Counted from the first letter of the stretch, positions 1 to 64,000 are shown. The stretch: 64,000 nt of DNA from Bacillota bacterium (GCA_013178305.1 JABLXB010000001.1:62001-126000); one strand, 5' to 3'. Numbers and translations are program-made. The notes: a model not told the origin generated them from the letters alone.

Positions 1-468
1 GGAAGCGAGCTGGCTGAGAAGCAGGACGTGTGACCTGTTATCGACGGCGCCGAAGATGCAGATAAGCCATACCGGGTCGTTCACGCTGCCGAAGGGAACC
101 GGCTCAACGAGGACAGTGATGCTCACGCAGAGCCTTTGGACACCCTGCTCCGGCCTGGCATGAGCCAGAGCGACACCGGGGGCCACCACGATATAGGGGC
201 CCAAGGCCTCCACCATACCTATCATGGCGTGGACATACTCCGGAGTCACATCGCCGTTCCGGACTAGAGGTGACGAGGCAACCTTAAGAGCCTCACGCCA
301 GTCCCGGGCCAGGCGCCCAATCTGGACCCTGTCCTCAGTGAGCAGGGAAGGAAGCCCGTTCGTTGCCGGATCTGGCTCCGTAACCGGCCTGTCTTCTCTA
401 TTCAGAAAGGCCTCCTCCTCTGGCGAGACCCTCAAATCGGTGTCACCCCCGTTTTCCGCCAACCTCAT
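1..468 (-). CDS. PTS sugar transporter subunit IIA (partial, 3' end outside window)
   Basis: Cytoplasmic phosphocarrier domain of the fructose/mannitol/ascorbate IIA type, which passes phosphate from HPr to IIB. The visible 156 residues hold an acidic N-terminal stretch and then the domain, with the phosphorylatable His at about residue 104 in VALAHARPE, followed by VPFGSVNDPV. The same motif (VALPHARPE, then VNDPVDLVFAL) occurs in the C-terminal domain of the PRD regulator at 3853-5970, so the two are paralogous. The ATG at 468 overlaps the transketolase C stop by one base (TGATG), which indicates translational coupling. It is the last visible gene of the PTS operon; the C-terminus lies left of the window. 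Confidence 0.85.
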   Translation of the reverse strand, partial: MRLAENGGDTDLRVSPEEEAFLNREDRPVTEPDPATNGLPSLLTEDRVQIGRLARDWREALKVASSPLVRNGDVTPEYVHAMIGMVEALGPYIVVAPGVALAHARPEQGVQRLCVSITVLVEPVPFGSVNDPVWLICIFGAVDNRSHVLLLSQLAS

Positions 469-1397
469 CACCTGATCTTCAGGGCCCTCAACACCGCATC
501 CACGATGGCCTCCGAGGTAAGGCCGAGCGCCTGGTAGATCTCGTCGGCGGTACCCGTGTCTCCCAGGGCATCACCTGACGACACCCTGACTACGGGGACC
601 GGTTTCGTTCGCCCCACCAGCTCGGACACGAGGCACCCGAGCCCTCCGGCGGAGTTGTGATCCTCGGCCGTCACCACTGCGCGCCTCGAGCGGAGGTGCG
701 TAATGAGCAGGTCCTCGTCGAACGGTCTCAGGGTGTGGAAGGATATGACGCCTGTCGAAATACCGAGAATGTCGAGGTCCCCTGCCGCCTGGATCGACCG
801 TGAAACCATCATCCCCGTGGCGCAGATGACCGCGTCGGATCCTTCCTTGAGGACGCGCCCCTTCCCCAGGACGGCCTCAGGCCCCGCCTGCGGTGGAAGC
901 GCTTCCCGCGTTACGCGCAGGTAACATGGGCCTCTGTAATTGAGGATCTGGGGAAAGAGCTGGCGGAGCTCCAGTGGATCGCCCGGGTTGATTATGGCTA
1001 TCCCCGGCAAAGCCCTGAAACAGGCCAGATCGAAAAGGGCGTGGTGGGTCGCGCCATCCTTGCCGTTGGAGACGCCGGAATGGGTGCCGACGAGCTTCAC
1101 GTTCAGACCGGTGTAGGCGATGCTCTGCCTCACCTGATCGAGGCATCTCGAGTAGAACACGGAAAACGTGGCCGCCACGGGGATCTTCCCGCCCAGCGCC
1201 AGGCCGGCCGCGACCCCGATCAGGTTCTGTTCGGCGATCCCTACGTCGATGAACCTCTCCGGGAACTCGGCAGCAAAAGCAGCAGTCTTCGTGGAGCGTG
1301 AGAGGTCCGCATCCAGGACCACGAGGTTAGGCTCACTCCGCCCCGCTTCGCAAAGGCATTCGCCCAATACGTCCCTGAGCGACGACGCACCGATCAT
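468..1397 (-). CDS. Transketolase, C-terminal subunit
   Basis: Pyrimidine-binding plus C-terminal half of a split transketolase; with the N-terminal subunit it forms a TPP enzyme moving two-carbon units between sugar phosphates. The 309-residue product has the family features: DADLSRST near the start, the FIDVGIAEQN segment with the catalytic Glu that activates TPP, and THSGVSNGKDGATHH. The ATG at 1397 is preferred over the in-frame ATGs at 1427 and 1406. It gives an ATGA overlap with the N-subunit stop and has GGAGG about 10 bases upstream. Split transketolases often sit in PTS operons, where they probably process the incoming sugar phosphate; that role here is inferred. Confidence 0.9.
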   Translation of the reverse strand: MIGASSLRDVLGECLCEAGRSEPNLVVLDADLSRSTKTAAFAAEFPERFIDVGIAEQNLIGVAAGLALGGKIPVAATFSVFYSRCLDQVRQSIAYTGLNVKLVGTHSGVSNGKDGATHHALFDLACFRALPGIAIINPGDPLELRQLFPQILNYRGPCYLRVTREALPPQAGPEAVLGKGRVLKEGSDAVICATGMMVSRSIQAAGDLDILGISTGVISFHTLRPFDEDLLITHLRSRRAVVTAEDHNSAGGLGCLVSELVGRTKPVPVVRVSSGDALGDTGTADEIYQALGLTSEAIVDAVLRALKIR

Positions 1398-2170
1398 CTG
1401 CTCCATGCCTCCGTTGACCTCGCCCATTCCTCCGGCGTGAGGAGCCTGCTGTGGGACTCCACGGTGTTCTCGAACCCGTACACTCCCTTGCCCTTGACGG
1501 TGCGCGCGATCACCGCCACGGGGCGGTTCTCGTGCAGTGACTTCGCGCGGCAGAACGACTGAGCGAGGCCGCGCGCATCGTGCCCGTCCGCTTCCAGCAC
1601 CTCCCAGCGGAACGCTCTGAGCTTGTCGGCGAGGGGTTCCATGTCCAGTATGTGAGATGTGAAGCCATCCAGCTGCAGGCCGTTTCGATCGATGACCACC
1701 ACGAGATTATCGAGGCGCAGGTGAGCTGCGAAGGCGAAGGCCTCCCAGCACTGGCCTTCGTCGAGCTCGCCATCTCCCAGGATCGCGAAGATGGTCCCGC
1801 GCCGCCCATCCATACGGTAGGCGAGGGCGAGGCCGGCGGCCGCCGAAAACCCCTGGCCCAGGGAACCCGTCGAGAACTCGATCCCGGGCGTACTCCTCAT
1901 ATCCGGGTGCCCCTTGAGAATCCCCCCGAATTTCCGCAGGCGCGGCGCTTCGGACTCCGGGATGAGCCCACGGTCGATGAGCACCGCATAGAGGGCGGGG
2001 CAGCCATGTCCCTTTGACAGAATGACCCTGTCATGCTCGGGGTCCATAGTTGAATAGTACAGCGCGACGAGGATTTCGATCACCGACAGGGAACTACCGA
2101 GGTGCCCTGAACCCGCCCTCTGTACCATGTCGATCGTGGCGCGGCGGATGCGTCGGCAGATGTCTTCCAT
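1394..2170 (-). CDS. Transketolase, N-terminal subunit
   Basis: TPP diphosphate-binding half of a split transketolase. The 258 residues include GSGHLGSSLSVIEILVALYY, typical of the N-terminal domain, SKGHGCPALYA, and the TPP/Mg2+ motif GDGELDEGQCWEA. A GGGAGGT SD lies six bases upstream of the ATG. It follows the PTS IIC gene after a 106-base gap containing a GC-rich hairpin, and is coupled to the C subunit through ATGA. It probably acts on a pentose- or ketose-phosphate made by the adjacent PTS. Confidence 0.92.
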   Translation of the reverse strand: MEDICRRIRRATIDMVQRAGSGHLGSSLSVIEILVALYYSTMDPEHDRVILSKGHGCPALYAVLIDRGLIPESEAPRLRKFGGILKGHPDMRSTPGIEFSTGSLGQGFSAAAGLALAYRMDGRRGTIFAILGDGELDEGQCWEAFAFAAHLRLDNLVVVIDRNGLQLDGFTSHILDMEPLADKLRAFRWEVLEADGHDARGLAQSFCRAKSLHENRPVAVIARTVKGKGVYGFENTVESHSRLLTPEEWARSTEAWSR

Positions 2171-2225
2171 TTGCGACCTCCCGTCTGCGGCGTCCTGTCC
2201 GGACCCTCCTGCGGTTACAGCATCT

Positions 2226-2253
2226 GGGCCGGAGAGGCGGGCCCCTCCGGCCC
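2226..2253 (-). terminator. Intercistronic GC-rich hairpin between IIC and transketolase N
   Basis: GGGCCGGAG and CTCCGGCCC form a perfect 9-bp stem around a 10-base loop. There is no T-run after it on the minus strand, so it may be a partial terminator or an mRNA-stability element that separates high IIC expression from the transketolase genes. Confidence 0.4.
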
Positions 2254-2276
2254 CTTTCGATCCTACTATCCCGACC

Positions 2277-3545
2277 CTACTTGAACAGGCGCACGATATA
2301 CCCGACGGCGATACCGGTCATCAGGAAGTCCGAGTCCGAGAATGTCGTGTTCTTGTACCCGAGCTCTCCGAGCAGGCCCAGCAGCGCGATAGGGAGGAAC
2401 GAGATGATCACGCCGTGGACGAACGCGCCGATCATGGCGCCCTTCCGTCCCCCGGTAGCGTTCCCGAACACACCGGCGTTGGCTCCGCAAAAGAAGTGCG
2501 GAATGACGCCGGGGACGATGACAGTCCACCTGAGGGCCGCCTGGACTATCATGCTGACGATCCCGCCCAGGAAGCTGAAGAGGAACCCGATGAACACCGC
2601 CGTCGGGGCGTAGGGGTACACGACGGGGCAATCGAGGGCCGGCTTCGCGTTGGGCACCAACTTCATGGCGATACCGCGGAACGCGGGGATGATCTCCGCG
2701 ATGATCATCCTGACGCCGGCGAGTATCACATACACACCGGCCGCGAAGGTGAGGGCCTGCAGGAAGCTGAAAACGACCCAGTTCTGGCCTCCCGATAGTT
2801 GGGAGACCGCTTCCTGGCCGGCCACGGCGGAGACAACAACGAACAGGATGAACATAACCACTGCGATCGCCAGGGAGGTGTCCCTGAGGAAGGTTAGGTT
2901 TTCGGGGAGCTTCATGCTCTCCGTAGAGTCCTCCTTATTACCGAACCACTTGCCCACCACCGCTCCGACGACCGCGCCCACCGTGCTGAAGTGGCCAAAG
3001 GCGATGTCATCAGAGTCCGTGATCTTCCTCATGATCGGCTGGCCCACCGCGGGATACAGCACCATGGTGAACCCCAGCAGCAGCGCCCCAAGGATGACCA
3101 TGGGCCATCCCGTAACGCCCGCGCTGACGAAGATGGCCGCCAGCAGAACCGCCATGTAGAAGGTATGGTGGCCACTGAGGAAGATGTACTTCCACGGGGT
3201 GAACCTGGCGAACAGGATGTTCGCCACAAGACCCAGCGCCATAATGAGCGCGGTTTCACGGCCGTAGGTCTGGACGGCGATGGCGACGATGGATTCGTTG
3301 TGGGGCACTACGCCATGCACGCCAAATCCCTTCTGGAACAGGGTCCCGAACTTGTCGAGGGCCCCAACGGTCACTCCAGCGCCTGCTCCGAGGATGAGGT
3401 AACCCATGGTGGTCTTGAACGTGCCCGAGACGACCTGATGGAATGCTTTCTTCTGAAGGAGGAGTCCGACGAGCGCCGTGAGACCGATCAGGACTGCAGG
3501 TTGGCTCAGCACGTCGTGCAACAAAACTTTCCACAGGGTATCCAT
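2277..3545 (-). CDS. PTS transporter subunit IIC, ascorbate/galactitol (UlaA/SgaT-like) superfamily
   Basis: Multi-spanning membrane permease of 422 residues that moves a sugar across the membrane while it is phosphorylated by IIB. Many hydrophobic segments are interrupted by conserved-looking motifs (GHHTFYMAVLL, PHFFCGANAGVFGNATGGRKG). The architecture matches UlaA-type IIC proteins and not the glucose or mannose types. The ATG at 3545 has GGAGGTG eight bases upstream and is preferred over the upstream ATG at 3560. It lies between IIB and the transketolase genes. The substrate cannot be read from the sequence; a pentose, ascorbate-like acid or polyol is plausible given the transketolase. 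Confidence 0.88.
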   Translation of the reverse strand: MDTLWKVLLHDVLSQPAVLIGLTALVGLLLQKKAFHQVVSGTFKTTMGYLILGAGAGVTVGALDKFGTLFQKGFGVHGVVPHNESIVAIAVQTYGRETALIMALGLVANILFARFTPWKYIFLSGHHTFYMAVLLAAIFVSAGVTGWPMVILGALLLGFTMVLYPAVGQPIMRKITDSDDIAFGHFSTVGAVVGAVVGKWFGNKEDSTESMKLPENLTFLRDTSLAIAVVMFILFVVVSAVAGQEAVSQLSGGQNWVVFSFLQALTFAAGVYVILAGVRMIIAEIIPAFRGIAMKLVPNAKPALDCPVVYPYAPTAVFIGFLFSFLGGIVSMIVQAALRWTVIVPGVIPHFFCGANAGVFGNATGGRKGAMIGAFVHGVIISFLPIALLGLLGELGYKNTTFSDSDFLMTGIAVGYIVRLFK

Positions 3546-3596
3546 GGTACGCACCTCCATTCACGGTTGTAAGGGTACACGGAGCCGGACACGCAG

Positions 3597-3884
3597 TCAC
3601 GACTCTCCAGGCGGGGCGAACAGGTTTGCGATCTTATCCTTCACCTCCTTCTTGTCGAACAGGCTCCTCAGCGCCACTACGTGGGGGGCCTTGTCTTTGA
3701 TCTGCGGAAAGAGATCCATGGTCCCCACGATGATGTCGGGCTTGAGGCTCTTCGCGGACGCCAGGTCGGCGTGCGACACCTCGGCGTCGATCCCCAGCTC
3801 GCCAATCGCTTCCGCGATGTTCATTTCGACCAGAAGGCTCGAGCCGAGCCCGCTACCGCAGACTACCAGGATCCTCTTTTTCAT
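3597..3884 (-). CDS. PTS transporter subunit IIB (ascorbate/galactitol type)
   Basis: Small cytoplasmic phosphocarrier of 95 residues. The N-terminal KKRILVVCGSGLGSS contains the phosphorylated Cys in the P-loop-like turn typical of the lactose/galactitol/ascorbate IIB superfamily. It takes phosphate from IIA and passes it to the sugar on IIC. The ATG at 3884 is chosen, with GGTGGGGG just upstream; an in-frame GTG at 3896 sits inside that SD. The gene overlaps the 3' end of the regulator gene by 32 bases, so translation is probably coupled. Confidence 0.88.
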   Translation of the reverse strand: MKKRILVVCGSGLGSSLLVEMNIAEAIGELGIDAEVSHADLASAKSLKPDIIVGTMDLFPQIKDKAPHVVALRSLFDKKEVKDKIANLFAPPGES

Positions 3885-5970
3885 TCTGACCCCCACCTTT
3901 CATTCGACGACCAGGCGGACCGCCGCTCCCCGTCAGCAAAGCCGCAGCACCCTCGGGGGCTGATACCTGCCTGAGGCCGTTGAGCTTTGCAGGTGAATTG
4001 ACCACTGCTGCCAGTTCGGTCAGGGCCTTGAGGTGCGAAACGAGGTCGACGCTGCACAACGCGAATACAAGGTCCACCGGATCGTTAACCACGCTGCCGA
4101 AGGCCACGGGTTCCTTCAGGCGCACCATGCTCATACCCACGCCGGACACATCGTCCTCCGGACGCGCGTGCGGCAGGGCTACGCCGGGGGCAACCACAAT
4201 ATACGGGCCCAGTGTCTCGAGGAGCTCGACCATCCGGTCCACATACATGGGCAACGCCAGGCCCGCTTCCACTAGCAGGGTCCCTGCAATCCTGACGGCT
4301 TCCACCCGGGTACCACAGGGCGCGTCCAGCACGATCCGGCTTGGAGGCAGGGCCTCCGCAAGGGCGTTCGCAGCGCGGTGTCGAACTACCCTCGTCGCGT
4401 TGCCCTCCTGGCTACTCGCGTTTTCATGGGTGCTCCCCAGGAGACGATCGCGGAGGGTCTCGATGTCACGCTCGTCTACTATGGGTGGAACCATGATAAC
4501 CGGGGGACCCAGCGGTGGAAGGGGTACAGTCGAGACGATGTAGTCCACAGGGCCGGAACGCAGGATCTGGCCGAGTACATCCAGATGAGAAGCCACCTCG
4601 ACTATCTCTACTTCGGGGATGTGAGTGGCCACCATGCTTGCGAGTAGCTGCGCCGCCCCTATACCATTGCCACAGGCCAGGATCACGCGAATCCTCTTGT
4701 CCCTGGAGCGCCGGCGTTCAAGAGCGGCCCCGAGGTACATTGCGAGGTAGCCCACTTCATCATCCGGTACGGGCAGCCCGAACTTCTCCGCGAGGAGAGC
4801 GGAGCACTGCTTCGCTACGAAAAAGATGCCGGGATACTTGGACTTAATGTCTTCGAGCAGCGGATTTCTAAGGGGAAGCCCGAACCGGAGGCGCTCCGCT
4901 ATGGGAGCGAGGTGCAGCGCCAGGCCCAGTTGGAGTTCCCTGTCCTGCGCGAGCTGCACCCCGAGGAGGGATTCGGCAAGCACCACGAACCTCGAAGCAA
5001 GTGAAGATACCTCGGGATCGACCGGGGGGGCAATGTTCTGGCTCAACACAATGCCGGACCTACGAGAACTGAGGAATTGCACCGTGAAGTAACCGATTTC
5101 GTCCTCGGGGACCTTGATCGCGAGCGCATCCTTCAACTTCGCGGCCAGAATCGATGCCGCCTCGTGCTCGACAGTCCCCTGGAACAACAGTCGCTGCGAC
5201 TCAGGAATGGTAACGGTTTTCCCCCGACGGAATCTCCCGAGGAACACGGCCACGTGCCATACCACGCCGGACATGTCCGCAACGTCCAGGGGCAGGTTGC
5301 TGGCGCGGCATGCGCTGGCCACCGCAGCAAATACCTGGGGAAGCAGGTGGGCGTCCACCAGCTTCAAGATGGGGCGTACGTACGAGCCCGTTCGCAGCGA
5401 AAGTGGATCGCGCGATTCCAATGGAAGTACCCCGGGCTTGCGCCGTCCTCCCCACAAGGAATAGCCCTGAGTGGCCCTGGAGAGAATGTCCACCGCAAGA
5501 GAACGGATGGCCTGTTCGGAACCAGTGGCCACGCAGCCTTTGCCACGTATCCTTGAAAGCCGTACGCCCCGCGTCCGCAGGTATTCTTCGACTCCGTCCA
5601 TATCCTTCAAAACCGTATTCCTGCTAACCATCAATTTCCTGGCCACCTGGGCCGCGGTCAGAGGGCCTTTGTCTATCAGAGCGGCGATTATCAGATCTCG
5701 CCGTTCCGTCGCCGAGCAGACGTAATCATAGGAAGCCCGCTCTGAAACGGGTAAGGAATCTGGCAGGTTCAGGGGCTTCACCACGGTAACTCCAAGACGG
5801 GATCGCTTTTGAAGGCTTCCGCCCTTCGATCGAAGCCAGGCATCGATCGCAGCCAGGTCATATCGGGCGGTACGTTGACTGACTCGGAACCTTTGCGCAA
5901 GTTCCGAGATTTTCACCGGCTTGTAGCTTCCCAGAACGAAACACAGCATTGCTTGGCGTCTGGGAGTCAT
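3853..5970 (-). CDS. PRD-containing PTS-regulated transcription activator (MtlR/LicR type)
   Basis: Regulator of about 705 residues with two N-terminal HTH units (roughly 1-55 and 85-150, with TAAQVARKLMVSRNT), two PRD domains (about 200-310 and 325-425, with HLAPIAERLRFG), an EIIB-like domain (Cys near 433 in VILACGNGIGAAQ), and a C-terminal EIIA domain (His near 601 in VALPHARPE). Such proteins activate PTS operons, with activity set by phosphorylation of PRD, IIB-like and IIA-like sites. It is the first gene of the PTS operon and overlaps IIB. The start is uncertain: GTG at 5985 abuts AAAG and has no spacer, GTG at 5976 is well spaced, and ATG at 5970 is used here. Confidence 0.9.
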   Translation of the reverse strand: MTPRRQAMLCFVLGSYKPVKISELAQRFRVSQRTARYDLAAIDAWLRSKGGSLQKRSRLGVTVVKPLNLPDSLPVSERASYDYVCSATERRDLIIAALIDKGPLTAAQVARKLMVSRNTVLKDMDGVEEYLRTRGVRLSRIRGKGCVATGSEQAIRSLAVDILSRATQGYSLWGGRRKPGVLPLESRDPLSLRTGSYVRPILKLVDAHLLPQVFAAVASACRASNLPLDVADMSGVVWHVAVFLGRFRRGKTVTIPESQRLLFQGTVEHEAASILAAKLKDALAIKVPEDEIGYFTVQFLSSRRSGIVLSQNIAPPVDPEVSSLASRFVVLAESLLGVQLAQDRELQLGLALHLAPIAERLRFGLPLRNPLLEDIKSKYPGIFFVAKQCSALLAEKFGLPVPDDEVGYLAMYLGAALERRRSRDKRIRVILACGNGIGAAQLLASMVATHIPEVEIVEVASHLDVLGQILRSGPVDYIVSTVPLPPLGPPVIMVPPIVDERDIETLRDRLLGSTHENASSQEGNATRVVRHRAANALAEALPPSRIVLDAPCGTRVEAVRIAGTLLVEAGLALPMYVDRMVELLETLGPYIVVAPGVALPHARPEDDVSGVGMSMVRLKEPVAFGSVVNDPVDLVFALCSVDLVSHLKALTELAAVVNSPAKLNGLRQVSAPEGAAALLTGSGGPPGRRMKGGGQNEKEDPGSLR

Positions 5971-6129
5971 GGACACGATAATCACCTTTCGCAGGGCAAC
6001 CCAGTCTGATGGGCGGGGGTGCTATTCCCTAGCTTCGACTTTTCTGGGTTCCTCCCTCGCTAATTGTTCTCGTGCCCGCGCAAATTACGTAGGCTCGTCG
6101 ATACAAGAAATGGGCTTGCGGAGCGGACC

Positions 6130-6222
6130 CCTGGGGTAAAATGCCTGTCCAGCATGAAACGGGGGCAGTCCGGTACATTACAGGGTAGCGCCAGGTGCTG
6201 GCGTTATTTATATCTCAGGCGA
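6130..6222 (-). pseudogene. Decayed fragment of an Asp/Glu-racemase-family gene fused to the end of the iron-ADH gene
   Basis: Directly after the TGA of the alcohol dehydrogenase gene (6215-6217), the same frame reads DINNASTWRYPVMYRT. The intact racemase at 9605-10336 has DIGNASTWRYPVMYRT, which is 15 of 16 identical. The DNA matches over about 50 bases with several synonymous differences, so this is a diverged paralogue and not a recent copy. Homology fades upstream of about 6160; a stray match to the family's CMLDT region may lie near 6150. A deletion probably joined a lost racemase gene to the dehydrogenase 3' end. Confidence 0.65.
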
Positions 6223-7474
6223 TCGGTCGCAGCTCGCCATCCCACATGCTCTCGAACAGCTGGGAAGCCCCCCGTAGCGTCATCGGCCGGGGGTTGAACG
6301 GTCGCGGGTAATCCCTTACGAGATCCTCTGCATACAGGCTTACATCGGACGGCTTGACCCCCATCTCCTTCAATCTGCGCGGCATCCCGACCTCGCCCAG
6401 CAGGTCCTGAGTACGGCGGATTACGGCGAGAGCAGTATCGCCGCAATCGCCGGGCAGCCCTCCCTGGAGCCCTGCCGCCCCTGCCATATACTCGAGCTTC
6501 TCCCTGATGAACTCGATGTTGAACATGAGGGTGTAGGGTAAAGCGATCCCGCATCCGGCCCCGTGGCCGGTACCCAGGTGGTGGGTCAACACGTACGAGA
6601 TACTGTGCGCGTACAGCCCCCCGGTCCAGCTGTAAGACATCATGCCGAGTGCCGACGCCCAGGACATATAGTACCGGGCCTCGATGTCCGAACCGTCAGC
6701 GGTGGCGCGGGGCAGGTACTCGAAAACGAGCTCCACGGACTTGACGCTCAGGGCATCGCCGATCGGGTAGGCTTTTATGTGAGTGAGGCCCTCCACGGCG
6801 TGGGTGAGCGCGTCCAATCCGGTGCCGGCGGTCACTCCCGGGGGCATCGTGACGGTAAGGATGGGGTCGATCAGCGCCACGTCGGCGAAAAGCATGGGGT
6901 GCCCCGCGGACCGCTTCTTCCCCCCCACGATAAATACGAAGAACGGGCTGACCTCGCTGCCGGAGCCGGAGGTCGTGGGGATCATGATGGACGGGAGACC
7001 GGGTTTTTCGAACTGCCTCCCGCCTCCCGGCACGTAGTCAGTTATCGAGCCCGGATTCGTGACCAGCGCCGCCGCGGCCCTTGCCGTGTCCAGGGCGCTG
7101 CCGCCTCCGAGCCCGACTACGACGTCGAAGCCCCTATCCCTCAGCATCGCCGCGACCCTGTCGGGTGTCTCGGCCGGCGGTTCGGGCTGGACGTCGCTGA
7201 ACACGTCCACGCTGAACCCGCTCGACTCGAGCGCTGCCCTGACGAGGTCCGGGATCCCGATGGAGGTGACGTTCCGGCCCGTCACGATCAACGCCCGGCG
7301 GTCAGGCCCTCCGGACGACCGCACGATCTTCGCCGCCTCTTCCCCGCACTTCCTCGCGACCCCGCAGCCGAACAGGATCTTCCCGTCCGGCTTTGCGCCG
7401 GCCGTCTGCCACGTTAACGCGCACCTGAGCCTTTCGGGGGTCGCAGCAAGTATCTGTTCGTAATCGAAATCCAT
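6215..7474 (-). CDS. Iron-containing alcohol dehydrogenase (copy 1)
   Basis: Type III Fe-dependent alcohol dehydrogenase, 419 residues, catalysing NAD(P)-linked oxidation or reduction of an alcohol/aldehyde pair. It has the dinucleotide-binding GLGGGSALDTARA, the family PTTSGSGSEVSPF, GLDALTHAVE with metal-ligand Asp/His, and YAHSISYVLTHHLGTGHG supplying further His ligands. The SD is AGGAGAGG. It lies 17 bases after an obvious paralogue (7492-8712), with both ending in SMWDGxLRPIA, so the pair arose by tandem duplication. Substrate unknown; in this island it may reduce or oxidise an aldehyde released from the catabolised compound. Confidence 0.92.
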   Translation of the reverse strand: MDFDYEQILAATPERLRCALTWQTAGAKPDGKILFGCGVARKCGEEAAKIVRSSGGPDRRALIVTGRNVTSIGIPDLVRAALESSGFSVDVFSDVQPEPPAETPDRVAAMLRDRGFDVVVGLGGGSALDTARAAAALVTNPGSITDYVPGGGRQFEKPGLPSIMIPTTSGSGSEVSPFFVFIVGGKKRSAGHPMLFADVALIDPILTVTMPPGVTAGTGLDALTHAVEGLTHIKAYPIGDALSVKSVELVFEYLPRATADGSDIEARYYMSWASALGMMSYSWTGGLYAHSISYVLTHHLGTGHGAGCGIALPYTLMFNIEFIREKLEYMAGAAGLQGGLPGDCGDTALAVIRRTQDLLGEVGMPRRLKEMGVKPSDVSLYAEDLVRDYPRPFNPRPMTLRGASQLFESMWDGELRPIA

Positions 7475-7491
7475 TTATGATCCTCTCCTGG

Positions 7492-8712
7492 CTACGCTAT
7501 CGGCCTCAGCTGCCCATCCCACATGCTTTCGAATAGCTGCACAGCCTGTTCGAGATTCATGGGCCGGGGATTGAACGGCCTGTAGTACTTTTCAATGAGC
7601 TCCCTGGCATACAGCTCGATCGCTGATCGCTCGACTCCCATTTCCTTCAAGCCCTGCGGCAGGCCCACCTCGGCCAGAAGCTCCCACGAACGCCTGATCG
7701 CCGCCATGGGGGCGTCGCCCACAGCTTCCGGAACCCCTATCGCCTTCGCCATGTACTTAAGCTTATCGCGCACGAGGTCGATGTCGAACATGAGCGTGTA
7801 CGGCAGCGAGATGCCGCAGCCGAAACCGTGGCCAGCCTTCAGGAAATGCGTCAGCACGTACGACACGCTGTGTGCATAAAGGCCTCCGGTCCAGTTGTAG
7901 GACATCATCCCAAGGGATGATGCCCAGGACATGTAGTATCGCGCCTCGATATCACCGCCGTTCTTCGTCGCGCGGGGCAGGTACTTGAAGACGAGCTCGA
8001 TTGATTTCGCGCTGAGCGCATCGCCCATGGTGTACGCCTTTGGGTGAATGAGCCCTTCGACGGCGTGGCAGAGGGCATCCAGCCCGGTGCCTGCCGTTAT
8101 CGCGGGGGGCATGGTACTCGTAAGGATTGGGTCGATCAAAGCCACGTCCGCGAACAGCATCGCATGGCCAGCGAACACCTTCTTGCCGTCCTTACTGAAG
8201 ACGAACGAGTTGCTGACCTCGCTTCCGGTACCGGAAGTGGTAGGAATCAGGATCTTCGGCAGGCCGGGCGCCTCGAATGGCTTGCCGGTGACATAATCGA
8301 GGATCGGGCCGGGGTTGCCCGCTGCAATCGCGGCGGCCTTCGACGTGTCGATGGCGCTGCCTCCTCCTAACCCTATGACCACTCCATATGACCCTTTCCT
8401 GGCGACCTCGGCCGCAGCGTCCGCCACCTCAATCCGTGGTTCCGGCTCAACATCGCTGAATACAACCACCTTGAAGCCGCTGGCCTCGAGCGACCTAACC
8501 ACAACATCCGCGACCTTCAGGTCCACTACTGTCTTGTCCGTTACGACCAAGGCCTTCTCTTTGCCGAGCTTCGCGGCTTCGTCCCCAACGGCCTTGGCCA
8601 AACCGCAGCCGAACAGGATCTTACCATAAGGCTTCGTTCCCGCCGTCTGCCACGTGATAGTCCTCTTTAGACTGTCGCCTGTCTTACCAAGAATTGCGTC
8701 GTAGTCGAACAC
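7492..8712 (-). CDS. Iron-containing alcohol dehydrogenase (copy 2)
   Basis: 406-residue type III alcohol dehydrogenase, paralogous to the downstream copy along its whole length. Motifs are GLGGGSAIDTSKA for NAD(P) binding, PTTSGTGSEVSNSF, GLDALCHAVEGL and YAHSVSYVLTHFLKAGHG for the iron site. The start is GTG with GGAGG eight bases upstream. The upstream neighbours are a MoaD-like protein and a 4Fe-4S protein on the same strand, so these genes may be one transcript. Confidence 0.92.
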   Translation of the reverse strand: MFDYDAILGKTGDSLKRTITWQTAGTKPYGKILFGCGLAKAVGDEAAKLGKEKALVVTDKTVVDLKVADVVVRSLEASGFKVVVFSDVEPEPRIEVADAAAEVARKGSYGVVIGLGGGSAIDTSKAAAIAAGNPGPILDYVTGKPFEAPGLPKILIPTTSGTGSEVSNSFVFSKDGKKVFAGHAMLFADVALIDPILTSTMPPAITAGTGLDALCHAVEGLIHPKAYTMGDALSAKSIELVFKYLPRATKNGGDIEARYYMSWASSLGMMSYNWTGGLYAHSVSYVLTHFLKAGHGFGCGISLPYTLMFDIDLVRDKLKYMAKAIGVPEAVGDAPMAAIRRSWELLAEVGLPQGLKEMGVERSAIELYARELIEKYYRPFNPRPMNLEQAVQLFESMWDGQLRPIA

Positions 8713-8730
8713 TCCTAATTCCTCCTCCCC

Positions 8731-8964
8731 TCAGCCCCCGGTGATGTGGGTGAACAGGGTAACCCTGTCCAGCGGCCTGAGTACGGACTCATCCCCAACG
8801 ACGGAGTCGTTTACGGAGACCATCCAGAGATGCTCGGGCGAGACTCTGAAATGCCTGATCATCCCCACGACGGTGCACCCGTCGGGCACCTCGGCCTCGA
8901 CCTGCGTGCCGTCCGGGGGCAGGAAGTCGCTCAAGTTACCGTACGAACGAACAACTATCTTCAA
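8731..8964 (-). CDS. MoaD/ThiS-family sulfur-carrier-like protein
   Basis: 77-residue beta-grasp protein ending in the thiocarboxylate-forming Gly-Gly tail (FTHITGG), with VNDSVVGDESVLRPLDRVTLF typical of MoaD/ThiS folds. Family members donate sulfur for molybdopterin or thiamin synthesis; copies beside tungsten enzymes are common. No MoaE, ThiG or E1-like activating enzyme is in the window. The start is TTG with GGGTG upstream; no ATG or GTG fits the frame. It may serve cofactor supply for the AOR at 24063-25913, but that link is inference. Confidence 0.8.
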   Translation of the reverse strand: MKIVVRSYGNLSDFLPPDGTQVEAEVPDGCTVVGMIRHFRVSPEHLWMVSVNDSVVGDESVLRPLDRVTLFTHITGG

Positions 8965-9039
8965 GACATCACCCGCTACACCGCCGGCGCAGGCTCCGAC
9001 ACCGAGGCCCCGACGCGCGAGCCCTCTCCGGCAAAGACT

Positions 9040-9546
9040 CTACTTCGGTCTCCTCGCTATACCCCTTACCTCCAGCGCTTTTTCCCTGGGCACTTCCACG
9101 GTCACCACCGTGGTCCGATCGTAAGCCTTCGCCGTCCTCACATCCTTCACTGTTCCCGTAGTGACCGGGACGCCCTCCCTGTTGACGAGTTCCACGGTCG
9201 AACCCGTCACGGGCATCGGCAGGTATTCCCACGGGAATTGTACGCTCGCCTTTCCGTTCTTCTGTGACATGTCGACGACGAATATCGCGAGGCCGGGGCA
9301 GGATGCTATGCATATTCCGCATCCCGTGCACCTGTCCTCGTCGAGGATCGGGAGGTTCGTTATCGGAACTCCTACTTTGATGGAATTCCTCGGACAGGCG
9401 GCCTCGCACGGGTTGCATGGGATTTCCTGGACGCATTCGATTACAGCGCAGGGACCCTTTGCAAGCCTCTCATCGCTCGGAAATCCGGGCGTAGCGCGGA
9501 GTTCTTCGATTGCTGCAAAGCCATGCTTCTCGATCGTGGATGTCAT
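9040..9546 (-). CDS. 4Fe-4S dicluster ferredoxin-type protein
   Basis: About 168 residues. Two cysteine clusters are present: an incomplete N-terminal one (CVQEIPCNPCEAACPRNSI) and a canonical one (CTGCGICIASCPGLAIFVV), which together can hold two [4Fe-4S] centres. The C-terminal 65 residues form a beta-rich extension (VTGSTVELVNREG) not found in plain ferredoxins. Similar proteins accompany HcnABC/hydroxyproline-dehydrogenase-like flavoproteins, as here (11932-13348, 20326-21846), so it may be an extra electron-transfer subunit. The ATG at 9546 is chosen; a GTG at 9564 is possible and neither SD is convincing. Confidence 0.78.
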   Translation of the reverse strand: MTSTIEKHGFAAIEELRATPGFPSDERLAKGPCAVIECVQEIPCNPCEAACPRNSIKVGVPITNLPILDEDRCTGCGICIASCPGLAIFVVDMSQKNGKASVQFPWEYLPMPVTGSTVELVNREGVPVTTGTVKDVRTAKAYDRTTVVTVEVPREKALEVRGIARRPK

Positions 9547-9604
9547 GTCTCGTGCCGCCCGCACCCGAGTGGGCGTGAGCGCTTGCCCCCCTTCGACAAA
9601 TGGG

Positions 9605-10336
9605 TCACAGCTCCGATGTCGACTCGCTGGCCATGAAGCACCAGTCCACGAGAGTTACGATGTCAAATACGGGGAGGCCGACCGCCTCCTGCACGGCCTT
9701 CGAGAAAGGCACCATGTTGGTGCATTCGAACACTATCGCCCCGACCTCGGGGTTCTCACGTACGAGCCGTTCGGTGCCCTCGATCATGTCCCTCTCCAGG
9801 GCATCGTAGTCTAGCTCGAGCCTGCCCCCGATGAAAGTATCCGCGAATTCCGACCCTTCCCTGAGCCCGCCCACGGCCACCGAAACGGTCCTGGAAGTGA
9901 AGCCGACCGCTTCGAAATGCACGTCGGACATGAAGCGGGCTCGCTCGGTGAGAATTCCAACCTTGCGCCGTGGCCCGATCATCCTCGCCACCAGGGGCAC
10001 CTGTAGGAGGCTCGACGTCGCCACTGTGACCGAGACCTCGTCGGCGAGTATCCTCTGGAATGGAGCGAGGAAACCACAGCTCGTCGTGATGATTTTGGCG
10101 CCAGCAGCCTCGAGTTCTCTTGCCGCGTCTATGAAAGGTCCAATCAGCTCCCGGTCGGGTTCATGCCCCATGATCCGGCTGGTGACCGCGCCCTTTACGG
10201 TCCGGTACATTACCGGATACCGCCAGGTGCTGGCATTCCCTATATCACCGGGCAACCGCGGGAACTTCGTGTCCAGCATGATGATGCCGACATTCTGGCC
10301 ATACGAATTGTATCCGCCACTGACCGGACGACCCAA
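9605..10336 (-). CDS. Aspartate/glutamate racemase family protein (copy 1)
   Basis: About 243 residues, cofactor-independent racemase/isomerase superfamily. The two catalytic Cys are visible in ITTSCGFLAPF and VFECTNMVPFS. Family members racemise Asp, Glu or hydantoins, isomerise maleate or decarboxylate arylmalonates; the actual reaction is unknown. A TTG at 10336 has GGGGG seven bases upstream, while the GTG at 10360 lies before that SD and overlaps the neighbouring stop, so TTG is favoured. It is a tandem paralogue of the gene at 10341-11096, and a remnant of a third copy lies at 6130-6222. Confidence 0.85.
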   Translation of the reverse strand: MGRPVSGGYNSYGQNVGIIMLDTKFPRLPGDIGNASTWRYPVMYRTVKGAVTSRIMGHEPDRELIGPFIDAARELEAAGAKIITTSCGFLAPFQRILADEVSVTVATSSLLQVPLVARMIGPRRKVGILTERARFMSDVHFEAVGFTSRTVSVAVGGLREGSEFADTFIGGRLELDYDALERDMIEGTERLVRENPEVGAIVFECTNMVPFSKAVQEAVGLPVFDIVTLVDWCFMASESTSEL

Positions 10337-10340
10337 CGCT

Positions 10341-11096
10341 TCACCCCCTATGGCGGTCACACACGCACACGTAGCAACGCTGCTTCACGGCAGTGTACAC
10401 CATGTGCGTGAGTGTGACGATATCGTAAACAGGTCTACCGGTAACAAGAGCGACGTCCCTGGAATAGGGCGGCAGGTTCGTGCATTCGAACACGAACGCC
10501 CCGATTTCGGGGTGGCGCTCCACCATTTCGAGGGCCCTGCCCACAACCTCGTCTCGGATGATCCCGAAATCGGCCTCCATTCCATTTCCCACGTGGGTCT
10601 TCATGAATTCGGGCTTGTCCTCCAAGCCTTCCACGATCACGGGGATTTCGCTCGTACTCCAGCCGGCTCCCCTGAAGTGATCCTCCGTCAGGCCGCTCTT
10701 ATTGGCCGTCAGGACGCCTACCTTCTGTCGCCCGTTCAGGGTCCTCGCGACGACGGGCACCTGCATTAGACTCGATGCAAAGACGGGGATACTGACCGAA
10801 GCTGCCAGCTCTTCCTGAAATATGGCAAGGAACCCGCAACTTGTCGTAATCGCCTTGACGCCCTCGGACTCGAGCTCCCTCGCGGCAGCGATAAACGGTG
10901 CCAGCAGAGCGGGGTCGGTTCTCCCGAGGACGACGCGATCGGGCGAGGCACCTCTTACCGTCCTGTACCGGACGGGAAAAGGGAAAGTGGCCGCGTTGCC
11001 TATATCCCCACGTACCCTGGGGAACATCGTATGCAGCATCAGGATACCTATGGGGATTTCGTACGTATTGAAACCGCCCTTCATTGTCAAGGGCAC
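10341..11096 (-). CDS. Aspartate/glutamate racemase family protein (copy 2)
   Basis: 251 residues, with the same fold and layout as copy 1: GDIGNAATFPFPVRYRTVRG, ITTSCGFLAIF and VFECTNLPPYS carrying the two catalytic Cys. Divergence from copy 1 in the substrate-facing N-terminal part suggests a different substrate or a heteromeric pair. The start is uncertain among GTG 11096, TTG 11090 and ATG 11084. It lies just downstream of the GntR/FadR regulator on the same strand, so it is probably co-transcribed with it. It may interconvert the stereoisomer used by the flavin dehydrogenase; this is inference. Confidence 0.85.
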   Translation of the reverse strand: MPLTMKGGFNTYEIPIGILMLHTMFPRVRGDIGNAATFPFPVRYRTVRGASPDRVVLGRTDPALLAPFIAAARELESEGVKAITTSCGFLAIFQEELAASVSIPVFASSLMQVPVVARTLNGRQKVGVLTANKSGLTEDHFRGAGWSTSEIPVIVEGLEDKPEFMKTHVGNGMEADFGIIRDEVVGRALEMVERHPEIGAFVFECTNLPPYSRDVALVTGRPVYDIVTLTHMVYTAVKQRCYVCVCDRHRG

Positions 11097-11113
11097 ACCC
11101 GATCATCTCCCGT

Positions 11114-11890
11114 TCAACGCCCTCCATTGCCGTTGCCGACGGCTCTGGACAGTTCGCTATTCGATGGCCCGTTGTAAGGGCTTAGCTCCTCATGCTCACG
11201 GAGGAACTGCTCAACCATAGTAATGTGCTCCATAATCTTGGCTTCCGCCCGGTTCGGATCCTGGGCGGCTATGGCTTCGTAAATCTCCTGGTGCTGCCTG
11301 GCGTACACTCTGGCGCGACCTATGTCTGCGTTCAGTTTCCTCCGGCTGGCCTCGTAGTGCTCGTTCATAAGCCCCGATATCATGGTCATGACGTTGCAGA
11401 TCAGGGGGTTCCGCGAAGCTTCTGCCACGTACTGGTGGAAAGCCACGTCTTCGGCATCGTGCGGTTGCGCGGTCTCCACGCACCTCCAGAGGGAAACCAC
11501 CGATTCCCGCAGGCGCAAGAGATCGACTTCCGTGGCCCGCTGCGCCGCCAACCGGGCCACCTGGCCTTCGAGGATTCGCCTGAGTTCGAGCAGGTGCATG
11601 ACGTTTTCCCTTTCGGAAAGGAGCGCATCGGCGAGGGGTTCGATCAGTGACTCCATGTTGGCCCCGGTTATGATAGCGCCGGCCTTGGTAACTTCGACCT
11701 GCCCCATGTATTCCAGGGCGCTCAAAGCCTCCCGTATTGTGGGCCTGCTCACGCCGAGTTTCTCGGCGAGCTGCCGTTCCGGCAGCAGCTGATCTCCCGG
11801 AGCCAGTTTCCCTTCCTTTATGAGCTTCCGTATCTCGGATACGATGACACGGTAACTACGCGTGCTCTTGCGCTCACTCTTGATATCCAC
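11114..11890 (-). CDS. GntR-family (FadR subfamily) transcriptional regulator
   Basis: 258 residues. The N-terminal winged helix (about 15-75) has LPPERQLAEKL-like LLPERQLAEKLGVSRPTIR and the wing ending VTKAGAIITG; the C-terminal all-helical FCD ligand/metal domain (about 95-230) has the LRRILEGQVARLAAQ and FHQYVAEASRNPLICN segments. FadR-type repressors are usually released by an organic acid or amino-acid metabolite. The start is GTG with CAGGTG five bases upstream. It sits in the middle of the catabolic island; the paired GGTATACC palindromes at 23876-23907 are a plausible operator for this family. Confidence 0.9.
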   Translation of the reverse strand: MDIKSERKSTRSYRVIVSEIRKLIKEGKLAPGDQLLPERQLAEKLGVSRPTIREALSALEYMGQVEVTKAGAIITGANMESLIEPLADALLSERENVMHLLELRRILEGQVARLAAQRATEVDLLRLRESVVSLWRCVETAQPHDAEDVAFHQYVAEASRNPLICNVMTMISGLMNEHYEASRRKLNADIGRARVYARQHQEIYEAIAAQDPNRAEAKIMEHITMVEQFLREHEELSPYNGPSNSELSRAVGNGNGGR

Positions 11891-11931
11891 GATAACACCT
11901 GCCTTGAACAGGAGTCGCGCCGCGGACCGTG

Positions 11932-13035
11932 TTACGCCGAAAGAGCCGAATGCCTGACTTCTTCGAACAGGCGGACCTTGGCCAGCCTCCGCTTAAGGCC
12001 AAACGGCCCTCCCCTGAGCGCATCGAGGCGCCTCCTTACCTCGGCCTTAGCCGCGTCCGCCTCGACGCATTTCAGGTACCCCAGGGACTCGGCGACCGAG
12101 AGACCCGCAAGCCTTCCTTCTTCCATCGCCGAGGATGCCTCTTCAACGCCGGAGATGTCTCCCGCTATATAGACCCCGTGCACGTTTGTTTCCATGTTGT
12201 CGTCGTGAACAGGGACATGCCCTCCCATGTCGGGCACGAAAGCCACCCTTACGCCGATCATGGTTGCGAGCTCGATCAGTGGTTTGAGTCCCACGGCGAT
12301 GCATACGGTGTCCACGTCAAGATCGCGATCACTCCCCGGGACGGGGCTGAACGATTCATCGAGATCGCAGATTACCGCGGACTCCACGCTTTCCGTGCCG
12401 CGGACCTCTCTCACGGTGCACGATGTGAATATCGGGACGCCCGCCCTCCTGATCTTCGAGGCGTGAACCCCGTATCCGCCGATCCTGGGGAGTGCCTCGA
12501 CCAGCGCGACAACGTCTCCCCCGGCCTGCATGATCTGGTAGGACACGATGAGTCCGACGTTGCCCGACCCGACCATGAGCACTCTTTTCCCCGGAAGGAT
12601 ACGGTGGATGTTGACGAGCGTCTGGGCAGCGCCGGCCCCCATTACCCCTGGAAGTGTCCATCCTGGGAACGCAAGCGAGTTCTCGCTGGCGCCGGTAGCG
12701 AGGATTATCCTGTCCGTCTGGACAATGTAATGCCTGTCCTTGTCGAACGCGGCGATGGTCTTGGGATCGAAAAGCCCATAAACGGTAGTCCCCAGTCTTA
12801 TCTCGACACCGAAGTCGCGGGCCCTGTCCAGCAACATGCGGCCTATCTCGAATCCCCTGACCCCGGCCAGGTGCTCGTTCGAACCGAAGAACTTGTGAAT
12901 CTGTTTGAAGAGCTGCCCCCCCGGCTGAGCCTGCTCGTCCATTACGAGTACTCGTACGCCGTGCTCGGCCGCCGTAACCGCCGCACTAAGACCCGCGGGG
13001 CCTCCGCCTACGACCGCAAGTTCAAACCTCTCCAT
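11932..13035 (-). CDS. NAD(P)/FAD-dependent oxidoreductase, HcnB/hydroxyproline-dehydrogenase alpha-like subunit
   Basis: 367-residue two-dinucleotide-binding flavoprotein: FAD site AVVGGGPAGLSAAVTAAEHG, a second Rossmann site VLMVGSGNVGLIVSY, and C-terminal GVYIAGDISGVEEAS. It matches the alpha subunit of multi-subunit imino/amino acid dehydrogenases (HcnB, OoxA, D-hydroxyproline dehydrogenase). Those usually end in a BFD-like [2Fe-2S] domain; this one stops without it, and that domain appears at the N-terminus of the partner at 20326-21846. Its start overlaps the 3' end of the [2Fe-2S] subunit by 14 bases, so the two are coupled. Confidence 0.85.
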   Translation of the reverse strand: MERFELAVVGGGPAGLSAAVTAAEHGVRVLVMDEQAQPGGQLFKQIHKFFGSNEHLAGVRGFEIGRMLLDRARDFGVEIRLGTTVYGLFDPKTIAAFDKDRHYIVQTDRIILATGASENSLAFPGWTLPGVMGAGAAQTLVNIHRILPGKRVLMVGSGNVGLIVSYQIMQAGGDVVALVEALPRIGGYGVHASKIRRAGVPIFTSCTVREVRGTESVESAVICDLDESFSPVPGSDRDLDVDTVCIAVGLKPLIELATMIGVRVAFVPDMGGHVPVHDDNMETNVHGVYIAGDISGVEEASSAMEEGRLAGLSVAESLGYLKCVEADAAKAEVRRRLDALRGGPFGLKRRLAKVRLFEEVRHSALSA

Positions 13036-13348
13036 CGGATACCCCCCAATTGCCGCGACCTATCTGCGTCTGCACCTTCATCCCATTTCTGACGGGGGTA
13101 ACGCACGTTTTCACGTTCGGGATCCCATCTACTATCATGACGCAGTCCGTGCACCTGCCGATGGCGCAGAAGATACCCCTCGGCGCGTGGCCTTTTACAG
13201 TCTTTCTGAACCACTTGACGCCTGCGGCAATGAGGGCCACTGCTATGGGTTCTCCTTCGTAAGCCTCGATCCTCTTTCCATCCAGTTCTATCCACACCCT
13301 GTTACTCCTGGCTGCGGGCCCCAGGATGGGGTGTTCATCGACACGCAC
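13022..13348 (-). CDS. (2Fe-2S)-binding protein, HcnA/hydroxyproline-dehydrogenase gamma-like subunit
   Basis: 108-residue plant-type ferredoxin-like subunit. VWIELDGKRIEAYEGEPIAVAL starts the beta-grasp fold; Cys residues in FCAIGRCTDCVMIVDG and KTCVTPV give the C-x4-C-x2-C-x11-C pattern of HcnA/SoxA-like proteins. It relays electrons between the two flavins of the complex. The GTG at 13348 has GGAGGTG six bases upstream; an in-frame TTG at 13363 lies within the SD. It is followed at once by the FAD subunit. Confidence 0.87.
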   Translation of the reverse strand: MRVDEHPILGPAARSNRVWIELDGKRIEAYEGEPIAVALIAAGVKWFRKTVKGHAPRGIFCAIGRCTDCVMIVDGIPNVKTCVTPVRNGMKVQTQIGRGNWGVSDGEV

Positions 13349-13425
13349 GTCCGGCACCTCCAAATCCTCACCCGTGTCCCGGCCACGGCGCGCGACTCAG
13401 GCGACCGGTTCACCGCGGCTCAGGC

Positions 13426-14154
13426 TCAATCCATCAGGAAGCCGCCGTTTACGTTCAGGACCTCGCCCGTAACGTACGAACTCGCTTCCGAACAAAGGTA
13501 TACCACCGCATCGCCTATCTCCTCAGGCGTCCCCAGCCTCCTCAGCGGAATCTGCCCGAGGCCATCCTTCCAGCGGTCCGATTCGTACACTTTCTTCGTA
13601 CCGACCCATCCCGGGGCGACAGCGTTGACGAGTATTCCATGCGGCGCCATCTCCAGGGCTATCGAACGCGTCAAGCTCATCACCGCCGCCTTGGATGCGC
13701 AGTAGCCCGCGTTGCCGAGGGCAGGCCGTTTGCCGTCGGCCGACGCCATGTTCACGATCCGTCCGCTGCGCTGGGGTATCATTACCCTCAGGGCCGCCTG
13801 GGAACACCGGACAACACCTTTTACATTGATGTCGAAGATGGCGTCCCAGTGATCGTCATCTATCTCCATAAACGCGCGGGCAGGATATATCCCGGCGTTG
13901 TTTACCAGAGCATCCAACCTACCGAACTCACTTATCGCCGCGTCCACCATCACGCGGGCGTCGGCGTCGCTGGTAACGTCAACCTGTACGGGCAGAACCC
14001 GGGCTCCGCCGGAGGATAGGTCCGCGGCGGCGCGCGTCGCAGCCTTGAGGTCCACGTCCGCGATAACTACCGGGAAACCCGCACAGGTTAGCCGGCTGGC
14101 TATCGCGAAACCGATCCCGCTCGCCCCTCCGGTGACGATCGCCGCTCCCCTCAC
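13426..14154 (-). CDS. Short-chain dehydrogenase/reductase (SDR)
   Basis: 242-residue classical SDR: TGGASGIGFAIA cofactor site near the N-terminus, VNNAGIYP, and a YCASKAA catalytic Tyr-Lys with preceding Ser (VNMASADG). The C-terminus VTGEVLNVNGGFLMD is typical. The GTG at 14154 has GGAGGTG six bases upstream; the GTG at 14163 overlaps that SD. It lies between the E2 gene and the flavin dehydrogenase genes. It probably oxidises a secondary alcohol intermediate with NAD(P); substrate unknown. Confidence 0.9.
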   Translation of the reverse strand: MRGAAIVTGGASGIGFAIASRLTCAGFPVVIADVDLKAATRAAADLSSGGARVLPVQVDVTSDADARVMVDAAISEFGRLDALVNNAGIYPARAFMEIDDDHWDAIFDINVKGVVRCSQAALRVMIPQRSGRIVNMASADGKRPALGNAGYCASKAAVMSLTRSIALEMAPHGILVNAVAPGWVGTKKVYESDRWKDGLGQIPLRRLGTPEEIGDAVVYLCSEASSYVTGEVLNVNGGFLMD

Positions 14155-14175
14155 TACACCCACCTCCCGAGTTGA

Positions 14176-15450
14176 CTAGAGGACCAGGTTTACCGGGTTC
14201 TCGAGGTATCGCCGTAGAGTAGCCATGAACCTGGCTCCCTGAGCTCCGTCCACGACCCTGTGGTCGCAGGATAGGGTGAGAGACGCGCGCCAGCCCACGA
14301 CGAGCGCTCCTGACTTCACGACCGGAACCTGCCGCATCTGCCCCACCGCGAGGATCCCCGCCTCGGGCGGATTGATTATCGCGTGGAAGGAGTCGATGCC
14401 GAACATCCCGAGGTTGGATACCGTGAAGGTCCCCAGCGCGAAGTCGCCGGGCATGAGTCTCCCGGCTGCGGCCTTCTCTCTCAGAACACGTGTCTGCCTC
14501 GCAACGTCGTTTAGCGACAGCGCGTCGGCATTCTTCACGACCGGGACCACCAACCCATTGGGGGTGTCCATCGCCACCCCGACGTTGACGGCCGCCTGCC
14601 TCCTTATGCCTTCGCCGGAGAAAGAAGCGTTCATCTCGGGATGTGCCGCAAGGCTCCGGGCAACGGCCTTCACAATGATATCCGTGTATGAAACCCTGAC
14701 CCCGCCGGACAGGTCGCTGGCTTTCACGAGGGATTCTCTGAAGTCGGCCAGCCTGTCGGCATCGATGTCAATCGTGAGGTAGAAGTGGGGAACGTTACGG
14801 AAACTGTCGGTAACGCGTTCGCCTGTGATGCGTTTAACGGTTGAAAGGGGCACAATCATCTCCTGGCTGTCCGCGCCGGAGGTTGCCATCGCGGCCGAAT
14901 CCGGCCCCGCACCCCCGGTAAATGCGTTGTTGTTGGCGACCGCCGCCTTCGCGCTGATGGCCGCCTCTACATCCTCCTTGACGATCCGCCCCCCGGGCCC
15001 TGAGCCCTTCAGCGTGGATAGGTCAATCCCGTGTTCCCGCGCAAGGCGCTTCGCCAGCGGTGAGGCCTTTATTCCCTCTGCTACCGCGGCATCCCCTGAA
15101 GGGCCGGCCTCCGCCGCCCCGAACGCAGGCGCGCCACTGCCTCCGGCCCCGCCGGCCTCCACGGGCGAAGGGTTCGACGCTTCGGCTATATCCTCGCCGC
15201 TTATGACCTCACCCTCGGTAACGATGAACGCTACCGTTTGGCCGACGGGGACCCTCACGCCCACCGGAGTAATAATCTTCGCGAGATTCCCGCCGGCTGT
15301 GGCTTCAACCTCAACCATGGCCTTCTCGGTTTCGACCACAAACAGGGGTTCTCCCTTTTGGACGTCGTCGCCCTCGTTCTTGAGCCATTCATTTATGGTG
15401 CCGTCGCTCATCGTCAGGCCGAGCTGAGGGAACACGACCCTTTTCTTCAT
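14176..15450 (-). CDS. Dihydrolipoamide acyltransferase (E2) of a 2-oxoacid dehydrogenase complex
   Basis: 424 residues: N-terminal lipoyl domain with the lipoylated Lys in ETEKAMVEVEA, an Ala/Gly/Ser-rich linker, a peripheral subunit-binding domain (ASPLAKRLAREHGIDL), and a C-terminal catalytic domain with HRVVDGAQGARF (His of HxxxDG). It transfers the acyl group from E1 to CoA. The ATG at 15450 has GAGAGG nine bases upstream and is preferred over the ATG at 15459. The E1 genes lie 6.4 kb upstream (21877-23820) with the Liv importer between, and no E3 gene is in the window. Confidence 0.93.
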   Translation of the reverse strand: MKKRVVFPQLGLTMSDGTINEWLKNEGDDVQKGEPLFVVETEKAMVEVEATAGGNLAKIITPVGVRVPVGQTVAFIVTEGEVISGEDIAEASNPSPVEAGGAGGSGAPAFGAAEAGPSGDAAVAEGIKASPLAKRLAREHGIDLSTLKGSGPGGRIVKEDVEAAISAKAAVANNNAFTGGAGPDSAAMATSGADSQEMIVPLSTVKRITGERVTDSFRNVPHFYLTIDIDADRLADFRESLVKASDLSGGVRVSYTDIIVKAVARSLAAHPEMNASFSGEGIRRQAAVNVGVAMDTPNGLVVPVVKNADALSLNDVARQTRVLREKAAAGRLMPGDFALGTFTVSNLGMFGIDSFHAIINPPEAGILAVGQMRQVPVVKSGALVVGWRASLTLSCDHRVVDGAQGARFMATLRRYLENPVNLVL

Positions 15451-15492
15451 CCGACTCATCCTCTCGAACAGTAGCGCCTCGAGGCAGGAGCG

Positions 15493-15522
15493 AGGGCATG
15501 CGCGCCGAGTTGCGAATGCCCT
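15493..15522 (-). terminator. Weak inverted repeat between the Liv binding-protein gene and E2
   Basis: AGGGCAT and ATGCCCT pair over 7 bp (extendable with a bulge to GCGA/TCGC) around a 16-base loop. There is no T-run. It sits in the gap following the Liv operon on the minus strand, and could be a weak terminator or processing site. Confidence 0.25.
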
Positions 15523-15546
15523 TCGCCCCCGCGGTCGTCTTGCGGG

Positions 15547-16734
15547 CTACCTGGTCGCTGCGTTGACGAACTTGCCGTCCTTGACGATAAGGAGGACCTG
15601 CCTCTTCGACTTCTGGTCACCCTTCTCGTCGAACGCCGTCAACCCGGTGGGTCCGTTAAACGTCGTCTCCCTGAGAGCGTCGCGGACTTTGGCACGGTCC
15701 AGGCCCACCTTCTCGATCGCCTGTTTGATAAGGTACGGGATGTCGTACGCGTATCCGGCGTATTCCTCGGGAACCTTGCCGAACTTCGCCTGGAAGTTCT
15801 TCACGAACTTCTGCGTCTGCTCGGAGGGGTTCGACGGATCCCAGTATCCGATAACGTACGCGCCCTCTGCCGACTTACCGGCCAGTTCTATGAAGCTGGA
15901 GGACTGCACGCCCGCCGCACCCATCACGACCTGCTTCATCCCGAGGCTCCTCATCTGACGGACTATCGGGCCGGCCTCGACATAGGTGCCCAGAATCAGG
16001 ATGGCATCGGGATTCGCCTTGCGCACCTTGGTGAGCTGAGGAGTAAAGTCCTTGTCGGTCATTGGCACATACGTTTCCTTTGCCACCAGTTCGACTTCGG
16101 CCTTTCTCTTCTGCGCCTCACCTTCGGCTGCTGCGAGGAGCCCGCGTCCGTAGTCGTCGTTCGCGTAGATTATGGCTATTTTTTTAGCCTTGAACGTCGC
16201 TATGGCTTGATTTATCATCTCCGGTCCCTGCATCTGGTCGTGCGGAATCGTGCGGTAGAAGTTCTTGAACCCCTGCTGTGAAACATGCGGAGCGCTGGAG
16301 CTTGAGGAAATGGTCGCCAGGTTTGCCGAGTCGTATATCGGTAACGCGGCCATGGTGCAGGAACTGTAGAGATGTCCGATATTCGCCACGAACCTGGTGT
16401 CGCCGGCGATCTTCTGGGCCACTACCGCCGCTTCCTTGGCGTCTGCCTTATCATCGAAAATAACGATCTCGATCTTGGCACCCTTGATCCCGCCCGCCGC
16501 GTTGATCTCCTCAACCGCCAGTGTGGCGCCGTTCTTCATCATTTCGCCCATGTTGGCGGCGTCACCGGTCAAGGGCCCCGCCATACTGATGAAAATTTTC
16601 TCAGGCCACTGAGGTTTGGCTGGCTCGGCGGGTTTGGGCGCCGCGGCCTGCTGGCCGCAGCCGGCCAGGAGTGCCGTAACGAGCAACAACGATACCACGA
16701 TACAGAACAGTCGTGTCCTGGCATTCGCAAACAT
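15547..16734 (-). CDS. ABC transporter substrate-binding lipoprotein, branched-chain amino acid (Liv) type
   Basis: 395 residues. N-terminal lipoprotein signal with lipobox LLAGC (Cys 26), then a type I periplasmic-binding fold with ISMAGPLTGDAANMGEMMKNGA and ANIGHLYSSCTMAALPIYDS. It captures the substrate outside the cell for the Liv permease. The ATG at 16734 is chosen because the signal peptide starts there; a GTG six bases upstream is also possible after GGAGAG. An upstream in-frame extension to 16809 contains only a repeat-derived RSDTK stretch. Last gene of the Liv operon. Such proteins bind amino acids, amides, urea or aromatic acids. Confidence 0.92.
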   Translation of the reverse strand: MFANARTRLFCIVVSLLLVTALLAGCGQQAAAPKPAEPAKPQWPEKIFISMAGPLTGDAANMGEMMKNGATLAVEEINAAGGIKGAKIEIVIFDDKADAKEAAVVAQKIAGDTRFVANIGHLYSSCTMAALPIYDSANLATISSSSSAPHVSQQGFKNFYRTIPHDQMQGPEMINQAIATFKAKKIAIIYANDDYGRGLLAAAEGEAQKRKAEVELVAKETYVPMTDKDFTPQLTKVRKANPDAILILGTYVEAGPIVRQMRSLGMKQVVMGAAGVQSSSFIELAGKSAEGAYVIGYWDPSNPSEQTQKFVKNFQAKFGKVPEEYAGYAYDIPYLIKQAIEKVGLDRAKVRDALRETTFNGPTGLTAFDEKGDQKSKRQVLLIVKDGKFVNAATR

Positions 16735-16753
16735 CTTCACTCGTCTCTCCTTT

Positions 16754-16783
16754 CGTTTCGTGTCCGATCGTTTCGTGTCCGAC
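16754..16783. repeat. 15-bp tandem direct repeat in the leader of the binding-protein gene
   Basis: CGTTTCGTGTCCGAT is followed directly by CGTTTCGTGTCCGAC (14 of 15 identical), just upstream of the SD of the Liv binding-protein gene. It is probably replication slippage; no regulatory role is evident. Confidence 0.7.
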
Positions 16784-16863
16784 CTGTTTGGTACGTCACC
16801 GGCAAACACCCTTTACCCCCTCACTTTTCACCCCTTTCGTCGCATCATTGAGAGAGATACAGC

Positions 16864-17571
16864 CTACTCTTCACCGAGATACGCTTTCCTGACGAGGTCG
16901 CTTCCCAGCAGCTCTCGTGCGCCGCCCGCCATCGCGATGCTACCGGTCTCGAGGACGTAGGCCCGGTCGGCGATTCTCAAGGCCTGCAGGGCATTCTGCT
17001 CAACAAGGAGGATGGTGGTTCCCTCCTCGCGTATCTCGCGGATTATCCTGAAAACGTCCTTGACTAGCGTGGGTGCAAGCCCCATGGAGGGCTCGTCCAG
17101 CAAGAGTAACTTGGGGCGGCTCATGAGTGCACGACTGGTTGCGAGCATCTGCTGCTCCCCGCCGCTCAGAGTCCCCGCAAGCTGGTTACGGCGCTCGCCC
17201 AACCTGGGGAATCTCGTCATGAACTTCTCCACGTCCCTCTTCACGCCGTCCCTGTCGGACCGGACGAAGGCGCCCATCAGCAGGTTCTCGAGGACTGTGG
17301 ATAACGGGAAGACGTTCCTCCCCTCGGGGGCCTGGCTGATGCCCATCTTGACTATCTGCTCAGGGGTTTTGTCGTCGATCTTGCTCCCCAGGTACGCGAT
17401 GCTACCGCTGGTGGGTCGCACCAGACCCGATATCGTCTTCAGCAGGGTGCTCTTGCCTGCCCCGTTTGAGCCGATCAAGGCGACTATCTCCCCCTGGTTG
17501 ACCTCGAGAGAGACCCCCCGCAAGGCCTCGATCGCACCATAATGCACGTACAGGTCATTGACGGCGAGCAT
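16864..17571 (-). CDS. livF: Branched-chain amino acid-type ABC transporter ATP-binding protein LivF
   Basis: 235-residue ABC ATPase: Walker A GSNGAGKSTLL, signature LSGGEQQMLATSRAL, Walker B LLLDEPSMGLAP, typical of LivF. It powers import together with LivG at the inner face of the membrane. It is four bases after livG and the last ATPase before the binding-protein gene. The motif spacing and the family C-terminus (ETGSIAMAGGARELL) make the LivF assignment secure; the transported substrate is open. Confidence 0.95.
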   Translation of the reverse strand: MLAVNDLYVHYGAIEALRGVSLEVNQGEIVALIGSNGAGKSTLLKTISGLVRPTSGSIAYLGSKIDDKTPEQIVKMGISQAPEGRNVFPLSTVLENLLMGAFVRSDRDGVKRDVEKFMTRFPRLGERRNQLAGTLSGGEQQMLATSRALMSRPKLLLLDEPSMGLAPTLVKDVFRIIREIREEGTTILLVEQNALQALRIADRAYVLETGSIAMAGGARELLGSDLVRKAYLGEE

Positions 17572-17574
17572 CTC

Positions 17575-18336
17575 TCAGTCCTCCGATCCCAGATACGCCT
17601 TGATGACGGCAGGGTCGCGGCTGACTTCGTGCGGAAGCCCTTCCGCAATCTTCTGCCCGGCGTCCAGGGCGATAACCCTGTCCGATATGCCCATTAGAAC
17701 CTTCATGTTGTGCTCGATGAGAAAAACGGTGACCCCTGACTCCCTGATCTTCTGGATCCAGCCCATCATGGTGGAAGATTCCTGCGGGTTCATGCCGGCG
17801 GTCGGCTCGTCGAGCAGAACGATTTCCGGTTCACTCGCGAGTGCGCGAGCGAGTTCGACCCTTCTCTGCTCGCCGTAGGGAAGGTTCCCCGCAAGCTCGG
17901 ATTTTCTCGGCAGGAGACTCAGGAAGGCGAGCAATTCCTCGGCCTTTTCCTTCGACTGCTTCTCGCAGTCGCGAAAGCGGCGGTTCCGGAGGAGGGCGTC
18001 CATGAGGTTAACCTGCAACCTGCAATGCATCCCCGTTTGAACGTTTTCGAGCACTGTGGCGTTCGAGAACAGGCGTATATTCTGGAACGTCCTGGCCATC
18101 CTGCATCTGGTAATCTCGTAAGGAGGCAGTCCCCCAATGCTCTGTCCACTAAAGATGACCTCTCCGGAGGTCGGCCTATAAACCCCTGTAAGCACGTTGA
18201 ACACGGTGGTCTTCCCGGACCCGTTGGGTCCGATCATCCCGAATATCTGGCCCTTTTCGATCTGGAAATCAAGCTGGGACACGGCCTTGAGACCACCGAA
18301 GTGCCTCGATAGCTTCCTGGCTTCCAAAACGACCAT
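17575..18336 (-). CDS. livG: Branched-chain amino acid-type ABC transporter ATP-binding protein LivG
   Basis: 253-residue ABC ATPase: Walker A GPNGSGKTTVF, signature LPYGEQRRVELARAL (the LivG-type variant of LSGGQ), Walker B IVLLDEPTAGMNPQE, C-terminal EVSRDPAVIKAYLG. The ATG at 18336 is chosen by family N-terminus (VVLEARKLSRHFGG) and upstream GCAGGTG. The frame stays open to 18450, but that extension overlaps livM and is not family-like. Confidence 0.94.
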   Translation of the reverse strand: MVVLEARKLSRHFGGLKAVSQLDFQIEKGQIFGMIGPNGSGKTTVFNVLTGVYRPTSGEVIFSGQSIGGLPPYEITRCRMARTFQNIRLFSNATVLENVQTGMHCRLQVNLMDALLRNRRFRDCEKQSKEKAEELLAFLSLLPRKSELAGNLPYGEQRRVELARALASEPEIVLLDEPTAGMNPQESSTMMGWIQKIRESGVTVFLIEHNMKVLMGISDRVIALDAGQKIAEGLPHEVSRDPAVIKAYLGSED

Positions 18337-18364
18337 GCATCCACACCTGCCTTCGATGGCTGGT

Positions 18365-19387
18365 CTACGCGGGAGTCGCTCCCGGCCCCACATTGCCGAC
18401 GGGTTGGGCCGGTCCCGGTTGCACCGGTTTCTTCTTGCGGCCCACCGCAATCGTGCCCATAATGCCCTGTGGCCTCCAGATCATCAGGAGAACCATGATC
18501 AGGCCGTTAATCAACATCCGGTACGCATATAGAGGCCTGAATACCTCGGGTATGAGAACCAGGATGGCGGCGCCAAGGATCGAGCCGGGTATGCTGGCCA
18601 GTCCCCCGAGGATTATCATCTGGAACATCAGCAGGGACTCGTCCAGGTTGAAGCTCATCGGACCTATGAACCTCAGGTACACAGCCAGCAAGCTCCCCGC
18701 CATACCCGTAAGAGCAGCGGAGAGAGTGAAGGCCTCGACTTTGTAATACGTGGTATTGATCCCCATCGCGGCGGCGGCAAGCTCGTCTTCGCGAATGGCC
18801 ACGAGGGCCCGCCCCACCTTGGAATGTACAATCCGGTAGACCACAAGTATGGTCAGGACAAGGCAGGCAAGGTACAGGTAGTAGTAATCCTGGCTCGTCC
18901 TGAACTGGTACCCGGCTATGCTCGCAAAGGGAATGCCGGGGATTCCCATTGGGCCCCTCGTTACGTCGACCCAGTTCAGGAAGATAATGCGAAGGATCTC
19001 GGCGAAGCCGATTGACACTATGATCAGGTAATCACCGGACACCCTCAGTGTCGGCAGGCCGACCAAAAGCCCTGATAGAGCAGCGATAAGCGTGGCTGCC
19101 ACAGTTGCGGTAATGAACGACCATTTCAGTTTGATCATGAGCAGGGTCGCGGTGTATGCGCCGATACCATAGAATCCCGCGTGTCCCAGGGCGAGCTGAC
19201 CGGCGTAGCCGCCCACCAGGTTCAGGCTGAGCGACAGGATCCCGTACAGCATGATCATGTTCGCTACCCTGAGGATGTACTGGTCGGTTACTACCTTTGG
19301 AACCAGGAGCACCAGCAAGATCATCAAGGGGCATATTGTCCGCGCGTTTTTCTTGATCAGGTTGCTGATCCTCTTTGTCGAACTCAT
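18365..19387 (-). CDS. livM: Branched-chain amino acid-type ABC transporter permease LivM
   Basis: 340-residue membrane permease with about 8-10 hydrophobic helices. The LivM hallmark GHAGFYGIGAYTATLL lies near residue 70 and AIREDELAAAAMGIN in the cytoplasmic loop that contacts the ATPases. The basic/proline-rich tail after about 315 is not conserved. The start overlaps livH by ATGA. It forms the import channel with LivH. Confidence 0.94.
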   Translation of the reverse strand: MSSTKRISNLIKKNARTICPLMILLVLLVPKVVTDQYILRVANMIMLYGILSLSLNLVGGYAGQLALGHAGFYGIGAYTATLLMIKLKWSFITATVAATLIAALSGLLVGLPTLRVSGDYLIIVSIGFAEILRIIFLNWVDVTRGPMGIPGIPFASIAGYQFRTSQDYYYLYLACLVLTILVVYRIVHSKVGRALVAIREDELAAAAMGINTTYYKVEAFTLSAALTGMAGSLLAVYLRFIGPMSFNLDESLLMFQMIILGGLASIPGSILGAAILVLIPEVFRPLYAYRMLINGLIMVLLMIWRPQGIMGTIAVGRKKKPVQPGPAQPVGNVGPGATPA

Positions 19388-20283
19388 GCTCGCTGACCGC
19401 TCCCCCCCGTCGTCGGTTTGCCCAGTAGTCCCGTCGGCTTGAATAGCAACAGCACTATCAGGACCCCAAAGCTTATGGCGTCGCGGTACGCCGATGAAAT
19501 GAACCCTGAAGCCAGAGCCTCCATGAGCCCGAGAAGTATGCCGCCCAGAAAGGCGCCGTATATGTTGCCCAGCCCGCCCAGGAGACCGGCCGTAAACGCC
19601 TTCATGGTGCCGAGGAAGCCCATCCCGATGAACACACTGTTGTAGTAAGCGGCAAACAGAATGCCGGCGGCAACGCCTAGAACAGCGCCAAGTGAATACA
19701 CGATAGAGATGATCTTGTTAACCGGAATCCCCATGAGCTGAGATGTGGGGATGCTCTGCGCCACACAACGAACCGCGATGCCGATCTTGGTCCTTTCCAC
19801 CAGAAGGCCTACAACGAGCATCAGGATTAACGCGATCCCGAAAATGGTTATCTCCATGGTGGAGAACCTCACCCCGCCCACTTCGTAAAAGTAGCGGGGA
19901 ATGACCTCCGGGAAGGGATAGGTCTTCGTACCCCAGACGAGTTGCGCCGAGTTCCTGAGCACCAGCGCTGCGCCGACCGCGCTTATCATCGGGGCAGCCT
20001 GATGCGAACCGCGGATCGGCCTGTACGCGAACCGCTCTATGCTGAAACCTATTAACGCCCCACACACGCACGCTCCCAGAATCATTGCGGGCACGCTGGC
20101 TGTGGCCAGGATGACCGACAAGGCGACGAATGTACCGAACATGTACGTGTCGCCGTGGGCGAAGTTCATGAGTTTCAGAATGCCGTATATGATGCTGTAG
20201 CCGATCGCTATGAGCGCGTATATGCTGCCCATGGCCAGACCGTTTGCGAGCTGGCTCAGCACATATTGCGCGTCCACCGCCAT
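19384..20283 (-). CDS. livH: Branched-chain amino acid-type ABC transporter permease LivH
   Basis: 299-residue permease with about eight membrane segments. Family motifs are IYALIAIGYSIIYGILKLMNFAHGD near the N-terminus (shown here only as part of the 20-60 region) and RCVAQSIPTSQLMGIPVN in the loop facing the ATPases. First gene of the Liv set; upstream is the flavin dehydrogenase with the BFD domain, suggesting that uptake and oxidation genes share one transcript. Confidence 0.94.
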   Translation of the reverse strand: MAVDAQYVLSQLANGLAMGSIYALIAIGYSIIYGILKLMNFAHGDTYMFGTFVALSVILATASVPAMILGACVCGALIGFSIERFAYRPIRGSHQAAPMISAVGAALVLRNSAQLVWGTKTYPFPEVIPRYFYEVGGVRFSTMEITIFGIALILMLVVGLLVERTKIGIAVRCVAQSIPTSQLMGIPVNKIISIVYSLGAVLGVAAGILFAAYYNSVFIGMGFLGTMKAFTAGLLGGLGNIYGAFLGGILLGLMEALASGFISSAYRDAISFGVLIVLLLFKPTGLLGKPTTGGSGQRA

Positions 20284-20325
20284 CCCCCCATTTCTAACAG
20301 ACTCTTCAACGGCTGTCGCGGATCA

Positions 20326-21846
20326 TCACGCGGTACGCTTATCCCTGTCATGAGGCTGGTGTGCGAAGTGCGCCCCCGACACAGTCCTGCGGTCCTGCGC
20401 AAATCGCTTGAGGGACAGGTTACCGATGTAGACGGACGGGCGGGAGTCCATGATCAGCTCGGCCATGACCTTGCCTATTCCCGGCGTCAGGGCGAACGCG
20501 TGACCCGAACCGCCGCACGATACGAAAACACCGGGGACCCCGAGTTCACCCATAATCAGCACGTCGTCTTCGGAGAAATCTATCGTTCCCACCCAGCTCC
20601 TGATGATGTTGGCCTTACGGAGCAATGGAACGACTTCGCTGATGAACTTGGCCGAGCGAATCATCTCGGGGAGAAGCGTACGCTTGCTGAAACCGGAGAG
20701 GCCGGGAAGGTTCGTGTTGCCGATTATCACGTTGCCGTCGACCCTTTGCAGGCACACGGCGTGCGTGCTCAGCACCAGCGGCTTCACCACTGGCGGCAGC
20801 GGTTCCGTTACCATCATCTGGTTGGGGCAAGCATATATGGGCAGCCTGACCCCGAGCTTCTCCGCCAGCGGGGCCGACCACGGCCCGGCAGCGAGTACAG
20901 CGACAGGGGCCTCAATGCGGCCCCTGTCGGTAATGATCGCGAACAGCCTTCCGGCGGAGAATTCGAACCCGGTCACGGTGGTATCGTTGTAGAATGCCAC
21001 ACCACGCCGTTTGGCCGCTGCGACCAATCCTTTAACTGCTTTAACGCAGTAAACCTGGGCATCGGACGGGCAGTGAACCCCTCCGACTATGTGTGAAGAT
21101 ACCGCGGGGAACCTGCGACGGATTTCGGCGCCGTCCAGGAACTCCACGTTAACTCCGCTATCCTGCTGGGTCTTCGCGACCTTCGCTTGATACTCGGCCT
21201 CTTCCTCGTTGGAGGCGACCCACAGGTAGCCCATCTCGTAGTACTGGAGGTCTTCTCCCAGTTCATCGCCAAGGAATGGCCAGATTCCGGCCGACTCCAG
21301 TCCCAGGGGAAGCTCGAGCGGGTGCCGGCCGAGCATACGAATGCCTCCCGGGTTCCTCCCCGATTGCTCGCACCCTGGCGCACCCTTGTCAACCACGACC
21401 ACGTTTTTCTGGCCCTTCTTAGCAAGGTAGTACGCGATTGCGCATCCGAGAGCACCAGCGCCTATCACCACCACATCCGCCTTCACGGTGGACTGGAACT
21501 GGGGCTTTGGCTGTGCCTTTATCAGACGAACGTCCGAGTCGTCATCCGGAAGCAGACCCGTGGGACTCTCGTGTCCGTCGTACGCGTCCGCCAGGATCGA
21601 AATGGGGATGGGCCTGACGGGAGGACGCCGGCTGTCCGGAAGGACGAACTCCGGCGCGGCCCCGGTCCTCTGCCTGACGACATTGGCAACCAGGCGCCCG
21701 CACACGCCTCCCTGGCAGAGGCCCATTCCCGCCCGAGTGAACCGCTTGACCCACGTTACGGAGCCGGCGCCAGAAGCGATAGCCGACAGCACTTCCTCTT
21801 CAGTTATCTCCTCGCAACGACAAACAAGGTTCGATGTATTGGACAT
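20326..21846 (-). CDS. FAD-dependent oxidoreductase (DAO family) with N-terminal BFD-like [2Fe-2S] domain
   Basis: 506 residues. Residues about 1-60 are a BFD-like [2Fe-2S] domain with Cys pairs in LVCRCEEIT and GLCQGGVCGRLVA. From about 120 the DAO fold begins with VVIGAGALGCAIAYYLAKKG and ends with SCGGSGHAFALTPGIGK. It is the catalytic beta subunit type of HcnABC, opine oxidase and D-hydroxyproline dehydrogenase complexes, oxidising the C-N bond of an imino or secondary amine acid. In known complexes the BFD domain is usually at the C-terminus of the alpha subunit; the alpha subunit here (11932-13035) lacks it. It is separated from alpha and gamma by 7 kb. Confidence 0.88.
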   Translation of the reverse strand: MSNTSNLVCRCEEITEEEVLSAIASGAGSVTWVKRFTRAGMGLCQGGVCGRLVANVVRQRTGAAPEFVLPDSRRPPVRPIPISILADAYDGHESPTGLLPDDDSDVRLIKAQPKPQFQSTVKADVVVIGAGALGCAIAYYLAKKGQKNVVVVDKGAPGCEQSGRNPGGIRMLGRHPLELPLGLESAGIWPFLGDELGEDLQYYEMGYLWVASNEEEAEYQAKVAKTQQDSGVNVEFLDGAEIRRRFPAVSSHIVGGVHCPSDAQVYCVKAVKGLVAAAKRRGVAFYNDTTVTGFEFSAGRLFAIITDRGRIEAPVAVLAAGPWSAPLAEKLGVRLPIYACPNQMMVTEPLPPVVKPLVLSTHAVCLQRVDGNVIIGNTNLPGLSGFSKRTLLPEMIRSAKFISEVVPLLRKANIIRSWVGTIDFSEDDVLIMGELGVPGVFVSCGGSGHAFALTPGIGKVMAELIMDSRPSVYIGNLSLKRFAQDRRTVSGAHFAHQPHDRDKRTA

Positions 21847-21876
21847 GTCATTCGTCTCCCCGCGGCGCCTGATCTC

Positions 21877-22860
21877 CTACCCCTCGAGCATGGCCCTCGC
21901 CGCCGCAACGATCTTCTCCGGCGTGGGTATGATGTAGTTCTCCATGGGTTTGCTGAACGGCGTGGGCACGTCCATGGTGGCGACGCGCACTACGGGTGCA
22001 TCCAGGTAATCGAATCCCTTCTCGGCGACCTCGGCGGCAATTTCCGCGCCGGTGCTGCCGCGACGGCAGTCGTCGGTGGCGACGATCAACCTACCCGTCT
22101 TCTTCACTGACTCCAGGACCGTGTCCATGTCCATCGGTGACAGCGTCCTCATGTCGATGACCTCGGCCTCGACCCCGTCTTCCTTTGACAGGACAGCGGC
22201 CGCCTGCATGGACTTGTGGACCATGTTGGAGTAAGTGGCTATGGTAAGGTCGGAGCCCTTACGCTTGATGTCCGCCTTCCCTATCGGCACGGTGTAATCT
22301 CCCTCGGGCACCTCTCCCTTGACCGTGTAGTAGAGGAAGCATTGCTCGAAGAATATCACCGGGTCGTCCGACCTGATGGCTGCCTTGAGGAGGCCCTTCG
22401 CATCGTATGGAGTCGCGGGGGCGACCACCTTCAGGCCGGGCATGTGCATCAACATCGCCTCGGGGCGCTCGTTGTGCTGCGCGGCCGTCGAGCGACCGAT
22501 CGCGTTCACTGTCCTGATGACCATGGGCACCTTCACCTGGCCTCCGCTCATGTACCTGACCTTGGAGACCTGGTTCCATATCTGCTCCCAGCAGCACCCG
22601 AGGAACGAGGAGAACATGATCTCCGGGACCGGGCGAAGCCCTGTGAGGGCGGCGCCAAGCGAAGCCCCGACAATGGCGTCCTCGCTGATCGGCGTGTCGC
22701 GCACCCTATCCTCGCCAAACTCCTTTTGCAGCCCTTTGGTGATCCCGAAGTTGCCGCCTATCCTCCCGATGTCCTCGCCAAGGCAGAACACCGCCTTGTC
22801 CCTGCGCATTTCCTCACGAAGAGCTTCCGTCAACGCCTCCGCGTATGTAATCTCCCTCAT
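21877..22860 (-). CDS. 2-oxoacid dehydrogenase E1 component, beta subunit
   Basis: 327-residue transketolase-like pyrimidine-binding subunit of a pyruvate/acetoin/branched-chain 2-oxoacid dehydrogenase. It contains LGEDIGRIGGNFGITKGL, DTPISEDAIVGASLGAAL with the TPP-activating Glu region, and HNERPEAMLMHMPGLKVVAP. GGAGGTGG precedes the ATG and the E1 alpha stop is directly adjacent, so the pair is coupled. The acyl group goes to the E2 at 14176-15450. Confidence 0.93.
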   Translation of the reverse strand: MREITYAEALTEALREEMRRDKAVFCLGEDIGRIGGNFGITKGLQKEFGEDRVRDTPISEDAIVGASLGAALTGLRPVPEIMFSSFLGCCWEQIWNQVSKVRYMSGGQVKVPMVIRTVNAIGRSTAAQHNERPEAMLMHMPGLKVVAPATPYDAKGLLKAAIRSDDPVIFFEQCFLYYTVKGEVPEGDYTVPIGKADIKRKGSDLTIATYSNMVHKSMQAAAVLSKEDGVEAEVIDMRTLSPMDMDTVLESVKKTGRLIVATDDCRRGSTGAEIAAEVAEKGFDYLDAPVVRVATMDVPTPFSKPMENYIIPTPEKIVAAARAMLEG

Positions 22861-23820
22861 CTACACCACCTCCGAGAACAGGTCATCAAGGGCTTCTTCC
22901 GGCGCCGGGAACTCGCTCTTCCTCGCGCGGGCCACTGCGTCGGCCATTTCCGCTTCGACTTTGCCATAGAGGGCTTCGACTTGCTCGGCGGTCATGTATC
23001 CGTGGCCGATGAGATGCTTCGTCATGATCTTTATGGGGTCGATCTCCTTCGCGCGGGCGACCTCATCCTTTGGCCGGTACTCCTGAGCGTCCCCTTCTTC
23101 GTGACCCCTCTGTCTCAGGGTGTCGCAGACGAGCAGCGTCGGCCCACCACCCGAGCGCGCACGTTCCACCGCCTTCTTCGCGGCCTCGTAAACCGCCATG
23201 GCGTCGTTGCCGTTAACCACGGCTCCGGGCATCCCGTAGGAGCTAGCCCTCGTGCTCAGGTCCTGGATACGAGTCGATTTTTCACGCGGCACCGATATGG
23301 CCCACTTGTTGTCCTCGCACACGAATATGACCGGCAGGTCCCATATGGCCGCCATGTTCAGGGCCTCGTGGAATGAACCCCTATTTGTCGCGCCGTCCCC
23401 GAAAAATGCGACCGCCACCTGGTCGGTCCCGCGAATCTTCGCTGAGAGAGCGGCTCCGGTGGCGATCGGTATCCCCGAACCTACTATTCCATTTGAACCC
23501 AGGACCCCGTTCTCGAAGTCCATGGTGTGCATCGATCCGCCCTTACCCTTGTTGCACCCGTCCTTTCGACCCATCAGCTCGGCCATCATCCGGAACGGGG
23601 GCGATCCCTTTGCTATACAGTGACCGTGCCCGCGGTGCGTACCGGTAACGTAATCGTCCTTGCGGAGGTTGGCGCACACGCCGGCGGCTATGGCCTCCTC
23701 GCCGATGTACGTGTGCAGCACCCCGCCCATAAGGCCTTCGCTGAAAATCTCGATGGCGTGTTCCTCGAACTTCCTCATCCGGAGCATCGTCTCCATGATC
23801 TTGATAGCGACTTCCTTCAC
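22861..23820 (-). CDS. 2-oxoacid dehydrogenase E1 component, alpha subunit
   Basis: 319-residue TPP-binding subunit: GVLHTYIGEEAIAAGVCANL, THRGHGHCIAKG, and the TPP/Mg2+ motif GDGATNRGSFHEALNMAA, as in pyruvate/acetoin E1 alpha. The GTG at 23820 has GGGGGAG five bases upstream; the frame is open to 23910, but the extra residues are not family-like and cross the operator palindromes. With E1 beta it decarboxylates a 2-oxoacid. Two GGTATACC palindromes lie 56-87 bases upstream, suggesting regulation by a FadR-type repressor. Confidence 0.92.
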   Translation of the reverse strand: MKEVAIKIMETMLRMRKFEEHAIEIFSEGLMGGVLHTYIGEEAIAAGVCANLRKDDYVTGTHRGHGHCIAKGSPPFRMMAELMGRKDGCNKGKGGSMHTMDFENGVLGSNGIVGSGIPIATGAALSAKIRGTDQVAVAFFGDGATNRGSFHEALNMAAIWDLPVIFVCEDNKWAISVPREKSTRIQDLSTRASSYGMPGAVVNGNDAMAVYEAAKKAVERARSGGGPTLLVCDTLRQRGHEEGDAQEYRPKDEVARAKEIDPIKIMTKHLIGHGYMTAEQVEALYGKVEAEMADAVARARKSEFPAPEEALDDLFSEVV

Positions 23821-23875
23821 CGGATCTCCCCCTTCAACCGGCAGCCCTGCGCCGGTCAGACCAGCGGTCTTGCAC

Positions 23876-23907
23876 GGTATACCTTGGTAAGGTTGTGGTA
23901 TACCACA
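23876..23907. promoter_or_regulatory. Paired palindromic operator (two GGTATACC sites)
   Basis: GGTATACC occurs at 23876-23883 and again at 23897-23904, 21 bp centre to centre (two helical turns, same DNA face). The second is the core of a perfect 14-bp palindrome, TGTGGTATACCACA (23894-23907). The form TGGT-N-ACCA is typical of FadR-subfamily GntR operators; the GntR regulator at 11114-11890 is the obvious candidate. The sites precede E1 alpha on the minus strand. Confidence 0.6.
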
Positions 23908-23990
23908 CATTCGATGGTGATTCCTGAAATCCTTCCACGGGGTTAATCCGCGTTCAACATCAGCTCAACAATGGCTTGACACTCGAGCAG

Positions 23991-24017
23991 AGACGGCCCG
24001 GGGCGACCGGGCCGTCT
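23991..24017 (-). terminator. Strong GC hairpin after the AOR gene
   Basis: AGACGGCCCGG and CCGGGCCGTCT form a perfect 11-bp stem with a five-base loop. It lies 46 bases past the AOR stop and upstream of the E1 alpha operator, so it is placed to end the upstream transcript. No T-run follows on the minus strand. Confidence 0.55.
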
Positions 24018-24062
24018 GGTTAGTGAAAGGTTCGCCTGCTTCGCCAGGTGGCGTCCAGTTAG

Positions 24063-25913
24063 CTAGGTGGCCGCCCACTCGATGCCCAGTTCGGCGAGCT
24101 TTCCTCGCGTGGGTTCGCCATCCTGGTTCCAGCCTGACATCTCGTAGAGGAGTGCCAGCGAATCGCGGAATTCCCTCTCTTCCACGACAGAACCCTTCAG
24201 GACGCCGGACTCGATGGGCTTCAGGAAGCAAGTGTTGATGGTGTCATCGGCGGCCGAGAATCCCTCTCTCAGGTCGAATATCCTGCCGAGATTGTGGGCG
24301 CGCTCGCCAACTTTCAGGAGTTCGTGAACGCTAGTCTGCCAGCCCGTCACGGCCTTGACGATGTCCACGACCTCTTGCGGACGCCAGGGGGTGAGCATGC
24401 AGATGTGCCCACAGTTTATGAAATGGTACCAGTTGACCACATAGTATGTCAGCCTGACCTTTCGCGGGGAAAGCTCCGCCTCGTGCAGCCCTTCGAGGAT
24501 CCCGAACGGCTTGAGCGCATCGACGCTTTTGTTCCACATGGTGTCATGGATATTGTGACAGTGGTCACTCCCCGTGGGGGATATGGCATACCCGAGACCC
24601 AGCCCCTTCTTGAACCTCGGATCGTGCAGCGGTGTCTCCTGGCCTTTAATATGGTAGGCGTACTGCTCCGAGCCACGGCCGATCTTCCGGGAAGCGCGGT
24701 GCGAGCCCTCTGCAAGGATGTCCCCGAAGCCCTGCCTTGAGGCGATCATGTCGAGGCACTCAAGCATGGCTTCCGCGTTTCCGAAGCGGAGGTCCAGTCC
24801 TCCCGTGTCTTCCTTCGAGAGAATGCCTCTCTCGAAGCACTCCATAGCGAAGGATATTGTCACGCCGGCGGATATTGTGTCGATACCGTAGCGATTACAC
24901 ATCTCGTTGCCCTTCACGACTGCATCGAGGTCGTCCACGCCGCAGTTGGACCCGAAGGCGGCCATCGTCTCATACTCCGGCCCACCATAATCCGGATCGA
25001 CCTTGTACTTGCCGTCGGAAGCGCACACCGACTTGCAAGGGATCGGGCATCCGTAGCAGCTGTGCCTTTTGATCTGGAACCTATCCCTCACCAGTTCGCC
25101 GGAGACCTTCTCTGCCCCCTCGAAATACGTCGAGCGGAAGTTCCTCGTCGGCAAGCCCCCCGCGGCATTGAGGATGAGGACCGACCCCGCGGTACCCGTG
25201 TCAAAATACCTTGGTACTCTCGTCCGGGCCTCGTCCGCCATCAGCTTTGCAAAGGCGCGTACCCCGTCGGGGTCAGCCATAGTCAGCTGCCCCTCCCCCT
25301 TAACCGCGATCGCCTTGAGGTTCTTCGAACCCATGACCGCACCCATGCCGGTCCGTCCGTACAGGTGCCGGAGGTCGTTTGCCACCGTAGCATACCTTAC
25401 GCGGTTCTCTCCAGCGACGCCGATCTGGGCCACACTAACGCGGGGGTCCCCGAGTTCGTCACGTATAGCAGACTGCACGTCTTTGGGTTCCTTACCCCAG
25501 TAACCCCTGGCGTCCCTGATTTCCATCTTCTCGGGGGATATGAAGAGGTACACGGGGTGCGCCGCTCGGCCTTCGATGATGAGCGCATCGTAGCCCGTCC
25601 TCTTGAACGCTTGCGGCCATACTCCACCCGCCTCGCTGGTCCCGTAGCCCCCTGTGAGGGGAGATTTGGCCCCCACGCTGCTCCTACACGTACCCGCTAT
25701 GTTCGACCCCGCGAGGATTCCCGGAGCGAACACCAGTTTATTCTCCGGCCCAAACGGGTCGGTCCCCGTTTTCAGTTCCTTGAAGAGGAAGTAGGACGTG
25801 AAGCCGTGACCGCCCAGATAGGTACGGTAGAATTCTTCCGGGTATTCTTCGGTGCGCCACGTCCCCGACGTGAGGTCCACCCGCAGGATCTTTCCGTTAA
25901 AGCCGTTGCCCAT
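24063..25913 (-). CDS. Aldehyde:ferredoxin oxidoreductase (tungsten type)
   Basis: 616 residues, full family length. N-terminal GFNGKILRVDLTSGTW, the tungstopterin-binding region AGTCRSSVGAKSPLTGGYG, and the [4Fe-4S] motif CYGCPIPCKSVC at about 290-300, with a further Cys near the C-terminus (INTCFLKP), all fit AOR. It oxidises aldehydes to acids and passes electrons to ferredoxin, or the reverse. The ATG at 25913 has GGAGGTG upstream and overlaps the AcnX small subunit by 17 bases. Ferredoxin made here could feed the bifurcating hydrogenases at the right end. Confidence 0.93.
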   Translation of the reverse strand: MGNGFNGKILRVDLTSGTWRTEEYPEEFYRTYLGGHGFTSYFLFKELKTGTDPFGPENKLVFAPGILAGSNIAGTCRSSVGAKSPLTGGYGTSEAGGVWPQAFKRTGYDALIIEGRAAHPVYLFISPEKMEIRDARGYWGKEPKDVQSAIRDELGDPRVSVAQIGVAGENRVRYATVANDLRHLYGRTGMGAVMGSKNLKAIAVKGEGQLTMADPDGVRAFAKLMADEARTRVPRYFDTGTAGSVLILNAAGGLPTRNFRSTYFEGAEKVSGELVRDRFQIKRHSCYGCPIPCKSVCASDGKYKVDPDYGGPEYETMAAFGSNCGVDDLDAVVKGNEMCNRYGIDTISAGVTISFAMECFERGILSKEDTGGLDLRFGNAEAMLECLDMIASRQGFGDILAEGSHRASRKIGRGSEQYAYHIKGQETPLHDPRFKKGLGLGYAISPTGSDHCHNIHDTMWNKSVDALKPFGILEGLHEAELSPRKVRLTYYVVNWYHFINCGHICMLTPWRPQEVVDIVKAVTGWQTSVHELLKVGERAHNLGRIFDLREGFSAADDTINTCFLKPIESGVLKGSVVEEREFRDSLALLYEMSGWNQDGEPTRGKLAELGIEWAAT

Positions 25914-26379
25914 TGCTGTCACCTCCACAAGAATGCCCGGTCCCTTTCTCGTCCACTTCTACGACGACCATGCCCAGGTCCGTGTCTACAGCTACTATTA
26001 CGCCATCAACCAGGCGTTCGAACGACTCCGCGGGAACCTCAACCACCGGGATACGCTTCTCGTACAGAACCTCCGCAATTATGCACCCCGTCACGAGAAC
26101 CGGATCGGTTGTGATGTTGATGACTGCCAGCGGCGCTCTGCCGCTGCGGACCGCGTCCACGAGCACCGCGGCACTGGTGCTGGAGCCCCTGCCTTCAGGA
26201 TACGCGAAGATGAAGCCCGCCCAGCTTCTTCCCTCGAGTTCGTGCCCCTTCTCGATCACGACTCCTCTCGCAGGGTCGAGGCCGCCCCACAACGACAGCG
26301 GCTGGCGGGTGACCACCGCCCTCCCCTTGACCTTCCCCGGTATCACCGTACGGGATATGGACAGGGTTACCGCGGCCAT
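25897..26379 (-). CDS. Aconitase X small (swivel) subunit, DUF126
   Basis: 160 residues with the DUF126/AcnX swivel-domain signature: PGKVKGRAVVT, LSLWGGLDPARGVVIEKGH, and FAYPEGRGSSTSAAVLVDA. It pairs with the large subunit directly upstream; the two make a hydratase of the aconitase superfamily. Characterised two-subunit or fused AcnX enzymes act as cis-3-hydroxy-L-proline dehydratase in bacteria or mevalonate 5-phosphate dehydratase in archaea. The SD GGAGGTGATCG overlaps the large-subunit stop. Confidence 0.9.
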   Translation of the reverse strand: MAAVTLSISRTVIPGKVKGRAVVTRQPLSLWGGLDPARGVVIEKGHELEGRSWAGFIFAYPEGRGSSTSAAVLVDAVRSGRAPLAVINITTDPVLVTGCIIAEVLYEKRIPVVEVPAESFERLVDGVIVAVDTDLGMVVVEVDEKGTGHSCGGDSNGQRL

Positions 26380-26383
26380 TCGA

Positions 26384-27622
26384 TCACCTCCGGGCGAAAC
26401 CAGATACTGCGACCTCAGCGCACTCCTCGAGCGACCCGAGCAGGACTGCGTCGCATCTGGACCTGCTGTAGAACGCGAACTTACCGGAATTGGTCATAAG
26501 CGAACCGAAATCCCATGCTTCCGAGGGCCAGCTCAGCAGGCACGAGTCGGTGCTGATTTCGACGCCGGACTCGCGCAGCGCCCCACCGATACCCGTCTCG
26601 TCCGCCCAGCTCGCAGTGACCCGATTAGTGAACACCCACACCCTGGTCGACGGCGAAACCCGCCTGCCTCCCAGGGCCGACGCCAGCCGCCTCATCTCGT
26701 CAAATGAAAAGTGCGGGCATCCGAGGGCGACCAGCTCCACGGGGCCCCCGTCGGTGGAGGACAGGCGGCGGGCCGTGCCCATTAAGTCTTCCAGCGAGAA
26801 TTCGTATTTCTCGGGCTTTGCGCCCCTCAGGACCGTTTCCAGGGTGGGCGCTTCAGGCGTGATTCCGGCGGCATGAAACATCCCGACAGCTCCGCCCGAC
26901 GCCGCGCTGGCTCCCAACGCCTTGAGTTCGTCCGCCCGGAAACTCCGCGGGATTCCCGTCAGCACGGGCACCCTTGCCCCCGCTATCTCCCCGGTCAGGT
27001 GCCCTATCGCGGAGGCAAGCACATCCTTGCCTCCATCGTGGTTCTCGAGACCGCGAAACGCCAGGTGCACGCTGGGTTCTCTGGCGTCGTCGAGATACAG
27101 GCCGAATCTGGGCGCCCGTCCGGTGATGGCTACACACAGCGGGACAAAGTCGCCATATCTGGGCGTCCTGGCTCCGAGCACAGAATTGGCGTACACTATC
27201 GCATTCGATTCCGACCAGGCGACCAGCTCTCCGAAACGCGGATGCATCCCTACCTGGTATGGGGCGCACGTCCAGGTCGGGATGCACCCCATACTCAAAT
27301 ATGCCTGCTCCATTGACGCGCACTTGCCGGCGAAAACCTGAGGGAGGCCGAACCGGCGCCAGTTCGTCGCGTCGCGGCCGCTGATGTTGAGGGTGGTTGG
27401 CACTCTCACCCGCGCGCCCAGCGACGCGAACTTGAGGGCGAAATCGAGACCGCCTTCACCGGAAGTCCCGAATGAGACTCCGCCTATGTGGACCCCATGC
27501 GCGTCGACGAGTTCATCGGCGCCGTAAGCGTCGCCGACCCGCACCAGGATCTCCATCGCCGCCCTGACCGCCGGTCCCTCGCGACCCTCAAGCATCATTT
27601 CGTCCCTGCGCGACAGGTTCAT
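26384..27622 (-). CDS. Aconitase X catalytic (large) subunit, DUF521
   Basis: 412 residues. AcnX family segments are LSRRDEMMLEGREGPAV at the start, FGTSGEGGLDFALKFASLGA, PTTLNISGRDATNWR and the Cys-bearing GKCASMEQAYLSMGCIPTW, TCAPYQ, consistent with the Fe-S/metal site. The ATG at 27622 has GGGGTG upstream and the family N-terminus; the frame is open to 27694. Neighbours with flavin imino-acid dehydrogenase, DapA-type lyases and SDRs favour a hydroxyproline-type dehydratase over a mevalonate role. The substrate is inferred, not shown. Confidence 0.9.
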   Translation of the reverse strand: MNLSRRDEMMLEGREGPAVRAAMEILVRVGDAYGADELVDAHGVHIGGVSFGTSGEGGLDFALKFASLGARVRVPTTLNISGRDATNWRRFGLPQVFAGKCASMEQAYLSMGCIPTWTCAPYQVGMHPRFGELVAWSESNAIVYANSVLGARTPRYGDFVPLCVAITGRAPRFGLYLDDAREPSVHLAFRGLENHDGGKDVLASAIGHLTGEIAGARVPVLTGIPRSFRADELKALGASAASGGAVGMFHAAGITPEAPTLETVLRGAKPEKYEFSLEDLMGTARRLSSTDGGPVELVALGCPHFSFDEMRRLASALGGRRVSPSTRVWVFTNRVTASWADETGIGGALRESGVEISTDSCLLSWPSEAWDFGSLMTNSGKFAFYSRSRCDAVLLGSLEECAEVAVSGFARR

Positions 27623-27704
27623 TATCATCACCCCGCCCGGTACCGCCGGCCCACCTCGTCGAGTGGCCAGGGCCAGCCACGGGCTGCCCATCACGGCCGC
27701 CCGG

Positions 27705-28451
27705 TTAGTAGTAGCCCCCGTCCACGCGGATGGACTGCCCGCTCACGTGCCTCGATTCCTCGGAGGCCAGGTAAATCACCAGGCCGCACAGATCCTCGGG
27801 GTCGCCCAGCCTTCCGGTGGATGTCCTGGAAACAAACCTCGTGGAGACGGCGGGGTCGGAGAGCACGGGCCTCGCCATTTCCGTCATCATGACGCCCGGC
27901 GCAACCGAGTTTACCGTGATGTTATGGCGCCCCCACTCGGCCGCGAGTACGCGCGTGAGTTGCCTCACGGCCGCCTTGGATGCCGAGTAGACGGTGCGGT
28001 TGGGCAGCACTTCCTCCTGCCAGATCGACGTTATGTTAACTATGCGCCCGTAGCCCCGGCGGATCATCTCCCTGCCGGCCGCCTGGCAGCACAGGTAGAC
28101 GCTCTTCACGTTTGTGGCGATCACCCTGTCCCACTCGTCTTCAGGTATGTCTTCGAACGGCAGCCTGCTCAGTGTCCCCGCGTTGTTGACCAGGATCTCC
28201 AGGCTCCCGAAACGCTGGACGACGGCGTCCACCATCGCGTCAACCTGTTCCCGCGAGGATACGTTGCAGCGGAAGAACGAGGCCTCTCCTCCGGCGGCTG
28301 CGATCTCCTCCACAACCTTCGCTCCGGCTTCACCCCCGCGCGCGACCACCGCCACGCGCGCCCCTTCGCGAGCCATGGCCATGGCCATCGCCCGGCCGAG
28401 CCCGCGGGACCCACCTGTTACAATGGCGACCTTGCCTATGAGCCTGGGCAG
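27705..28451 (-). CDS. SDR-family oxidoreductase with probable CTG start
   Basis: 248 residues if started at CTG 28451. That start gives the standard SDR N-terminus PRLIGKVAIVTGGSRGLG, with the TGxxxGxG cofactor site, and has GGGAGGG seven bases upstream. The first ATG in frame (28388) would remove the whole cofactor motif, and no GTG or TTG exists between 28388 and the upstream gene. The rest is classical: VNNAGTLSRL, ITSIW Ser, YSASKAA Tyr-Lys, and C-terminal VSGQSIRVDGGYY. It follows the aminotransferase gene and precedes AcnX; it probably oxidises or reduces a hydroxy/oxo intermediate. Confidence 0.85.
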   Translation of the reverse strand: MPRLIGKVAIVTGGSRGLGRAMAMAMAREGARVAVVARGGEAGAKVVEEIAAAGGEASFFRCNVSSREQVDAMVDAVVQRFGSLEILVNNAGTLSRLPFEDIPEDEWDRVIATNVKSVYLCCQAAGREMIRRGYGRIVNITSIWQEEVLPNRTVYSASKAAVRQLTRVLAAEWGRHNITVNSVAPGVMMTEMARPVLSDPAVSTRFVSRTSTGRLGDPEDLCGLVIYLASEESRHVSGQSIRVDGGYY

Positions 28452-28530
28452 ACTGCATCCCTCCCGCGCTAGCGGTCCGCTGCCGAATCCGATACTACTC
28501 TTGCTGTCACGGCAAAGATCGGGTCTGCCG

Positions 28531-29745
28531 TTACGGCTTCCGTCGTGCCTCCGCCAAGTAGACCTCTTCCGCCGCTGCCAGGGCAGACCCCACGTCCGCG
28601 GAGAACCCCATCGACCTGAGCACCGAACCCATGGCCGAAAGAAACAGCAGCACGTTATGTCGCCGCGACGTGTGACCCATGAGGCCCACGCGCCAGACCT
28701 TCCCCTTCATCGCCCCGAGGCCGCCGCCGATTTCAATGTTGTACTCGTTAAGCAACCTCGACCTCCCAGTGGCGTCGTCTATCCCCTCCGGAATCGATAC
28801 GGTGGTCAGCGAAGGAAGCCGGAACTCGGGCGCCACGAATGGTTTCAATCCCATCGCCTCAAGGCCCGCTACGAGCGCCGACCAGTTCTGCCTGTGCCGG
28901 TTGAACCGCGCCTCCAGCCCTTCTTCCGCGATTATCCTCACCGCCTCGTGCAGCGCGTATATCATGTTGACCGGTGCGGTGTGGTGGTAGAACCGCTCCT
29001 TGCCCCAGTACCTCTGGATCATGTTCAGGTCCAGGTACCAGCTCTGGACCTTTGTCTTGCGCTCAGCCACGACCTTCGCGGCCCTGTCGTTCAGCGTCAC
29101 GGGGGCCAGTCCAGGCGGGCAGCTCAAGCATTTCTGAGTTCCCGAGTAAACGAAGTCGAACCCCCGCCTGTCGACGTCGACAGGCACACCACCGAGAGAC
29201 GTCACGGTGTCGACCAGCACCATGGCACCGTTGGAATGGGCTATCTCTACGATCTCGTCCAGTGGCTGGAGGACGCCGGTCGAGGTTTCGGCGTGCACGA
29301 TGGCTAGGACCTTCACTCCCTTCGTGCGCGAGAAGGCCGCACGAACGCCGGCCGGGTCTACCGGTTGGCCCCGCGGGGCCTCGACCACCGTCACCTCGGC
29401 GCCACAGCGCGAGGCGACGTCCGCCAGTCTTTCGCCGAACACACCGTGTACGCACACAATCGCGCGGTCGCCCGGCTCTAGCAGGTTGACGCAGGACGTC
29501 TCCATCCCGGCGCTCCCCGTCCCGGGCATGACCAGTGTGAGATGGTTGGTGGTCTGGAACACCGACTTCAGCAGGTCCATCGTCTCAGTCATGATCGCGA
29601 GGAACCTGGGATCGAGATGCCCGAGCGTGGGCTCCGACATCGCCCTCAGGACCCGCGGGTCGCAGTTGCTGGGCCCCGGGCCCATCAGGAGCACTTCCTT
29701 CGAATTCCTCGAGCTGCCGTAGCAGGCCCTAGACTCGTCGGTCAT
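28531..29745 (-). CDS. Alanine-glyoxylate / serine-pyruvate aminotransferase family protein
   Basis: 404-residue class V PLP aminotransferase: LLMGPGPSNCDPRVLRAM near the start, HAETSTGVLQPLDEI, LVDTVTSLGGVPVDVD, and the PLP Lys in SGTQKCLSCPPGL. Members transfer amino groups between Ala/Ser and glyoxylate or pyruvate. Beside two DapA-family lyases, it could remove glyoxylate made by a 4-hydroxy-2-oxoglutarate-type aldolase; this is inference. The ATG has GGAGGG seven bases upstream and overlaps the IclR gene by 17 bases. Confidence 0.9.
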   Translation of the reverse strand: MTDESRACYGSSRNSKEVLLMGPGPSNCDPRVLRAMSEPTLGHLDPRFLAIMTETMDLLKSVFQTTNHLTLVMPGTGSAGMETSCVNLLEPGDRAIVCVHGVFGERLADVASRCGAEVTVVEAPRGQPVDPAGVRAAFSRTKGVKVLAIVHAETSTGVLQPLDEIVEIAHSNGAMVLVDTVTSLGGVPVDVDRRGFDFVYSGTQKCLSCPPGLAPVTLNDRAAKVVAERKTKVQSWYLDLNMIQRYWGKERFYHHTAPVNMIYALHEAVRIIAEEGLEARFNRHRQNWSALVAGLEAMGLKPFVAPEFRLPSLTTVSIPEGIDDATGRSRLLNEYNIEIGGGLGAMKGKVWRVGLMGHTSRRHNVLLFLSAMGSVLRSMGFSADVGSALAAAEEVYLAEARRKP

Positions 29746-30553
29746 TATGCACCCTCCCTCCGTCTGTTCCGGCGCGCGCGTTCGAACGCGCGTACTCGGC
29801 CTGTGCGTAACCGAGGCACGCCGAGAGTTCGCGGGCCGCGGTCACCACGAGGTTCACAAGGCACTCCCTGCCGCCGGCTCCGAGCCTGGCGGCGGGGCCG
29901 GAGACGCTGATTGCTGCCACTGCCCGCCCTGTAGTGTCGCGGACGGGGGCGGCAATGCACACGACCCCTTCCTCCCGCTCCTCGTCGTCCACCGCGAACC
30001 CCGCCGCCCGAACCTTCTCGAGCTCCGCCTCGAGGTCCGCAGCCACGCACATGGTTTTCGGGGTGAACCTCTCGAGTTCACAGTCATCGATGATCTTCCC
30101 GAGTTCCTCCGGGCTGAGGTCCGCCATGAGTGCTTTCCCGACGCCCGTGCAGTGCGCGGGGACTCTGGCGCCGAGGCGGGTGAACGTTTTCATCACCCTG
30201 TCGGGTAGACTCTGAGCGACGTATACGACCGAGTCGCCGTCAAGGATTGCGAGGTTGGCAGTCTCCCCCGTCGCCTCCATGAGCCGCCTGAGATACGGGT
30301 CGGCGGCATCTCGTATGTCCAGCGTCTCGGCCACCGCCGCGCCGACCGCAAACGCCCTCAGCCCGAGACGGTACTGCCGCGTGGCCGGGTCTTGCCCCAC
30401 AAACCCCCGGCGGCGAAGCGTGACCACAATGTGGTGCAGCGTGCTCGGCCTCAGACCGAGGCGCGAAGCCATCTCGCCCAGGCTCATCGGGCGTCGCTCG
30501 CGAGCCAGGAGCTCCATGAGCGAGAGCGCCTTGTCGACGGAGCCCAGCATCAT
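29729..30553 (-). CDS. IclR-family transcriptional regulator
   Basis: 274 residues. N-terminal winged helix (GSVDKALSLMELLARE, SLGEMASRLGLRPSTLHHIV) and C-terminal effector domain with GARVPAHCTGVGKALMADL and the VDDEEREEGVVCIAAPV segment. IclR proteins sense small organic acids such as glyoxylate, pyruvate or aromatic acids. The ATG at 30553 (or 30550) overlaps the DapA stop by ATGA, so it is translated with the lyase it may regulate. A frame open to 30697 adds an unlikely Arg/Ala-rich leader. The inverted repeat at 31474-31490 is a candidate operator. Confidence 0.92.
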   Translation of the reverse strand: MMLGSVDKALSLMELLARERRPMSLGEMASRLGLRPSTLHHIVVTLRRRGFVGQDPATRQYRLGLRAFAVGAAVAETLDIRDAADPYLRRLMEATGETANLAILDGDSVVYVAQSLPDRVMKTFTRLGARVPAHCTGVGKALMADLSPEELGKIIDDCELERFTPKTMCVAADLEAELEKVRAAGFAVDDEEREEGVVCIAAPVRDTTGRAVAAISVSGPAARLGAGGRECLVNLVVTAARELSACLGYAQAEYARSNARAGTDGGRVHNDRRV

Positions 30554-31443
30554 TTCTCCAACGCCGCGAGCGTATTGTCGAGTATAGTTTTCAGCTCCTC
30601 TCGCTGCTGGGCGCCGAGCGGCAGCAGCGGGGGCCTCGGGTCGCCACCGAAGTACCCGATCATGTCGAGCGCCGCCTTCAGCCCGGCGATTCCCCATTTG
30701 GCGGTGACCGCCGCGTTGAGATCCAGTATCCGCATCTGAAGGTCCCTTGCGGCCGCCAGATTGCCCCCGTTGAAGAGACTGACTATACTAGCGCAGGCAT
30801 CGGGGATCACGTTGGCTACAGCCAGCGTACCCCCCACGCCGCCCATCATCAGAGTCGGCAGGAGGAAGCTCCCCGACCCCGCGAACACCGCGAAGCCGCG
30901 CCGCGACCCCGCAACGATGTTGGAGATCTGGACGATGTCGCCCGAGCTGTCCTTGACCCCGATGATGTTCGGGTGGGCGGACAGCTGGACAACCAGCGAA
31001 GACGCCAGGTTGACTCCTGTATTGCGCGGCATGTTGTACAGCATAACGGGGCAGGGGCATCGGTCCGCTACGGCCGTGAAGTGCGCTTTCAGAGCGGCGT
31101 CCGTCATGGCGCCCTTGTAGTACCACGGGGTAACCACCAGGACTGCGTCGGCGCCGAGCGCGTGCGCGCGTTTGGACAGGCGCACGGTGGCGCGGGTGGA
31201 CTCGCAACCTGTCCCCGCGATCACCTTCTTGTCGGGGGTCAGGTTTTCCCTCGTGAACGCGATCAGGCGCTCCTTCTCATCCTCGTCGAGCAGCACGAAT
31301 TCACCGTTCGAGCCCAGAACGACCACGCCGGCCAGCGATGTCTTGGACCATTTGGCCAGGTTCTCTTTCAGCCGGCCATAGGCGACTTCCCCGCCCTCGA
31401 ACGGCGTTGGTACCGGAGCGAATATCCCAGAGAACAACTTCAT
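30550..31443 (-). CDS. Dihydrodipicolinate synthase (DapA) family lyase, copy 1
   Basis: 297-residue class I aldolase-fold enzyme: GSNGEFVLL for carboxylate binding, VMLYNMPRNTGVNL with the catalytic Tyr, and the Schiff-base Lys in IIGVKDSSGD. Family reactions include dihydrodipicolinate synthesis, 4-hydroxy-2-oxoglutarate or N-acetylneuraminate cleavage, and pyrroline-4-hydroxy-2-carboxylate deamination. A catabolic context with IclR regulator and aminotransferase argues against lysine synthesis. First gene of its transcription unit: it is preceded by a terminator and a possible promoter/operator. Confidence 0.9.
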   Translation of the reverse strand: MKLFSGIFAPVPTPFEGGEVAYGRLKENLAKWSKTSLAGVVVLGSNGEFVLLDEDEKERLIAFTRENLTPDKKVIAGTGCESTRATVRLSKRAHALGADAVLVVTPWYYKGAMTDAALKAHFTAVADRCPCPVMLYNMPRNTGVNLASSLVVQLSAHPNIIGVKDSSGDIVQISNIVAGSRRGFAVFAGSGSFLLPTLMMGGVGGTLAVANVIPDACASIVSLFNGGNLAAARDLQMRILDLNAAVTAKWGIAGLKAALDMIGYFGGDPRPPLLPLGAQQREELKTILDNTLAALEK

Positions 31444-31473
31444 ACCACCTCGATTCGGGCGACGGCCCGCATG

Positions 31474-31503
31474 ATTTCACATCTTGAAATGCTTGTCACT
31501 ATA
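31474..31503 (-). promoter_or_regulatory. Candidate promoter -10 and IclR-type operator upstream of DapA copy 1
   Basis: A perfect inverted repeat ATTTCA-N5-TGAAAT spans 31474-31490. On the minus strand it lies seven bases past a TATAGT -10-like element (31498-31503), so it would cover the transcription start. No good -35 is visible. TTTCA/TGAAA half-sites resemble known IclR-family operators; the IclR gene is the second gene of this unit. Confidence 0.4.
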
Positions 31504-31658
31504 CGAAACAGGGGGTCTTATTCTTCGTGGGGCCACAATAATCCTTCAGTCAACCGGCAGGCGGCGTGCCTGGCAGTTGGCAGCATGGCCGGCGGCAGGC
31601 GGCGGCCAGCGGTTAGCAGCTCCGGCGCTGGCCGGGGCAAGGCAGCGCCAAGGTTAAA

Positions 31659-31680
31659 GCCGGCCCAATCCAGGGCCGGC
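31659..31680 (-). terminator. Rho-independent-like terminator after DapA copy 2
   Basis: GCCGGCCC and GGGCCGGC form an 8-bp stem with a six-base loop. On the minus strand it is followed by TTTAACCTT. It lies 35 bases after the stop of DapA copy 2. The rest of 31444-31714 is GC-rich, repetitive-looking (GGCAGGCGGC variants) and holds no gene. Confidence 0.55.
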
Positions 31681-31714
31681 CTACCGGCGCGTTGACTTGC
31701 GGTCCGCTTACACC

Positions 31715-32629
31715 CTATCTCACCTTGTACTTCTCCGTTACGCCCAGTTCGTCCATCAACCGCCGCATCTCGGCCATGCGGTCGGGGGCCATCTCCGGAA
31801 GCGGCAGCCGCGGCTTGCCACACGGTAGCCCGAGGATGCCGAGAGCCGCTTTTACCGCCACGGGGTTCGTGACGCTGTAGAGCATCTTCAATAGCGCGTA
31901 GTACTTGAAGAAGATCTCCCTCGTGCGCTCGACGTCCTCGAACGTCCGCCACGGCCTGGACATGGCGGCCATTTCCTCGGGAATGATGTTCCCGCCGATG
32001 TTGGCCGTCCCGTGCCCACCCAGTCCGAGCGTCGGTATGGTTATCGAATACGCCGGGTAGTCGCAGCACAGAACGTGCAGCTTCCCTTTGGTGAGGCTGA
32101 GCACATCCGCGAGCTGCGAGACGTTCGGCATGGCTTCCTTGTCGGCAACGAAGTTGGGGCATTCATCCACCAGCCTGGCTATGGTGGCCGGGTCGATGTT
32201 GACCCCGACACGAATCGGGTTATTGTACACCGCGGTGGGAATGGACACGCTCTGCATGACCGTCTTGAAGAACTGGAACACGGCCTCCTGTGGAGGTCTG
32301 ATATACGACGGGATGACAAACAGCACCCCGTCCGCCTCGTTTTCCTCGGCAAAACGCGCGAGTTTAATCGTCTCCTTAGTGTTGGAGCAGGTAACCCCGA
32401 AGAACGTGGGCACCTTCCCCTTCGCGTAGGGAGCCACGCGCTTGATGATCTCGCGGCGCTCGTCGATAGACAGCATCGATGTCTCCCCCGTGGAGCCCAT
32501 CACCAGTAGCGCCGAGGTCCCGTGCCCGGCCTGGAAATCGATAGTCTCATGGAACCCCTCGAAGGCAACCTCGTCATCCGGTGTGAATGGGGTTGCAATG
32601 GCAACCCACGACCCACTCGGTCTCAGCAT
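31715..32629 (-). CDS. Dihydrodipicolinate synthase (DapA) family lyase, copy 2
   Basis: 304 residues, DapA fold: IATPFTPDDEVAFEGF, GSTGETSMLSIDERREI, AVYNNPIRVGVNI with the catalytic Tyr, and Lys in FVADKEAMPN, where the usual GVKDSSG is altered. The changed Schiff-base surroundings and weak similarity to copy 1 suggest a different substrate. It follows a C_GCAxxG_C_C-family gene on the same strand. The ATG has GGGAGAG upstream. Confidence 0.88.
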   Translation of the reverse strand: MLRPSGSWVAIATPFTPDDEVAFEGFHETIDFQAGHGTSALLVMGSTGETSMLSIDERREIIKRVAPYAKGKVPTFFGVTCSNTKETIKLARFAEENEADGVLFVIPSYIRPPQEAVFQFFKTVMQSVSIPTAVYNNPIRVGVNIDPATIARLVDECPNFVADKEAMPNVSQLADVLSLTKGKLHVLCCDYPAYSITIPTLGLGGHGTANIGGNIIPEEMAAMSRPWRTFEDVERTREIFFKYYALLKMLYSVTNPVAVKAALGILGLPCGKPRLPLPEMAPDRMAEMRRLMDELGVTEKYKVR

Positions 32630-32697
32630 GCCAGCTCACTCTCCCTCATCTGTCCGGTGCGTCATTGGTTGCTGCGGGATGGTGCTACTTGCCCTCG

Positions 32698-33159
32698 TCA
32701 GGGCAGGCACGCTGATTCGATGACCTCCGCAGCAAGCCTCGCCGCGGTGTCCACCAGTTTCAGGCACTTCTCGCGCCTCTGCTTATCCGAATGAAACTTC
32801 GCGTACTGCTCGGGGATGCGAAGATCGTACCCGGTAAGGTCCCTGCAGTATATGCCGCCTTCGGCCCTGATGAACTCGTCCATGAACCGGCGTACCGCAG
32901 CGTGGACTGCGTCATACAGGTCCTTTTGATCGGGGCTGGTCCTGTTGGCCTTCAGACCGATAGCCATCACTCCGCCGGTAACCGCTCCGCACGCGTCGCC
33001 GTACCGGCCGATCCCCCCGCCGAACCCCGTCGCTACGGTCGGGACCGCCGGCAGTCCGAATGCCTCGGTCAGCCCCATCAGGACGGACTCAGCACAGTTA
33101 AAGCCCTTGCGAAAGGCTGTGGTCGCAACCTCGCTCGCCTTCGCCACCGCTTCACTCAC
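32698..33159 (-). CDS. C_GCAxxG_C_C family protein
   Basis: 153 residues with the spaced-cysteine family pattern: FNCAESVLMGL, GACGAVTGG-like DACGAVTGGVMAIGL, IYCRDLTGYDL and REKCLKLVDTAA, plus the Gly-rich TGFGGGIGRYG. The pattern suggests a redox or metal-binding protein; no reaction is known to me. The GTG at 33159 has AAGGGGG seven bases upstream. A TTG at 33192 is an alternative. It heads the minus-strand unit with DapA copy 2 and is divergent from the exosortase locus. Confidence 0.82.
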   Translation of the reverse strand: MSEAVAKASEVATTAFRKGFNCAESVLMGLTEAFGLPAVPTVATGFGGGIGRYGDACGAVTGGVMAIGLKANRTSPDQKDLYDAVHAAVRRFMDEFIRAEGGIYCRDLTGYDLRIPEQYAKFHSDKQRREKCLKLVDTAARLAAEVIESACLP

Positions 33160-33294
33160 GGTAACGCCCCCTTCTTGGCAGTTGTTCCTCAACAGACGGG
33201 GTACTGCTTTCGAGGGTGGCGGTCGTTTCCCCTCCTGCTCACTCGCTCGTACAATTAGACCAATTCATACGAGTGCCCCGGCATTCGACGAATA

Positions 33295-33323
33295 TTGAGC
33301 GATTTCGACATAAGTGGTAGGAT
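33295..33323 (+). promoter_or_regulatory. Candidate sigma-A-type promoter for the exosortase locus
   Basis: TTGAGC (33295-33300), a 17-base spacer, then TAGGAT (33318-33323), in an AT-rich 254-base divergent intergenic region. The first gene starts 91 bases downstream. Spacing is ideal and the hexamers are imperfect. Confidence 0.45.
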
Positions 33324-33413
33324 ATGTATAGGGGTGGGGGGGGTTCTTCTTCGTTTTCGGGCTTTCATCAAGTAACGCCCTCCATTCGCATACTTGTATT
33401 CCGGGGTGAGTGA

Positions 33414-36400
33414 GTGCAAGTAGTGGTCTGGGACAAGCCCGAACTAAGGGTGAGCATAGTTACGTTCATCAACCTGCAACACCGTGTAACGGTTGATGGC
33501 AACCTGGGCCCGCTCCATAAGCACTCGTGCAGCATCGAAGTTGAGATCACCCCCCCACACGAAAACATAATACCGTTCGCTGAGATAGAGTCCGAGGTCA
33601 GGGCGCAGGTCATGCCGTTCGATGGGAAGACGCTGAACGACATGGCCAACTTCCGGGACATCAATCCCACTATCGAGAACCTCGGGTGTCACCTGTATAA
33701 TCGCCTCACAGTCATCCTTGCCGAGTACGGCGCGGTCTTGCACTCGGTTACGGTGAATGAGTCGCCCACGAGGAGCGTCAAGCTCATAAACCCCCTCTCG
33801 GGGTCGAGGCAGGGAGCGCCGGATGGGGTGATGGCCCCGCCCAGCAACGAGTCCAGGGCGCCGTTCGGCAACTTGCCGGCGAGTCCCAACCAGCGAGCCG
33901 CGTACGAGTTCGGAGACCCCGTCCCCATTATCTCAGGCACCCGGCCGGGCGAAAGCTCGTCGCTGGATGGACGCGGGCAGATTCCGCCCAATCAAGGAAA
34001 CGACAAAGCCTCAAGTTCAGACTACCGTGGAGGGAATCCGGAAGTCGCCACACCACTACCCGGCCCTCCGGCTGCGCCGGTAGACGTGCCGGCCCACGAG
34101 AAGCCCGAGCCTTCCCTGGAACCGGTCGCTCCGGTTGAGGCGCCCGCGCTCATCTATGATTCGCTCCCCAGCAGAAGGCGAAGGAAAGAAAACCCCGCGT
34201 CGAGGCCAATAGGCGACGAGGTCGTTCACGGTTCAGCACGAACAGCGCGATCGACCATCATTGCCGTAGTATTGCTCATGGCTGTCTGCGCGCTCGTATA
34301 CCGGAACGTGCTCTGGCCTCCGTCTCACGCAGGCTACCCATGGGGTTCGGACACATGGGGGCATATCGCCAAGGCGGAGTTCCTTCTGCGAGAGATCAGT
34401 CGCGGCAACTTGTACCCGCGGTTTAACCCCGCCTGGTACAACGGCGTCGAGCCCTTCCGCTACTGGGCTCCCGCACCGTACTACGTGCTTGCTGCGCTGA
34501 TGCGAGTCGTTCGCGACCCATTTCGGGCCGCGGGGTGGTTCGTTGCGCTCTGCGCTCTTGTGGGCGCGCTGGGTTGGCTGCCCCACCGCCGCAGGCTCGG
34601 GCTCGCGGCCGCTGTCGCCGCGTCCGCTTTGTGGATGATATGGCCCGATCACATACGGGTCGCCATGTCCGAGGGCAACTTGCCGCGAGCCATGGCGACA
34701 GCGCTTTTCCCGTGGGCTCTCCACTGGTTCGTCATGGTGGTTGAACGCCGGGACTGGCCCATCAGTGGCCTTGCTATGACCCTGACCGCCGCCTTCCTGA
34801 TACTCACCCATGCCATGATTGCGGCCGCGTGTTTTGCCGAAATGACGCTCCTGGCGGTGCTATGGGGATTACTCGGAGGCATCCGGGCCAGGTCGGTGGC
34901 GCGTGGTGTGGGGACTATCTTCGCCGGAATAGGAACCGCGGCATGGTGGCTGCTACCCGCGCTGAAAGGCGGTATCACGTCAATCAACGTGGAAGCAGTC
35001 ACCGAGACAATGGATTACTTCCCGTTGACCACGAGCTTCAATCCTGTGCTGCGGATGACGAACCCCGAGGTGTTCTACTGGGGGATAGTCCTCCTCCCGG
35101 TTTCGCTCTGGGTGCTGTTCACATGGCACAAGCGAAGCTCGCTTGCCAGGGCGTCATTCCTGGCGGGAGCGGTCCTGGTAGCCATAACGACCACGACGCT
35201 CCGCCCGTTCTACAACTCGATTCCCCTGCACCACCTGCTCTGGCCCTTGTACATGGCCAGTGGTGCGTCGGCCATGTTCTTCCTGGCGGGATTGGATCCG
35301 GTTACGTTCGAGCCGGGCAGGCCGAGGAGACTCGCGACGGCCGTCCTCGTAGCCTTGCTGACGTTCTACCTGGCTGATGCGTACCCAAGCTTCAAGCTGA
35401 TCGACACCCGACCCATGCCACTTCACATAGAGAAAACCGCCCGCGAGATCCCGAAGGACGGGTGGCGCATCGCCACACTCGACCTTAGCGGGTTCGGTTC
35501 GGTGGGGACATACATGTTCGGTGACGGGTCGAGAAGGGAACAGGTTTTCGGCTGGGCCTGGCAGGGCGCAAACACGGCCAGTAGCATCGTGTGGCTGAAT
35601 ACCGCCCTGAAGGAAGGGCGAACTACCTTTCTGTTTGACAGGCTCAAGGAAATCGGAGCGACTTCACTCGTCGTCCGCAGGCAGGTCGTGGAGCACAACC
35701 TGGAAGACTTCCTGAGATCGGCTTCAGTTGCCGGCTACCGGGAGTCCTGGTGTTCGCCCGAGGTGATCCTGCTTACAAGGGATTCGGGGCCGTATGCCTT
35801 GAATGACCCGTACCAGGCGCTAGGTATTGGAAGGTTCGTCCCCAACCTGGCGATGATGTTCCCTGCCGTTGAAGTGGGAACGAGCAATCAGGTGGATATC
35901 TACACAATCGAATATCTCCAGCGATACCGCGTGGTTGTGTTGTCGGGGGCAACCTGGGCCAACAAGGCCAGGGCGGAGGATCTGTTGATGGCGTACGCGC
36001 GCGGAGGGGGTCGCCTCGTCATCGACATGCAGGACCTTCCTGAGGACGTGCTCTCCAGAAGACCCAGCGTGCTAGGCGTAACTGGCGAGCCGGTACTGCT
36101 TTACCGGCGGGTGGAAGTGCTCGAAGACGGGCGTCCTGTAATGGAGTTGAGGAACTTCGACGATGCGCACTATCCCTGGAAAGCCTTGAGTCCTCAAGGC
36201 CTGGATCACATGATCCTATACTTCGATCATTTCCAGGAAAACGCAGCGCTGCTCGGCACCAAGAAGGTTGACGGCGGCGAGGCCTGGTTCATTGGGGCGA
36301 ATCTTCCGTTCCACGCCTACCTGACAGGGGATCCGGCAGCCCTGTACGTCCTATCACAGGCTCTCACCCTTCAACTATATGCCCCGCCGGAAAGGCGTCA

Positions 36401-36758
36401 GATCCCGCTGGAGGGCTATGTAGCAGATGCGGATGGGTACCGTTTCTCGCTGATGGTGCCCCAGGAATGGGGCGAGAGCAGGGTACTCATCCCTGTCGCC
36501 ACTCGTGAGAATACGGAACTCATAGTTGATGGCGTGCCGGCCTCCAGCGAGTCGATCCACAATCTGCTCGCAGTTCGAGTAACGCCCGGAAGACACACGG
36601 TAAGCGCGCGCACGACGATTCCTACCCCGTCTCGCGCGGGCATTTTGGTATCCATCGTTTCGTTGATATGTTTCGGCGTGGTGACCAGTCTCCCCCGACG
36701 AGGTGTAGGACGTGAAGTCGTTTCGACTACTGGCGCTACTCACAGCACTGCTGATTAG
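33414..36758 (+). CDS. QueD/PTPS-like domain fused to PTPS-related GT-C-like membrane protein
   Basis: 1114 residues. Residues 1-125 are a 6-pyruvoyl-tetrahydropterin-synthase-like domain. His 23, 35 and 37 (LHKHS) match the zinc ligands, and NPTIENL plus VTVNESPTRSVKL match the family, but I see no catalytic Cys between the His sites. A Pro-rich cytoplasmic linker runs to about 270. A multi-helix membrane domain (about 275-650) begins with GYPWGSDTWGH and continues with NPAWYNG, as in lipid-sugar-using GT-C enzymes (PTPS_related family). The C-terminal 450 residues are probably extracytoplasmic. It leads the exosortase locus. GTG start after GGGGTG. Confidence 0.82.
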   Translation: MQVVVWDKPELRVSIVTFINLQHRVTVDGNLGPLHKHSCSIEVEITPPHENIIPFAEIESEVRAQVMPFDGKTLNDMANFRDINPTIENLGCHLYNRLTVILAEYGAVLHSVTVNESPTRSVKLINPLSGSRQGAPDGVMAPPSNESRAPFGNLPASPNQRAAYEFGDPVPIISGTRPGESSSLDGRGQIPPNQGNDKASSSDYRGGNPEVATPLPGPPAAPVDVPAHEKPEPSLEPVAPVEAPALIYDSLPSRRRRKENPASRPIGDEVVHGSARTARSTIIAVVLLMAVCALVYRNVLWPPSHAGYPWGSDTWGHIAKAEFLLREISRGNLYPRFNPAWYNGVEPFRYWAPAPYYVLAALMRVVRDPFRAAGWFVALCALVGALGWLPHRRRLGLAAAVAASALWMIWPDHIRVAMSEGNLPRAMATALFPWALHWFVMVVERRDWPISGLAMTLTAAFLILTHAMIAAACFAEMTLLAVLWGLLGGIRARSVARGVGTIFAGIGTAAWWLLPALKGGITSINVEAVTETMDYFPLTTSFNPVLRMTNPEVFYWGIVLLPVSLWVLFTWHKRSSLARASFLAGAVLVAITTTTLRPFYNSIPLHHLLWPLYMASGASAMFFLAGLDPVTFEPGRPRRLATAVLVALLTFYLADAYPSFKLIDTRPMPLHIEKTAREIPKDGWRIATLDLSGFGSVGTYMFGDGSRREQVFGWAWQGANTASSIVWLNTALKEGRTTFLFDRLKEIGATSLVVRRQVVEHNLEDFLRSASVAGYRESWCSPEVILLTRDSGPYALNDPYQALGIGRFVPNLAMMFPAVEVGTSNQVDIYTIEYLQRYRVVVLSGATWANKARAEDLLMAYARGGGRLVIDMQDLPEDVLSRRPSVLGVTGEPVLLYRRVEVLEDGRPVMELRNFDDAHYPWKALSPQGLDHMILYFDHFQENAALLGTKKVDGGEAWFIGANLPFHAYLTGDPAALYVLSQALTLQLYAPPERRQIPLEGYVADADGYRFSLMVPQEWGESRVLIPVATRENTELIVDGVPASSESIHNLLAVRVTPGRHTVSARTTIPTPSRAGILVSIVSLICFGVVTSLPRRGVGREVVSTTGATHSTAD

Positions 36759-37446
36759 CCTTGCCAGCCCAAGGGCCGCTCAGGCTGCGACCCGGATCGT
36801 GCTTGACGGGGAGTTCGACGATTGGGGGGGTAAGGCACACCTTGATGATCCACCCGGAGACGCACGCAGGGGTGATTACGACCTCGTGCGGTTGTACTGG
36901 GCGAACAACCCCGATCAGGCGCGGCTCTACTTCATGGTAGAGAGGCTCGAGCATCATAAAAACGACCACAAACCGGTGTTGTACGTGATGTTCATCGACA
37001 CCGACAACGACGGGAGGTTCAACGGACCCGCAGATGCCCGAGTGGACGTGCGGTATGCACCGAAGTCGCTCGGCCTGGTAACAGTGATGGTCTTCAGGGG
37101 GCCGTTTCCCGTGGCGGGGTACGGCGGTCTCTGGGGAGAAACGAGTGATGAGGGCGGCACCCGGTGCGAGTGGCCTGTGGAGTTCTCCGATATTGACATA
37201 GAGCCCGGACAGGTGATCCGAATGGTGCTGTTCGCCACCGACAACCCCCCGAATCGGCCCAGCATAGGAGCGTATGAGAACCTGGCATCCTCGGGAAAGG
37301 CGGACCGCCTTCCCGATTCCGGCGATATACAGTGGGCGCCTGTGCCAACCGCCCCTTCGTGGTTCCATCTCGTGCCCCTGGCAATGTGCGTGCTTGCCGC
37401 GGGGCGATTCTACTCATGGAGGAAGCGCACATCGTACCTGTCATGA
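36712..37446 (+). CDS. Secreted beta-rich (DOMON/CBM9-like) protein with exosortase-type C-terminal anchor
   Basis: 244 residues. Signal peptide to about residue 25 (ASPRAAQA). The body has VLDGEFDDWGG and a Ca-binding-like DTDNDGRFNGPADAR, resembling CBM9/DOMON sandwich domains. The C-terminus has PTAPSW, a hydrophobic stretch at 217-231, then a basic tail RFYSWRKR, the layout of an exosortase sorting signal. The exosortase gene begins at its 3' end. GTG start after GAGGTG; it overlaps the upstream gene by 47 bases. It could be the dedicated exosortase substrate or an anchored sugar-binding protein; no enzyme activity is implied. Confidence 0.7.
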   Translation: MKSFRLLALLTALLISLASPRAAQAATRIVLDGEFDDWGGKAHLDDPPGDARRGDYDLVRLYWANNPDQARLYFMVERLEHHKNDHKPVLYVMFIDTDNDGRFNGPADARVDVRYAPKSLGLVTVMVFRGPFPVAGYGGLWGETSDEGGTRCEWPVEFSDIDIEPGQVIRMVLFATDNPPNRPSIGAYENLASSGKADRLPDSGDIQWAPVPTAPSWFHLVPLAMCVLAAGRFYSWRKRTSYLS

Positions 37447-38048
37447 TCCTTTCTCCGGTTGCGGCCGTAGCGGCCGGCTGGTTCACCATCTATCTGTTCT
37501 TCAGGAAGGCCCGCGCGTGGCTCCTGGCTTACGTCGTCGGGGCTGTGGGGTTTACACTCATCGCCATCTACCTCGCGCGCGGGTCCTGGCTGGAGGAGCA
37601 GGTGGAAGCCGGCGCGGCGCTCGCGGCTCACTGGCTGTCCAGCCTGGTGGGAATACCCACCCGTGTATTCTTCGATGCTCCTGGAACCCTGCTCGTGCTC
37701 ATCGTGTATCAGGTGATGGGCTGGACCGCTGTGGAGATCGACATTGAGTGCTCCGGCATACTGGAGTTGGCCGCTTTCGCCGGCCTAGTACTATTCTTCG
37801 AGGGATTCGAGTGGTGGAAGCGGCTGCTCATACTCACCGGCGGTCTGCTCCTAACATTCGGGATGAACGTCATCCGCATACTCATCGTCGTCGCCACCAT
37901 ACACCGGGGCGGCAAGGACGCTATCTACCTGGCCCACACCCTTATAGGAAGGGCCGTGTTCTTCGCGATGGTGATCGGGTTATACTGGTACGTCTTTACC
38001 CGCCTGACCATGGAGACTATCCGGCGGCGGATTTCGGGTGACCGGTGA
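37416..38048 (+). CDS. xrtG: Exosortase family protein, XrtG-like
   Basis: 210-residue integral membrane transpeptidase-type protein. The family catalytic residues are visible: Cys 112 in DIECSGILELAAF, Arg 154 in NVIRILIVV, and His 174 in YLAHTLIGR. These sit at the outer membrane face and would cut and re-attach sorting signals. The neighbouring GT2 and PTPS-related proteins match the known XrtG context of Gram-positive bacteria. The start is uncertain: ATG 37416 is used, while ATG 37443 gives an ATGA overlap with the upstream stop. Confidence 0.85.
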   Translation: MEEAHIVPVMILSPVAAVAAGWFTIYLFFRKARAWLLAYVVGAVGFTLIAIYLARGSWLEEQVEAGAALAAHWLSSLVGIPTRVFFDAPGTLLVLIVYQVMGWTAVEIDIECSGILELAAFAGLVLFFEGFEWWKRLLILTGGLLLTFGMNVIRILIVVATIHRGGKDAIYLAHTLIGRAVFFAMVIGLYWYVFTRLTMETIRRRISGDR

Positions 38049-39406
38049 TGCTGAAGGCTGCTCTCTTGAGATTTGCCCTGTTCTGGGGCATCTGGATACT
38101 GGTACCGATAGCCATCGACGGCATCAGCGCCATCGCATATCTCTGGGCGAGCCTCACCCACGCCGAATTGGCCACGGGCGACAGCGGGGTCAAGCGACCA
38201 GCGATACTGGCAACCATCCTGATCCCGGTCTACAACGCCGAACGCAGTCTTTACCGGTGCATTGAGTCGCTGGCATCCCAAACGTACCCACACAGCGCCA
38301 TGGAGATCATTTGTATGGGCAACGCGGTGACCGACAATAGCATCAGGGAGTTCACGAGAGCACAGGCACGATTCGGTTCGCTCAACGCAATGTGGGTTTC
38401 ACTTTCACAGCGGGGCAAAGCGCGAGCGCTCAACGCTGGAGTGCTGCTATCCAAAGGCACTGTCGTAATCAACATTGACGCGGACACCCGATTGGGCCCC
38501 AACGCAGTGGAACGAATGGTAGCAGCCTTCGAGGACGACCCCGACCTCGGTGCCGCCAGCGGCTCAATACACGTAGACCTCCTGCCCCCCGGCGCACCGT
38601 GGTGGTGGAGGTTGCTGAACGCCTGCGAAATCCTCGAGTACCTCGCGGCGTTCCGTATCGGAAGGCGCTTCCAATCCCGCCAAAACGCGGTCTTCACGCT
38701 ATCCGGCGCCTTCTCCGCATTCAGGCGTTCGGTGGTCCTGAGCACCCACCTGTACGATGACAAGACGGTGTCGGAGGACACGAATCTGACATTCGACATC
38801 AGAAACGTGGAAGGGGGCAGGTGGCGGATAGCCTGCATTCAGGGCGCGGAGGCATTTGTGGAGCCGACGCTCTCGCTGTCCAAGCTCATGTCACAAAGGC
38901 TCAGGTGGCAGCGAGGACAGCTCGAGGTAGCGTCCCTGTACCCGCGATACTGGAGGACAAACCCCATTTCGGCGCTAACCCATTTCACGAGCCGGATCCT
39001 CCTTGGTGATCACACGCTGTCCTTCCCGCGACTGGCATGGACGTTCATAATCCCGTACCTGTACCTCTTGGGGTACTCGCTCCCGCTGGTCGCCGCCGCG
39101 CTCTGGCTAACGTATTTCATGTACGTCATCGTTGAGTTCCTGTTCCTGCTGTCCATCAGGAAGGCGTTGTGGGCAGCGTATCGTATGCCCATCGGGAACT
39201 GGTGGCATTTGTCCCTGGTCATGCCAGTATACAGGTCGTTGATCTACTGGTTCCGGTTGGCGGGAATGATCTACGCACTGTGCGAGCCGGCGAGCTGGTC
39301 GGCTGAGAATGAAATCGAACGGGTGAAGAAGGAGGCCTACAGGCTGTGGAGTCGCCTGCGCCGGACAACCGAGCGCGCTGTTGCCAGGCGAGGGGGGGCC
39401 GTCTAG
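38048..39406 (+). CDS. Glycosyltransferase family 2, exosortase-associated, processive type
   Basis: 452 residues. An N-terminal membrane helix is followed by a GT-A catalytic domain with ILIPVYNAERSLYRCI, DAD at about 144-146 (INIDADTR), SED (KTVSEDTNLTF) and QRLRW (SQRLRWQRGQ), then C-terminal membrane helices from about 320. The D,D,D,QxxRW set is that of cellulose/hyaluronan-synthase-like processive enzymes. This suggests synthesis of a surface glycan linked to the exosortase product. The ATG overlaps the exosortase stop (TGATG). Confidence 0.88.
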   Translation: MLKAALLRFALFWGIWILVPIAIDGISAIAYLWASLTHAELATGDSGVKRPAILATILIPVYNAERSLYRCIESLASQTYPHSAMEIICMGNAVTDNSIREFTRAQARFGSLNAMWVSLSQRGKARALNAGVLLSKGTVVINIDADTRLGPNAVERMVAAFEDDPDLGAASGSIHVDLLPPGAPWWWRLLNACEILEYLAAFRIGRRFQSRQNAVFTLSGAFSAFRRSVVLSTHLYDDKTVSEDTNLTFDIRNVEGGRWRIACIQGAEAFVEPTLSLSKLMSQRLRWQRGQLEVASLYPRYWRTNPISALTHFTSRILLGDHTLSFPRLAWTFIIPYLYLLGYSLPLVAAALWLTYFMYVIVEFLFLLSIRKALWAAYRMPIGNWWHLSLVMPVYRSLIYWFRLAGMIYALCEPASWSAENEIERVKKEAYRLWSRLRRTTERAVARRGGAV

Positions 39407-41916
39407 AGATCAACCGTATCTGCTGGTTAGATTTGGGAATTGCAGGGACGGTTTGTTCATACGCGGTCATTATCCTTGCAGTGTTGAGTGCAGGCTGGCG
39501 AGTGTTTAGTGCACCGGGCAACCTTTACCCTGGTGGCATAGACGGACTTGGACATCTTCTAAAGGTGAAATGGACCGCCGAGAAATGGAACGCCCTCTCT
39601 TTCGGCGATTGGTTCCCGTACTGGTACAACGGCTCTACCGGTATCCAGTACTATCCGCCTTTGGCTGTCTGGGGACCAGCAGTCCTGCACCTCATTTCCG
39701 GAAGCGTTTTCAATACGTTCAAGGCTATTGCACTCTTGTCAATGGTCTCGGCGGGAATCGCAACCTTCCATCTAGCGCGCGCAGCGGGAATCCAACGGGC
39801 TGGGGCCACACTGGCAGGGGTTCTATATGCGGCCGGGCCCTACACGTTGTTTACAATTTTTGCCGACAATACCCTTGGGCGAGTCGTAGCGCTCCCGTTG
39901 TATCCGATGCTGCTGGGTTCGTTCATCCGGATTCCATTTCAAGTGGCGTACCGCGATATAGTGCGTTTGGTGCTGTTATCCGTCCTACTGATCCTTGCCC
40001 ACGCCATGCAAGCCTACATGTTTGCCATCACAATCGCTATAGTACTGGTGGTACACGGCGCTCACCATCGGGGATTCTGGAGGACGCTCCAGGTGGGGGC
40101 CTTCGTTGGGCTAGTTGCGCTCCTTCTGTGCGGTTTCTGGGCCGTCCCCGGGGTTACGGGCTGGGAGAATCCCGGTCTCCCTTGGGCGCCCCCCGAGCGT
40201 CTCCTGCACAACTCTCTGAATCCAGCCAGGATTGATATTCTCATCCATCGATTTGGAGCTGTCTATATATCCGCAGCTGTCTTGGCCTGCCCGTTCTCCG
40301 TTCTAAGGAAGCCGAGGAGCAGTCTCCAAATGGGACTATCCGTCGCCTTCCTGGTTTCATCGACTCTATGCTTTGGTCCGTCAAATCCCTTGTACTGCGC
40401 CATCCCCCTGGGGGCAAGCTTGTTCCCTGCAAGGTTCCTGAACTGTGCGTACCTGCCGGCGTCCGTACTTGTAGGCAGTCTCGTCGACCGACTAATCCAG
40501 AACTCGCTGCACTTGGAAGGACGAAAAACCGTAGCCGTGCTCGCTGCATCGGTTGTTGCGGTCGGGCTCTTATCCGACATCAATCATGCACGTAAGGCGA
40601 TTTCGGGGCCCACAGATCACTTACTGATTCGCAGCCTGGTATCGGAAATCCCCGCAAGGCCAGGCGGACCGTTTGGAAACGGCAGAATGGCTCTCGAATT
40701 ACCCCTAATGGATTCGTTCCAATCTTACTACCCAGTTGTGAACGGCTTCAACATTACTTCAGGCTGGAATCTAGAGGGTACTCCCCACATACGCACCTTT
40801 CATCAACATAATATTGCATATCGAGACGGCTTTCCTGAGTATGTGGTGCGAAACTGGACTCTGTGGAATTGTCGTTCGGCTCTATTTGACGAGACCTATG
40901 CCAGCCTCCGACCAGTACTCGAACGTGCGGGGTGGCGATTCATTTCACATAGATCTGGCTATATGGTGTTCTTCAACGACGCGCTTCCCACTTACTTGAT
41001 GAGTCTTGACTGCAGGGCCATCGTCATAGGCAGGAGCAGCTTCTATGTGAGCAGACTTTTCCCGTGGGTTACCGAAGGTCGAGAGGCGGATGCGCTACAT
41101 TATACCCCTGAGTACATAAATCAATTTCGGTTAGTCTACCTATACGATCTACCCGCCACCGACGTCTCGAGACTTGAGTCCACTATTCGTAATTGGGTTA
41201 GGCGAGGCCAAACGGTGATAATTGACCTCTCGGCCTCGGGTATTCCTGCGGTTTTTGGCGTAACAAAGACCGATACGGAAGTTGACGGCAAAGTCACTCT
41301 CGCTCCCTCAACAACATCCCCCTACAACGGGGCCGTACAACTGATCCTGGAGAAAGGAGCTGGCGCAACTTATGATGGCCTTGATGACGTATGGCTCACC
41401 GCTAGAGTCGGTGACGCCGATCTGCCAGTAGTAGGGGCGAAGTGGATCCCCGAAGGTAAGGTCTTCTTTACGGGATTGCATCTACCTCGTCTCCTATCGC
41501 TATCGTACAAGGAAGCCGTCAGGGAGTTGCTCGGCCAACTGTTAGAGCCAGCACAGCCAACCGGGTCAACGCTAAGCCCATATACCCCCGTATGGCATCA
41601 GTGGTATAGCAATGGAGTGGAGTTCTACTACGACAACCCCGGTGAGCAATCGTTGCTCGTGTCCTTGACTTACACGCCTCGCTGGCATTGCACGGTTGAC
41701 GGGGGAAGTTGGCCCGTCCTAAACCACGAGAACCTAATCTACCTGATTCTCCCCCCCGGGAAACACGTGGTACGGATCCGATACGGATCCACGTCGGCAG
41801 TATGGGCAGGTTGGGCGTTGACAGCCGCGGGTTTGTCTGCCCTATTAGTGTTGCGCCGGTCATCAATGCTTGAGCGCTGGAAGGTGAACTCTACGCGAGC
41901 GGGTTCCAGGGGGTGA
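39346..41916 (+). CDS. PTPS-related GT-C-like membrane protein (second copy)
   Basis: 856 residues. Its membrane domain parallels that of the 33414-36758 product: LYPGGIDGLGHLLKVKW with the Asp/His loop motif, PYWYNGSTGIQYYPPL and about 10 helices to roughly 410. Then comes a long extracytoplasmic part and one C-terminal helix (TSAVWAGWALTAAGL). It lacks the QueD-like domain. GTG start with GGAGG ten bases upstream inside the GT2 gene (61-base overlap). The coding DNA is visibly more AT-rich than upstream genes. Probable lipid-linked sugar transferase; activity unproven. Confidence 0.8.
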   Translation: MESPAPDNRARCCQARGGRLEINRICWLDLGIAGTVCSYAVIILAVLSAGWRVFSAPGNLYPGGIDGLGHLLKVKWTAEKWNALSFGDWFPYWYNGSTGIQYYPPLAVWGPAVLHLISGSVFNTFKAIALLSMVSAGIATFHLARAAGIQRAGATLAGVLYAAGPYTLFTIFADNTLGRVVALPLYPMLLGSFIRIPFQVAYRDIVRLVLLSVLLILAHAMQAYMFAITIAIVLVVHGAHHRGFWRTLQVGAFVGLVALLLCGFWAVPGVTGWENPGLPWAPPERLLHNSLNPARIDILIHRFGAVYISAAVLACPFSVLRKPRSSLQMGLSVAFLVSSTLCFGPSNPLYCAIPLGASLFPARFLNCAYLPASVLVGSLVDRLIQNSLHLEGRKTVAVLAASVVAVGLLSDINHARKAISGPTDHLLIRSLVSEIPARPGGPFGNGRMALELPLMDSFQSYYPVVNGFNITSGWNLEGTPHIRTFHQHNIAYRDGFPEYVVRNWTLWNCRSALFDETYASLRPVLERAGWRFISHRSGYMVFFNDALPTYLMSLDCRAIVIGRSSFYVSRLFPWVTEGREADALHYTPEYINQFRLVYLYDLPATDVSRLESTIRNWVRRGQTVIIDLSASGIPAVFGVTKTDTEVDGKVTLAPSTTSPYNGAVQLILEKGAGATYDGLDDVWLTARVGDADLPVVGAKWIPEGKVFFTGLHLPRLLSLSYKEAVRELLGQLLEPAQPTGSTLSPYTPVWHQWYSNGVEFYYDNPGEQSLLVSLTYTPRWHCTVDGGSWPVLNHENLIYLILPPGKHVVRIRYGSTSAVWAGWALTAAGLSALLVLRRSSMLERWKVNSTRAGSRG

Positions 41917-41923
41917 GTGGTCT

Positions 41924-42277
41924 ATGTCAATGGCATTGGTTTCAATCCTGCTAGGCAGCACGGGTCAGTTCCTGTTAAAGCTGGGGGTGACAAGGCTCGG
42001 AGGAGTAAGATGGGGTCCTGGGCTTTTCATCAGCACAATCTTCGATGTCTTCATGGAACCTTTTATCGTCTGCGGAGTTGGCTTGCTCGGAATCAGCATG
42101 CTGATTTGGTTAGCAGTAATCTCGAGGATGCAGCTCTCAACAGCGTACCCTTTGGTGTCACTGTCCTATGTGATGGTCACGATCATGTCGAGGTTGTTCT
42201 TGGGCGAACCTCTGACACTATCAAAGGCGCTGGGTATGTCTCTGATACTTGCGGGAATAACGGCGATTAGCAGATAA
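41924..42277 (+). CDS. EamA/SMR-like small membrane transporter (ArnE/ArnF-like)
   Basis: 117 residues, four hydrophobic helices. GSTGQFLLKLGVTRLGG in helix 1 and STAYPLVSLSYVMVTIMSR in helix 3 are typical of the DMT superfamily halves that flip polyprenyl-phosphate sugars (ArnE/ArnF type). SD GGGGGTG eight bases upstream. It directly follows the PTPS-related protein and faces two polyprenyl-phosphate sugar transferases, so a lipid-sugar flippase fits. The last 57 bases overlap the convergent GT2 gene. Confidence 0.82.
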   Translation: MSMALVSILLGSTGQFLLKLGVTRLGGVRWGPGLFISTIFDVFMEPFIVCGVGLLGISMLIWLAVISRMQLSTAYPLVSLSYVMVTIMSRLFLGEPLTLSKALGMSLILAGITAISR

Positions 42278-43015
42278 GGGCAGACAGACGCCCGCTGGGG
42301 ACCAGCTTCTGGGTTTCAGACTCAACGCCAGGTACCCGAGGATGGTCTCGGCGACCCTCATCTTGCTGGGCGACTGCTTTCGATCATAGAGTAGAGTAAG
42401 AGGTACTTCAGCGATCCGAGGGCACAAACTGCACAGGCGGAGCAGAAGTTCTACCACCCCTGCGAACCCTCTGGAATCGACAACCTGTGCCGTACTGCTG
42501 AGAAGTGCGGCTTTAATCAGGGAAGATCGGTAGGCTCGGTAATTTGTGGAATAATCTCTAAGACCTTTTATCGGAAACATCAACTTCATGAAAATGGAGG
42601 CCCCGAGGCTCAGCAAGCGCCGGGCCGTAGTCAACCCCTGCTCTGCTGCACCTGCCGCATATCGCGAGGCAATCACAATATCGTAACCTTCTTTAATCTT
42701 GTCAACCATCGTCGTAATGAGCGACACTGGGTGACTTGCATCAGCATCCATGGTTACAATTACATCCGTCTCTTGACGAAGTGCTTCGCGGAACCCCTCG
42801 ACTAAGGCCGCCGGTAGCCCACGATTAGGAGTATACGACACGACCCTCAGTCGTTTGTCTTGGCAGGCCCACGCTTTAAGCATTTCCAGCGTTCCGTCGG
42901 TACTCCCATCGTTCACAGCAACGATCAGATCTACGCAATTCGCCCGGTCCAGTTCTTCTCGCAGCAGCCGGACGGACCGTTCCTCGTTAAACATAGGTAG
43001 GACGAGTACGGTCAT
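42221..43015 (-). CDS. Glycosyltransferase family 2, DPM1-like
   Basis: 264 residues: LVLPMFNEERSVRLL, VNDGSTDGTLEML, and VTMDADASHPVSLI with the DxD metal site, then IASRYAAGA and YSTNYRAYRSS as in polyprenyl-phosphate mannose/glucose synthases. No C-terminal membrane helices are present. The ATG immediately follows the stop of its partner GT2 upstream. The C-terminal 18 codons overlap the convergent transporter gene. It probably loads a sugar on undecaprenyl phosphate for the GT-C proteins. Confidence 0.9.
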   Translation of the reverse strand: MTVLVLPMFNEERSVRLLREELDRANCVDLIVAVNDGSTDGTLEMLKAWACQDKRLRVVSYTPNRGLPAALVEGFREALRQETDVIVTMDADASHPVSLITTMVDKIKEGYDIVIASRYAAGAAEQGLTTARRLLSLGASIFMKLMFPIKGLRDYSTNYRAYRSSLIKAALLSSTAQVVDSRGFAGVVELLLRLCSLCPRIAEVPLTLLYDRKQSPSKMRVAETILGYLALSLKPRSWSPAGVCLPLSANRRYSRKYQRHTQRL

Positions 43016-43780
43016 CTAAATCCGTCCTCTCCTATTACGTTTTTCTGGGGACGACCCCTCGCCCGGCCGAATCTCGCTCCGAATGCGTCGGGATATGTCA
43101 AGGACATCCTTGCACATTCGCAATCCATCAGCTATTGGCCGTATAGCACTTCCATTGGCATGGCTCCATCGGACAGGAACCTCCACGATCGAATACCCGA
43201 GCTGCCGTGCAATAGCTAGAGCTTCAACATCGGTGGCAAACCCATTTAGGCGGCACTTTGAGTAGATCTCTTTGGCAGCCTCGCGGATGAACATCTTGAA
43301 TCCACACTGGGTGTCGAGAAATTCGGGCAAGATGACCATCCTAATGAACAGGTTGAACATCTTACCCAGGCATTCTCTATATATGGGCTGTCTCCGCTCC
43401 AGACGGGCCCCAGTAATGGCCCTTGACCCGATAGCTACGGCTGCGCCTGCGGCGATGGCTTCCTCCAAAATCTGCATCTCTTCTATCGGAGCCGACAAGT
43501 CAGCATCGGTCGTGAGAATGAGCCTTCCATCTGCAGCCAGCACTCCATTGCGAATGCTGTAGCCCTTTCCCATGTTCCGGAGGTTTGCGACCAGACGCAG
43601 TTTCCCGCCCGATGCCGACATGTCCTTCACTAACCGCGCTGTCCCGTCGCGACTGCCGTCATCGACAACAATGACTTCCCATTCGGCGCGGGTTGACGAA
43701 AGATATGAAATGACCCGCCGCAGAGTGGCGGGTAGTCTCTTCTCCTCGTTGAATGCAGGTATAATGACCGATAGGTCCAC
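43016..43780 (-). CDS. Glycosyltransferase family 2, ALG5-like (polyprenyl-phosphate glucosyltransferase type)
   Basis: 254 residues: LSVIIPAFNEEKRLPATL, VVDDGSRDGTARLV, NMGKGYSIRNGVLAA, TTDADLSAPIEEM (DxD), and DTQCGFKMFIREAA. These are the hallmarks of dolichyl/polyprenyl-phosphate beta-glucosyltransferases. First gene of the minus-strand pair. Likely donor supply for the exosortase-linked glycan. Confidence 0.9.
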   Translation of the reverse strand: MDLSVIIPAFNEEKRLPATLRRVISYLSSTRAEWEVIVVDDGSRDGTARLVKDMSASGGKLRLVANLRNMGKGYSIRNGVLAADGRLILTTDADLSAPIEEMQILEEAIAAGAAVAIGSRAITGARLERRQPIYRECLGKMFNLFIRMVILPEFLDTQCGFKMFIREAAKEIYSKCRLNGFATDVEALAIARQLGYSIVEVPVRWSHANGSAIRPIADGLRMCKDVLDISRRIRSEIRPGEGSSPEKRNRRGRI

Positions 43781-43945
43781 GGATTAACCGCCTCTCACCA
43801 GCCGACCAGCTTGTCCCAAATCGCCCCACATTCTGGTAACCAGCTGCCCCCAGACCAGTCTATAACCGATCTGAGCGGCTGTCCAGAGGCTCTATTCCTC
43901 GGCACGCAATGCGCGTCCGCCCTCTGGAAGAAGCAATGATGCTCT

Positions 43946-44125
43946 CTACCTGCAGCAACCCCGCCGGCGCGTCTCTTCGCCCGCGTATCTTGAAGGCTCC
44001 TTTTCAAACTCCGCCTTGCACCGTGGCGAGCAGAAAAAGTATCGCCTTCCCTTGTACTCGCTTTCGCCTGCAGCTGTGTCCTGGTCAACTTCCATGTGGC
44101 ATACCGGGTCAACGGGCCTTGACAT
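43946..44125 (-). CDS. YHS-domain mini-protein
   Basis: 59 residues with a complete YHS domain: DPVCHMEVDQDTAAGE, YKGRRYFFCSPRCKAEFEK and EPSRYAGEE. Cys 9, 32 and 36 and His 10 are the probable metal ligands. YHS domains bind metals and occur in heavy-metal transporters and as stand-alone small proteins. AGGAGG lies eight bases upstream of the ATG at 44125. The TAG stop is at 43946-43948. A 111-codon frame starting at 44130 covers the same DNA but has no family features. It is the only supported gene in 43781-44199. Confidence 0.85.
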   Translation of the reverse strand: MSRPVDPVCHMEVDQDTAAGESEYKGRRYFFCSPRCKAEFEKEPSRYAGEETRRRGCCR

Positions 44126-44199
44126 GTCATTAACCTCCTATGTTCGTGTCCCTGACGATAGGTTGACCCGATAGCACCTCGGCAAACCGGGTGACTCGA

Positions 44200-44745
44200 C
44201 TATGGCCGTTCTGCCAGGCACGCCAGGGTATGCTGATACACCTCGAGATCCCCTGGAGTAAACAGTACAAGCCGGATCTCGGCAAAATGGTTGTGCAGCA
44301 GGACGTATTCCTTGACGGCCTCCAGCGCTATTCGCGCCGCGCGGTCGATGGGGAACCTGTATGCTCCGGTGCTGATTGACGGGAACGAAATCGTCTTAAC
44401 CCCGTTCTCCGCCGCCACTGCTAGGCTGTTGAGATATGCGCTGCGCAGGAGAGAGTCTTCTCCCGCGGTCCCGCCGCGCCACACCGGGCCGACGGCATGA
44501 ACCACAAACCTCGCCTTCAGATTGCCGCCGCCGGTGATGACCGCCTGGCCGGCCGGGCACCCGCCTTGCCTGGCGCAGATCCGCTTACACTCCTCGAGGA
44601 TTGAGGGGCCCCCGGCCCTGTGGATGGCGCCGTCAACGCCGCCTCCTCCCAACAGGCTACTGTTGGCCGCATTGACGATCGCGCCGGTATCCTCCTGCGT
44701 GATGTCACCCTGCTTCAGCACGACCCTGGTCGAACCCCAGTTCAA
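44200..44745 (-). CDS. Macro-domain protein (ADP-ribose/O-acetyl-ADP-ribose hydrolase type)
   Basis: 181 residues, single macro domain: LKQGDITQEDTGAIVNAANS, LLGGGGVDGAIHRAGG and FPSISTGAYRFPIDRAA are the MacroD-type ADP-ribose-binding motifs. Such enzymes remove O-acetyl-ADP-ribose or ADP-ribose from proteins. The TTG at 44745 has GGAGG ten bases upstream. The ATG at 44763 starts just before that SD and lacks its own. It follows the convergent membrane-carrier gene divergently; no functional link is evident. Confidence 0.9.
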   Translation of the reverse strand: MNWGSTRVVLKQGDITQEDTGAIVNAANSSLLGGGGVDGAIHRAGGPSILEECKRICARQGGCPAGQAVITGGGNLKARFVVHAVGPVWRGGTAGEDSLLRSAYLNSLAVAAENGVKTISFPSISTGAYRFPIDRAARIALEAVKEYVLLHNHFAEIRLVLFTPGDLEVYQHTLACLAERP

Positions 44746-44915
44746 TGCTCCGCCACCTCCCATGGAACAGCATGGACTCTGGCAATCGCGCTTCCCCTGG
44801 GTGTTCGCTGTCTTCCACTCTGTATCCTGGTCGGTACGAACTTCAGTCCAACAGCAGGAGAAGAAGGGACGGCCGTTGAAACTCCGGTGAATTCCCTGAA
44901 ACAGGAGGTGCCAGA

Positions 44916-46082
44916 GTGCAGCCTTTAGTAGCTTTTCTCATCGTGGCAGCAGTCTTCGCCATCGGTGACATCGTCTCGATAAAGACCAAAGCGATCGTGT
45001 CGTCACTCTTCGTAGTTTCCGTCCTGTTCCTGGTCGGTTTCTGGACTTTCTTCCCCGCGGATATAGTGGGAATATCGACGCTGCTGGCCACCGCAAACAT
45101 GGCGATCCCGCTGCTGATCACCCACATGGGCACACTCATGACCATCAGGGAGCTCATAAGGCAGTGGAAGACGGTTGCAGTCGCACTCGCAGCCGTGGCC
45201 GGCATCGGTCTAATGCTCTTCACAGTCGGCGGTCTGGTCCTCGACAAAATGATGGCTCTCGTCGCCGCCCCGCCCGTCGCCGGAGGGGTGGTGGCCTCCC
45301 TGATAATGAGCGAGGCAGCCAAGGCCAAGGGAATGCCGAACATGGCCATATTCGCCACGCTCATACTGGTCGTCCAGGGCTTTCTCGGCTATCCGATCTC
45401 GACCACATGCCTGCTCAAAGAGGCACGCAGGCTTCTCAACAACAGGGGCGCCGGCGCCCCGTCCGGTGACGCAAAACCGCAGGAGGCCTCGCAGGCCAAG
45501 AAGGTATTCCCGCCGACACCCAAGGAGTTCTCCACCCCGTTCGTCCTTCTCGCCAAGCTGGCTGTAATGGGATACGTGGCGGTCTGGCTCGCCGGAAAGA
45601 CAAACGGCATCATACATCCGTTCGTGATGTCGCTCATCGTGGGGATCATCGCATCTGAACTCGGCATACTCGAGAGGGACATCATGACCAGGGCTAATGC
45701 GTTCGGGTACCTCATCCTGCCGCTGACGGCTGTCATCATGGCGAACCTCGCGAAGGCTACGCCACAGGTGCTGGCCTCGCTGATCGGACCCGTCCTGATA
45801 AGCCTGGCCCTGGGCATTATCGGGATCGCGGTGTTCGCGATAGTGGCCGGCCGGGTGCTGGGCCTGTCGTCTGAGATGAGCCTGGCGATCGGCTCCACCT
45901 GCCTGTTCGGCTTCCCGGGAACCTTCGTCGTCTCGCAGGAAGTGGCGAGAGCCGTCGCCGGAAACGATGAGGAACGCCAGTATATCCTGGATCACATCCT
46001 CCCCAAGATGCTGGTGGCTGGCTTTACCACGGTGACCGTCGCGTCCGTCGTGCTGGCAGGGATATTCGCCAAGCTGGTGTAG
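44916..46082 (+). CDS. Integral membrane protein, carrier-like, family not recognised
   Basis: 388 residues, about 10-11 hydrophobic helices in two halves separated by a hydrophilic linker near 175-205 (Gly/Ala/Lys-rich). Motifs include LLATANMAIPLLITHMGT, APPVAGGVVASLIMSEAAKA and IGSTCLFGFPGTFVVSQEVA. The organisation is like secondary carriers of the Na+/glutamate symporter type, but I cannot name the family. AGGAGGTG precedes the GTG start. The amidohydrolase gene follows after 51 bases, so it may transport that enzyme's substrate. Confidence 0.75.
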   Translation: MQPLVAFLIVAAVFAIGDIVSIKTKAIVSSLFVVSVLFLVGFWTFFPADIVGISTLLATANMAIPLLITHMGTLMTIRELIRQWKTVAVALAAVAGIGLMLFTVGGLVLDKMMALVAAPPVAGGVVASLIMSEAAKAKGMPNMAIFATLILVVQGFLGYPISTTCLLKEARRLLNNRGAGAPSGDAKPQEASQAKKVFPPTPKEFSTPFVLLAKLAVMGYVAVWLAGKTNGIIHPFVMSLIVGIIASELGILERDIMTRANAFGYLILPLTAVIMANLAKATPQVLASLIGPVLISLALGIIGIAVFAIVAGRVLGLSSEMSLAIGSTCLFGFPGTFVVSQEVARAVAGNDEERQYILDHILPKMLVAGFTTVTVASVVLAGIFAKLV

Positions 46083-46133
46083 GGCTGTGTCCGGCGCCGC
46101 CAGGTTACGGAACAGATCACGGAGGGATAGCGG

Positions 46134-47315
46134 ATGTTGGTGATTGAAAACGGCATGGTCTGGACCGGGAAGAGCGGGAAACCCGTGCCGCGGACGATAG
46201 TCATCGAGGGATGCAAGATCGCCGGGGTATACGAACCCGGTAGTGCCCCTCCATTTCCACAGGGTTCTGAGAGGTTCGACGCGTCGGGCAAGACCGTGGT
46301 TCCGGGGCTGATAGACTGCCATGTGCATTTCTGTATGGATGCGGGCGCCGACCCGATGACAGCCGCGGTCAGGGATGGGACGCTCGTCACCGCGTACAAG
46401 GCCGCCGTACGCGCCGGGCAGACCCTGAAGGCAGGGGTCACCACGATCCGTGACCTCGGCGCGCCGGACGGGATAGACCTGGCCCTCAAGAAGTCCATCA
46501 ACAGCGGGATCCTCCCCGGCCCCAGGATGCTGGTAAGCGGGCGCGTCATCTGCATGACGGGCGGGCACGGGTGGACCATGGGGTACGAGGCGGATGGCCC
46601 CGACGAATGCAGGAAGGCGGCGCGCAGCCAGATCAAGGCGGGGGCGGACGTGGTCAAGGTCATGGCTACGGGCGGCGTCATGACTCAGGGCGTGGAGCCG
46701 GGGTCACCCCAGCTCACCGTGGAGGAGATGCGGGCCGCCGTCGAGGAAGGCCACAAGGCGGGACGGCGCTGCGCGACTCACGCCCAGGGCCTTCTTGGGA
46801 TCAAGAACGCAGTCCAGGCGGGGATCGACTCGGTCGAGCACGGCGTGTTCCTCGACCGCGAAGCGGTTGACATGATGCTGGAGCGTGGCACCTACCTCGT
46901 GCCGACGCTGTCGGCGCCATACAACATCATCAAGAACGGCGTCGCGGCCGGAGTGCCGGAGTTCGTGGTGCGAAAAACTGAGATGGTCTACGACTCCCAC
47001 ATCAACAGCTTCAAACTCGCGCTCGAAAATGGCGTCAAGATAGCATCAGGCACCGACGCGGGCACCCCGTTCAATGTACACGGGGACCTGGCGGTGGAGC
47101 TTAAACTCATGGTCGACGCGGGTATGCCGGCTGAAAAGGCGCTCGTTTCAGCCACGCAGACCGCCGCCGAGCTGCTGGGGATGCAGGACCACGTTGGGTC
47201 CATAGAGCCCGGCAAGTTCGCCGACATCCTCGTCGTCGACGGCGACCCCACGCAGGATATCACGAGCCTCCAGCGGGTAGTTGCAGTGTTCAAGGACGGG
47301 AAAAGGGTCGCGTAG
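46134..47315 (+). CDS. Amidohydrolase family protein (prolidase/imidazolonepropionase-like)
   Basis: 393-residue metal-dependent TIM-barrel hydrolase: PGLIDCHVHF (HxH metal site), ARSQIKAGADVVKVMATGG with the carbamylated-Lys position, CATHAQGLLGIKNA, GIDSVEHGVFLD, and ASGTDAGTP with the metal Asp. The N- and C-terminal beta sandwich ends with GKFADILVVDGDPTQDI. It resembles the Xaa-Pro dipeptidase/aryldialkylphosphatase-like group. Strong GGAGGG SD. Near a C69 dipeptidase and a carrier, it probably hydrolyses a peptide or cyclic amide. Confidence 0.88.
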   Translation: MLVIENGMVWTGKSGKPVPRTIVIEGCKIAGVYEPGSAPPFPQGSERFDASGKTVVPGLIDCHVHFCMDAGADPMTAAVRDGTLVTAYKAAVRAGQTLKAGVTTIRDLGAPDGIDLALKKSINSGILPGPRMLVSGRVICMTGGHGWTMGYEADGPDECRKAARSQIKAGADVVKVMATGGVMTQGVEPGSPQLTVEEMRAAVEEGHKAGRRCATHAQGLLGIKNAVQAGIDSVEHGVFLDREAVDMMLERGTYLVPTLSAPYNIIKNGVAAGVPEFVVRKTEMVYDSHINSFKLALENGVKIASGTDAGTPFNVHGDLAVELKLMVDAGMPAEKALVSATQTAAELLGMQDHVGSIEPGKFADILVVDGDPTQDITSLQRVVAVFKDGKRVA

Positions 47316-47391
47316 GACTGGAAGAAGGTTGCGAGGGGCACCGTCCGGCTCTCGGACAGCCCCTCGTTGAAGTGATGGTGAGCAGGGAGGA

Positions 47392-47414
47392 GACCCCGCC
47401 TTCAGGGCGGGGTC
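47392..47414 (+). terminator. GC hairpin after the amidohydrolase gene
   Basis: GACCCCGCC and GGCGGGGTC form a 9-bp stem with a five-base loop, 76 bases past the amidohydrolase stop. No clear T-run follows. It probably separates the carrier/amidohydrolase unit from the C69 peptidase gene. Confidence 0.5.
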
Positions 47415-47551
47415 CGTCGTTGTGACACGGCTTCGTGGCATGACCGGCTTACATTCCGTCGGGCTTTGGGATATCATGTATGGAGAGGGAAGTAATGGAT
47501 GGCACCTTGGCGCCATCCGCCCAGCAGAAAACGGAGGGAGGAGGCTATTCC

Positions 47552-48991
47552 ATGAGGGTATCGCGGAAGTGGGCCCTGCGGAAGATTTGCCTGGCAACGC
47601 TGGTCTTCAGCTTAGTCTTCTTCACGACCGTCGGCTCGGCGCTGGCCTGTACCACGATTATCGTTGGCAAGAACAAGACAGAGGATGGCTCCGTGCTGGT
47701 AGCCCACAGTGAGGAACTGGGCTTGAACTCGGCCCAGCATCTGGTCGCAGTGCCCCGCAAGGAACATGCCCCGGGTGAGGTGTACGTATCCTACGCCGGG
47801 GCCAGGATTCCACAGCCGCCTGTTACTTATGCATACATCGCCTCCAGGATCTTCGAGAAGGATTACTACCCGGGGGAATACACCACCGGCGTCAATGAGT
47901 TCCAGGTCACCGTAGCGAACAACATGTCGTGGACCCGCGGGGTTCCCGAGGAGACCGCCTGGGAACCGCCGATCGCCGGGGGTGTGATCTGGAGCGAATT
48001 CACCCATCTCGTCCTGGAACGGGCCAGGACCGCCCGTGAAGGAGTGGAGATCATGGGTGAACTGTGCGAGAAATACCACCTGAGCAGCGATCCGGGCACC
48101 ATGTTCGCCATCGCCGACCCAAACGAGGGATGGTGGATCGAAATCGCCCGGGACGGCCAGTGGATCGCCCAGCGCGTTCCGAACGATGCGGCGGTCATGC
48201 GAGCCAACTCCTACCGTGTTGGGGCGGTGGATCTGAACGACAAGAGGAACATCATGCACTCCAGCAACCTGGTGGAGTATGCGGTGGCGAAGGGCTGGTA
48301 TAACCCCGAGAGCGGGAAGCCCTTCAGCTTCGCCGAGGTGTATGGGGAACCATCGAATCAAGAAGACGAGTACAATAACCTCCGGCACCGTATGGTCGAT
48401 GAAGCCCTGACTGGCGGTAAGATCTCCAAGGCAAGGCTGATGGAGATCATGCGCTGGACCTATGAAGGAACGCCTGTCTATAAGGCCAACGAGGAAACCG
48501 GGTCACCCTTCCGAACCGGTGTGCGGACCGTTTCCCGCATGAATACGGAGATCAGCGCGGTGGCGGAGTTGCGTGGAGGGATGCCGGCCGATATAGGGGC
48601 TGTGATGTGGTGGAACCTGGGCACCGCCAGGACAGGGGTATACGTGCCGTGGTACCTGGGTACCAGGGAATTCTGCACCCCGTTTACCCGAGGCACAAAT
48701 CACTATTCGGACGATTCCGCCTACTGGGCGTATGCTGAGATGGCCAGGCTGACGGACGCTCACTACAACGAAGTGATCGACAAGGTCACCAGCACCTGGA
48801 AGAGCTTCGAGGCCAACGAATTCGCTCTACAGAAGGGCGTCGAGGCCCAGGCCCTGGAGATGTACAAACGGGATCCCGACTCAGCCCGCCAGTTCCTGAC
48901 CTGGTATTCGAACGCTCTCGGAGAGCGGAGCTACCGCGTCGCCAGGGAACTGCTCGCCGATGTCAAGACCGAGGCATATAAAGAGGAATAG
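47552..48991 (+). CDS. C69 family dipeptidase (exported)
   Basis: 479 residues. The signal peptide ends in GSALA, just before Cys 33 of CTTIIVGKNKTEDGS. In C69/PepD enzymes this Cys becomes the N-terminal nucleophile after processing, so removal of the signal peptide would activate the enzyme. Further family segments are VAHSEELGLNSAQ, SWTRGVPEETAWEPP and WWEIA-like GWWIEIARDGQWIA. The ATG at 47552 has GGAGG seven bases upstream; the frame is open to 47480 with no signal-like residues. Likely cleaves dipeptides outside the membrane. Confidence 0.9.
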   Translation: MRVSRKWALRKICLATLVFSLVFFTTVGSALACTTIIVGKNKTEDGSVLVAHSEELGLNSAQHLVAVPRKEHAPGEVYVSYAGARIPQPPVTYAYIASRIFEKDYYPGEYTTGVNEFQVTVANNMSWTRGVPEETAWEPPIAGGVIWSEFTHLVLERARTAREGVEIMGELCEKYHLSSDPGTMFAIADPNEGWWIEIARDGQWIAQRVPNDAAVMRANSYRVGAVDLNDKRNIMHSSNLVEYAVAKGWYNPESGKPFSFAEVYGEPSNQEDEYNNLRHRMVDEALTGGKISKARLMEIMRWTYEGTPVYKANEETGSPFRTGVRTVSRMNTEISAVAELRGGMPADIGAVMWWNLGTARTGVYVPWYLGTREFCTPFTRGTNHYSDDSAYWAYAEMARLTDAHYNEVIDKVTSTWKSFEANEFALQKGVEAQALEMYKRDPDSARQFLTWYSNALGERSYRVARELLADVKTEAYKEE

Positions 48992-49295
48992 AGAAGGGAC
49001 GGACGCGCGTTCAACCCGGCCCGTCGCTGAGCCAGGATTCACATCCCCAGCCTCTGGATCTGGTTGACAAATCAGTCAGGAGAAGCAGGAAATCAACAGA
49101 ATCCGCCGACATTTGCGCCTTGCGGGACCCCGGGCGACTTCTCGGAGCCGTAGTTGCTGTCCCTAGCCATTTTGGATGTTGCATTGTGTACGTACCGACC
49201 GTATATACTAAGGTTGGAGTATCTTCGCTAGTGTTCTCTTGAGGACGCTAGGCATGAGTCGCAGAGAGACCACCCGATGCGGTGGCCTTCTCCTT
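48992..49295. other. Gene-free convergent intergenic region
   Basis: 304 bases between the C69 gene (plus) and the NYN gene (minus). No family-like frame is present. A small CCACC-N6-GGTGG stem at 49271-49286 with pyrimidine-rich flanks on both sides could be a weak bidirectional terminator. A GTATATAC palindrome lies near 49200. Nothing else is recognised. Confidence 0.5.
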
Positions 49296-49853
49296 TTATC
49301 GAAGCCTGAGTGCTCGGATCGCCTCGGCCGTAATCTCAATCCTCTCGTCAGCGGTTTCCCACAGTTCTGCGTTGTAGGTTCGGTGAGGACCGTGAACCAG
49401 CTTCACGACCACCCCGTAGTTCTTCGCGAGCCTGACTGCCGGCAGCAGGTCACTATCGCCCGCTAACAAAGCGAGAACATCTATCCGATCGTGAAACACG
49501 AGCGTAGCAGCATCAAGGCCCAGCTGCAGGTCTACTCCTTTCTGCGCAAACAGGGGGCGCCCGTCGTCAGCCGTGCCCTTGTACTGGAGTTTTCCGAAAC
49601 GGAGAGTAAGGCGCGGAATGCTCTGCAACGCATGAAAAAAGCGGTCTGCCTTGGAGGTCTCGGACCTTTCCTCAGGAGTGGGGTCGGCGGATTGGCGGGG
49701 ACGACAATCATAGTAGTACGCGCGAAAAAGCTCGTCCTGTCCTCGAATCCATTCAATGAGGCGCTGGTAATCAACCTTTGGTTTCCCGAAATGACGCTCA
49801 AGGATCTTTGTGAGGTACCCGCCGTCTATCAGCACGGCAATTCGTTCCATCAT
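49296..49853 (-). CDS. NYN domain protein (LabA/DUF88-like PIN-fold ribonuclease)
   Basis: 185 residues. Conserved acidic sites of the NYN/PIN fold are visible: IAVLIDGGYL, QKGVDLQLGLDAATL, and LLAGDSDLLPAVRLAKNYG. Such proteins are predicted metal-dependent RNases. SD GGAGG precedes two successive ATGs (49853, 49850); the second is better spaced. It stands alone, 300 bases downstream of the ABC permease gene. Confidence 0.88.
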   Translation of the reverse strand: MMERIAVLIDGGYLTKILERHFGKPKVDYQRLIEWIRGQDELFRAYYYDCRPRQSADPTPEERSETSKADRFFHALQSIPRLTLRFGKLQYKGTADDGRPLFAQKGVDLQLGLDAATLVFHDRIDVLALLAGDSDLLPAVRLAKNYGVVVKLVHGPHRTYNAELWETADERIEITAEAIRALRLR

Positions 49854-50154
49854 AGCCCTCCTTGGGCCGTCGCCGGAGGTCGCAGCAGGGCTCGTTCCAA
49901 CCGTTCCTTCTGTTTCCTCGAACAGGGTGGTTCCTTCCCTCCCGGGTGGGCCTTTCAGCCTTTTTCACCCTGTCCCCTCAATCGGGAACGAACGAGAGCA
50001 CGCGCTCCCACTCATATTCTGGTCGCTCAAAGACATTATAGTCAGGAAGCGACAGGATCCGCCTGGATCTTGCTCAGACGCACACCGACCTTTGAGCCGG
50101 CAGGCCTCTCGAAGAGAACGCCTCGTGCAAGGCGGGATTTGGGCAAGACGTGGG
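49854..50154. other. Long upstream region of the NYN gene
   Basis: 301 bases without a supported gene. A perfect TATAAT on the minus strand (50035-50040) has no matching -35. An 8-bp inverted repeat, ACAGGGTG (49922-49929) and CACCCTGT (49966-49973), would fold in the leader RNA. The function is unknown and the signal weak. Confidence 0.3.
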
Positions 50155-50880
50155 TTAGAGGATGAGTCTGGCCCGCTGAAACCTCCGGATGCCAAATGCC
50201 AGTAATGCGGCGTCGACCACACCCAGAGCGACCATCGCAGCCAGCCCCAGCACCATTGGATCAGCCGAGGCCAGCATATCGGCAGCTTGCTGCTTCATTG
50301 CGGCGGGCATCCTCCTGATGATGGCGGGAACCGCGAAAACCAGCAGAAAAGGGAGCAGGACGAAAACCAGGCTGAGGGTTTGCTGGGCCTCGCGTACGGT
50401 CCTGGCCCGCAACGAGATTAAAACCCCGACTCCGGCCACGAGGCCAGCCACGAGGGCCGCGGCGATCAGGCGTCCGGCCAGCTCGCCAGGAGACGGGAAA
50501 TCCGCGCCACGCGCCAGGTTGGCCGCGACGAGGCCGATTCCCATGACCAGCACGGTCATCCCCCAGCTATAGCAGACCACACCGGCCACCTTGCCCAGGA
50601 AAATGGCGTGGTCAGGCAGTCGCGTGGCGAGCAGGGTTTCCAGCGTCTTGCGTTCCCGTTCACCTGCGAAACTATCCGCCACCACGCCCCCCGTCACGAG
50701 GAGGGGCAGGAATACCGACATCGCCGGGGTCACCACCCAGACCTCGGGGTCCTGCAAGGGCATGAACACCCCCATCCACCCGACCAGCACCAGCATCTGT
50801 ATGATCAGGCTGCGCCTGCTGTCCCTGACAGACAGGAGCTCCTTCACCTCCTTCCTGGCCACCACAAAGAAGTCCCTCAT
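50155..50880 (-). CDS. ABC-2 type transporter permease
   Basis: 241 residues, six hydrophobic helices. N-terminal FVVARKEVKELLSVRDSR is typical of NatB/CcmB-like export permeases, and SFAGERERKTLETLLATRL is the classical cytoplasmic-helix motif. The start overlaps the ATPase stop (ATGA), so the two are coupled. Probable exporter of a small ion, lipid or antibiotic; the substrate is not deducible. Confidence 0.9.
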   Translation of the reverse strand: MRDFFVVARKEVKELLSVRDSRRSLIIQMLVLVGWMGVFMPLQDPEVWVVTPAMSVFLPLLVTGGVVADSFAGERERKTLETLLATRLPDHAIFLGKVAGVVCYSWGMTVLVMGIGLVAANLARGADFPSPGELAGRLIAAALVAGLVAGVGVLISLRARTVREAQQTLSLVFVLLPFLLVFAVPAIIRRMPAAMKQQAADMLASADPMVLGLAAMVALGVVDAALLAFGIRRFQRARLIL

Positions 50881-51827
50881 GCTTGCTGCTCCTTCAGCAG
50901 GGCGATAAACGCCTCTTCCAGGCCCGCCGCCTGCTTGCGGACCTCCTCGATCCCGGCCCCCATGTCGACCAGGAGCCTGACAAGCGGCGCCGCGCTTGCC
51001 CCTTCATTCAAATCGATTGTGAGGCCGTCTTCCCCGAGCGCCACGCGCTCCACCTCTGGCCGGCTCTCAAGGGCAGCGACCATCCCAGGGGTAAATCCGT
51101 ACCCCGCAATCTCGAGGCGTGGGCGACGAATCCCTGTCCCTATCTCGGAGGGCAGCCCCTCCGCTATCAGGCGCCCCCTGTGGATGACCGCCACGCGATC
51201 GCAGACCTTCTCCGCCTCCGCCAGGTTGTGGGTCGTGAGAAACACCGTCACACCTTCCCGAAGCGCGAGGTTCCGCAGGCCTTCTCTCAAAGACACGGCG
51301 CTGACCGCGTCGAGGCCGCTGGTAGGTTCATCAAGGAACACCAGCAACGGGCCGTGAAGGATCGCGCGCGCAAGCCCGAGTTTCTGCCTCATCCCCCTGG
51401 AATACGTCCTGACCCGTTCGTTTCGACGGTCCCAGAGGCCCATGTGTTCGAGAAGCCGCCTGATGCGCGATTGCCGCTCGGTCCGGGACAGCCGGTAGAT
51501 TTCCCCGTAGTAGTCCAGGTTGTCATAGGCGGTGAGGCGCTCGTACAGGCCGTCGTTGTCGAGCAGCACGCCGACCCGCTCGCGGACCCGTGCGGCCTGG
51601 GTCCGGACGTCGAATCCCAGCACGCGCGCTTCACCTGAAGTCGGCTCCATGAGACCCAGAAGCATGCGAATGGTGGTCGTCTTGCCGGCGCCGTTGGGGC
51701 CGAGGAATCCGAACACCACGCCGGCCGGTACGTCCAGGCACAGGTCGTCTACCGCCCGTAGGCCGCCGAACGATTTCGACAGGCCTTCAGTCTCTATCAC
51801 TGCAGTTCCCTTGCCAGTAGAGGACAC
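50877..51827 (-). CDS. ABC transporter ATP-binding protein (exporter, NatA/CcmA-like)
   Basis: 316 residues: Walker A GPNGAGKTTTIRMLLG, signature YSRGMRQKLGLARAI, Walker B LVFLDEPTSGLD, and a C-terminal regulatory extension of about 90 residues found in NatA/BcrA-like exporters. The GTG at 51827 has GGGGGAG five bases upstream; the GTG at 51833 is too close to the SD. It forms a two-gene exporter with the permease. Confidence 0.92.
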   Translation of the reverse strand: MSSTGKGTAVIETEGLSKSFGGLRAVDDLCLDVPAGVVFGFLGPNGAGKTTTIRMLLGLMEPTSGEARVLGFDVRTQAARVRERVGVLLDNDGLYERLTAYDNLDYYGEIYRLSRTERQSRIRRLLEHMGLWDRRNERVRTYSRGMRQKLGLARAILHGPLLVFLDEPTSGLDAVSAVSLREGLRNLALREGVTVFLTTHNLAEAEKVCDRVAVIHRGRLIAEGLPSEIGTGIRRPRLEIAGYGFTPGMVAALESRPEVERVALGEDGLTIDLNEGASAAPLVRLLVDMGAGIEEVRKQAAGLEEAFIALLKEQQA

Positions 51828-51855
51828 TTCCACTCCCCCGGTGACCGGCCCGCAA

Positions 51856-51888
51856 GGAGGCCCCGCCAGTTGCAGCGGCGGGGCCTCC
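51856..51888 (-). terminator. Terminator hairpin of the hydrogenase operon
   Basis: GGAGGCCCCGCC and GGCGGGGCCTCC make a perfect 12-bp stem with a nine-base loop, 34 bases past the stop of the first hydrogenase gene. No T-run follows, but stem strength and position argue for transcription termination before the ABC genes. Confidence 0.6.
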
Positions 51889-51921
51889 GGTCCAGTCTCA
51901 ACGTGAGCGTCCTGCGCTCGC

Positions 51922-53640
51922 TCAGTAGCGAGATCTCACGGTGTAGTGCGTGTGCAGCAGCTCGTGCGACTTGTGCCCGAGCGGGTGGCCGAGGAACTCC
52001 TTGTACAGCGTGTCGACGACGGGGTTCTCGTGCGACTTCCGCATGGGCATGTTACAGTCGACCTCGTATATCGCCTTCATGCGCTTCGCCCTGACCTCGT
52101 TGGTCGTCGGGATCGGCTGGCCGCCGCCACCGATGCATCCGCCGGGGCAGCACATGATCTCGATGAAGTGGTAGGGCGACTTGCCCGCCGCTAGCTGGTC
52201 CAGGAGCTTCTTGGCGTTGCTGAGGCCGTGCGCCACGCCGACGCGGACCTTCGTCCCCGACATGTCGACCTCGGCTTCCTTGATACCCTCCAGGCCGCGG
52301 ACCGCCTCGAAATCGATCTTCGGCAGCGTCGTCTTCGTTACGAGCTCATACGCAGTACGCAGTGCAGCCTCCATGACGCCGCCGGTCGCTCCGAATATCG
52401 CTGCGGCGCCGGTGGATATGCCGAGCGGCAGGTCGTAGTCCTCCTCAGGCAGCGATGCGAAGTCGATCCCGGCCTCGCGTATCATGCGGCCGAGCTCGCG
52501 CACCGTGAGCACCACGTCGACATCACGGTAGCCGCTCGAGTCCATCTCCGGCCTCGCCGCTTCGTACTTCTTGGCGGTGCAGGGCATTATCGACACCGAG
52601 AACACGTCGGCGGGGTTGATGCCCTGCTTCTCCGGGTAATACGTCTTGGCGAGCGCCCCGAACATCTGCTGCGGTGACTTGCACGTGGACAGGTGCGGCA
52701 GGAGCTGTGGGTAGAAATGCTCGATGTACTTGATCCACCCGGGACTGCACGACGTTATCATCGGCAGCGTTCCGCCCTTCGTCAGGCGCTCGATCAACTC
52801 CGTGCCTTCCTCCATGATCGTGAGGTCGGCCGTGAAGTCGGTGTCGAACACCCTGTCGAAGCCTAGCCTCCGCAGCGCCGCGACCATCTTGCCCGTCGCT
52901 ATGCTGCCCGCGGGCATGCCCATCTCTTCGCCCAGAGCAACCCTGGTTGCAGGGGCCGTCTGCACGACCACGTGCTTCTTCGGGTCGGCGATGGCTGCCC
53001 ACACGTCAGCCGTGTCGTCCTTCTCGGCGATAGCCCCAACCGGGCATGCGTGGATACACTGACCGCAGAACACGCACGACACGTCGTTCAGGCTCTTCTC
53101 GAACGTCGGCGCCACGAAGGACTCATGGCCCCTGTGCACGGGGAACAACACGCCCGTCCCCTGGGTCTGCTGGCAGGTGTACACGCAGCGCCTGCAGACG
53201 ATGCACTTGTTGGGGTCGCGGATGATCGCGGGGTTCGAGCGATCCTCTGGCAGTCCGCGGCTGAACCGCGGGAACCTCACGTTACGAATGCCCAGCCGCT
53301 CCGCGAGCGCCTGCAGCTCGCAGTGGAGGTTGCGCTCGCACTTCAGGCAGTCCTCGGGGTGGTTGGCGAGCATGAGCTCGACCACCGCCTTGCGCGCCTC
53401 GCGCACCGCGGGCGTGTTCGTGCGCACGACCATGCCTTCGGCTGCGGGGAACGCGCACGCCGCCTGGAACGTCCTCGACCCCTCAACCTCGACCACGCAC
53501 ACGCGGCACACTGCCTTGACATCCTGATCGGGGTGGTGGCACAACGTCGGGATGTCTATCCCCGCTTTCCTGGCGGCCTCGAGTATTGTCGAACCCGCAG
53601 GCACCTGTACTTTCTGACCGTCTACCGTCAACGTTACCAC
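51922..53640 (-). CDS. hydA: [FeFe] hydrogenase catalytic subunit, NAD-linked bifurcating type (copy 1)
   Basis: 572 residues. N-terminal [2Fe-2S] domain (PTLCHHPDQDVKAVCRVC), His-Cys [4Fe-4S] site (HPEDCLKCERNLHC), two [4Fe-4S] motifs (CIVCRRCVYTC; CVFCGQCIHACP), then the H-cluster domain with TSCSPGWIKYIEHFYP, MPCTAKKYEAARPE and EIMCCPGGCIGGGGQP, which supply all H-cluster cysteines. Length and domains match HydA/HndD of group A3. With HydB and HydC it couples H2 formation to NADH and reduced ferredoxin. GTG start after GAGGGG. Last gene of the operon. Confidence 0.95.
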   Translation of the reverse strand: MVTLTVDGQKVQVPAGSTILEAARKAGIDIPTLCHHPDQDVKAVCRVCVVEVEGSRTFQAACAFPAAEGMVVRTNTPAVREARKAVVELMLANHPEDCLKCERNLHCELQALAERLGIRNVRFPRFSRGLPEDRSNPAIIRDPNKCIVCRRCVYTCQQTQGTGVLFPVHRGHESFVAPTFEKSLNDVSCVFCGQCIHACPVGAIAEKDDTADVWAAIADPKKHVVVQTAPATRVALGEEMGMPAGSIATGKMVAALRRLGFDRVFDTDFTADLTIMEEGTELIERLTKGGTLPMITSCSPGWIKYIEHFYPQLLPHLSTCKSPQQMFGALAKTYYPEKQGINPADVFSVSIMPCTAKKYEAARPEMDSSGYRDVDVVLTVRELGRMIREAGIDFASLPEEDYDLPLGISTGAAAIFGATGGVMEAALRTAYELVTKTTLPKIDFEAVRGLEGIKEAEVDMSGTKVRVGVAHGLSNAKKLLDQLAAGKSPYHFIEIMCCPGGCIGGGGQPIPTTNEVRAKRMKAIYEVDCNMPMRKSHENPVVDTLYKEFLGHPLGHKSHELLHTHYTVRSRY

Positions 53641-53656
53641 TTATCTCACCCCTCTC

Positions 53657-55279
53657 TCAGACCTTCAAGGCCGCGCAGGTGCCGGCCGGGCAGCGTTTCT
53701 CGTTGATATGCGCGTCGTACTCGTCGCGGTAGTACTTGAGCGTGCTCATTATGGGAAGAGGTGCGGTCTGGCCGAGCGGGCAGAGTGGCGCCTTGTACAT
53801 GACCTGTGCAAGCGACTCGATAAGGTCGATGTCTTTCCCGGTCGCCTCGCCCTTAGTTATCCGGTCCACCGCGTTGTACAGCTGTGTCGTGCCCTCGCGG
53901 CACGGGACGCACTTGCCGCACGACTCGTGCACGAAGAATCTCGCGAACGACTTCGCCACGTCCACTATGCAGTGGGTGTCGTCGATGATCAGCAGCGCGC
54001 CTGAGCCCAGGGCCGTGCCCACAGCGGCGAGCTTGTCGTAGTCCATCGGGATGTCCAGCATGGACGGTGGCAGGCAACCGCCAGAGGTGCCGCCGGTCTG
54101 AGCCATCTTGAACGTGCGGCCCTTCGGGATTCCGCCACCGATGTCGTAAATGACCTCGCGCAGCGTCATGCCCATGGGCACCTCGATGAGGCCTCCGTTG
54201 ACGATGTCGCCGCACAGCGTGAACACTTTCGTGCCCGGAGTAGACGGCGTCCCGATGCCGCGGAACCACTCCCAGCCCCTGTCGATGATGACGGGGACGT
54301 TAGCGAGGGTCTCCACGTTGTTGATGACAGTCGGGCTGGCCCACAGGCCCTTGTCCGTCGGGTACGGGGGCTTTACCCTGGGTTCGCCGCGGCCGCCCTC
54401 GAGCGACTCGAACAGCGCGGTTTCCTCGCCGCAGACATAGGCGCCCGCGCCGGTCCTTATCTCGATGTCGAAGTCGAAACCGGCGCCGAGGATGTTCTTG
54501 CCGAGTAGCCCCATCTCGCGGGCCTGCTTTATGGCCCTTTCCAATCGCTCGATGGAGAGGGTGTACTCTCCCCTGATGTAGATGAACCCCTGGGAAGATC
54601 CAACGGCATATCCGGCGATCGCCATGCCCTCGATGATGCCGTGCGGGTCACCCTCCAGGATCAGCCTATCCTTGAACGTCCCGGGCTCGCCCTCGTCGGC
54701 GTTGCAGACGATGTACTTGGGAGAGCCGCTTGAAGCCGCAGCGAACTCCCACTTCTTGCCCGTGGGGAACCCCGCCCCGCCCCGCCCGCGCAGCCCGGAC
54801 CGTTTGACCTCGTCGATCACCTCGGCTGCCTTCATGCCGAGCGCCTTGCCAAGCCCGCGGTAGCCGCCGCGAGCGATGTACTCCTCGATGGAATCCGGGT
54901 CGATCAGGCCGCAGTTGCGCAACACGACGCGAACCTGCTTCCTGAAATAATCGACGTCCGAAAACGTCTGCACCGGCTTCGCCTTCTCGGGCGCGCGGTA
55001 GACGAGCCTCTCGACCACCCTGCCCTTGAGCAGGTGGCTCTGAACGATCTCTGCGACGTCCTCGGGCCTCACCCTGGTGTAAAACGTGCCCTCGGGGTAT
55101 ACCACGACAGTCGGACCCTGCTCGCACAGGCCGAAGCAACCCGTCTCGACCACCTTGACCTCTTTCTCCAGCTCGCATTCCTTGAGCCAGAGACCGAACG
55201 CCTTCAGGATCGCGGCGGGGGCTTTGAGTGCGCAGTTCGTGCCGTGGCACACCAGGACGTGTGCGCGGTATAGATCCAT
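53657..55279 (-). CDS. hydB: NADH-binding flavoprotein subunit HydB/HndC (copy 1)
   Basis: 540 residues. N-terminal thioredoxin-like [2Fe-2S] domain (VLVCHGTNCA, TGCFGLCEQGP), NuoF-like FMN/NADH core (GLRGRGGAGFPTGKKWEFA, NADEGEPGTFKDR) and the [4Fe-4S] site ESCGKCVPCREGT. It ends at CPAGTCAALKV and lacks the extra C-terminal two-cluster ferredoxin domain of longer HydB proteins. The FMN centre is the presumed bifurcation site. The ATG at 55279 has GGGAGG nine bases upstream. Confidence 0.93.
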   Translation of the reverse strand: MDLYRAHVLVCHGTNCALKAPAAILKAFGLWLKECELEKEVKVVETGCFGLCEQGPTVVVYPEGTFYTRVRPEDVAEIVQSHLLKGRVVERLVYRAPEKAKPVQTFSDVDYFRKQVRVVLRNCGLIDPDSIEEYIARGGYRGLGKALGMKAAEVIDEVKRSGLRGRGGAGFPTGKKWEFAAASSGSPKYIVCNADEGEPGTFKDRLILEGDPHGIIEGMAIAGYAVGSSQGFIYIRGEYTLSIERLERAIKQAREMGLLGKNILGAGFDFDIEIRTGAGAYVCGEETALFESLEGGRGEPRVKPPYPTDKGLWASPTVINNVETLANVPVIIDRGWEWFRGIGTPSTPGTKVFTLCGDIVNGGLIEVPMGMTLREVIYDIGGGIPKGRTFKMAQTGGTSGGCLPPSMLDIPMDYDKLAAVGTALGSGALLIIDDTHCIVDVAKSFARFFVHESCGKCVPCREGTTQLYNAVDRITKGEATGKDIDLIESLAQVMYKAPLCPLGQTAPLPIMSTLKYYRDEYDAHINEKRCPAGTCAALKV

Positions 55280-55294
55280 CCTCTTCACCCTCCC

Positions 55295-55867
55295 TTACGC
55301 CGTGGCCCTGTAGGTGGCCAGGATTTGCCGAACCGTGTCCGGAGTCAGGTTGCCGTAAACGTGGTCGTTGATCATGATCGCGGGGGCCACGCCGCACACC
55401 CCGATGCAGCTCGTGAACTCGAGGGAGAACAATCCGTCCGGAGTCGTCTCCCCCATTTTGACGCCGAGAGCCCTCTCGAGGGCGTCGACGATCTCGGAAG
55501 CCCCTTCGACGTGACATGGAGCACTCTCGCACACCCTGATCACGTTCTTGCCCTTTGGCCTGGTGGCGTAGAGGGTGTAGAAGGTGACAGTGCCATAGAC
55601 CTTGCTCGCGGGAATGTCGAGAGCCTCCGCGATCCTCACCATAGCGGACTCTGGTACCCAGCCCAGCTCATTCTGGATCTCGCTGAGGATCGGGAGAAGA
55701 GCTCCCTTCCTGGATTTGTGCCGCTCAATCGCGCGCTCGATGGTAGCCGTAGTCGCGTCAGATGTCTTGTGGGCAGCGTCGCCGGCGCCCACGCCGGAAC
55801 CACAGCAACACGAGCCGCTTGCGCCCTCGGCGGGCGCGCCAGTGGACGGCGCCTTGCGGGTTTCCAC
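55295..55867 (-). CDS. hydC: NuoE-like [2Fe-2S] subunit HydC/HndA (copy 1)
   Basis: 190 residues. A variable N-terminal 45 residues with a CCCGSG cluster is followed by the NuoE fold: LLPILSEIQNELGWVPESAM, VTFYTLYATRPKGKN, and the [2Fe-2S] ligands in CESAPCHVEG and CIGVCGVAPA. It relays electrons inside the HydABC complex. The GTG at 55867 has GGAGG seven bases upstream; the frame is open to 56164, but that part is out-of-frame hydrogenase DNA. Confidence 0.92.
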   Translation of the reverse strand: METRKAPSTGAPAEGASGSCCCGSGVGAGDAAHKTSDATTATIERAIERHKSRKGALLPILSEIQNELGWVPESAMVRIAEALDIPASKVYGTVTFYTLYATRPKGKNVIRVCESAPCHVEGASEIVDALERALGVKMGETTPDGLFSLEFTSCIGVCGVAPAIMINDHVYGNLTPDTVRQILATYRATA

Positions 55868-55911
55868 CTGGTTTCCTCCCCTCCTGGAAAAGCTGCGAAG
55901 CCTGGAATTAG

Positions 55912-57657
55912 TCAGTCGCTGGCGCAAAGGCTCTTGTACTGGCCCCTCGGCGTGTAATGCGTGTGCAAGAGCTCGTGCGACTTGTGCCCGAGCGGGTGGC
56001 CCAGGAACTGCTTGTACAGTTCCTGCACCGCCGGGTTTTCGTGCGACTTCCTGAGTTTCATCTGTCTGTCGGCCTGGTAGATGGCCTTGATCCTCTTTTC
56101 GCGGATCTCGGTGTTGGTCGGTATGGGCTGGCCGCCGCCGCCGATGCAACCGCCTGGGCAGCACATGATCTCGATGAAGTGGTAGCCGGCCTTCTTCGCC
56201 TTCACCAGGTCGAGCACCTTGCGGGCGTTGCCCAGCCCGTGCGCCACCGCGACCTTCACCTTCAGGCCGTCCACGTCGACCACGGCTTCCTTGACGCCCT
56301 GCAGGCCGCGGACTCCCTCGAAGTCGATCTTCTCAAGCGTCTTCCCCGTGAGCACCTCGTACGCCGTGCGCAGCGCCGCCTCCATGACGCCGCCCGTCGC
56401 GCCGAATATGAGGCCCGCGCCCGTCGTGATGCCGAACGGCGCATCGTACTCCTCGGACGGTAGCATCTCGAAGTTCAGGCCGGCCTGCTTGATCATCCTT
56501 GCGAGCTCCCTCACGGTAAGCACCACGTCAATGTCGGGGTAACCCGTCGAGGACATCTCGGGCCGCTGCGCCTCGTACTTCTTGGCGGTGCAGGGCATTA
56601 TCGAGACGACGAACATGTCCCTGGGGTGGATGCCCATCTTCTCGGCGTAATACGTCTTGGCGAGCGCGCCGAACATCTGTTGCGGCGACTTGCACGTCGA
56701 GATGTTGTCGACCAGGTCGGGGTAGAAGTGTTCCATGAACTTGATCCACCCCGGGCTGCACGAGGTGACCAGCGGTAGCACGCCCTTTTCCTTTATGCGG
56801 CCGATCAGCTCGTATCCCTCTTCCATGATGGTGAGGTCGGCGGTGAAGTCGGTGTCGAACACCTTGTCGAACCCCATCCGCCTCAGGGCGGCGACCATCT
56901 TGCCGGTTACGATGCTACCCTGGTCCATCCCCAGCGCCTCGCCCAGCGACACCCTGGTGGCCGGCGCAGTCTGCACGACCACGTGTTTGGACGGGTCCGA
57001 CAGCGCCGCCCATACCTGCTCGATCTGGTCCTTCTCGTGAAGCGCCGCCACCGGGCAGACGAGGACGCACTGCCCGCAGTTCGTGCACACACCCTCCGCC
57101 ATCTTGAGGTCGAACGGCGGGGCTATGGTCATGTCGAACCCGCGCTCGTGCGGGCCTATCGCGTTGACCGTCTGGATCTTCTCGCACACCGCGATGCAGC
57201 GGCGGCAGAGGACGCATTTCTCCGGGTCGCGCACCAGGGACGGGCTCGAGTCGTCGATCGGGTGCTTCGACATCGCGCCTTCAAACCTGACGTTGCGGAT
57301 GCCAAACGCCTCCGCGAGGCTCTGCAGCTCGCAGTTCTGGTTGCGGATGCACGTGAGGCACTCCTGCCTGTGATTGGACAGGATGAGCTCCAGCGTGGTC
57401 CGCCTGGCCGCCCTCACGTCGGGAGAGTTGGTGAATACCTCCATGTTGTTGCCAACAGGGGCTACGCACGCGGCCTGGAGGGCCTTGGCGCCCTTCACCT
57501 CGACGACGCAGATGCGGCAGGCACCGATCTCATTGATGTCCTCGAGGAAGCAAAGCGTCGGTATGTTTATGCCGGCTTTGCGGGCCGCGTCCAGGATCGT
57601 GGCCCCCTGTTCGATTTCAACCTTCTGGCCGTCTATGGTCAGGGTTACCATGCTCAT
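55912..57657 (-). CDS. hydA: [FeFe] hydrogenase catalytic subunit, NAD-linked type (copy 2)
   Basis: 581 residues with the same domain order as copy 1: [2Fe-2S] domain (PTLCFLEDINEIGACRIC), His-Cys site (NHRQECLTCIRNQNC), two [4Fe-4S] motifs (CVLCRRCIAVC; CTNCGQCVLVCP), and H-cluster motifs TSCSPGWIKFMEHFYP, MPCTAKKYEAQRPE and EIMCCPGGCIGGGGQP. Both copies end in HPLGHKSHELLHTHY, so they are clear paralogues. It is paired with the HydB-GltD fusion upstream. ATG start at 57657 with GGAGGG ten bases upstream. Confidence 0.95.
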   Translation of the reverse strand: MSMVTLTIDGQKVEIEQGATILDAARKAGINIPTLCFLEDINEIGACRICVVEVKGAKALQAACVAPVGNNMEVFTNSPDVRAARRTTLELILSNHRQECLTCIRNQNCELQSLAEAFGIRNVRFEGAMSKHPIDDSSPSLVRDPEKCVLCRRCIAVCEKIQTVNAIGPHERGFDMTIAPPFDLKMAEGVCTNCGQCVLVCPVAALHEKDQIEQVWAALSDPSKHVVVQTAPATRVSLGEALGMDQGSIVTGKMVAALRRMGFDKVFDTDFTADLTIMEEGYELIGRIKEKGVLPLVTSCSPGWIKFMEHFYPDLVDNISTCKSPQQMFGALAKTYYAEKMGIHPRDMFVVSIMPCTAKKYEAQRPEMSSTGYPDIDVVLTVRELARMIKQAGLNFEMLPSEEYDAPFGITTGAGLIFGATGGVMEAALRTAYEVLTGKTLEKIDFEGVRGLQGVKEAVVDVDGLKVKVAVAHGLGNARKVLDLVKAKKAGYHFIEIMCCPGGCIGGGGQPIPTNTEIREKRIKAIYQADRQMKLRKSHENPAVQELYKQFLGHPLGHKSHELLHTHYTPRGQYKSLCASD

Positions 57658-57676
57658 AACTCAGGACCCTCCAATC

Positions 57677-60600
57677 CTAGGCTTCCTTGACGTCGCACCT
57701 GAGGCACCGGCTCGCCTCGGTAACGGCTGCGTCCTCGGCGAGTCCGAGCTCGACTTCGTCGAAAGAGGAGACGCGCCTGCGGTCCGCTATGCAGCCGACC
57801 TTGACACGCGGCATCTCCTTCTCGATGATCTCGCCGGTGATTGCCCTCGTGACCGATACTGTCGGCACCACGTTGCCATCTCCACCCAGATACCTGTCGA
57901 TCTCGCTCGCCGCCTTTTTGCCGGCCGCGATCGCCCTGATGACGGTATCCGGACCGGTCACGCAGTCGCCCCCTGCGAATATGCCTTTAACCCTGGTGGC
58001 CATGGTTTTCTGGTCCGCCTCGACGGTGCCGCCCTTTGCGAGCGTCACGCCCGTGCCAGCCAGCGCCTCTCCCTCGGGCGCCTGCCCGATCGCGGAGACC
58101 ACGAGGTCGGCAGGTATGGCGAACGTCGCCCCCTGAGCGGGCACCGGACGCCTGCGGCCGCTCCTGTCGAACTCGCCGAGGTTCATCCTCTGGCATTCGA
58201 GCGACTCGGCCTTCCCGTCCTTGCCGGTAACCTTGAGGGGCGCCGCCAGGAAGGTGAATTTGACGCCCTCGTGCATCGCCTCGTCGACCTCGCCCGGGAT
58301 GGCGGGCATGTCTTCCTTGCGCCTGCGGTAGATCACGCTGACCTCGGCCGCGCCGCAGCGGAGCGCGCTCCTCGCGGCGTCCATGGCGACGTTCCCGCCG
58401 CCGATTACCGCGACCTTCTTGCCCTTCACTCCGGGGTCCTTGCCCAGGTTCAGGTCTCGCAGGAACTTCACGCCGGATACGACGCCCTCGAGTTCCTCGC
58501 CCGGGACTCCGAGCTTCTGGTCCGCGTGGGCGCCGACCGCTACGAATATGGCCTGGTATCCCTGCTTCTTCAGGTCGTCAACAGTGACGTCCTTGCCCAC
58601 CTTCACGCCCGTCTTGATTTCGACGCCGAGGGCCTTGAACGACTCGATCTCGGCGGCGAGGAGCTTCTTGGGCAGCCTGTACTCGGGGATGCCGACCGCG
58701 AGCATGCCGCCCGCCACCGGCAGGGCCTCGAACACGGTAACCTTGTAACCCTTCAAGGCCAGGTAGTGCGCGCAGCTGAGGCCCGCGGGGCCCGCCCCTA
58801 CGACGGCGACCTTCTTTCCGTTGGTCTTCGCCGGCGCGAACGTCGGGAGCTCGCCCTTGTTCTCGAGTTCCCAGTCCGCCGCGAACCGCTTCAGCGTCCT
58901 GATGGCGACCGGCTGCTCGATCTGCGCCCTGCGGCACTTCGACTCGCACGGGTGGTCGCACACGCGGCCGCACACGAGCGGGAACGGGTTGTCACGCTTG
59001 ACCGTGAGGTAGGCGTCCGCATGCTTCTTCTGCTTGATGTAGTCAACGTATATTGGTACGTCGATCCCCGCGGGGCACGTGTTCTGGCACGGTGAATCGA
59101 ACAGCGTCGCGCAGACGGAAGCGCGGCACTTTTTCTCGCGGATGTGCTCGTCGTACTCCTCGCGGAAGTACTTGATCGTGCTCAGCACTGGGTTCGGCGC
59201 CGTCTGGCCGAGCCCGCAGAGCGCCGCGTTCTTGATCTGTTTGCCGAGCTCGATCAGCAGCTCGACGTCGCCTTCCTTGCCCTGTCCCTTGGTGATCCTG
59301 TCGAGTATCTCGTACATGCGCTTCGTGCCGATCCTGCACGGCGCGCACTTGCCGCACGATTCGTCCTGGCAGAACTCGAGGAAGAACTTGGCCAGGTCAA
59401 CCATGCAGGTGTCTTCGTCCATGATGATGAGGCCGCCCGACCCCATGATCGTGCCGAGCGCAGCCAGTGACTCGTAATCGACGGGGGTGCTCAGGTATTC
59501 GGGTGGTATGCAGCCGCCGGACGGGCCACCGGTCTGGGCCGCCTTGAACTTCTTCCCCTTCGGGATGCCCCCACCGATGTCGTAGATGATCTCCCCGAGG
59601 GGGATGCCCATCGGCACTTCGACGAGGCCGGTGTTCTGGATCTTCCCGGCCAGCGCGAACACCTTGGTGCCCTTCGACTTCTCGGTGCCGAGGGAGGCGA
59701 ACCACTCGGGGCCCTTGAGAATGATCGGCGGGACGTTTGCCCAGGTCTCGACGTTGTTGAGCACGGTGGGCTTGTCCCAGAGTCCCGACTGGGCGGGGAA
59801 CGGGGGCCTGGGCCTCGGCTCGCCGCGCTTGCCCATGACGGAGGCGAGCAGCGCGGTCTCCTCGCCGCACACGAACGCGCCGGCGCCGACTCTGATCTCC
59901 AGGTCGAAACTGAACGGCGTGCCGAATATGTTATTCCCGAGCAGGCCGTACTCGCGCGCCTGCACTATGGCCTTGCCGAGCCTCTCAACCGCGAGCGGGT
60001 ACTCGGCGCGGACGTAAACGTATCCCTGGTTGGCGCCGATCGCGTACCCGCATATCGCCATCGCCTCGATGACCGTATGCGGGTCGCCCTCCAGGACCGA
60101 CCTGTCCATGAACGCGCCCGGGTCACCTTCGTCCGCGTTGCACACGACGTACTTGGGAGAACCCTGCGCCTTGGCCGTGAACTCCCACTTCATTCCCGTG
60201 GGGAAGCCGGCGCCGCCCCGGCCGCGCAGCCCCGACCGCTTGACCGCATCGATTACCTGCTCCGGGGTCATCGAGGAAAGCACCTTGCCGAGGGCGCTGT
60301 AGCCGTCCCTGGCGATGTACTCCTCGATGGATTCGGGATTAATCACACCCGTGTTTCGTAGCGCAATCCTGGTCTGCTTCGTGAAGAAGTCGATCTCCTC
60401 GATCTTAGGCACGACCATCCTGGTGCCCGGCTCGCTGTACAGGAGGCGTTCCACCGTGCGGCCCTTCAGCAGGTGCTGCTCGACAATGTCTCCCACGTCT
60501 TCGGGCTTTACCTTGCGGTAGAACACTCCCTCGGGATACACGACCACGATCGGACCCATATCGCACGGGCCCATGCAGCCGGTCTCGACCACACGGACCT

Positions 60601-60718
60601 CCTTCTCCAGATTGAACCGCTTGATGCCTTCAAGCAGGGCCGACTCGACGGCTTTACATCCGGACGAAACGCACCCGGCCCCGGCGCAAACCAGGACGTG
60701 GGAGCGATAGAATTCCAT
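57677..60718 (-). CDS. HydB-like NADH flavoprotein fused to GltD/NfnB-like NAD(P)-FAD oxidoreductase
   Basis: 1013 residues. Residues 1-120 are a [2Fe-2S] thioredoxin-like domain (VLVCAGAGCVSSG, TGCMGPCDMGP). Then comes the NuoF-like FMN core (GLRGRGGAGFPTGMKW, NADEGDPGAFMDR) with ESCGKCAPCRIGT. From about 535, a GltD-like half begins with cysteines CQNTCPAGIDVP and VCGRVCDHPCESKC, followed by FAD site VVGAGPAGLSCAHYLALKG, NAD(P) site VIGGGNVAMDAARSALRCG and GIFAGGDCVTGPDTV. The GltD/NfnB half usually uses NADPH. The fusion implies a complex linking H2, ferredoxin, NADH and possibly NADPH. SD AAGGGGG eight bases upstream. Confidence 0.92.
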   Translation of the reverse strand: MEFYRSHVLVCAGAGCVSSGCKAVESALLEGIKRFNLEKEVRVVETGCMGPCDMGPIVVVYPEGVFYRKVKPEDVGDIVEQHLLKGRTVERLLYSEPGTRMVVPKIEEIDFFTKQTRIALRNTGVINPESIEEYIARDGYSALGKVLSSMTPEQVIDAVKRSGLRGRGGAGFPTGMKWEFTAKAQGSPKYVVCNADEGDPGAFMDRSVLEGDPHTVIEAMAICGYAIGANQGYVYVRAEYPLAVERLGKAIVQAREYGLLGNNIFGTPFSFDLEIRVGAGAFVCGEETALLASVMGKRGEPRPRPPFPAQSGLWDKPTVLNNVETWANVPPIILKGPEWFASLGTEKSKGTKVFALAGKIQNTGLVEVPMGIPLGEIIYDIGGGIPKGKKFKAAQTGGPSGGCIPPEYLSTPVDYESLAALGTIMGSGGLIIMDEDTCMVDLAKFFLEFCQDESCGKCAPCRIGTKRMYEILDRITKGQGKEGDVELLIELGKQIKNAALCGLGQTAPNPVLSTIKYFREEYDEHIREKKCRASVCATLFDSPCQNTCPAGIDVPIYVDYIKQKKHADAYLTVKRDNPFPLVCGRVCDHPCESKCRRAQIEQPVAIRTLKRFAADWELENKGELPTFAPAKTNGKKVAVVGAGPAGLSCAHYLALKGYKVTVFEALPVAGGMLAVGIPEYRLPKKLLAAEIESFKALGVEIKTGVKVGKDVTVDDLKKQGYQAIFVAVGAHADQKLGVPGEELEGVVSGVKFLRDLNLGKDPGVKGKKVAVIGGGNVAMDAARSALRCGAAEVSVIYRRRKEDMPAIPGEVDEAMHEGVKFTFLAAPLKVTGKDGKAESLECQRMNLGEFDRSGRRRPVPAQGATFAIPADLVVSAIGQAPEGEALAGTGVTLAKGGTVEADQKTMATRVKGIFAGGDCVTGPDTVIRAIAAGKKAASEIDRYLGGDGNVVPTVSVTRAITGEIIEKEMPRVKVGCIADRRRVSSFDEVELGLAEDAAVTEASRCLRCDVKEA

Positions 60719-60736
60719 GTGCGAAACCCCCTTCGT

Positions 60737-61102
60737 CTACTGTTTCCTGGCGATGACCCATTCCCCGATGATTTGGCCGTTGACGACGTGCTTGGCCACG
60801 ATCTGGCGCGCCTTCTCGGCATTCACGTAGGAATAGGTGACCTTTTCCTCGCCGGGCCTGATGACGTCAACGAGTGGTTCGTATTCGCACAGGCCGACGC
60901 ACCCTGTCTGCGTCACGGTCACGTCGGTTATGTTTCGCGCGGCGAGCTCCGCGAGGATGGCCGCCATGACGTCGCGAGCGCCGGCGGCTATGCCGCAAGT
61001 GCCCATCCCCACGACCACCCTCGTCTCCTTCTCGCCCTCGCGGACCCGCATTCGCTCCTGGACTTCCTTGCGGATCCTCTCAAGGTCCTGCAGAGACTTC
61101 AT
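60737..61102 (-). CDS. Thioredoxin-like (2Fe-2S) ferredoxin (HydD/HndB-like)
   Basis: 121 residues. Charged N-terminal helix, then the thioredoxin-like ferredoxin fold with Cys in MGTCGIAAGAR, and TGCVGLCEYEP, giving a probable [2Fe-2S] site. Small proteins of this kind accompany HydABC/HndABCD. The ATG overlaps the ATPase stop (ATGA) and has GGAGGTG upstream. Presumed electron carrier or assembly partner. Confidence 0.87.
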   Translation of the reverse strand: MKSLQDLERIRKEVQERMRVREGEKETRVVVGMGTCGIAAGARDVMAAILAELAARNITDVTVTQTGCVGLCEYEPLVDVIRPGEEKVTYSYVNAEKARQIVAKHVVNGQIIGEWVIARKQ

Positions 61103-61650
61103 TCTCGAGCACCTCCGATTTCTCTCAAACTCTCTCTCAGATAACCCTCTATCCAGGTAAGGACCGTTGGATTGCCTACCGGCACGTCACCCAGCCTGTC
61201 CTGGAGTTCCGCCGTGTCCAGCTCGAAGCTCCTGCCATCGACCGAGTGCCTGTAAGTCACCCGCACCCCCGGGTTACCGCCCACCACGACCGCCACGGTC
61301 CTGGCGACGTCCCCGAGCGGCGCCCTGTCCACGTGGCTCCTCCGGAACCACGCGGTGACTCTGGTGCCGCGACCTTTTACTGAATCTATGGTCATGCCGC
61401 CTTCAGAGCCCCTGGCGGCCGCATCGAGAAGAGGGAGTCCCAACCCGACTTTCCTGGTGGTCCTGGTCGTGACGAAAGGGTCGATCACGCGCCGGACCAG
61501 GTCCTTATCCATCCCTCTCCCGTTGTCTTCAACCGTTATTGTCAGGCGGTCGGTCACGAGGTCCTCATCTACCCCGATGATGACCCGGTCCGCACCGGCC
61601 TCGATAGAATTGGTCACGAGGTCCAGTATGTGAAGGGCCAGTTCCTCCAC
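61099..61650 (-). CDS. Histidine-kinase-like ATPase (HATPase) protein of the hydrogenase operon
   Basis: 183 residues, GHKL ATP-binding domain without a kinase dimerisation domain: N-box VTNSIEAGADRVIIG, G1 box VEDNGRGMDKDL, G2-like KVGLGLPLLDAAARG. Such single-domain ATPases occur in HydABC operons of Clostridia; their role is unknown, perhaps a serine kinase or a sensor. The GTG at 61650 begins the family-like sequence EELALHILDLV; the SD is AAGGGAAAGG, somewhat distant. The frame is open to 62142 only because it reads through the upstream NuoE gene out of frame. Confidence 0.85.
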   Translation of the reverse strand: MEELALHILDLVTNSIEAGADRVIIGVDEDLVTDRLTITVEDNGRGMDKDLVRRVIDPFVTTRTTRKVGLGLPLLDAAARGSEGGMTIDSVKGRGTRVTAWFRRSHVDRAPLGDVARTVAVVVGGNPGVRVTYRHSVDGRSFELDTAELQDRLGDVPVGNPTVLTWIEGYLRESLREIGGARE

Positions 61651-61679
61651 TCGACCAACCAGCCTTTCCCTTACCCGCC

Positions 61680-62165
61680 TTACTTGTACGCTCCCAGGAT
61701 ACCCGGCACCATGTCGGGCTTGAGCCTTGCGTGCACGTCCTCGCCGATCATGAACACCGGGCCGAGGCCGCACGCGCCGAGGCACCTGACGATCTCGATC
61801 GAGAACTTGTGGTCGTCGGTTGTGTCGCCCGCGGGGATGCCGAGCTCCTTCTCGAGCCTCTCGATGACCCTCTGGGCTCCTCTCACGTAGCACGCGGTGC
61901 CCTTGCACACCTGGACGTTGTACTTCCCCTTCGGCTTGAGGGAGAAGAACGCGTAGAACGTGGCGACCCCGTAGACCTCGTTGAGGGGAACGCCGAGTCC
62001 CTCCGATACCTTGAGGAGGACCTCCTTCGGTAGATAGCCGTACGCAATCTGCACCTGGTGCAGCACTTGAATGAGCCCGCTGGGGACCCCCTTGTACCTG
62101 GCTATGACCTCCTCGATTCTCCTGTCGATCTCTTCCTGACAAACCGTGGCCTCTATAGCTGCCAA
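61680..62165 (-). CDS. hydC: NuoE-like [2Fe-2S] subunit HydC/HndA (copy 2)
   Basis: 161 residues: LIQVLHQVQIAYGYLPKEVL, VATFYAFFSLKPKGKYN, and [2Fe-2S] ligands in VCKGTACYVRG and CLGACGLGPV, followed by GEDVHARLKPDMV. It completes the second hydrogenase set (HydA 55912-57657, HydB fusion 57677-60718). The TTG at 62165 has GGAGG seven bases upstream; the GTG at 62201 lies before the SD and would add a non-family Arg/Glu-rich leader. Confidence 0.92.
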   Translation of the reverse strand: MAAIEATVCQEEIDRRIEEVIARYKGVPSGLIQVLHQVQIAYGYLPKEVLLKVSEGLGVPLNEVYGVATFYAFFSLKPKGKYNVQVCKGTACYVRGAQRVIERLEKELGIPAGDTTDDHKFSIEIVRCLGACGLGPVFMIGEDVHARLKPDMVPGILGAYK

Positions 62166-62206
62166 CTCCGTTCCTCCTTCCTCATCCGGTTGCCGCCGCA
62201 CACCGA

Positions 62207-62959
62207 CTACTCGAGAACCACCACCCTTCTCAATCCCTCACCCCTCAGGGCCGCCCGCATCTCGGCGATGCTCACTCCGGCGATGTGGAACGCGGTCACC
62301 GCGGACCCGACCTCCCCTATCGAGTGGGCGTCGGACGACCGGACCACTCCGCAGTCGCGGAGGTGCCGCCGGATCCCCGGCGGGATGCTCCCCGCTTCAA
62401 AACGCTGCGAAATCTCAACGGCATCAAAATGGACGTCCGGCGGAATGAACCCCAGCGTACCGATCACGCTGAACGCCGGGCGGTCCACGTGGGCCGCGAT
62501 CATAATACCCCCGAGCCGGTCCATTTCCAGGGCGAGTTCATCGAGTCCAGCCGAGACCGCCGCGTACAGCGGCATCGTGCACTCCCCGAGCACCCGGTCA
62601 TCCTCGTCGTACAGGATCTGTCTGCCGAATACCTGCGGGCTGTATGGCAGTTCTGGGAGCCTCTCGTATACCCAATCTTGCAGGAGCCGTGCCCGTTCAA
62701 CCGTTTCGAACAGGCAAATAACATGGACCTCTTCCCTCGTCTGGACCTCCATTCCGGGCAGTACCCGAACCGGAGTGCCCTCCGCCGCCTTCGTCACCGC
62801 TCCCGCGTTCGCGGCCGAGTTGTGGTCCGTTATGCCGAGGATCGATATCCCCCGCTCCCCGGCCGCGCGTACGATGCGGCTGGGTGACATCCCGTCGTGC
62901 GCGCACGGTGACAGCGCCGTGTGGACGTGAAGGTCCGCGCCGTACCACGAGAGGTCCAA
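62207..62959 (-). CDS. PHP-domain metal-dependent phosphoesterase family protein
   Basis: 250 residues: GADLHVHTALSPCAHDGM (HxH metal site), GITDHNSAANAGAV, MIAAHVDRPAFSV, and SSDAHSIGEVGS. These are the four PHP motifs. PHP proteins of this type recur in hydrogenase operons of Clostridia; the substrate is unknown. The start is TTG with GGGGG eight bases upstream; no better start exists. Confidence 0.88.
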   Translation of the reverse strand: MDLSWYGADLHVHTALSPCAHDGMSPSRIVRAAGERGISILGITDHNSAANAGAVTKAAEGTPVRVLPGMEVQTREEVHVICLFETVERARLLQDWVYERLPELPYSPQVFGRQILYDEDDRVLGECTMPLYAAVSAGLDELALEMDRLGGIMIAAHVDRPAFSVIGTLGFIPPDVHFDAVEISQRFEAGSIPPGIRRHLRDCGVVRSSDAHSIGEVGSAVTAFHIAGVSIAEMRAALRGEGLRRVVVLE

Positions 62960-62971
62960 CTGCGCTACCCC

Positions 62972-63322
62972 CTAACAGGGATCCTGTAATAGGGAGTAGA
63001 GCCTGCCCGCCACCTCGAACGACGGGTCGCCGCTCAACAGCACCGTCACTCCCTCCTCGGCGGCCTTCTCCAGCGTATCGGAGTCAGGCTGCTTCCCGCC
63101 GGCGATTATCACCGCTGCTACCCCTGTCAGGACCGCCACCGCGATCACGTTCCTGTGCGTCTGGATCGTAATCCAGGCGTGACCCTCCCTGGCGTTGGCC
63201 ATCACGTCACTCAGGAGGTCGGAGCAATACCCGCCGGTTACGGTTCTATCCATGGGACCATCCCCGGCGGCGCTGGCCACGATCCTGAGGCCCATCTCTT
63301 TCGCCATCTCGCGAACGTTCAC
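62972..63322 (-). CDS. DRTGG-domain protein
   Basis: 116 residues matching the DRTGG domain fold: DRTVTGGYCSDLLSDVM, HAWITIQTHRNVIAVAVL, VTVLLSGDPSFEVAGRLY. DRTGG domains also occur in phosphotransacetylase-like proteins and are thought to bind ligands. GTG start; SD unclear. It lies between the PHP gene and the HfsB-like gene in the hydrogenase operon. Confidence 0.85.
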   Translation of the reverse strand: MNVREMAKEMGLRIVASAAGDGPMDRTVTGGYCSDLLSDVMANAREGHAWITIQTHRNVIAVAVLTGVAAVIIAGGKQPDSDTLEKAAEEGVTVLLSGDPSFEVAGRLYSLLQDPC

Positions 63323-63326
63323 CGGC

Positions 63327-64000
63327 CTATTTCGCCCCCTTCACCTTACCGGGGTCGCCGGCGTTACCACCGGCATTCCCCGGGTCGCTGCCGCCGCCGG
63401 CGCCGCCGGCGTCGGCCTGTGCGGCACCCTGTGTGGCTCCGGGCGTGTGCTGGCCAGCCGCCATCGGAGGCGGTAGCCGCCTCGCGAGGTCCACTACCTG
63501 TTCCGCCAGGACCTGCACGCGTTCGCGAAGCTTGAACGTGCAGTCGGTCTCGGCCGCTGTCCCGCGGACGATATCCTCCGCAAGCGCCCGGCAGCTGGGT
63601 GACCCACACGATCCGCAGTCGAGGCCGGGGAGGCCCTTGAGGGTCTCCTCCAGCGCCTGCATCTTCGAGATCGCCTTCGTGACGTCGGAGTCGAGCGCCA
63701 TAACGCTCCTCGGGCGGATCTCACTCCTGAGAGAGAAGAACCCCTCCGCCGCGGCCCCCGCCGCCCAGTTTTCATCTACCGCCATCGGTTCCCCGCCTAG
63801 CCTTTCTACGAGCGAACGCAACCTGACCCTCGCTACAAACGGGTTGAGCACTGTCAGGCAGCCGCCGATACACCCTCCGACGCACGCCTGCAGCTCGATG
63901 TACTCAACATCCGCGAGGCGCCCGCGCTCGATCTCCTCCAGGACTGTAATACAGCTGTGAATGCCGTCGACAGCGAGCATCTTCCCCGGCGCGATGGCCA
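63327..64000 (-). CDS. HfsB-like [Fe-S] / iron-hydrogenase C-terminal-like protein (partial, 5' end outside window)
   Basis: 224 visible C-terminal residues. Cys-rich QACVGGCIGGCLTVLNP resembles the last H-cluster loop of [FeFe] hydrogenases. Near the C-terminus CGSCGSPSCRALAEDI is a [4Fe-4S] site of the corrinoid-protein/PAS-linked type, followed by a coiled-coil-like segment (KLRERVQVLAEQVVDLARR) and a low-complexity Gly/Ala tail. This matches sensory HfsB/HydS-like proteins rather than a catalytic hydrogenase. The frame runs off the right edge (AIAPGK before Met at 63980). Confidence 0.8.
   Translation of the reverse strand, partial: AIAPGKMLAVDGIHSCITVLEEIERGRLADVEYIELQACVGGCIGGCLTVLNPFVARVRLRSLVERLGGEPMAVDENWAAGAAAEGFFSLRSEIRPRSVMALDSDVTKAISKMQALEETLKGLPGLDCGSCGSPSCRALAEDIVRGTAAETDCTFKLRERVQVLAEQVVDLARRLPPPMAAGQHTPGATQGAAQADAGGAGGGSDPGNAGGNAGDPGKVKGAK

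Follow-up and report, generated by a model that had tools for sequence, protein, structure and literature searches.

What is an exosortase for when its genome holds a single client for it and its neighbors are glycosyltransferases? This question is raised by a locus at 33414–42277 of the window, the whole 64,000-nucleotide stretch of Bacillota bacterium DNA analyzed here, where six plus-strand genes each overlap or abut the next. The whole source genome contains one such exosortase and one such client. The earlier note had read the genes as a complete machine for lipid-sugar synthesis, flipping, polymerization and attachment to a sorted protein. Profile searches and coordinates support its six overlapping genes on one strand, with one correction: for the exosortase, the start assigned at 37416 is less likely than the ATG at 37443, which overlaps the client stop codon as ATGA. 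Exosortase-model matches span the frame 37332–38048 and the TIGR03111 match spans the frame 38045–39406, in which the GT2 likely starts at the ATG at 38048. Promoter and terminator scans of the locus revealed nothing beyond chance, and the gene overlaps are the only sign of a shared transcript. Two adjacent dihydrodipicolinate synthase-family genes are situated upstream (30550–32629, minus strand), and a stand-alone macro domain protein adjoins the locus on its other side (44200–44763, minus strand; PF01661, 157 bits).

The exosortase (37443–38048, plus strand) does match exosortase models, the lack of which the earlier note had named as decisive against its reading. It scores 60.3–60.9 bits with TIGR04178 (exosortase/archaeosortase; cut-off 23) and 40.8 bits with PF09721 (cut-off 25.7). 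With TIGR03110 (XrtG) it reaches 99.3–100 bits (E about 1e-28), narrowly under the curated cut-off of 102.75. Among the four models suggested for checking the locus, TIGR03111, TIGR03112 and PF10131 exceed their cut-offs, and only TIGR03110 falls just short. Judged by these profiles, membership of the exosortases is certain and the appropriate label is "XrtG-type", since the strict XrtG family label fails by about 3 bits. A PDB profile search with the exosortase returned no match. The alignments confirm the intact Cys, Arg and His noticed earlier (IECSG, NVIRI and LAHTL), and the superfamily motifs Cys-X-Gly, Asn-X-X-Arg and His-X-X-X-Gly appear in the window as ECSG, NVIR and HTLIG. The window locus itself is thus an ordinary, though divergent, XrtG-type system.

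Directly after the exosortase, as first described, stands a processive-type, XrtG-associated GT2 (38048–39406, plus strand) with DAD, SED and QxxRW motifs, scoring 369.1 bits with TIGR03111 (cut-off 363.95). Its DxD, ED and QxxRW residues are invariant across the alignment, a feature of processive synthases. The first gene of the locus (33414–36758, plus strand) encodes a PTPS-related domain, a low-confidence linker and a PF10131 GT-C membrane protein with a DTWGH loop motif; the scores are 72.5 bits for TIGR03112 (cut-off 69.35) and 421 bits for PF10131 (cut-off 26.4). In Foldseek, its AlphaFold model (pLDDT 82) matches the GT-C enzymes AftD, STT3, DPY19 and ArnT (E 1e-9 to 1e-4), in agreement with the GT-C-like fold proposed for it. 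Within the loop motif, D313 is invariant across relatives and H317 nearly so.

The N-terminal domain of this protein (residues ~17–122) had been called QueD-like. Foldseek supports the resemblance through QueD/PTPS matches and the zinc HxH motif is kept, but the catalytic Cys, which we take to lie upstream of the HxH motif in QueD, is absent. Across the sample of relatives, HxH is missing from only 6 PTPS domains, and none has a Cys at the QueD position. Therefore, the domain probably binds a ligand rather than making one. Four Lachnospiraceae-type loci (L014, L105, L108, L113) carry two PTPS-related domain genes, one on each side of Xrt-GT2.

The second PF10131 GT-C protein (MEM2; 39346–41916, plus strand; 183 bits, cut-off 26.4) carries a DGLGH motif and belongs to an accessory subfamily. 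It had been regarded as a local duplicate of the first; instead, the two are old paralogues, and MEM2 travels with an accessory module. The small flippase (41924–42277, plus strand) was recognized correctly: it is an ArnF/SMR-like four-TM subunit according to ArnF-like models, scoring 68 bits with NF002816, under the cut-off of 99. The opposite strand carries a DPM/PgfS-like GT2 (42221–43015, minus strand; PF00535, 79.7 bits). In long loci, a DPM-like GT2 accompanies MEM2 in 9 of the 10 cases having MEM2 and the flippase in 11 of 13; MEM2, flippase and DPM-like GT2 form an accessory module whose parts recur together in relatives. The set of MEM2-type GT-C, flippase and DPM-like GT2 is the usual undecaprenyl-phosphate-sugar glycosylation module, in which the DPM-like GT2 is the probable polyprenyl-phosphate sugar donor synthase.

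The client (36712–37446, plus strand) consists of a signal peptide, an ectodomain, a GDIQW-APVP motif, a TM helix and the basic tail WRKR. It thereby carries the tripartite C-terminal signal (WAPVP, TM helix, RKR), whose pre-TM motif APVP is located at 37336–37347. No Pfam or NCBIfam model matches the protein above threshold, its ectodomain has no Pfam family, and TIGR04145 (Firmicu-CTERM) gives 10.9 bits against a curated cut-off of 50. This weak match is the only TIGR04145 match in the genome, and in several relatives the gene directly upstream of the exosortase is also among the best matches to this model. Comparison of nine window-type clients with ten clostridial/lactobacillar clients by hhalign gave a probability of 97.9 and an E value of 5.7e-13 over 181 columns, signal included; two clients within the clostridial/lactobacillar set score 224 and 120 bits with TIGR04145. 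For L. plantarum, whose XrtG system is complete (LP_RS09075–09090), a 2026 paper describes XrtG together with a Firmicu-CTERM protein and a pair of glycosyltransferases (PMC12854382). As judged by the profile comparison, the secreted protein is a divergent member of the wider Firmicu-CTERM family, the described partner of XrtG. The substrate had been considered undefined; its class has in fact been named before, and the window locus carries a divergent member. In the open-access literature, the name Firmicu-CTERM was found in a single paper. Structural searches gave no significant match for the client ectodomain and no significant fold match for the fused client-Xrt model (AlphaFold model of a natural fusion, pLDDT 88.5, pTM 0.81); a carbohydrate-binding fold for the ectodomain was not confirmed by the Pfam and fold searches.

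Relatives were collected by searching the phylum, class and family with TIGR03110 and with alignments, and by a GT2 alignment scan of named genomes; the exosortase query found no match in genome contigs, and the GT2 alignment served as the query instead. The resulting nonredundant sample comprises 87 loci that encode Xrt as well as GT2; they come from Bacillota and Chloroflexota, apart from those on a single contig labelled Desulfovibrio. A further 250 GT2 relatives matched outside the sample. The order PF10131, client, Xrt, GT2 is found in most of the 87 loci, so that the conserved gene order expected in relatives was observed. The system is patchy: the phylum draw contained it in 13 of 398 genomes, the class draw in 7 of 101 and the Chloroflexota draw in 8 of 400. 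In Chloroflexota loci such as L060, L079 and L100, the client domain is preceded by long N-terminal extensions, and in several of these loci a PTPS-like domain forms the end of a protein of 460–600 residues.

The site at which XrtG acts on its client is suggested by a covariation between the two proteins, in which the exosortase nucleophile pairs with the second Pro of the window's APVP. We compared 53 loci whose client is separate and whose motif is alignable; in five of them the GT-C protein ends in the client domain. The Pro count excludes fifteen clostridial/lactobacillar loci, whose motif is built differently. Where Xrt has Cys, Pro directly precedes the client TM helix in all 27 loci (SPIP, APVP, SPMP, SGAP and others). 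Where Xrt has Ser, the residue is S, N, D or T in all 26 (SPAS, SPAN, SPAD, SGAT, SGAN). Among all Xrt columns, the normalized mutual information to the client Pro is 1.00 for the Cys column and 0.54 for the next; among client tail positions, that to the Cys is 1.00 for the Pro and 0.45 for the next. Three held-out loci from an independent Chloroflexota draw fit the rule (L168, Cys with SGAP; L170 and L173, Ser with SPAN).

The Cys/Ser trait shows about four changes both on the GT2 tree and on the Xrt tree computed without the Cys column, and a single Ser clade is rejected on each (AU p 3.9e-49 and 2.3e-4, respectively). The independent pairs, of which there are 4, including 3 on starred branches, are all concordant. 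Because there are few independent switches, about four between Cys and Ser and one fusion, the sign test is not significant (p 0.25 and 0.125). The tree statistics favor several coupled switches, without proving causation alone. Such a small number of switches, together with the tendency of small clades to yield perfect pairs through clade signatures, could suggest a phylogenetic accident, in which a few clade splits differ at both sites by chance. We consider this very improbable, as every switch is concordant and none discordant, the two coupled sites are the presumed nucleophile and the presumed cleavage motif, the Cys column far outscores all others in Xrt, and the held-out loci conform.

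The covariation could also mean that the Ser-form Xrt of Chloroflexota is an active serine exosortase, the client Pro having given way to S, N, D or T as a match for the new chemistry. All Ser forms keep Arg and His, and the switch occurred several separate times. The replacement is limited to S/N/D/T, and the flanking SPA-x-x-[LF]G is largely retained, unlike the drift expected after enzyme death; because of this limit, the Ser forms do not appear to be simply dead. Conversely, the fused Ser forms described below still have Pro, and they adjoin forms with N, T, R or H, which are improbable nucleophiles. We regard an active serine enzyme as tentative, somewhat short of an even chance, and compatible with the other readings. 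Since the fused Ser forms retain the motif Pro, the Cys/Pro rule is limited to separate clients.

That holding the client may matter more than cutting it is suggested by natural fusions. In one clade of 17 loci (SH-aLRT 99), nested among Cys forms, client and Xrt form a single chain of about 400 residues. The client TM helix and basic tail are gone, and a WxPFP motif leads directly into the first exosortase helix. The nucleophile position is occupied by N, S, T, R or H, with Cys in 0 of 17, and the motif Pro is kept. The sole apparent counterexample, a fused protein with an intact Cys (L094), was traced by tblastn to a frameshift in a separate client gene, and a "fused, D" motif was a regex artefact, L141 reading KVFP. 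Two nearby fused client-Xrt loci (L055 and L064) occur on contig JAGVAS010000056.1 in a MAG labelled Desulfovibrio; as both group with Bacillota copies, the likely cause is transfer or mis-binning of the contig.

One of these copies, L064, has Ser and is frameshifted, and another member, L043, lacks the Arg as well, as might be expected if the fused Cys-less forms were decaying pseudogenes. However, the clade covers many genera, its Xrt-client frames are open, and the PFP motif, the His and the GT2 are conserved, so that decay is scarcely credible as an explanation. Fusion has also taken other forms. In five loci, belonging to another lineage and in one case to Chloroflexota, the GT-C protein carries the client at its C terminus and the exosortase retains Cys. 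In L098, the PTPS domain, GT-C protein, client and exosortase make up one chain of 1539 residues.

We propose, with a probability of roughly 0.58, that the locus as a whole is best explained as a glycan synthase with the exosortase-client pair as an integral part, whose core role would be to scaffold the client and in which cutting can be replaced by fusion. The sequences establish the gene set and its order, the client family, the Cys–Pro coupling and the disappearance of Cys upon fusion. The GT2 would make a polysaccharide, which the PF10131 GT-C protein, tuned by the catalytically inactive PTPS domain, would modify or extend outside the membrane; MEM2, the flippase and the DPM-like GT2 would add decoration. 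The client is very likely the target of XrtG, which would bind it at the pre-TM motif. From the covariation we infer that the Pro-containing motif is the processing site, where the nucleophile works. As the Cys form is intact, cleavage of the client in the source genome is likely: XrtG would probably cut at or beside PVP, hold the client as a thioester and then pass it on to an acceptor. The conserved core role would be to hold the ectodomain of the client next to the synthase on its outer face, with cutting as one implementation. One lineage has fused the client to Xrt and no longer has the nucleophile, so what selection preserves in the long run seems to be the holding of the ectodomain at the synthase. 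Processing may therefore be dispensable while client, Xrt and synthase stay joined, and cutting may not be the core job of XrtG. A stronger form of this idea is that XrtG-type catalysis is optional, as suggested by the Ser switches with their matching change of the client Pro and by the one fusion to a pseudo-exosortase, with an ancestral role as outer-face scaffold or cofactor for a glycan synthase and sorting secondary; we place this just below even odds.

The main competitor is classical sorting, in which XrtG would cleave the client and attach it covalently to the locus polysaccharide or the lipid carrier of that polysaccharide, in line with the earlier note, the Cys-less forms being specialized side branches. 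The intact Cys/Arg/His in the window, the tripartite signal of the client and the constant adjacency of synthase genes are consistent with it, as is the archaeosortase model, in which a lipid receives the thiocarboxylate intermediate (PMC7157517). Conversely, the source genome has one client, whereas PEP-CTERM cargoes number 1–65, with a median of 8 (PMC1569441), and fusion of the client to Xrt or the GT-C protein in several lineages would be odd for a secreted cargo. This reading therefore appears rather unlikely. Of the first interpretation, the locus type, GT2, GT-C fold, flippase and gene order stand. The undefined substrate and the duplication do not. Attachment to a sorted protein is a proposal, and it cannot be the universal purpose, given that the fused clade keeps the rest of the system in the absence of the catalytic Cys.

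The coupled change of a single residue in the enzyme and a single residue in the client indicates the processing site without a structure, and the natural fusions indicate which half of the system is indispensable. Annotation overstates sorting in these genomes because family models name Cys-less proteins exosortases: L053, a Cys-less fused relative, passes the TIGR03110 cut-off with 103.1 bits. In the open-access literature we found no study placing the action site of XrtG on its client or stating its purpose, nothing joining exosortases with pseudoenzymes or 6-pyruvoyl, and no report of the family-wide Cys/Pro and fusion pattern; the Haft 2012 review lies outside that scope and may mention the pattern earlier.

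The closest known system is XrtG itself (TIGR03110, TIGR03111, TIGR03112, TIGR04145), with which the window locus shares the same four adjacent components, Cys/Arg/His and a dedicated client. It differs in missing TIGR03110 by those few bits, in not reaching TIGR04145, in its [SA]P[VI]P motif instead of the clostridial/lactobacillar GTPTGP or GSTGP types, and in its additional GT-C, flippase and DPM module. The PEP-CTERM/EpsH system likewise has a Pro-containing motif followed by a TM helix and a basic tail, the same three exosortase motifs, and linkage to exopolysaccharide genes, but the source genome has only a single client. In its founding paper the exosortase Cys was called invariant (Haft 2006, PMC1569441); XrtG-type relatives include forms with Ser, Asn, Thr, His or Arg at this position, and in some the client is fused to the enzyme or the GT-C protein. 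The archaeosortase A of Haloferax volcanii resembles the window exosortase in that thioester chemistry is presumed to act at a tripartite signal at the C terminus of the substrate (PMC7157517). Its proposed acceptor is a lipid made by PssA/PssD, whereas the neighbors of the window exosortase are glycosyltransferases. In the BcsA-BcsB cellulose synthase, a processive GT2 works with a partner outside the cytoplasm that is anchored through a C-terminal TM helix, an arrangement that the proposed scaffold would resemble by analogy only.
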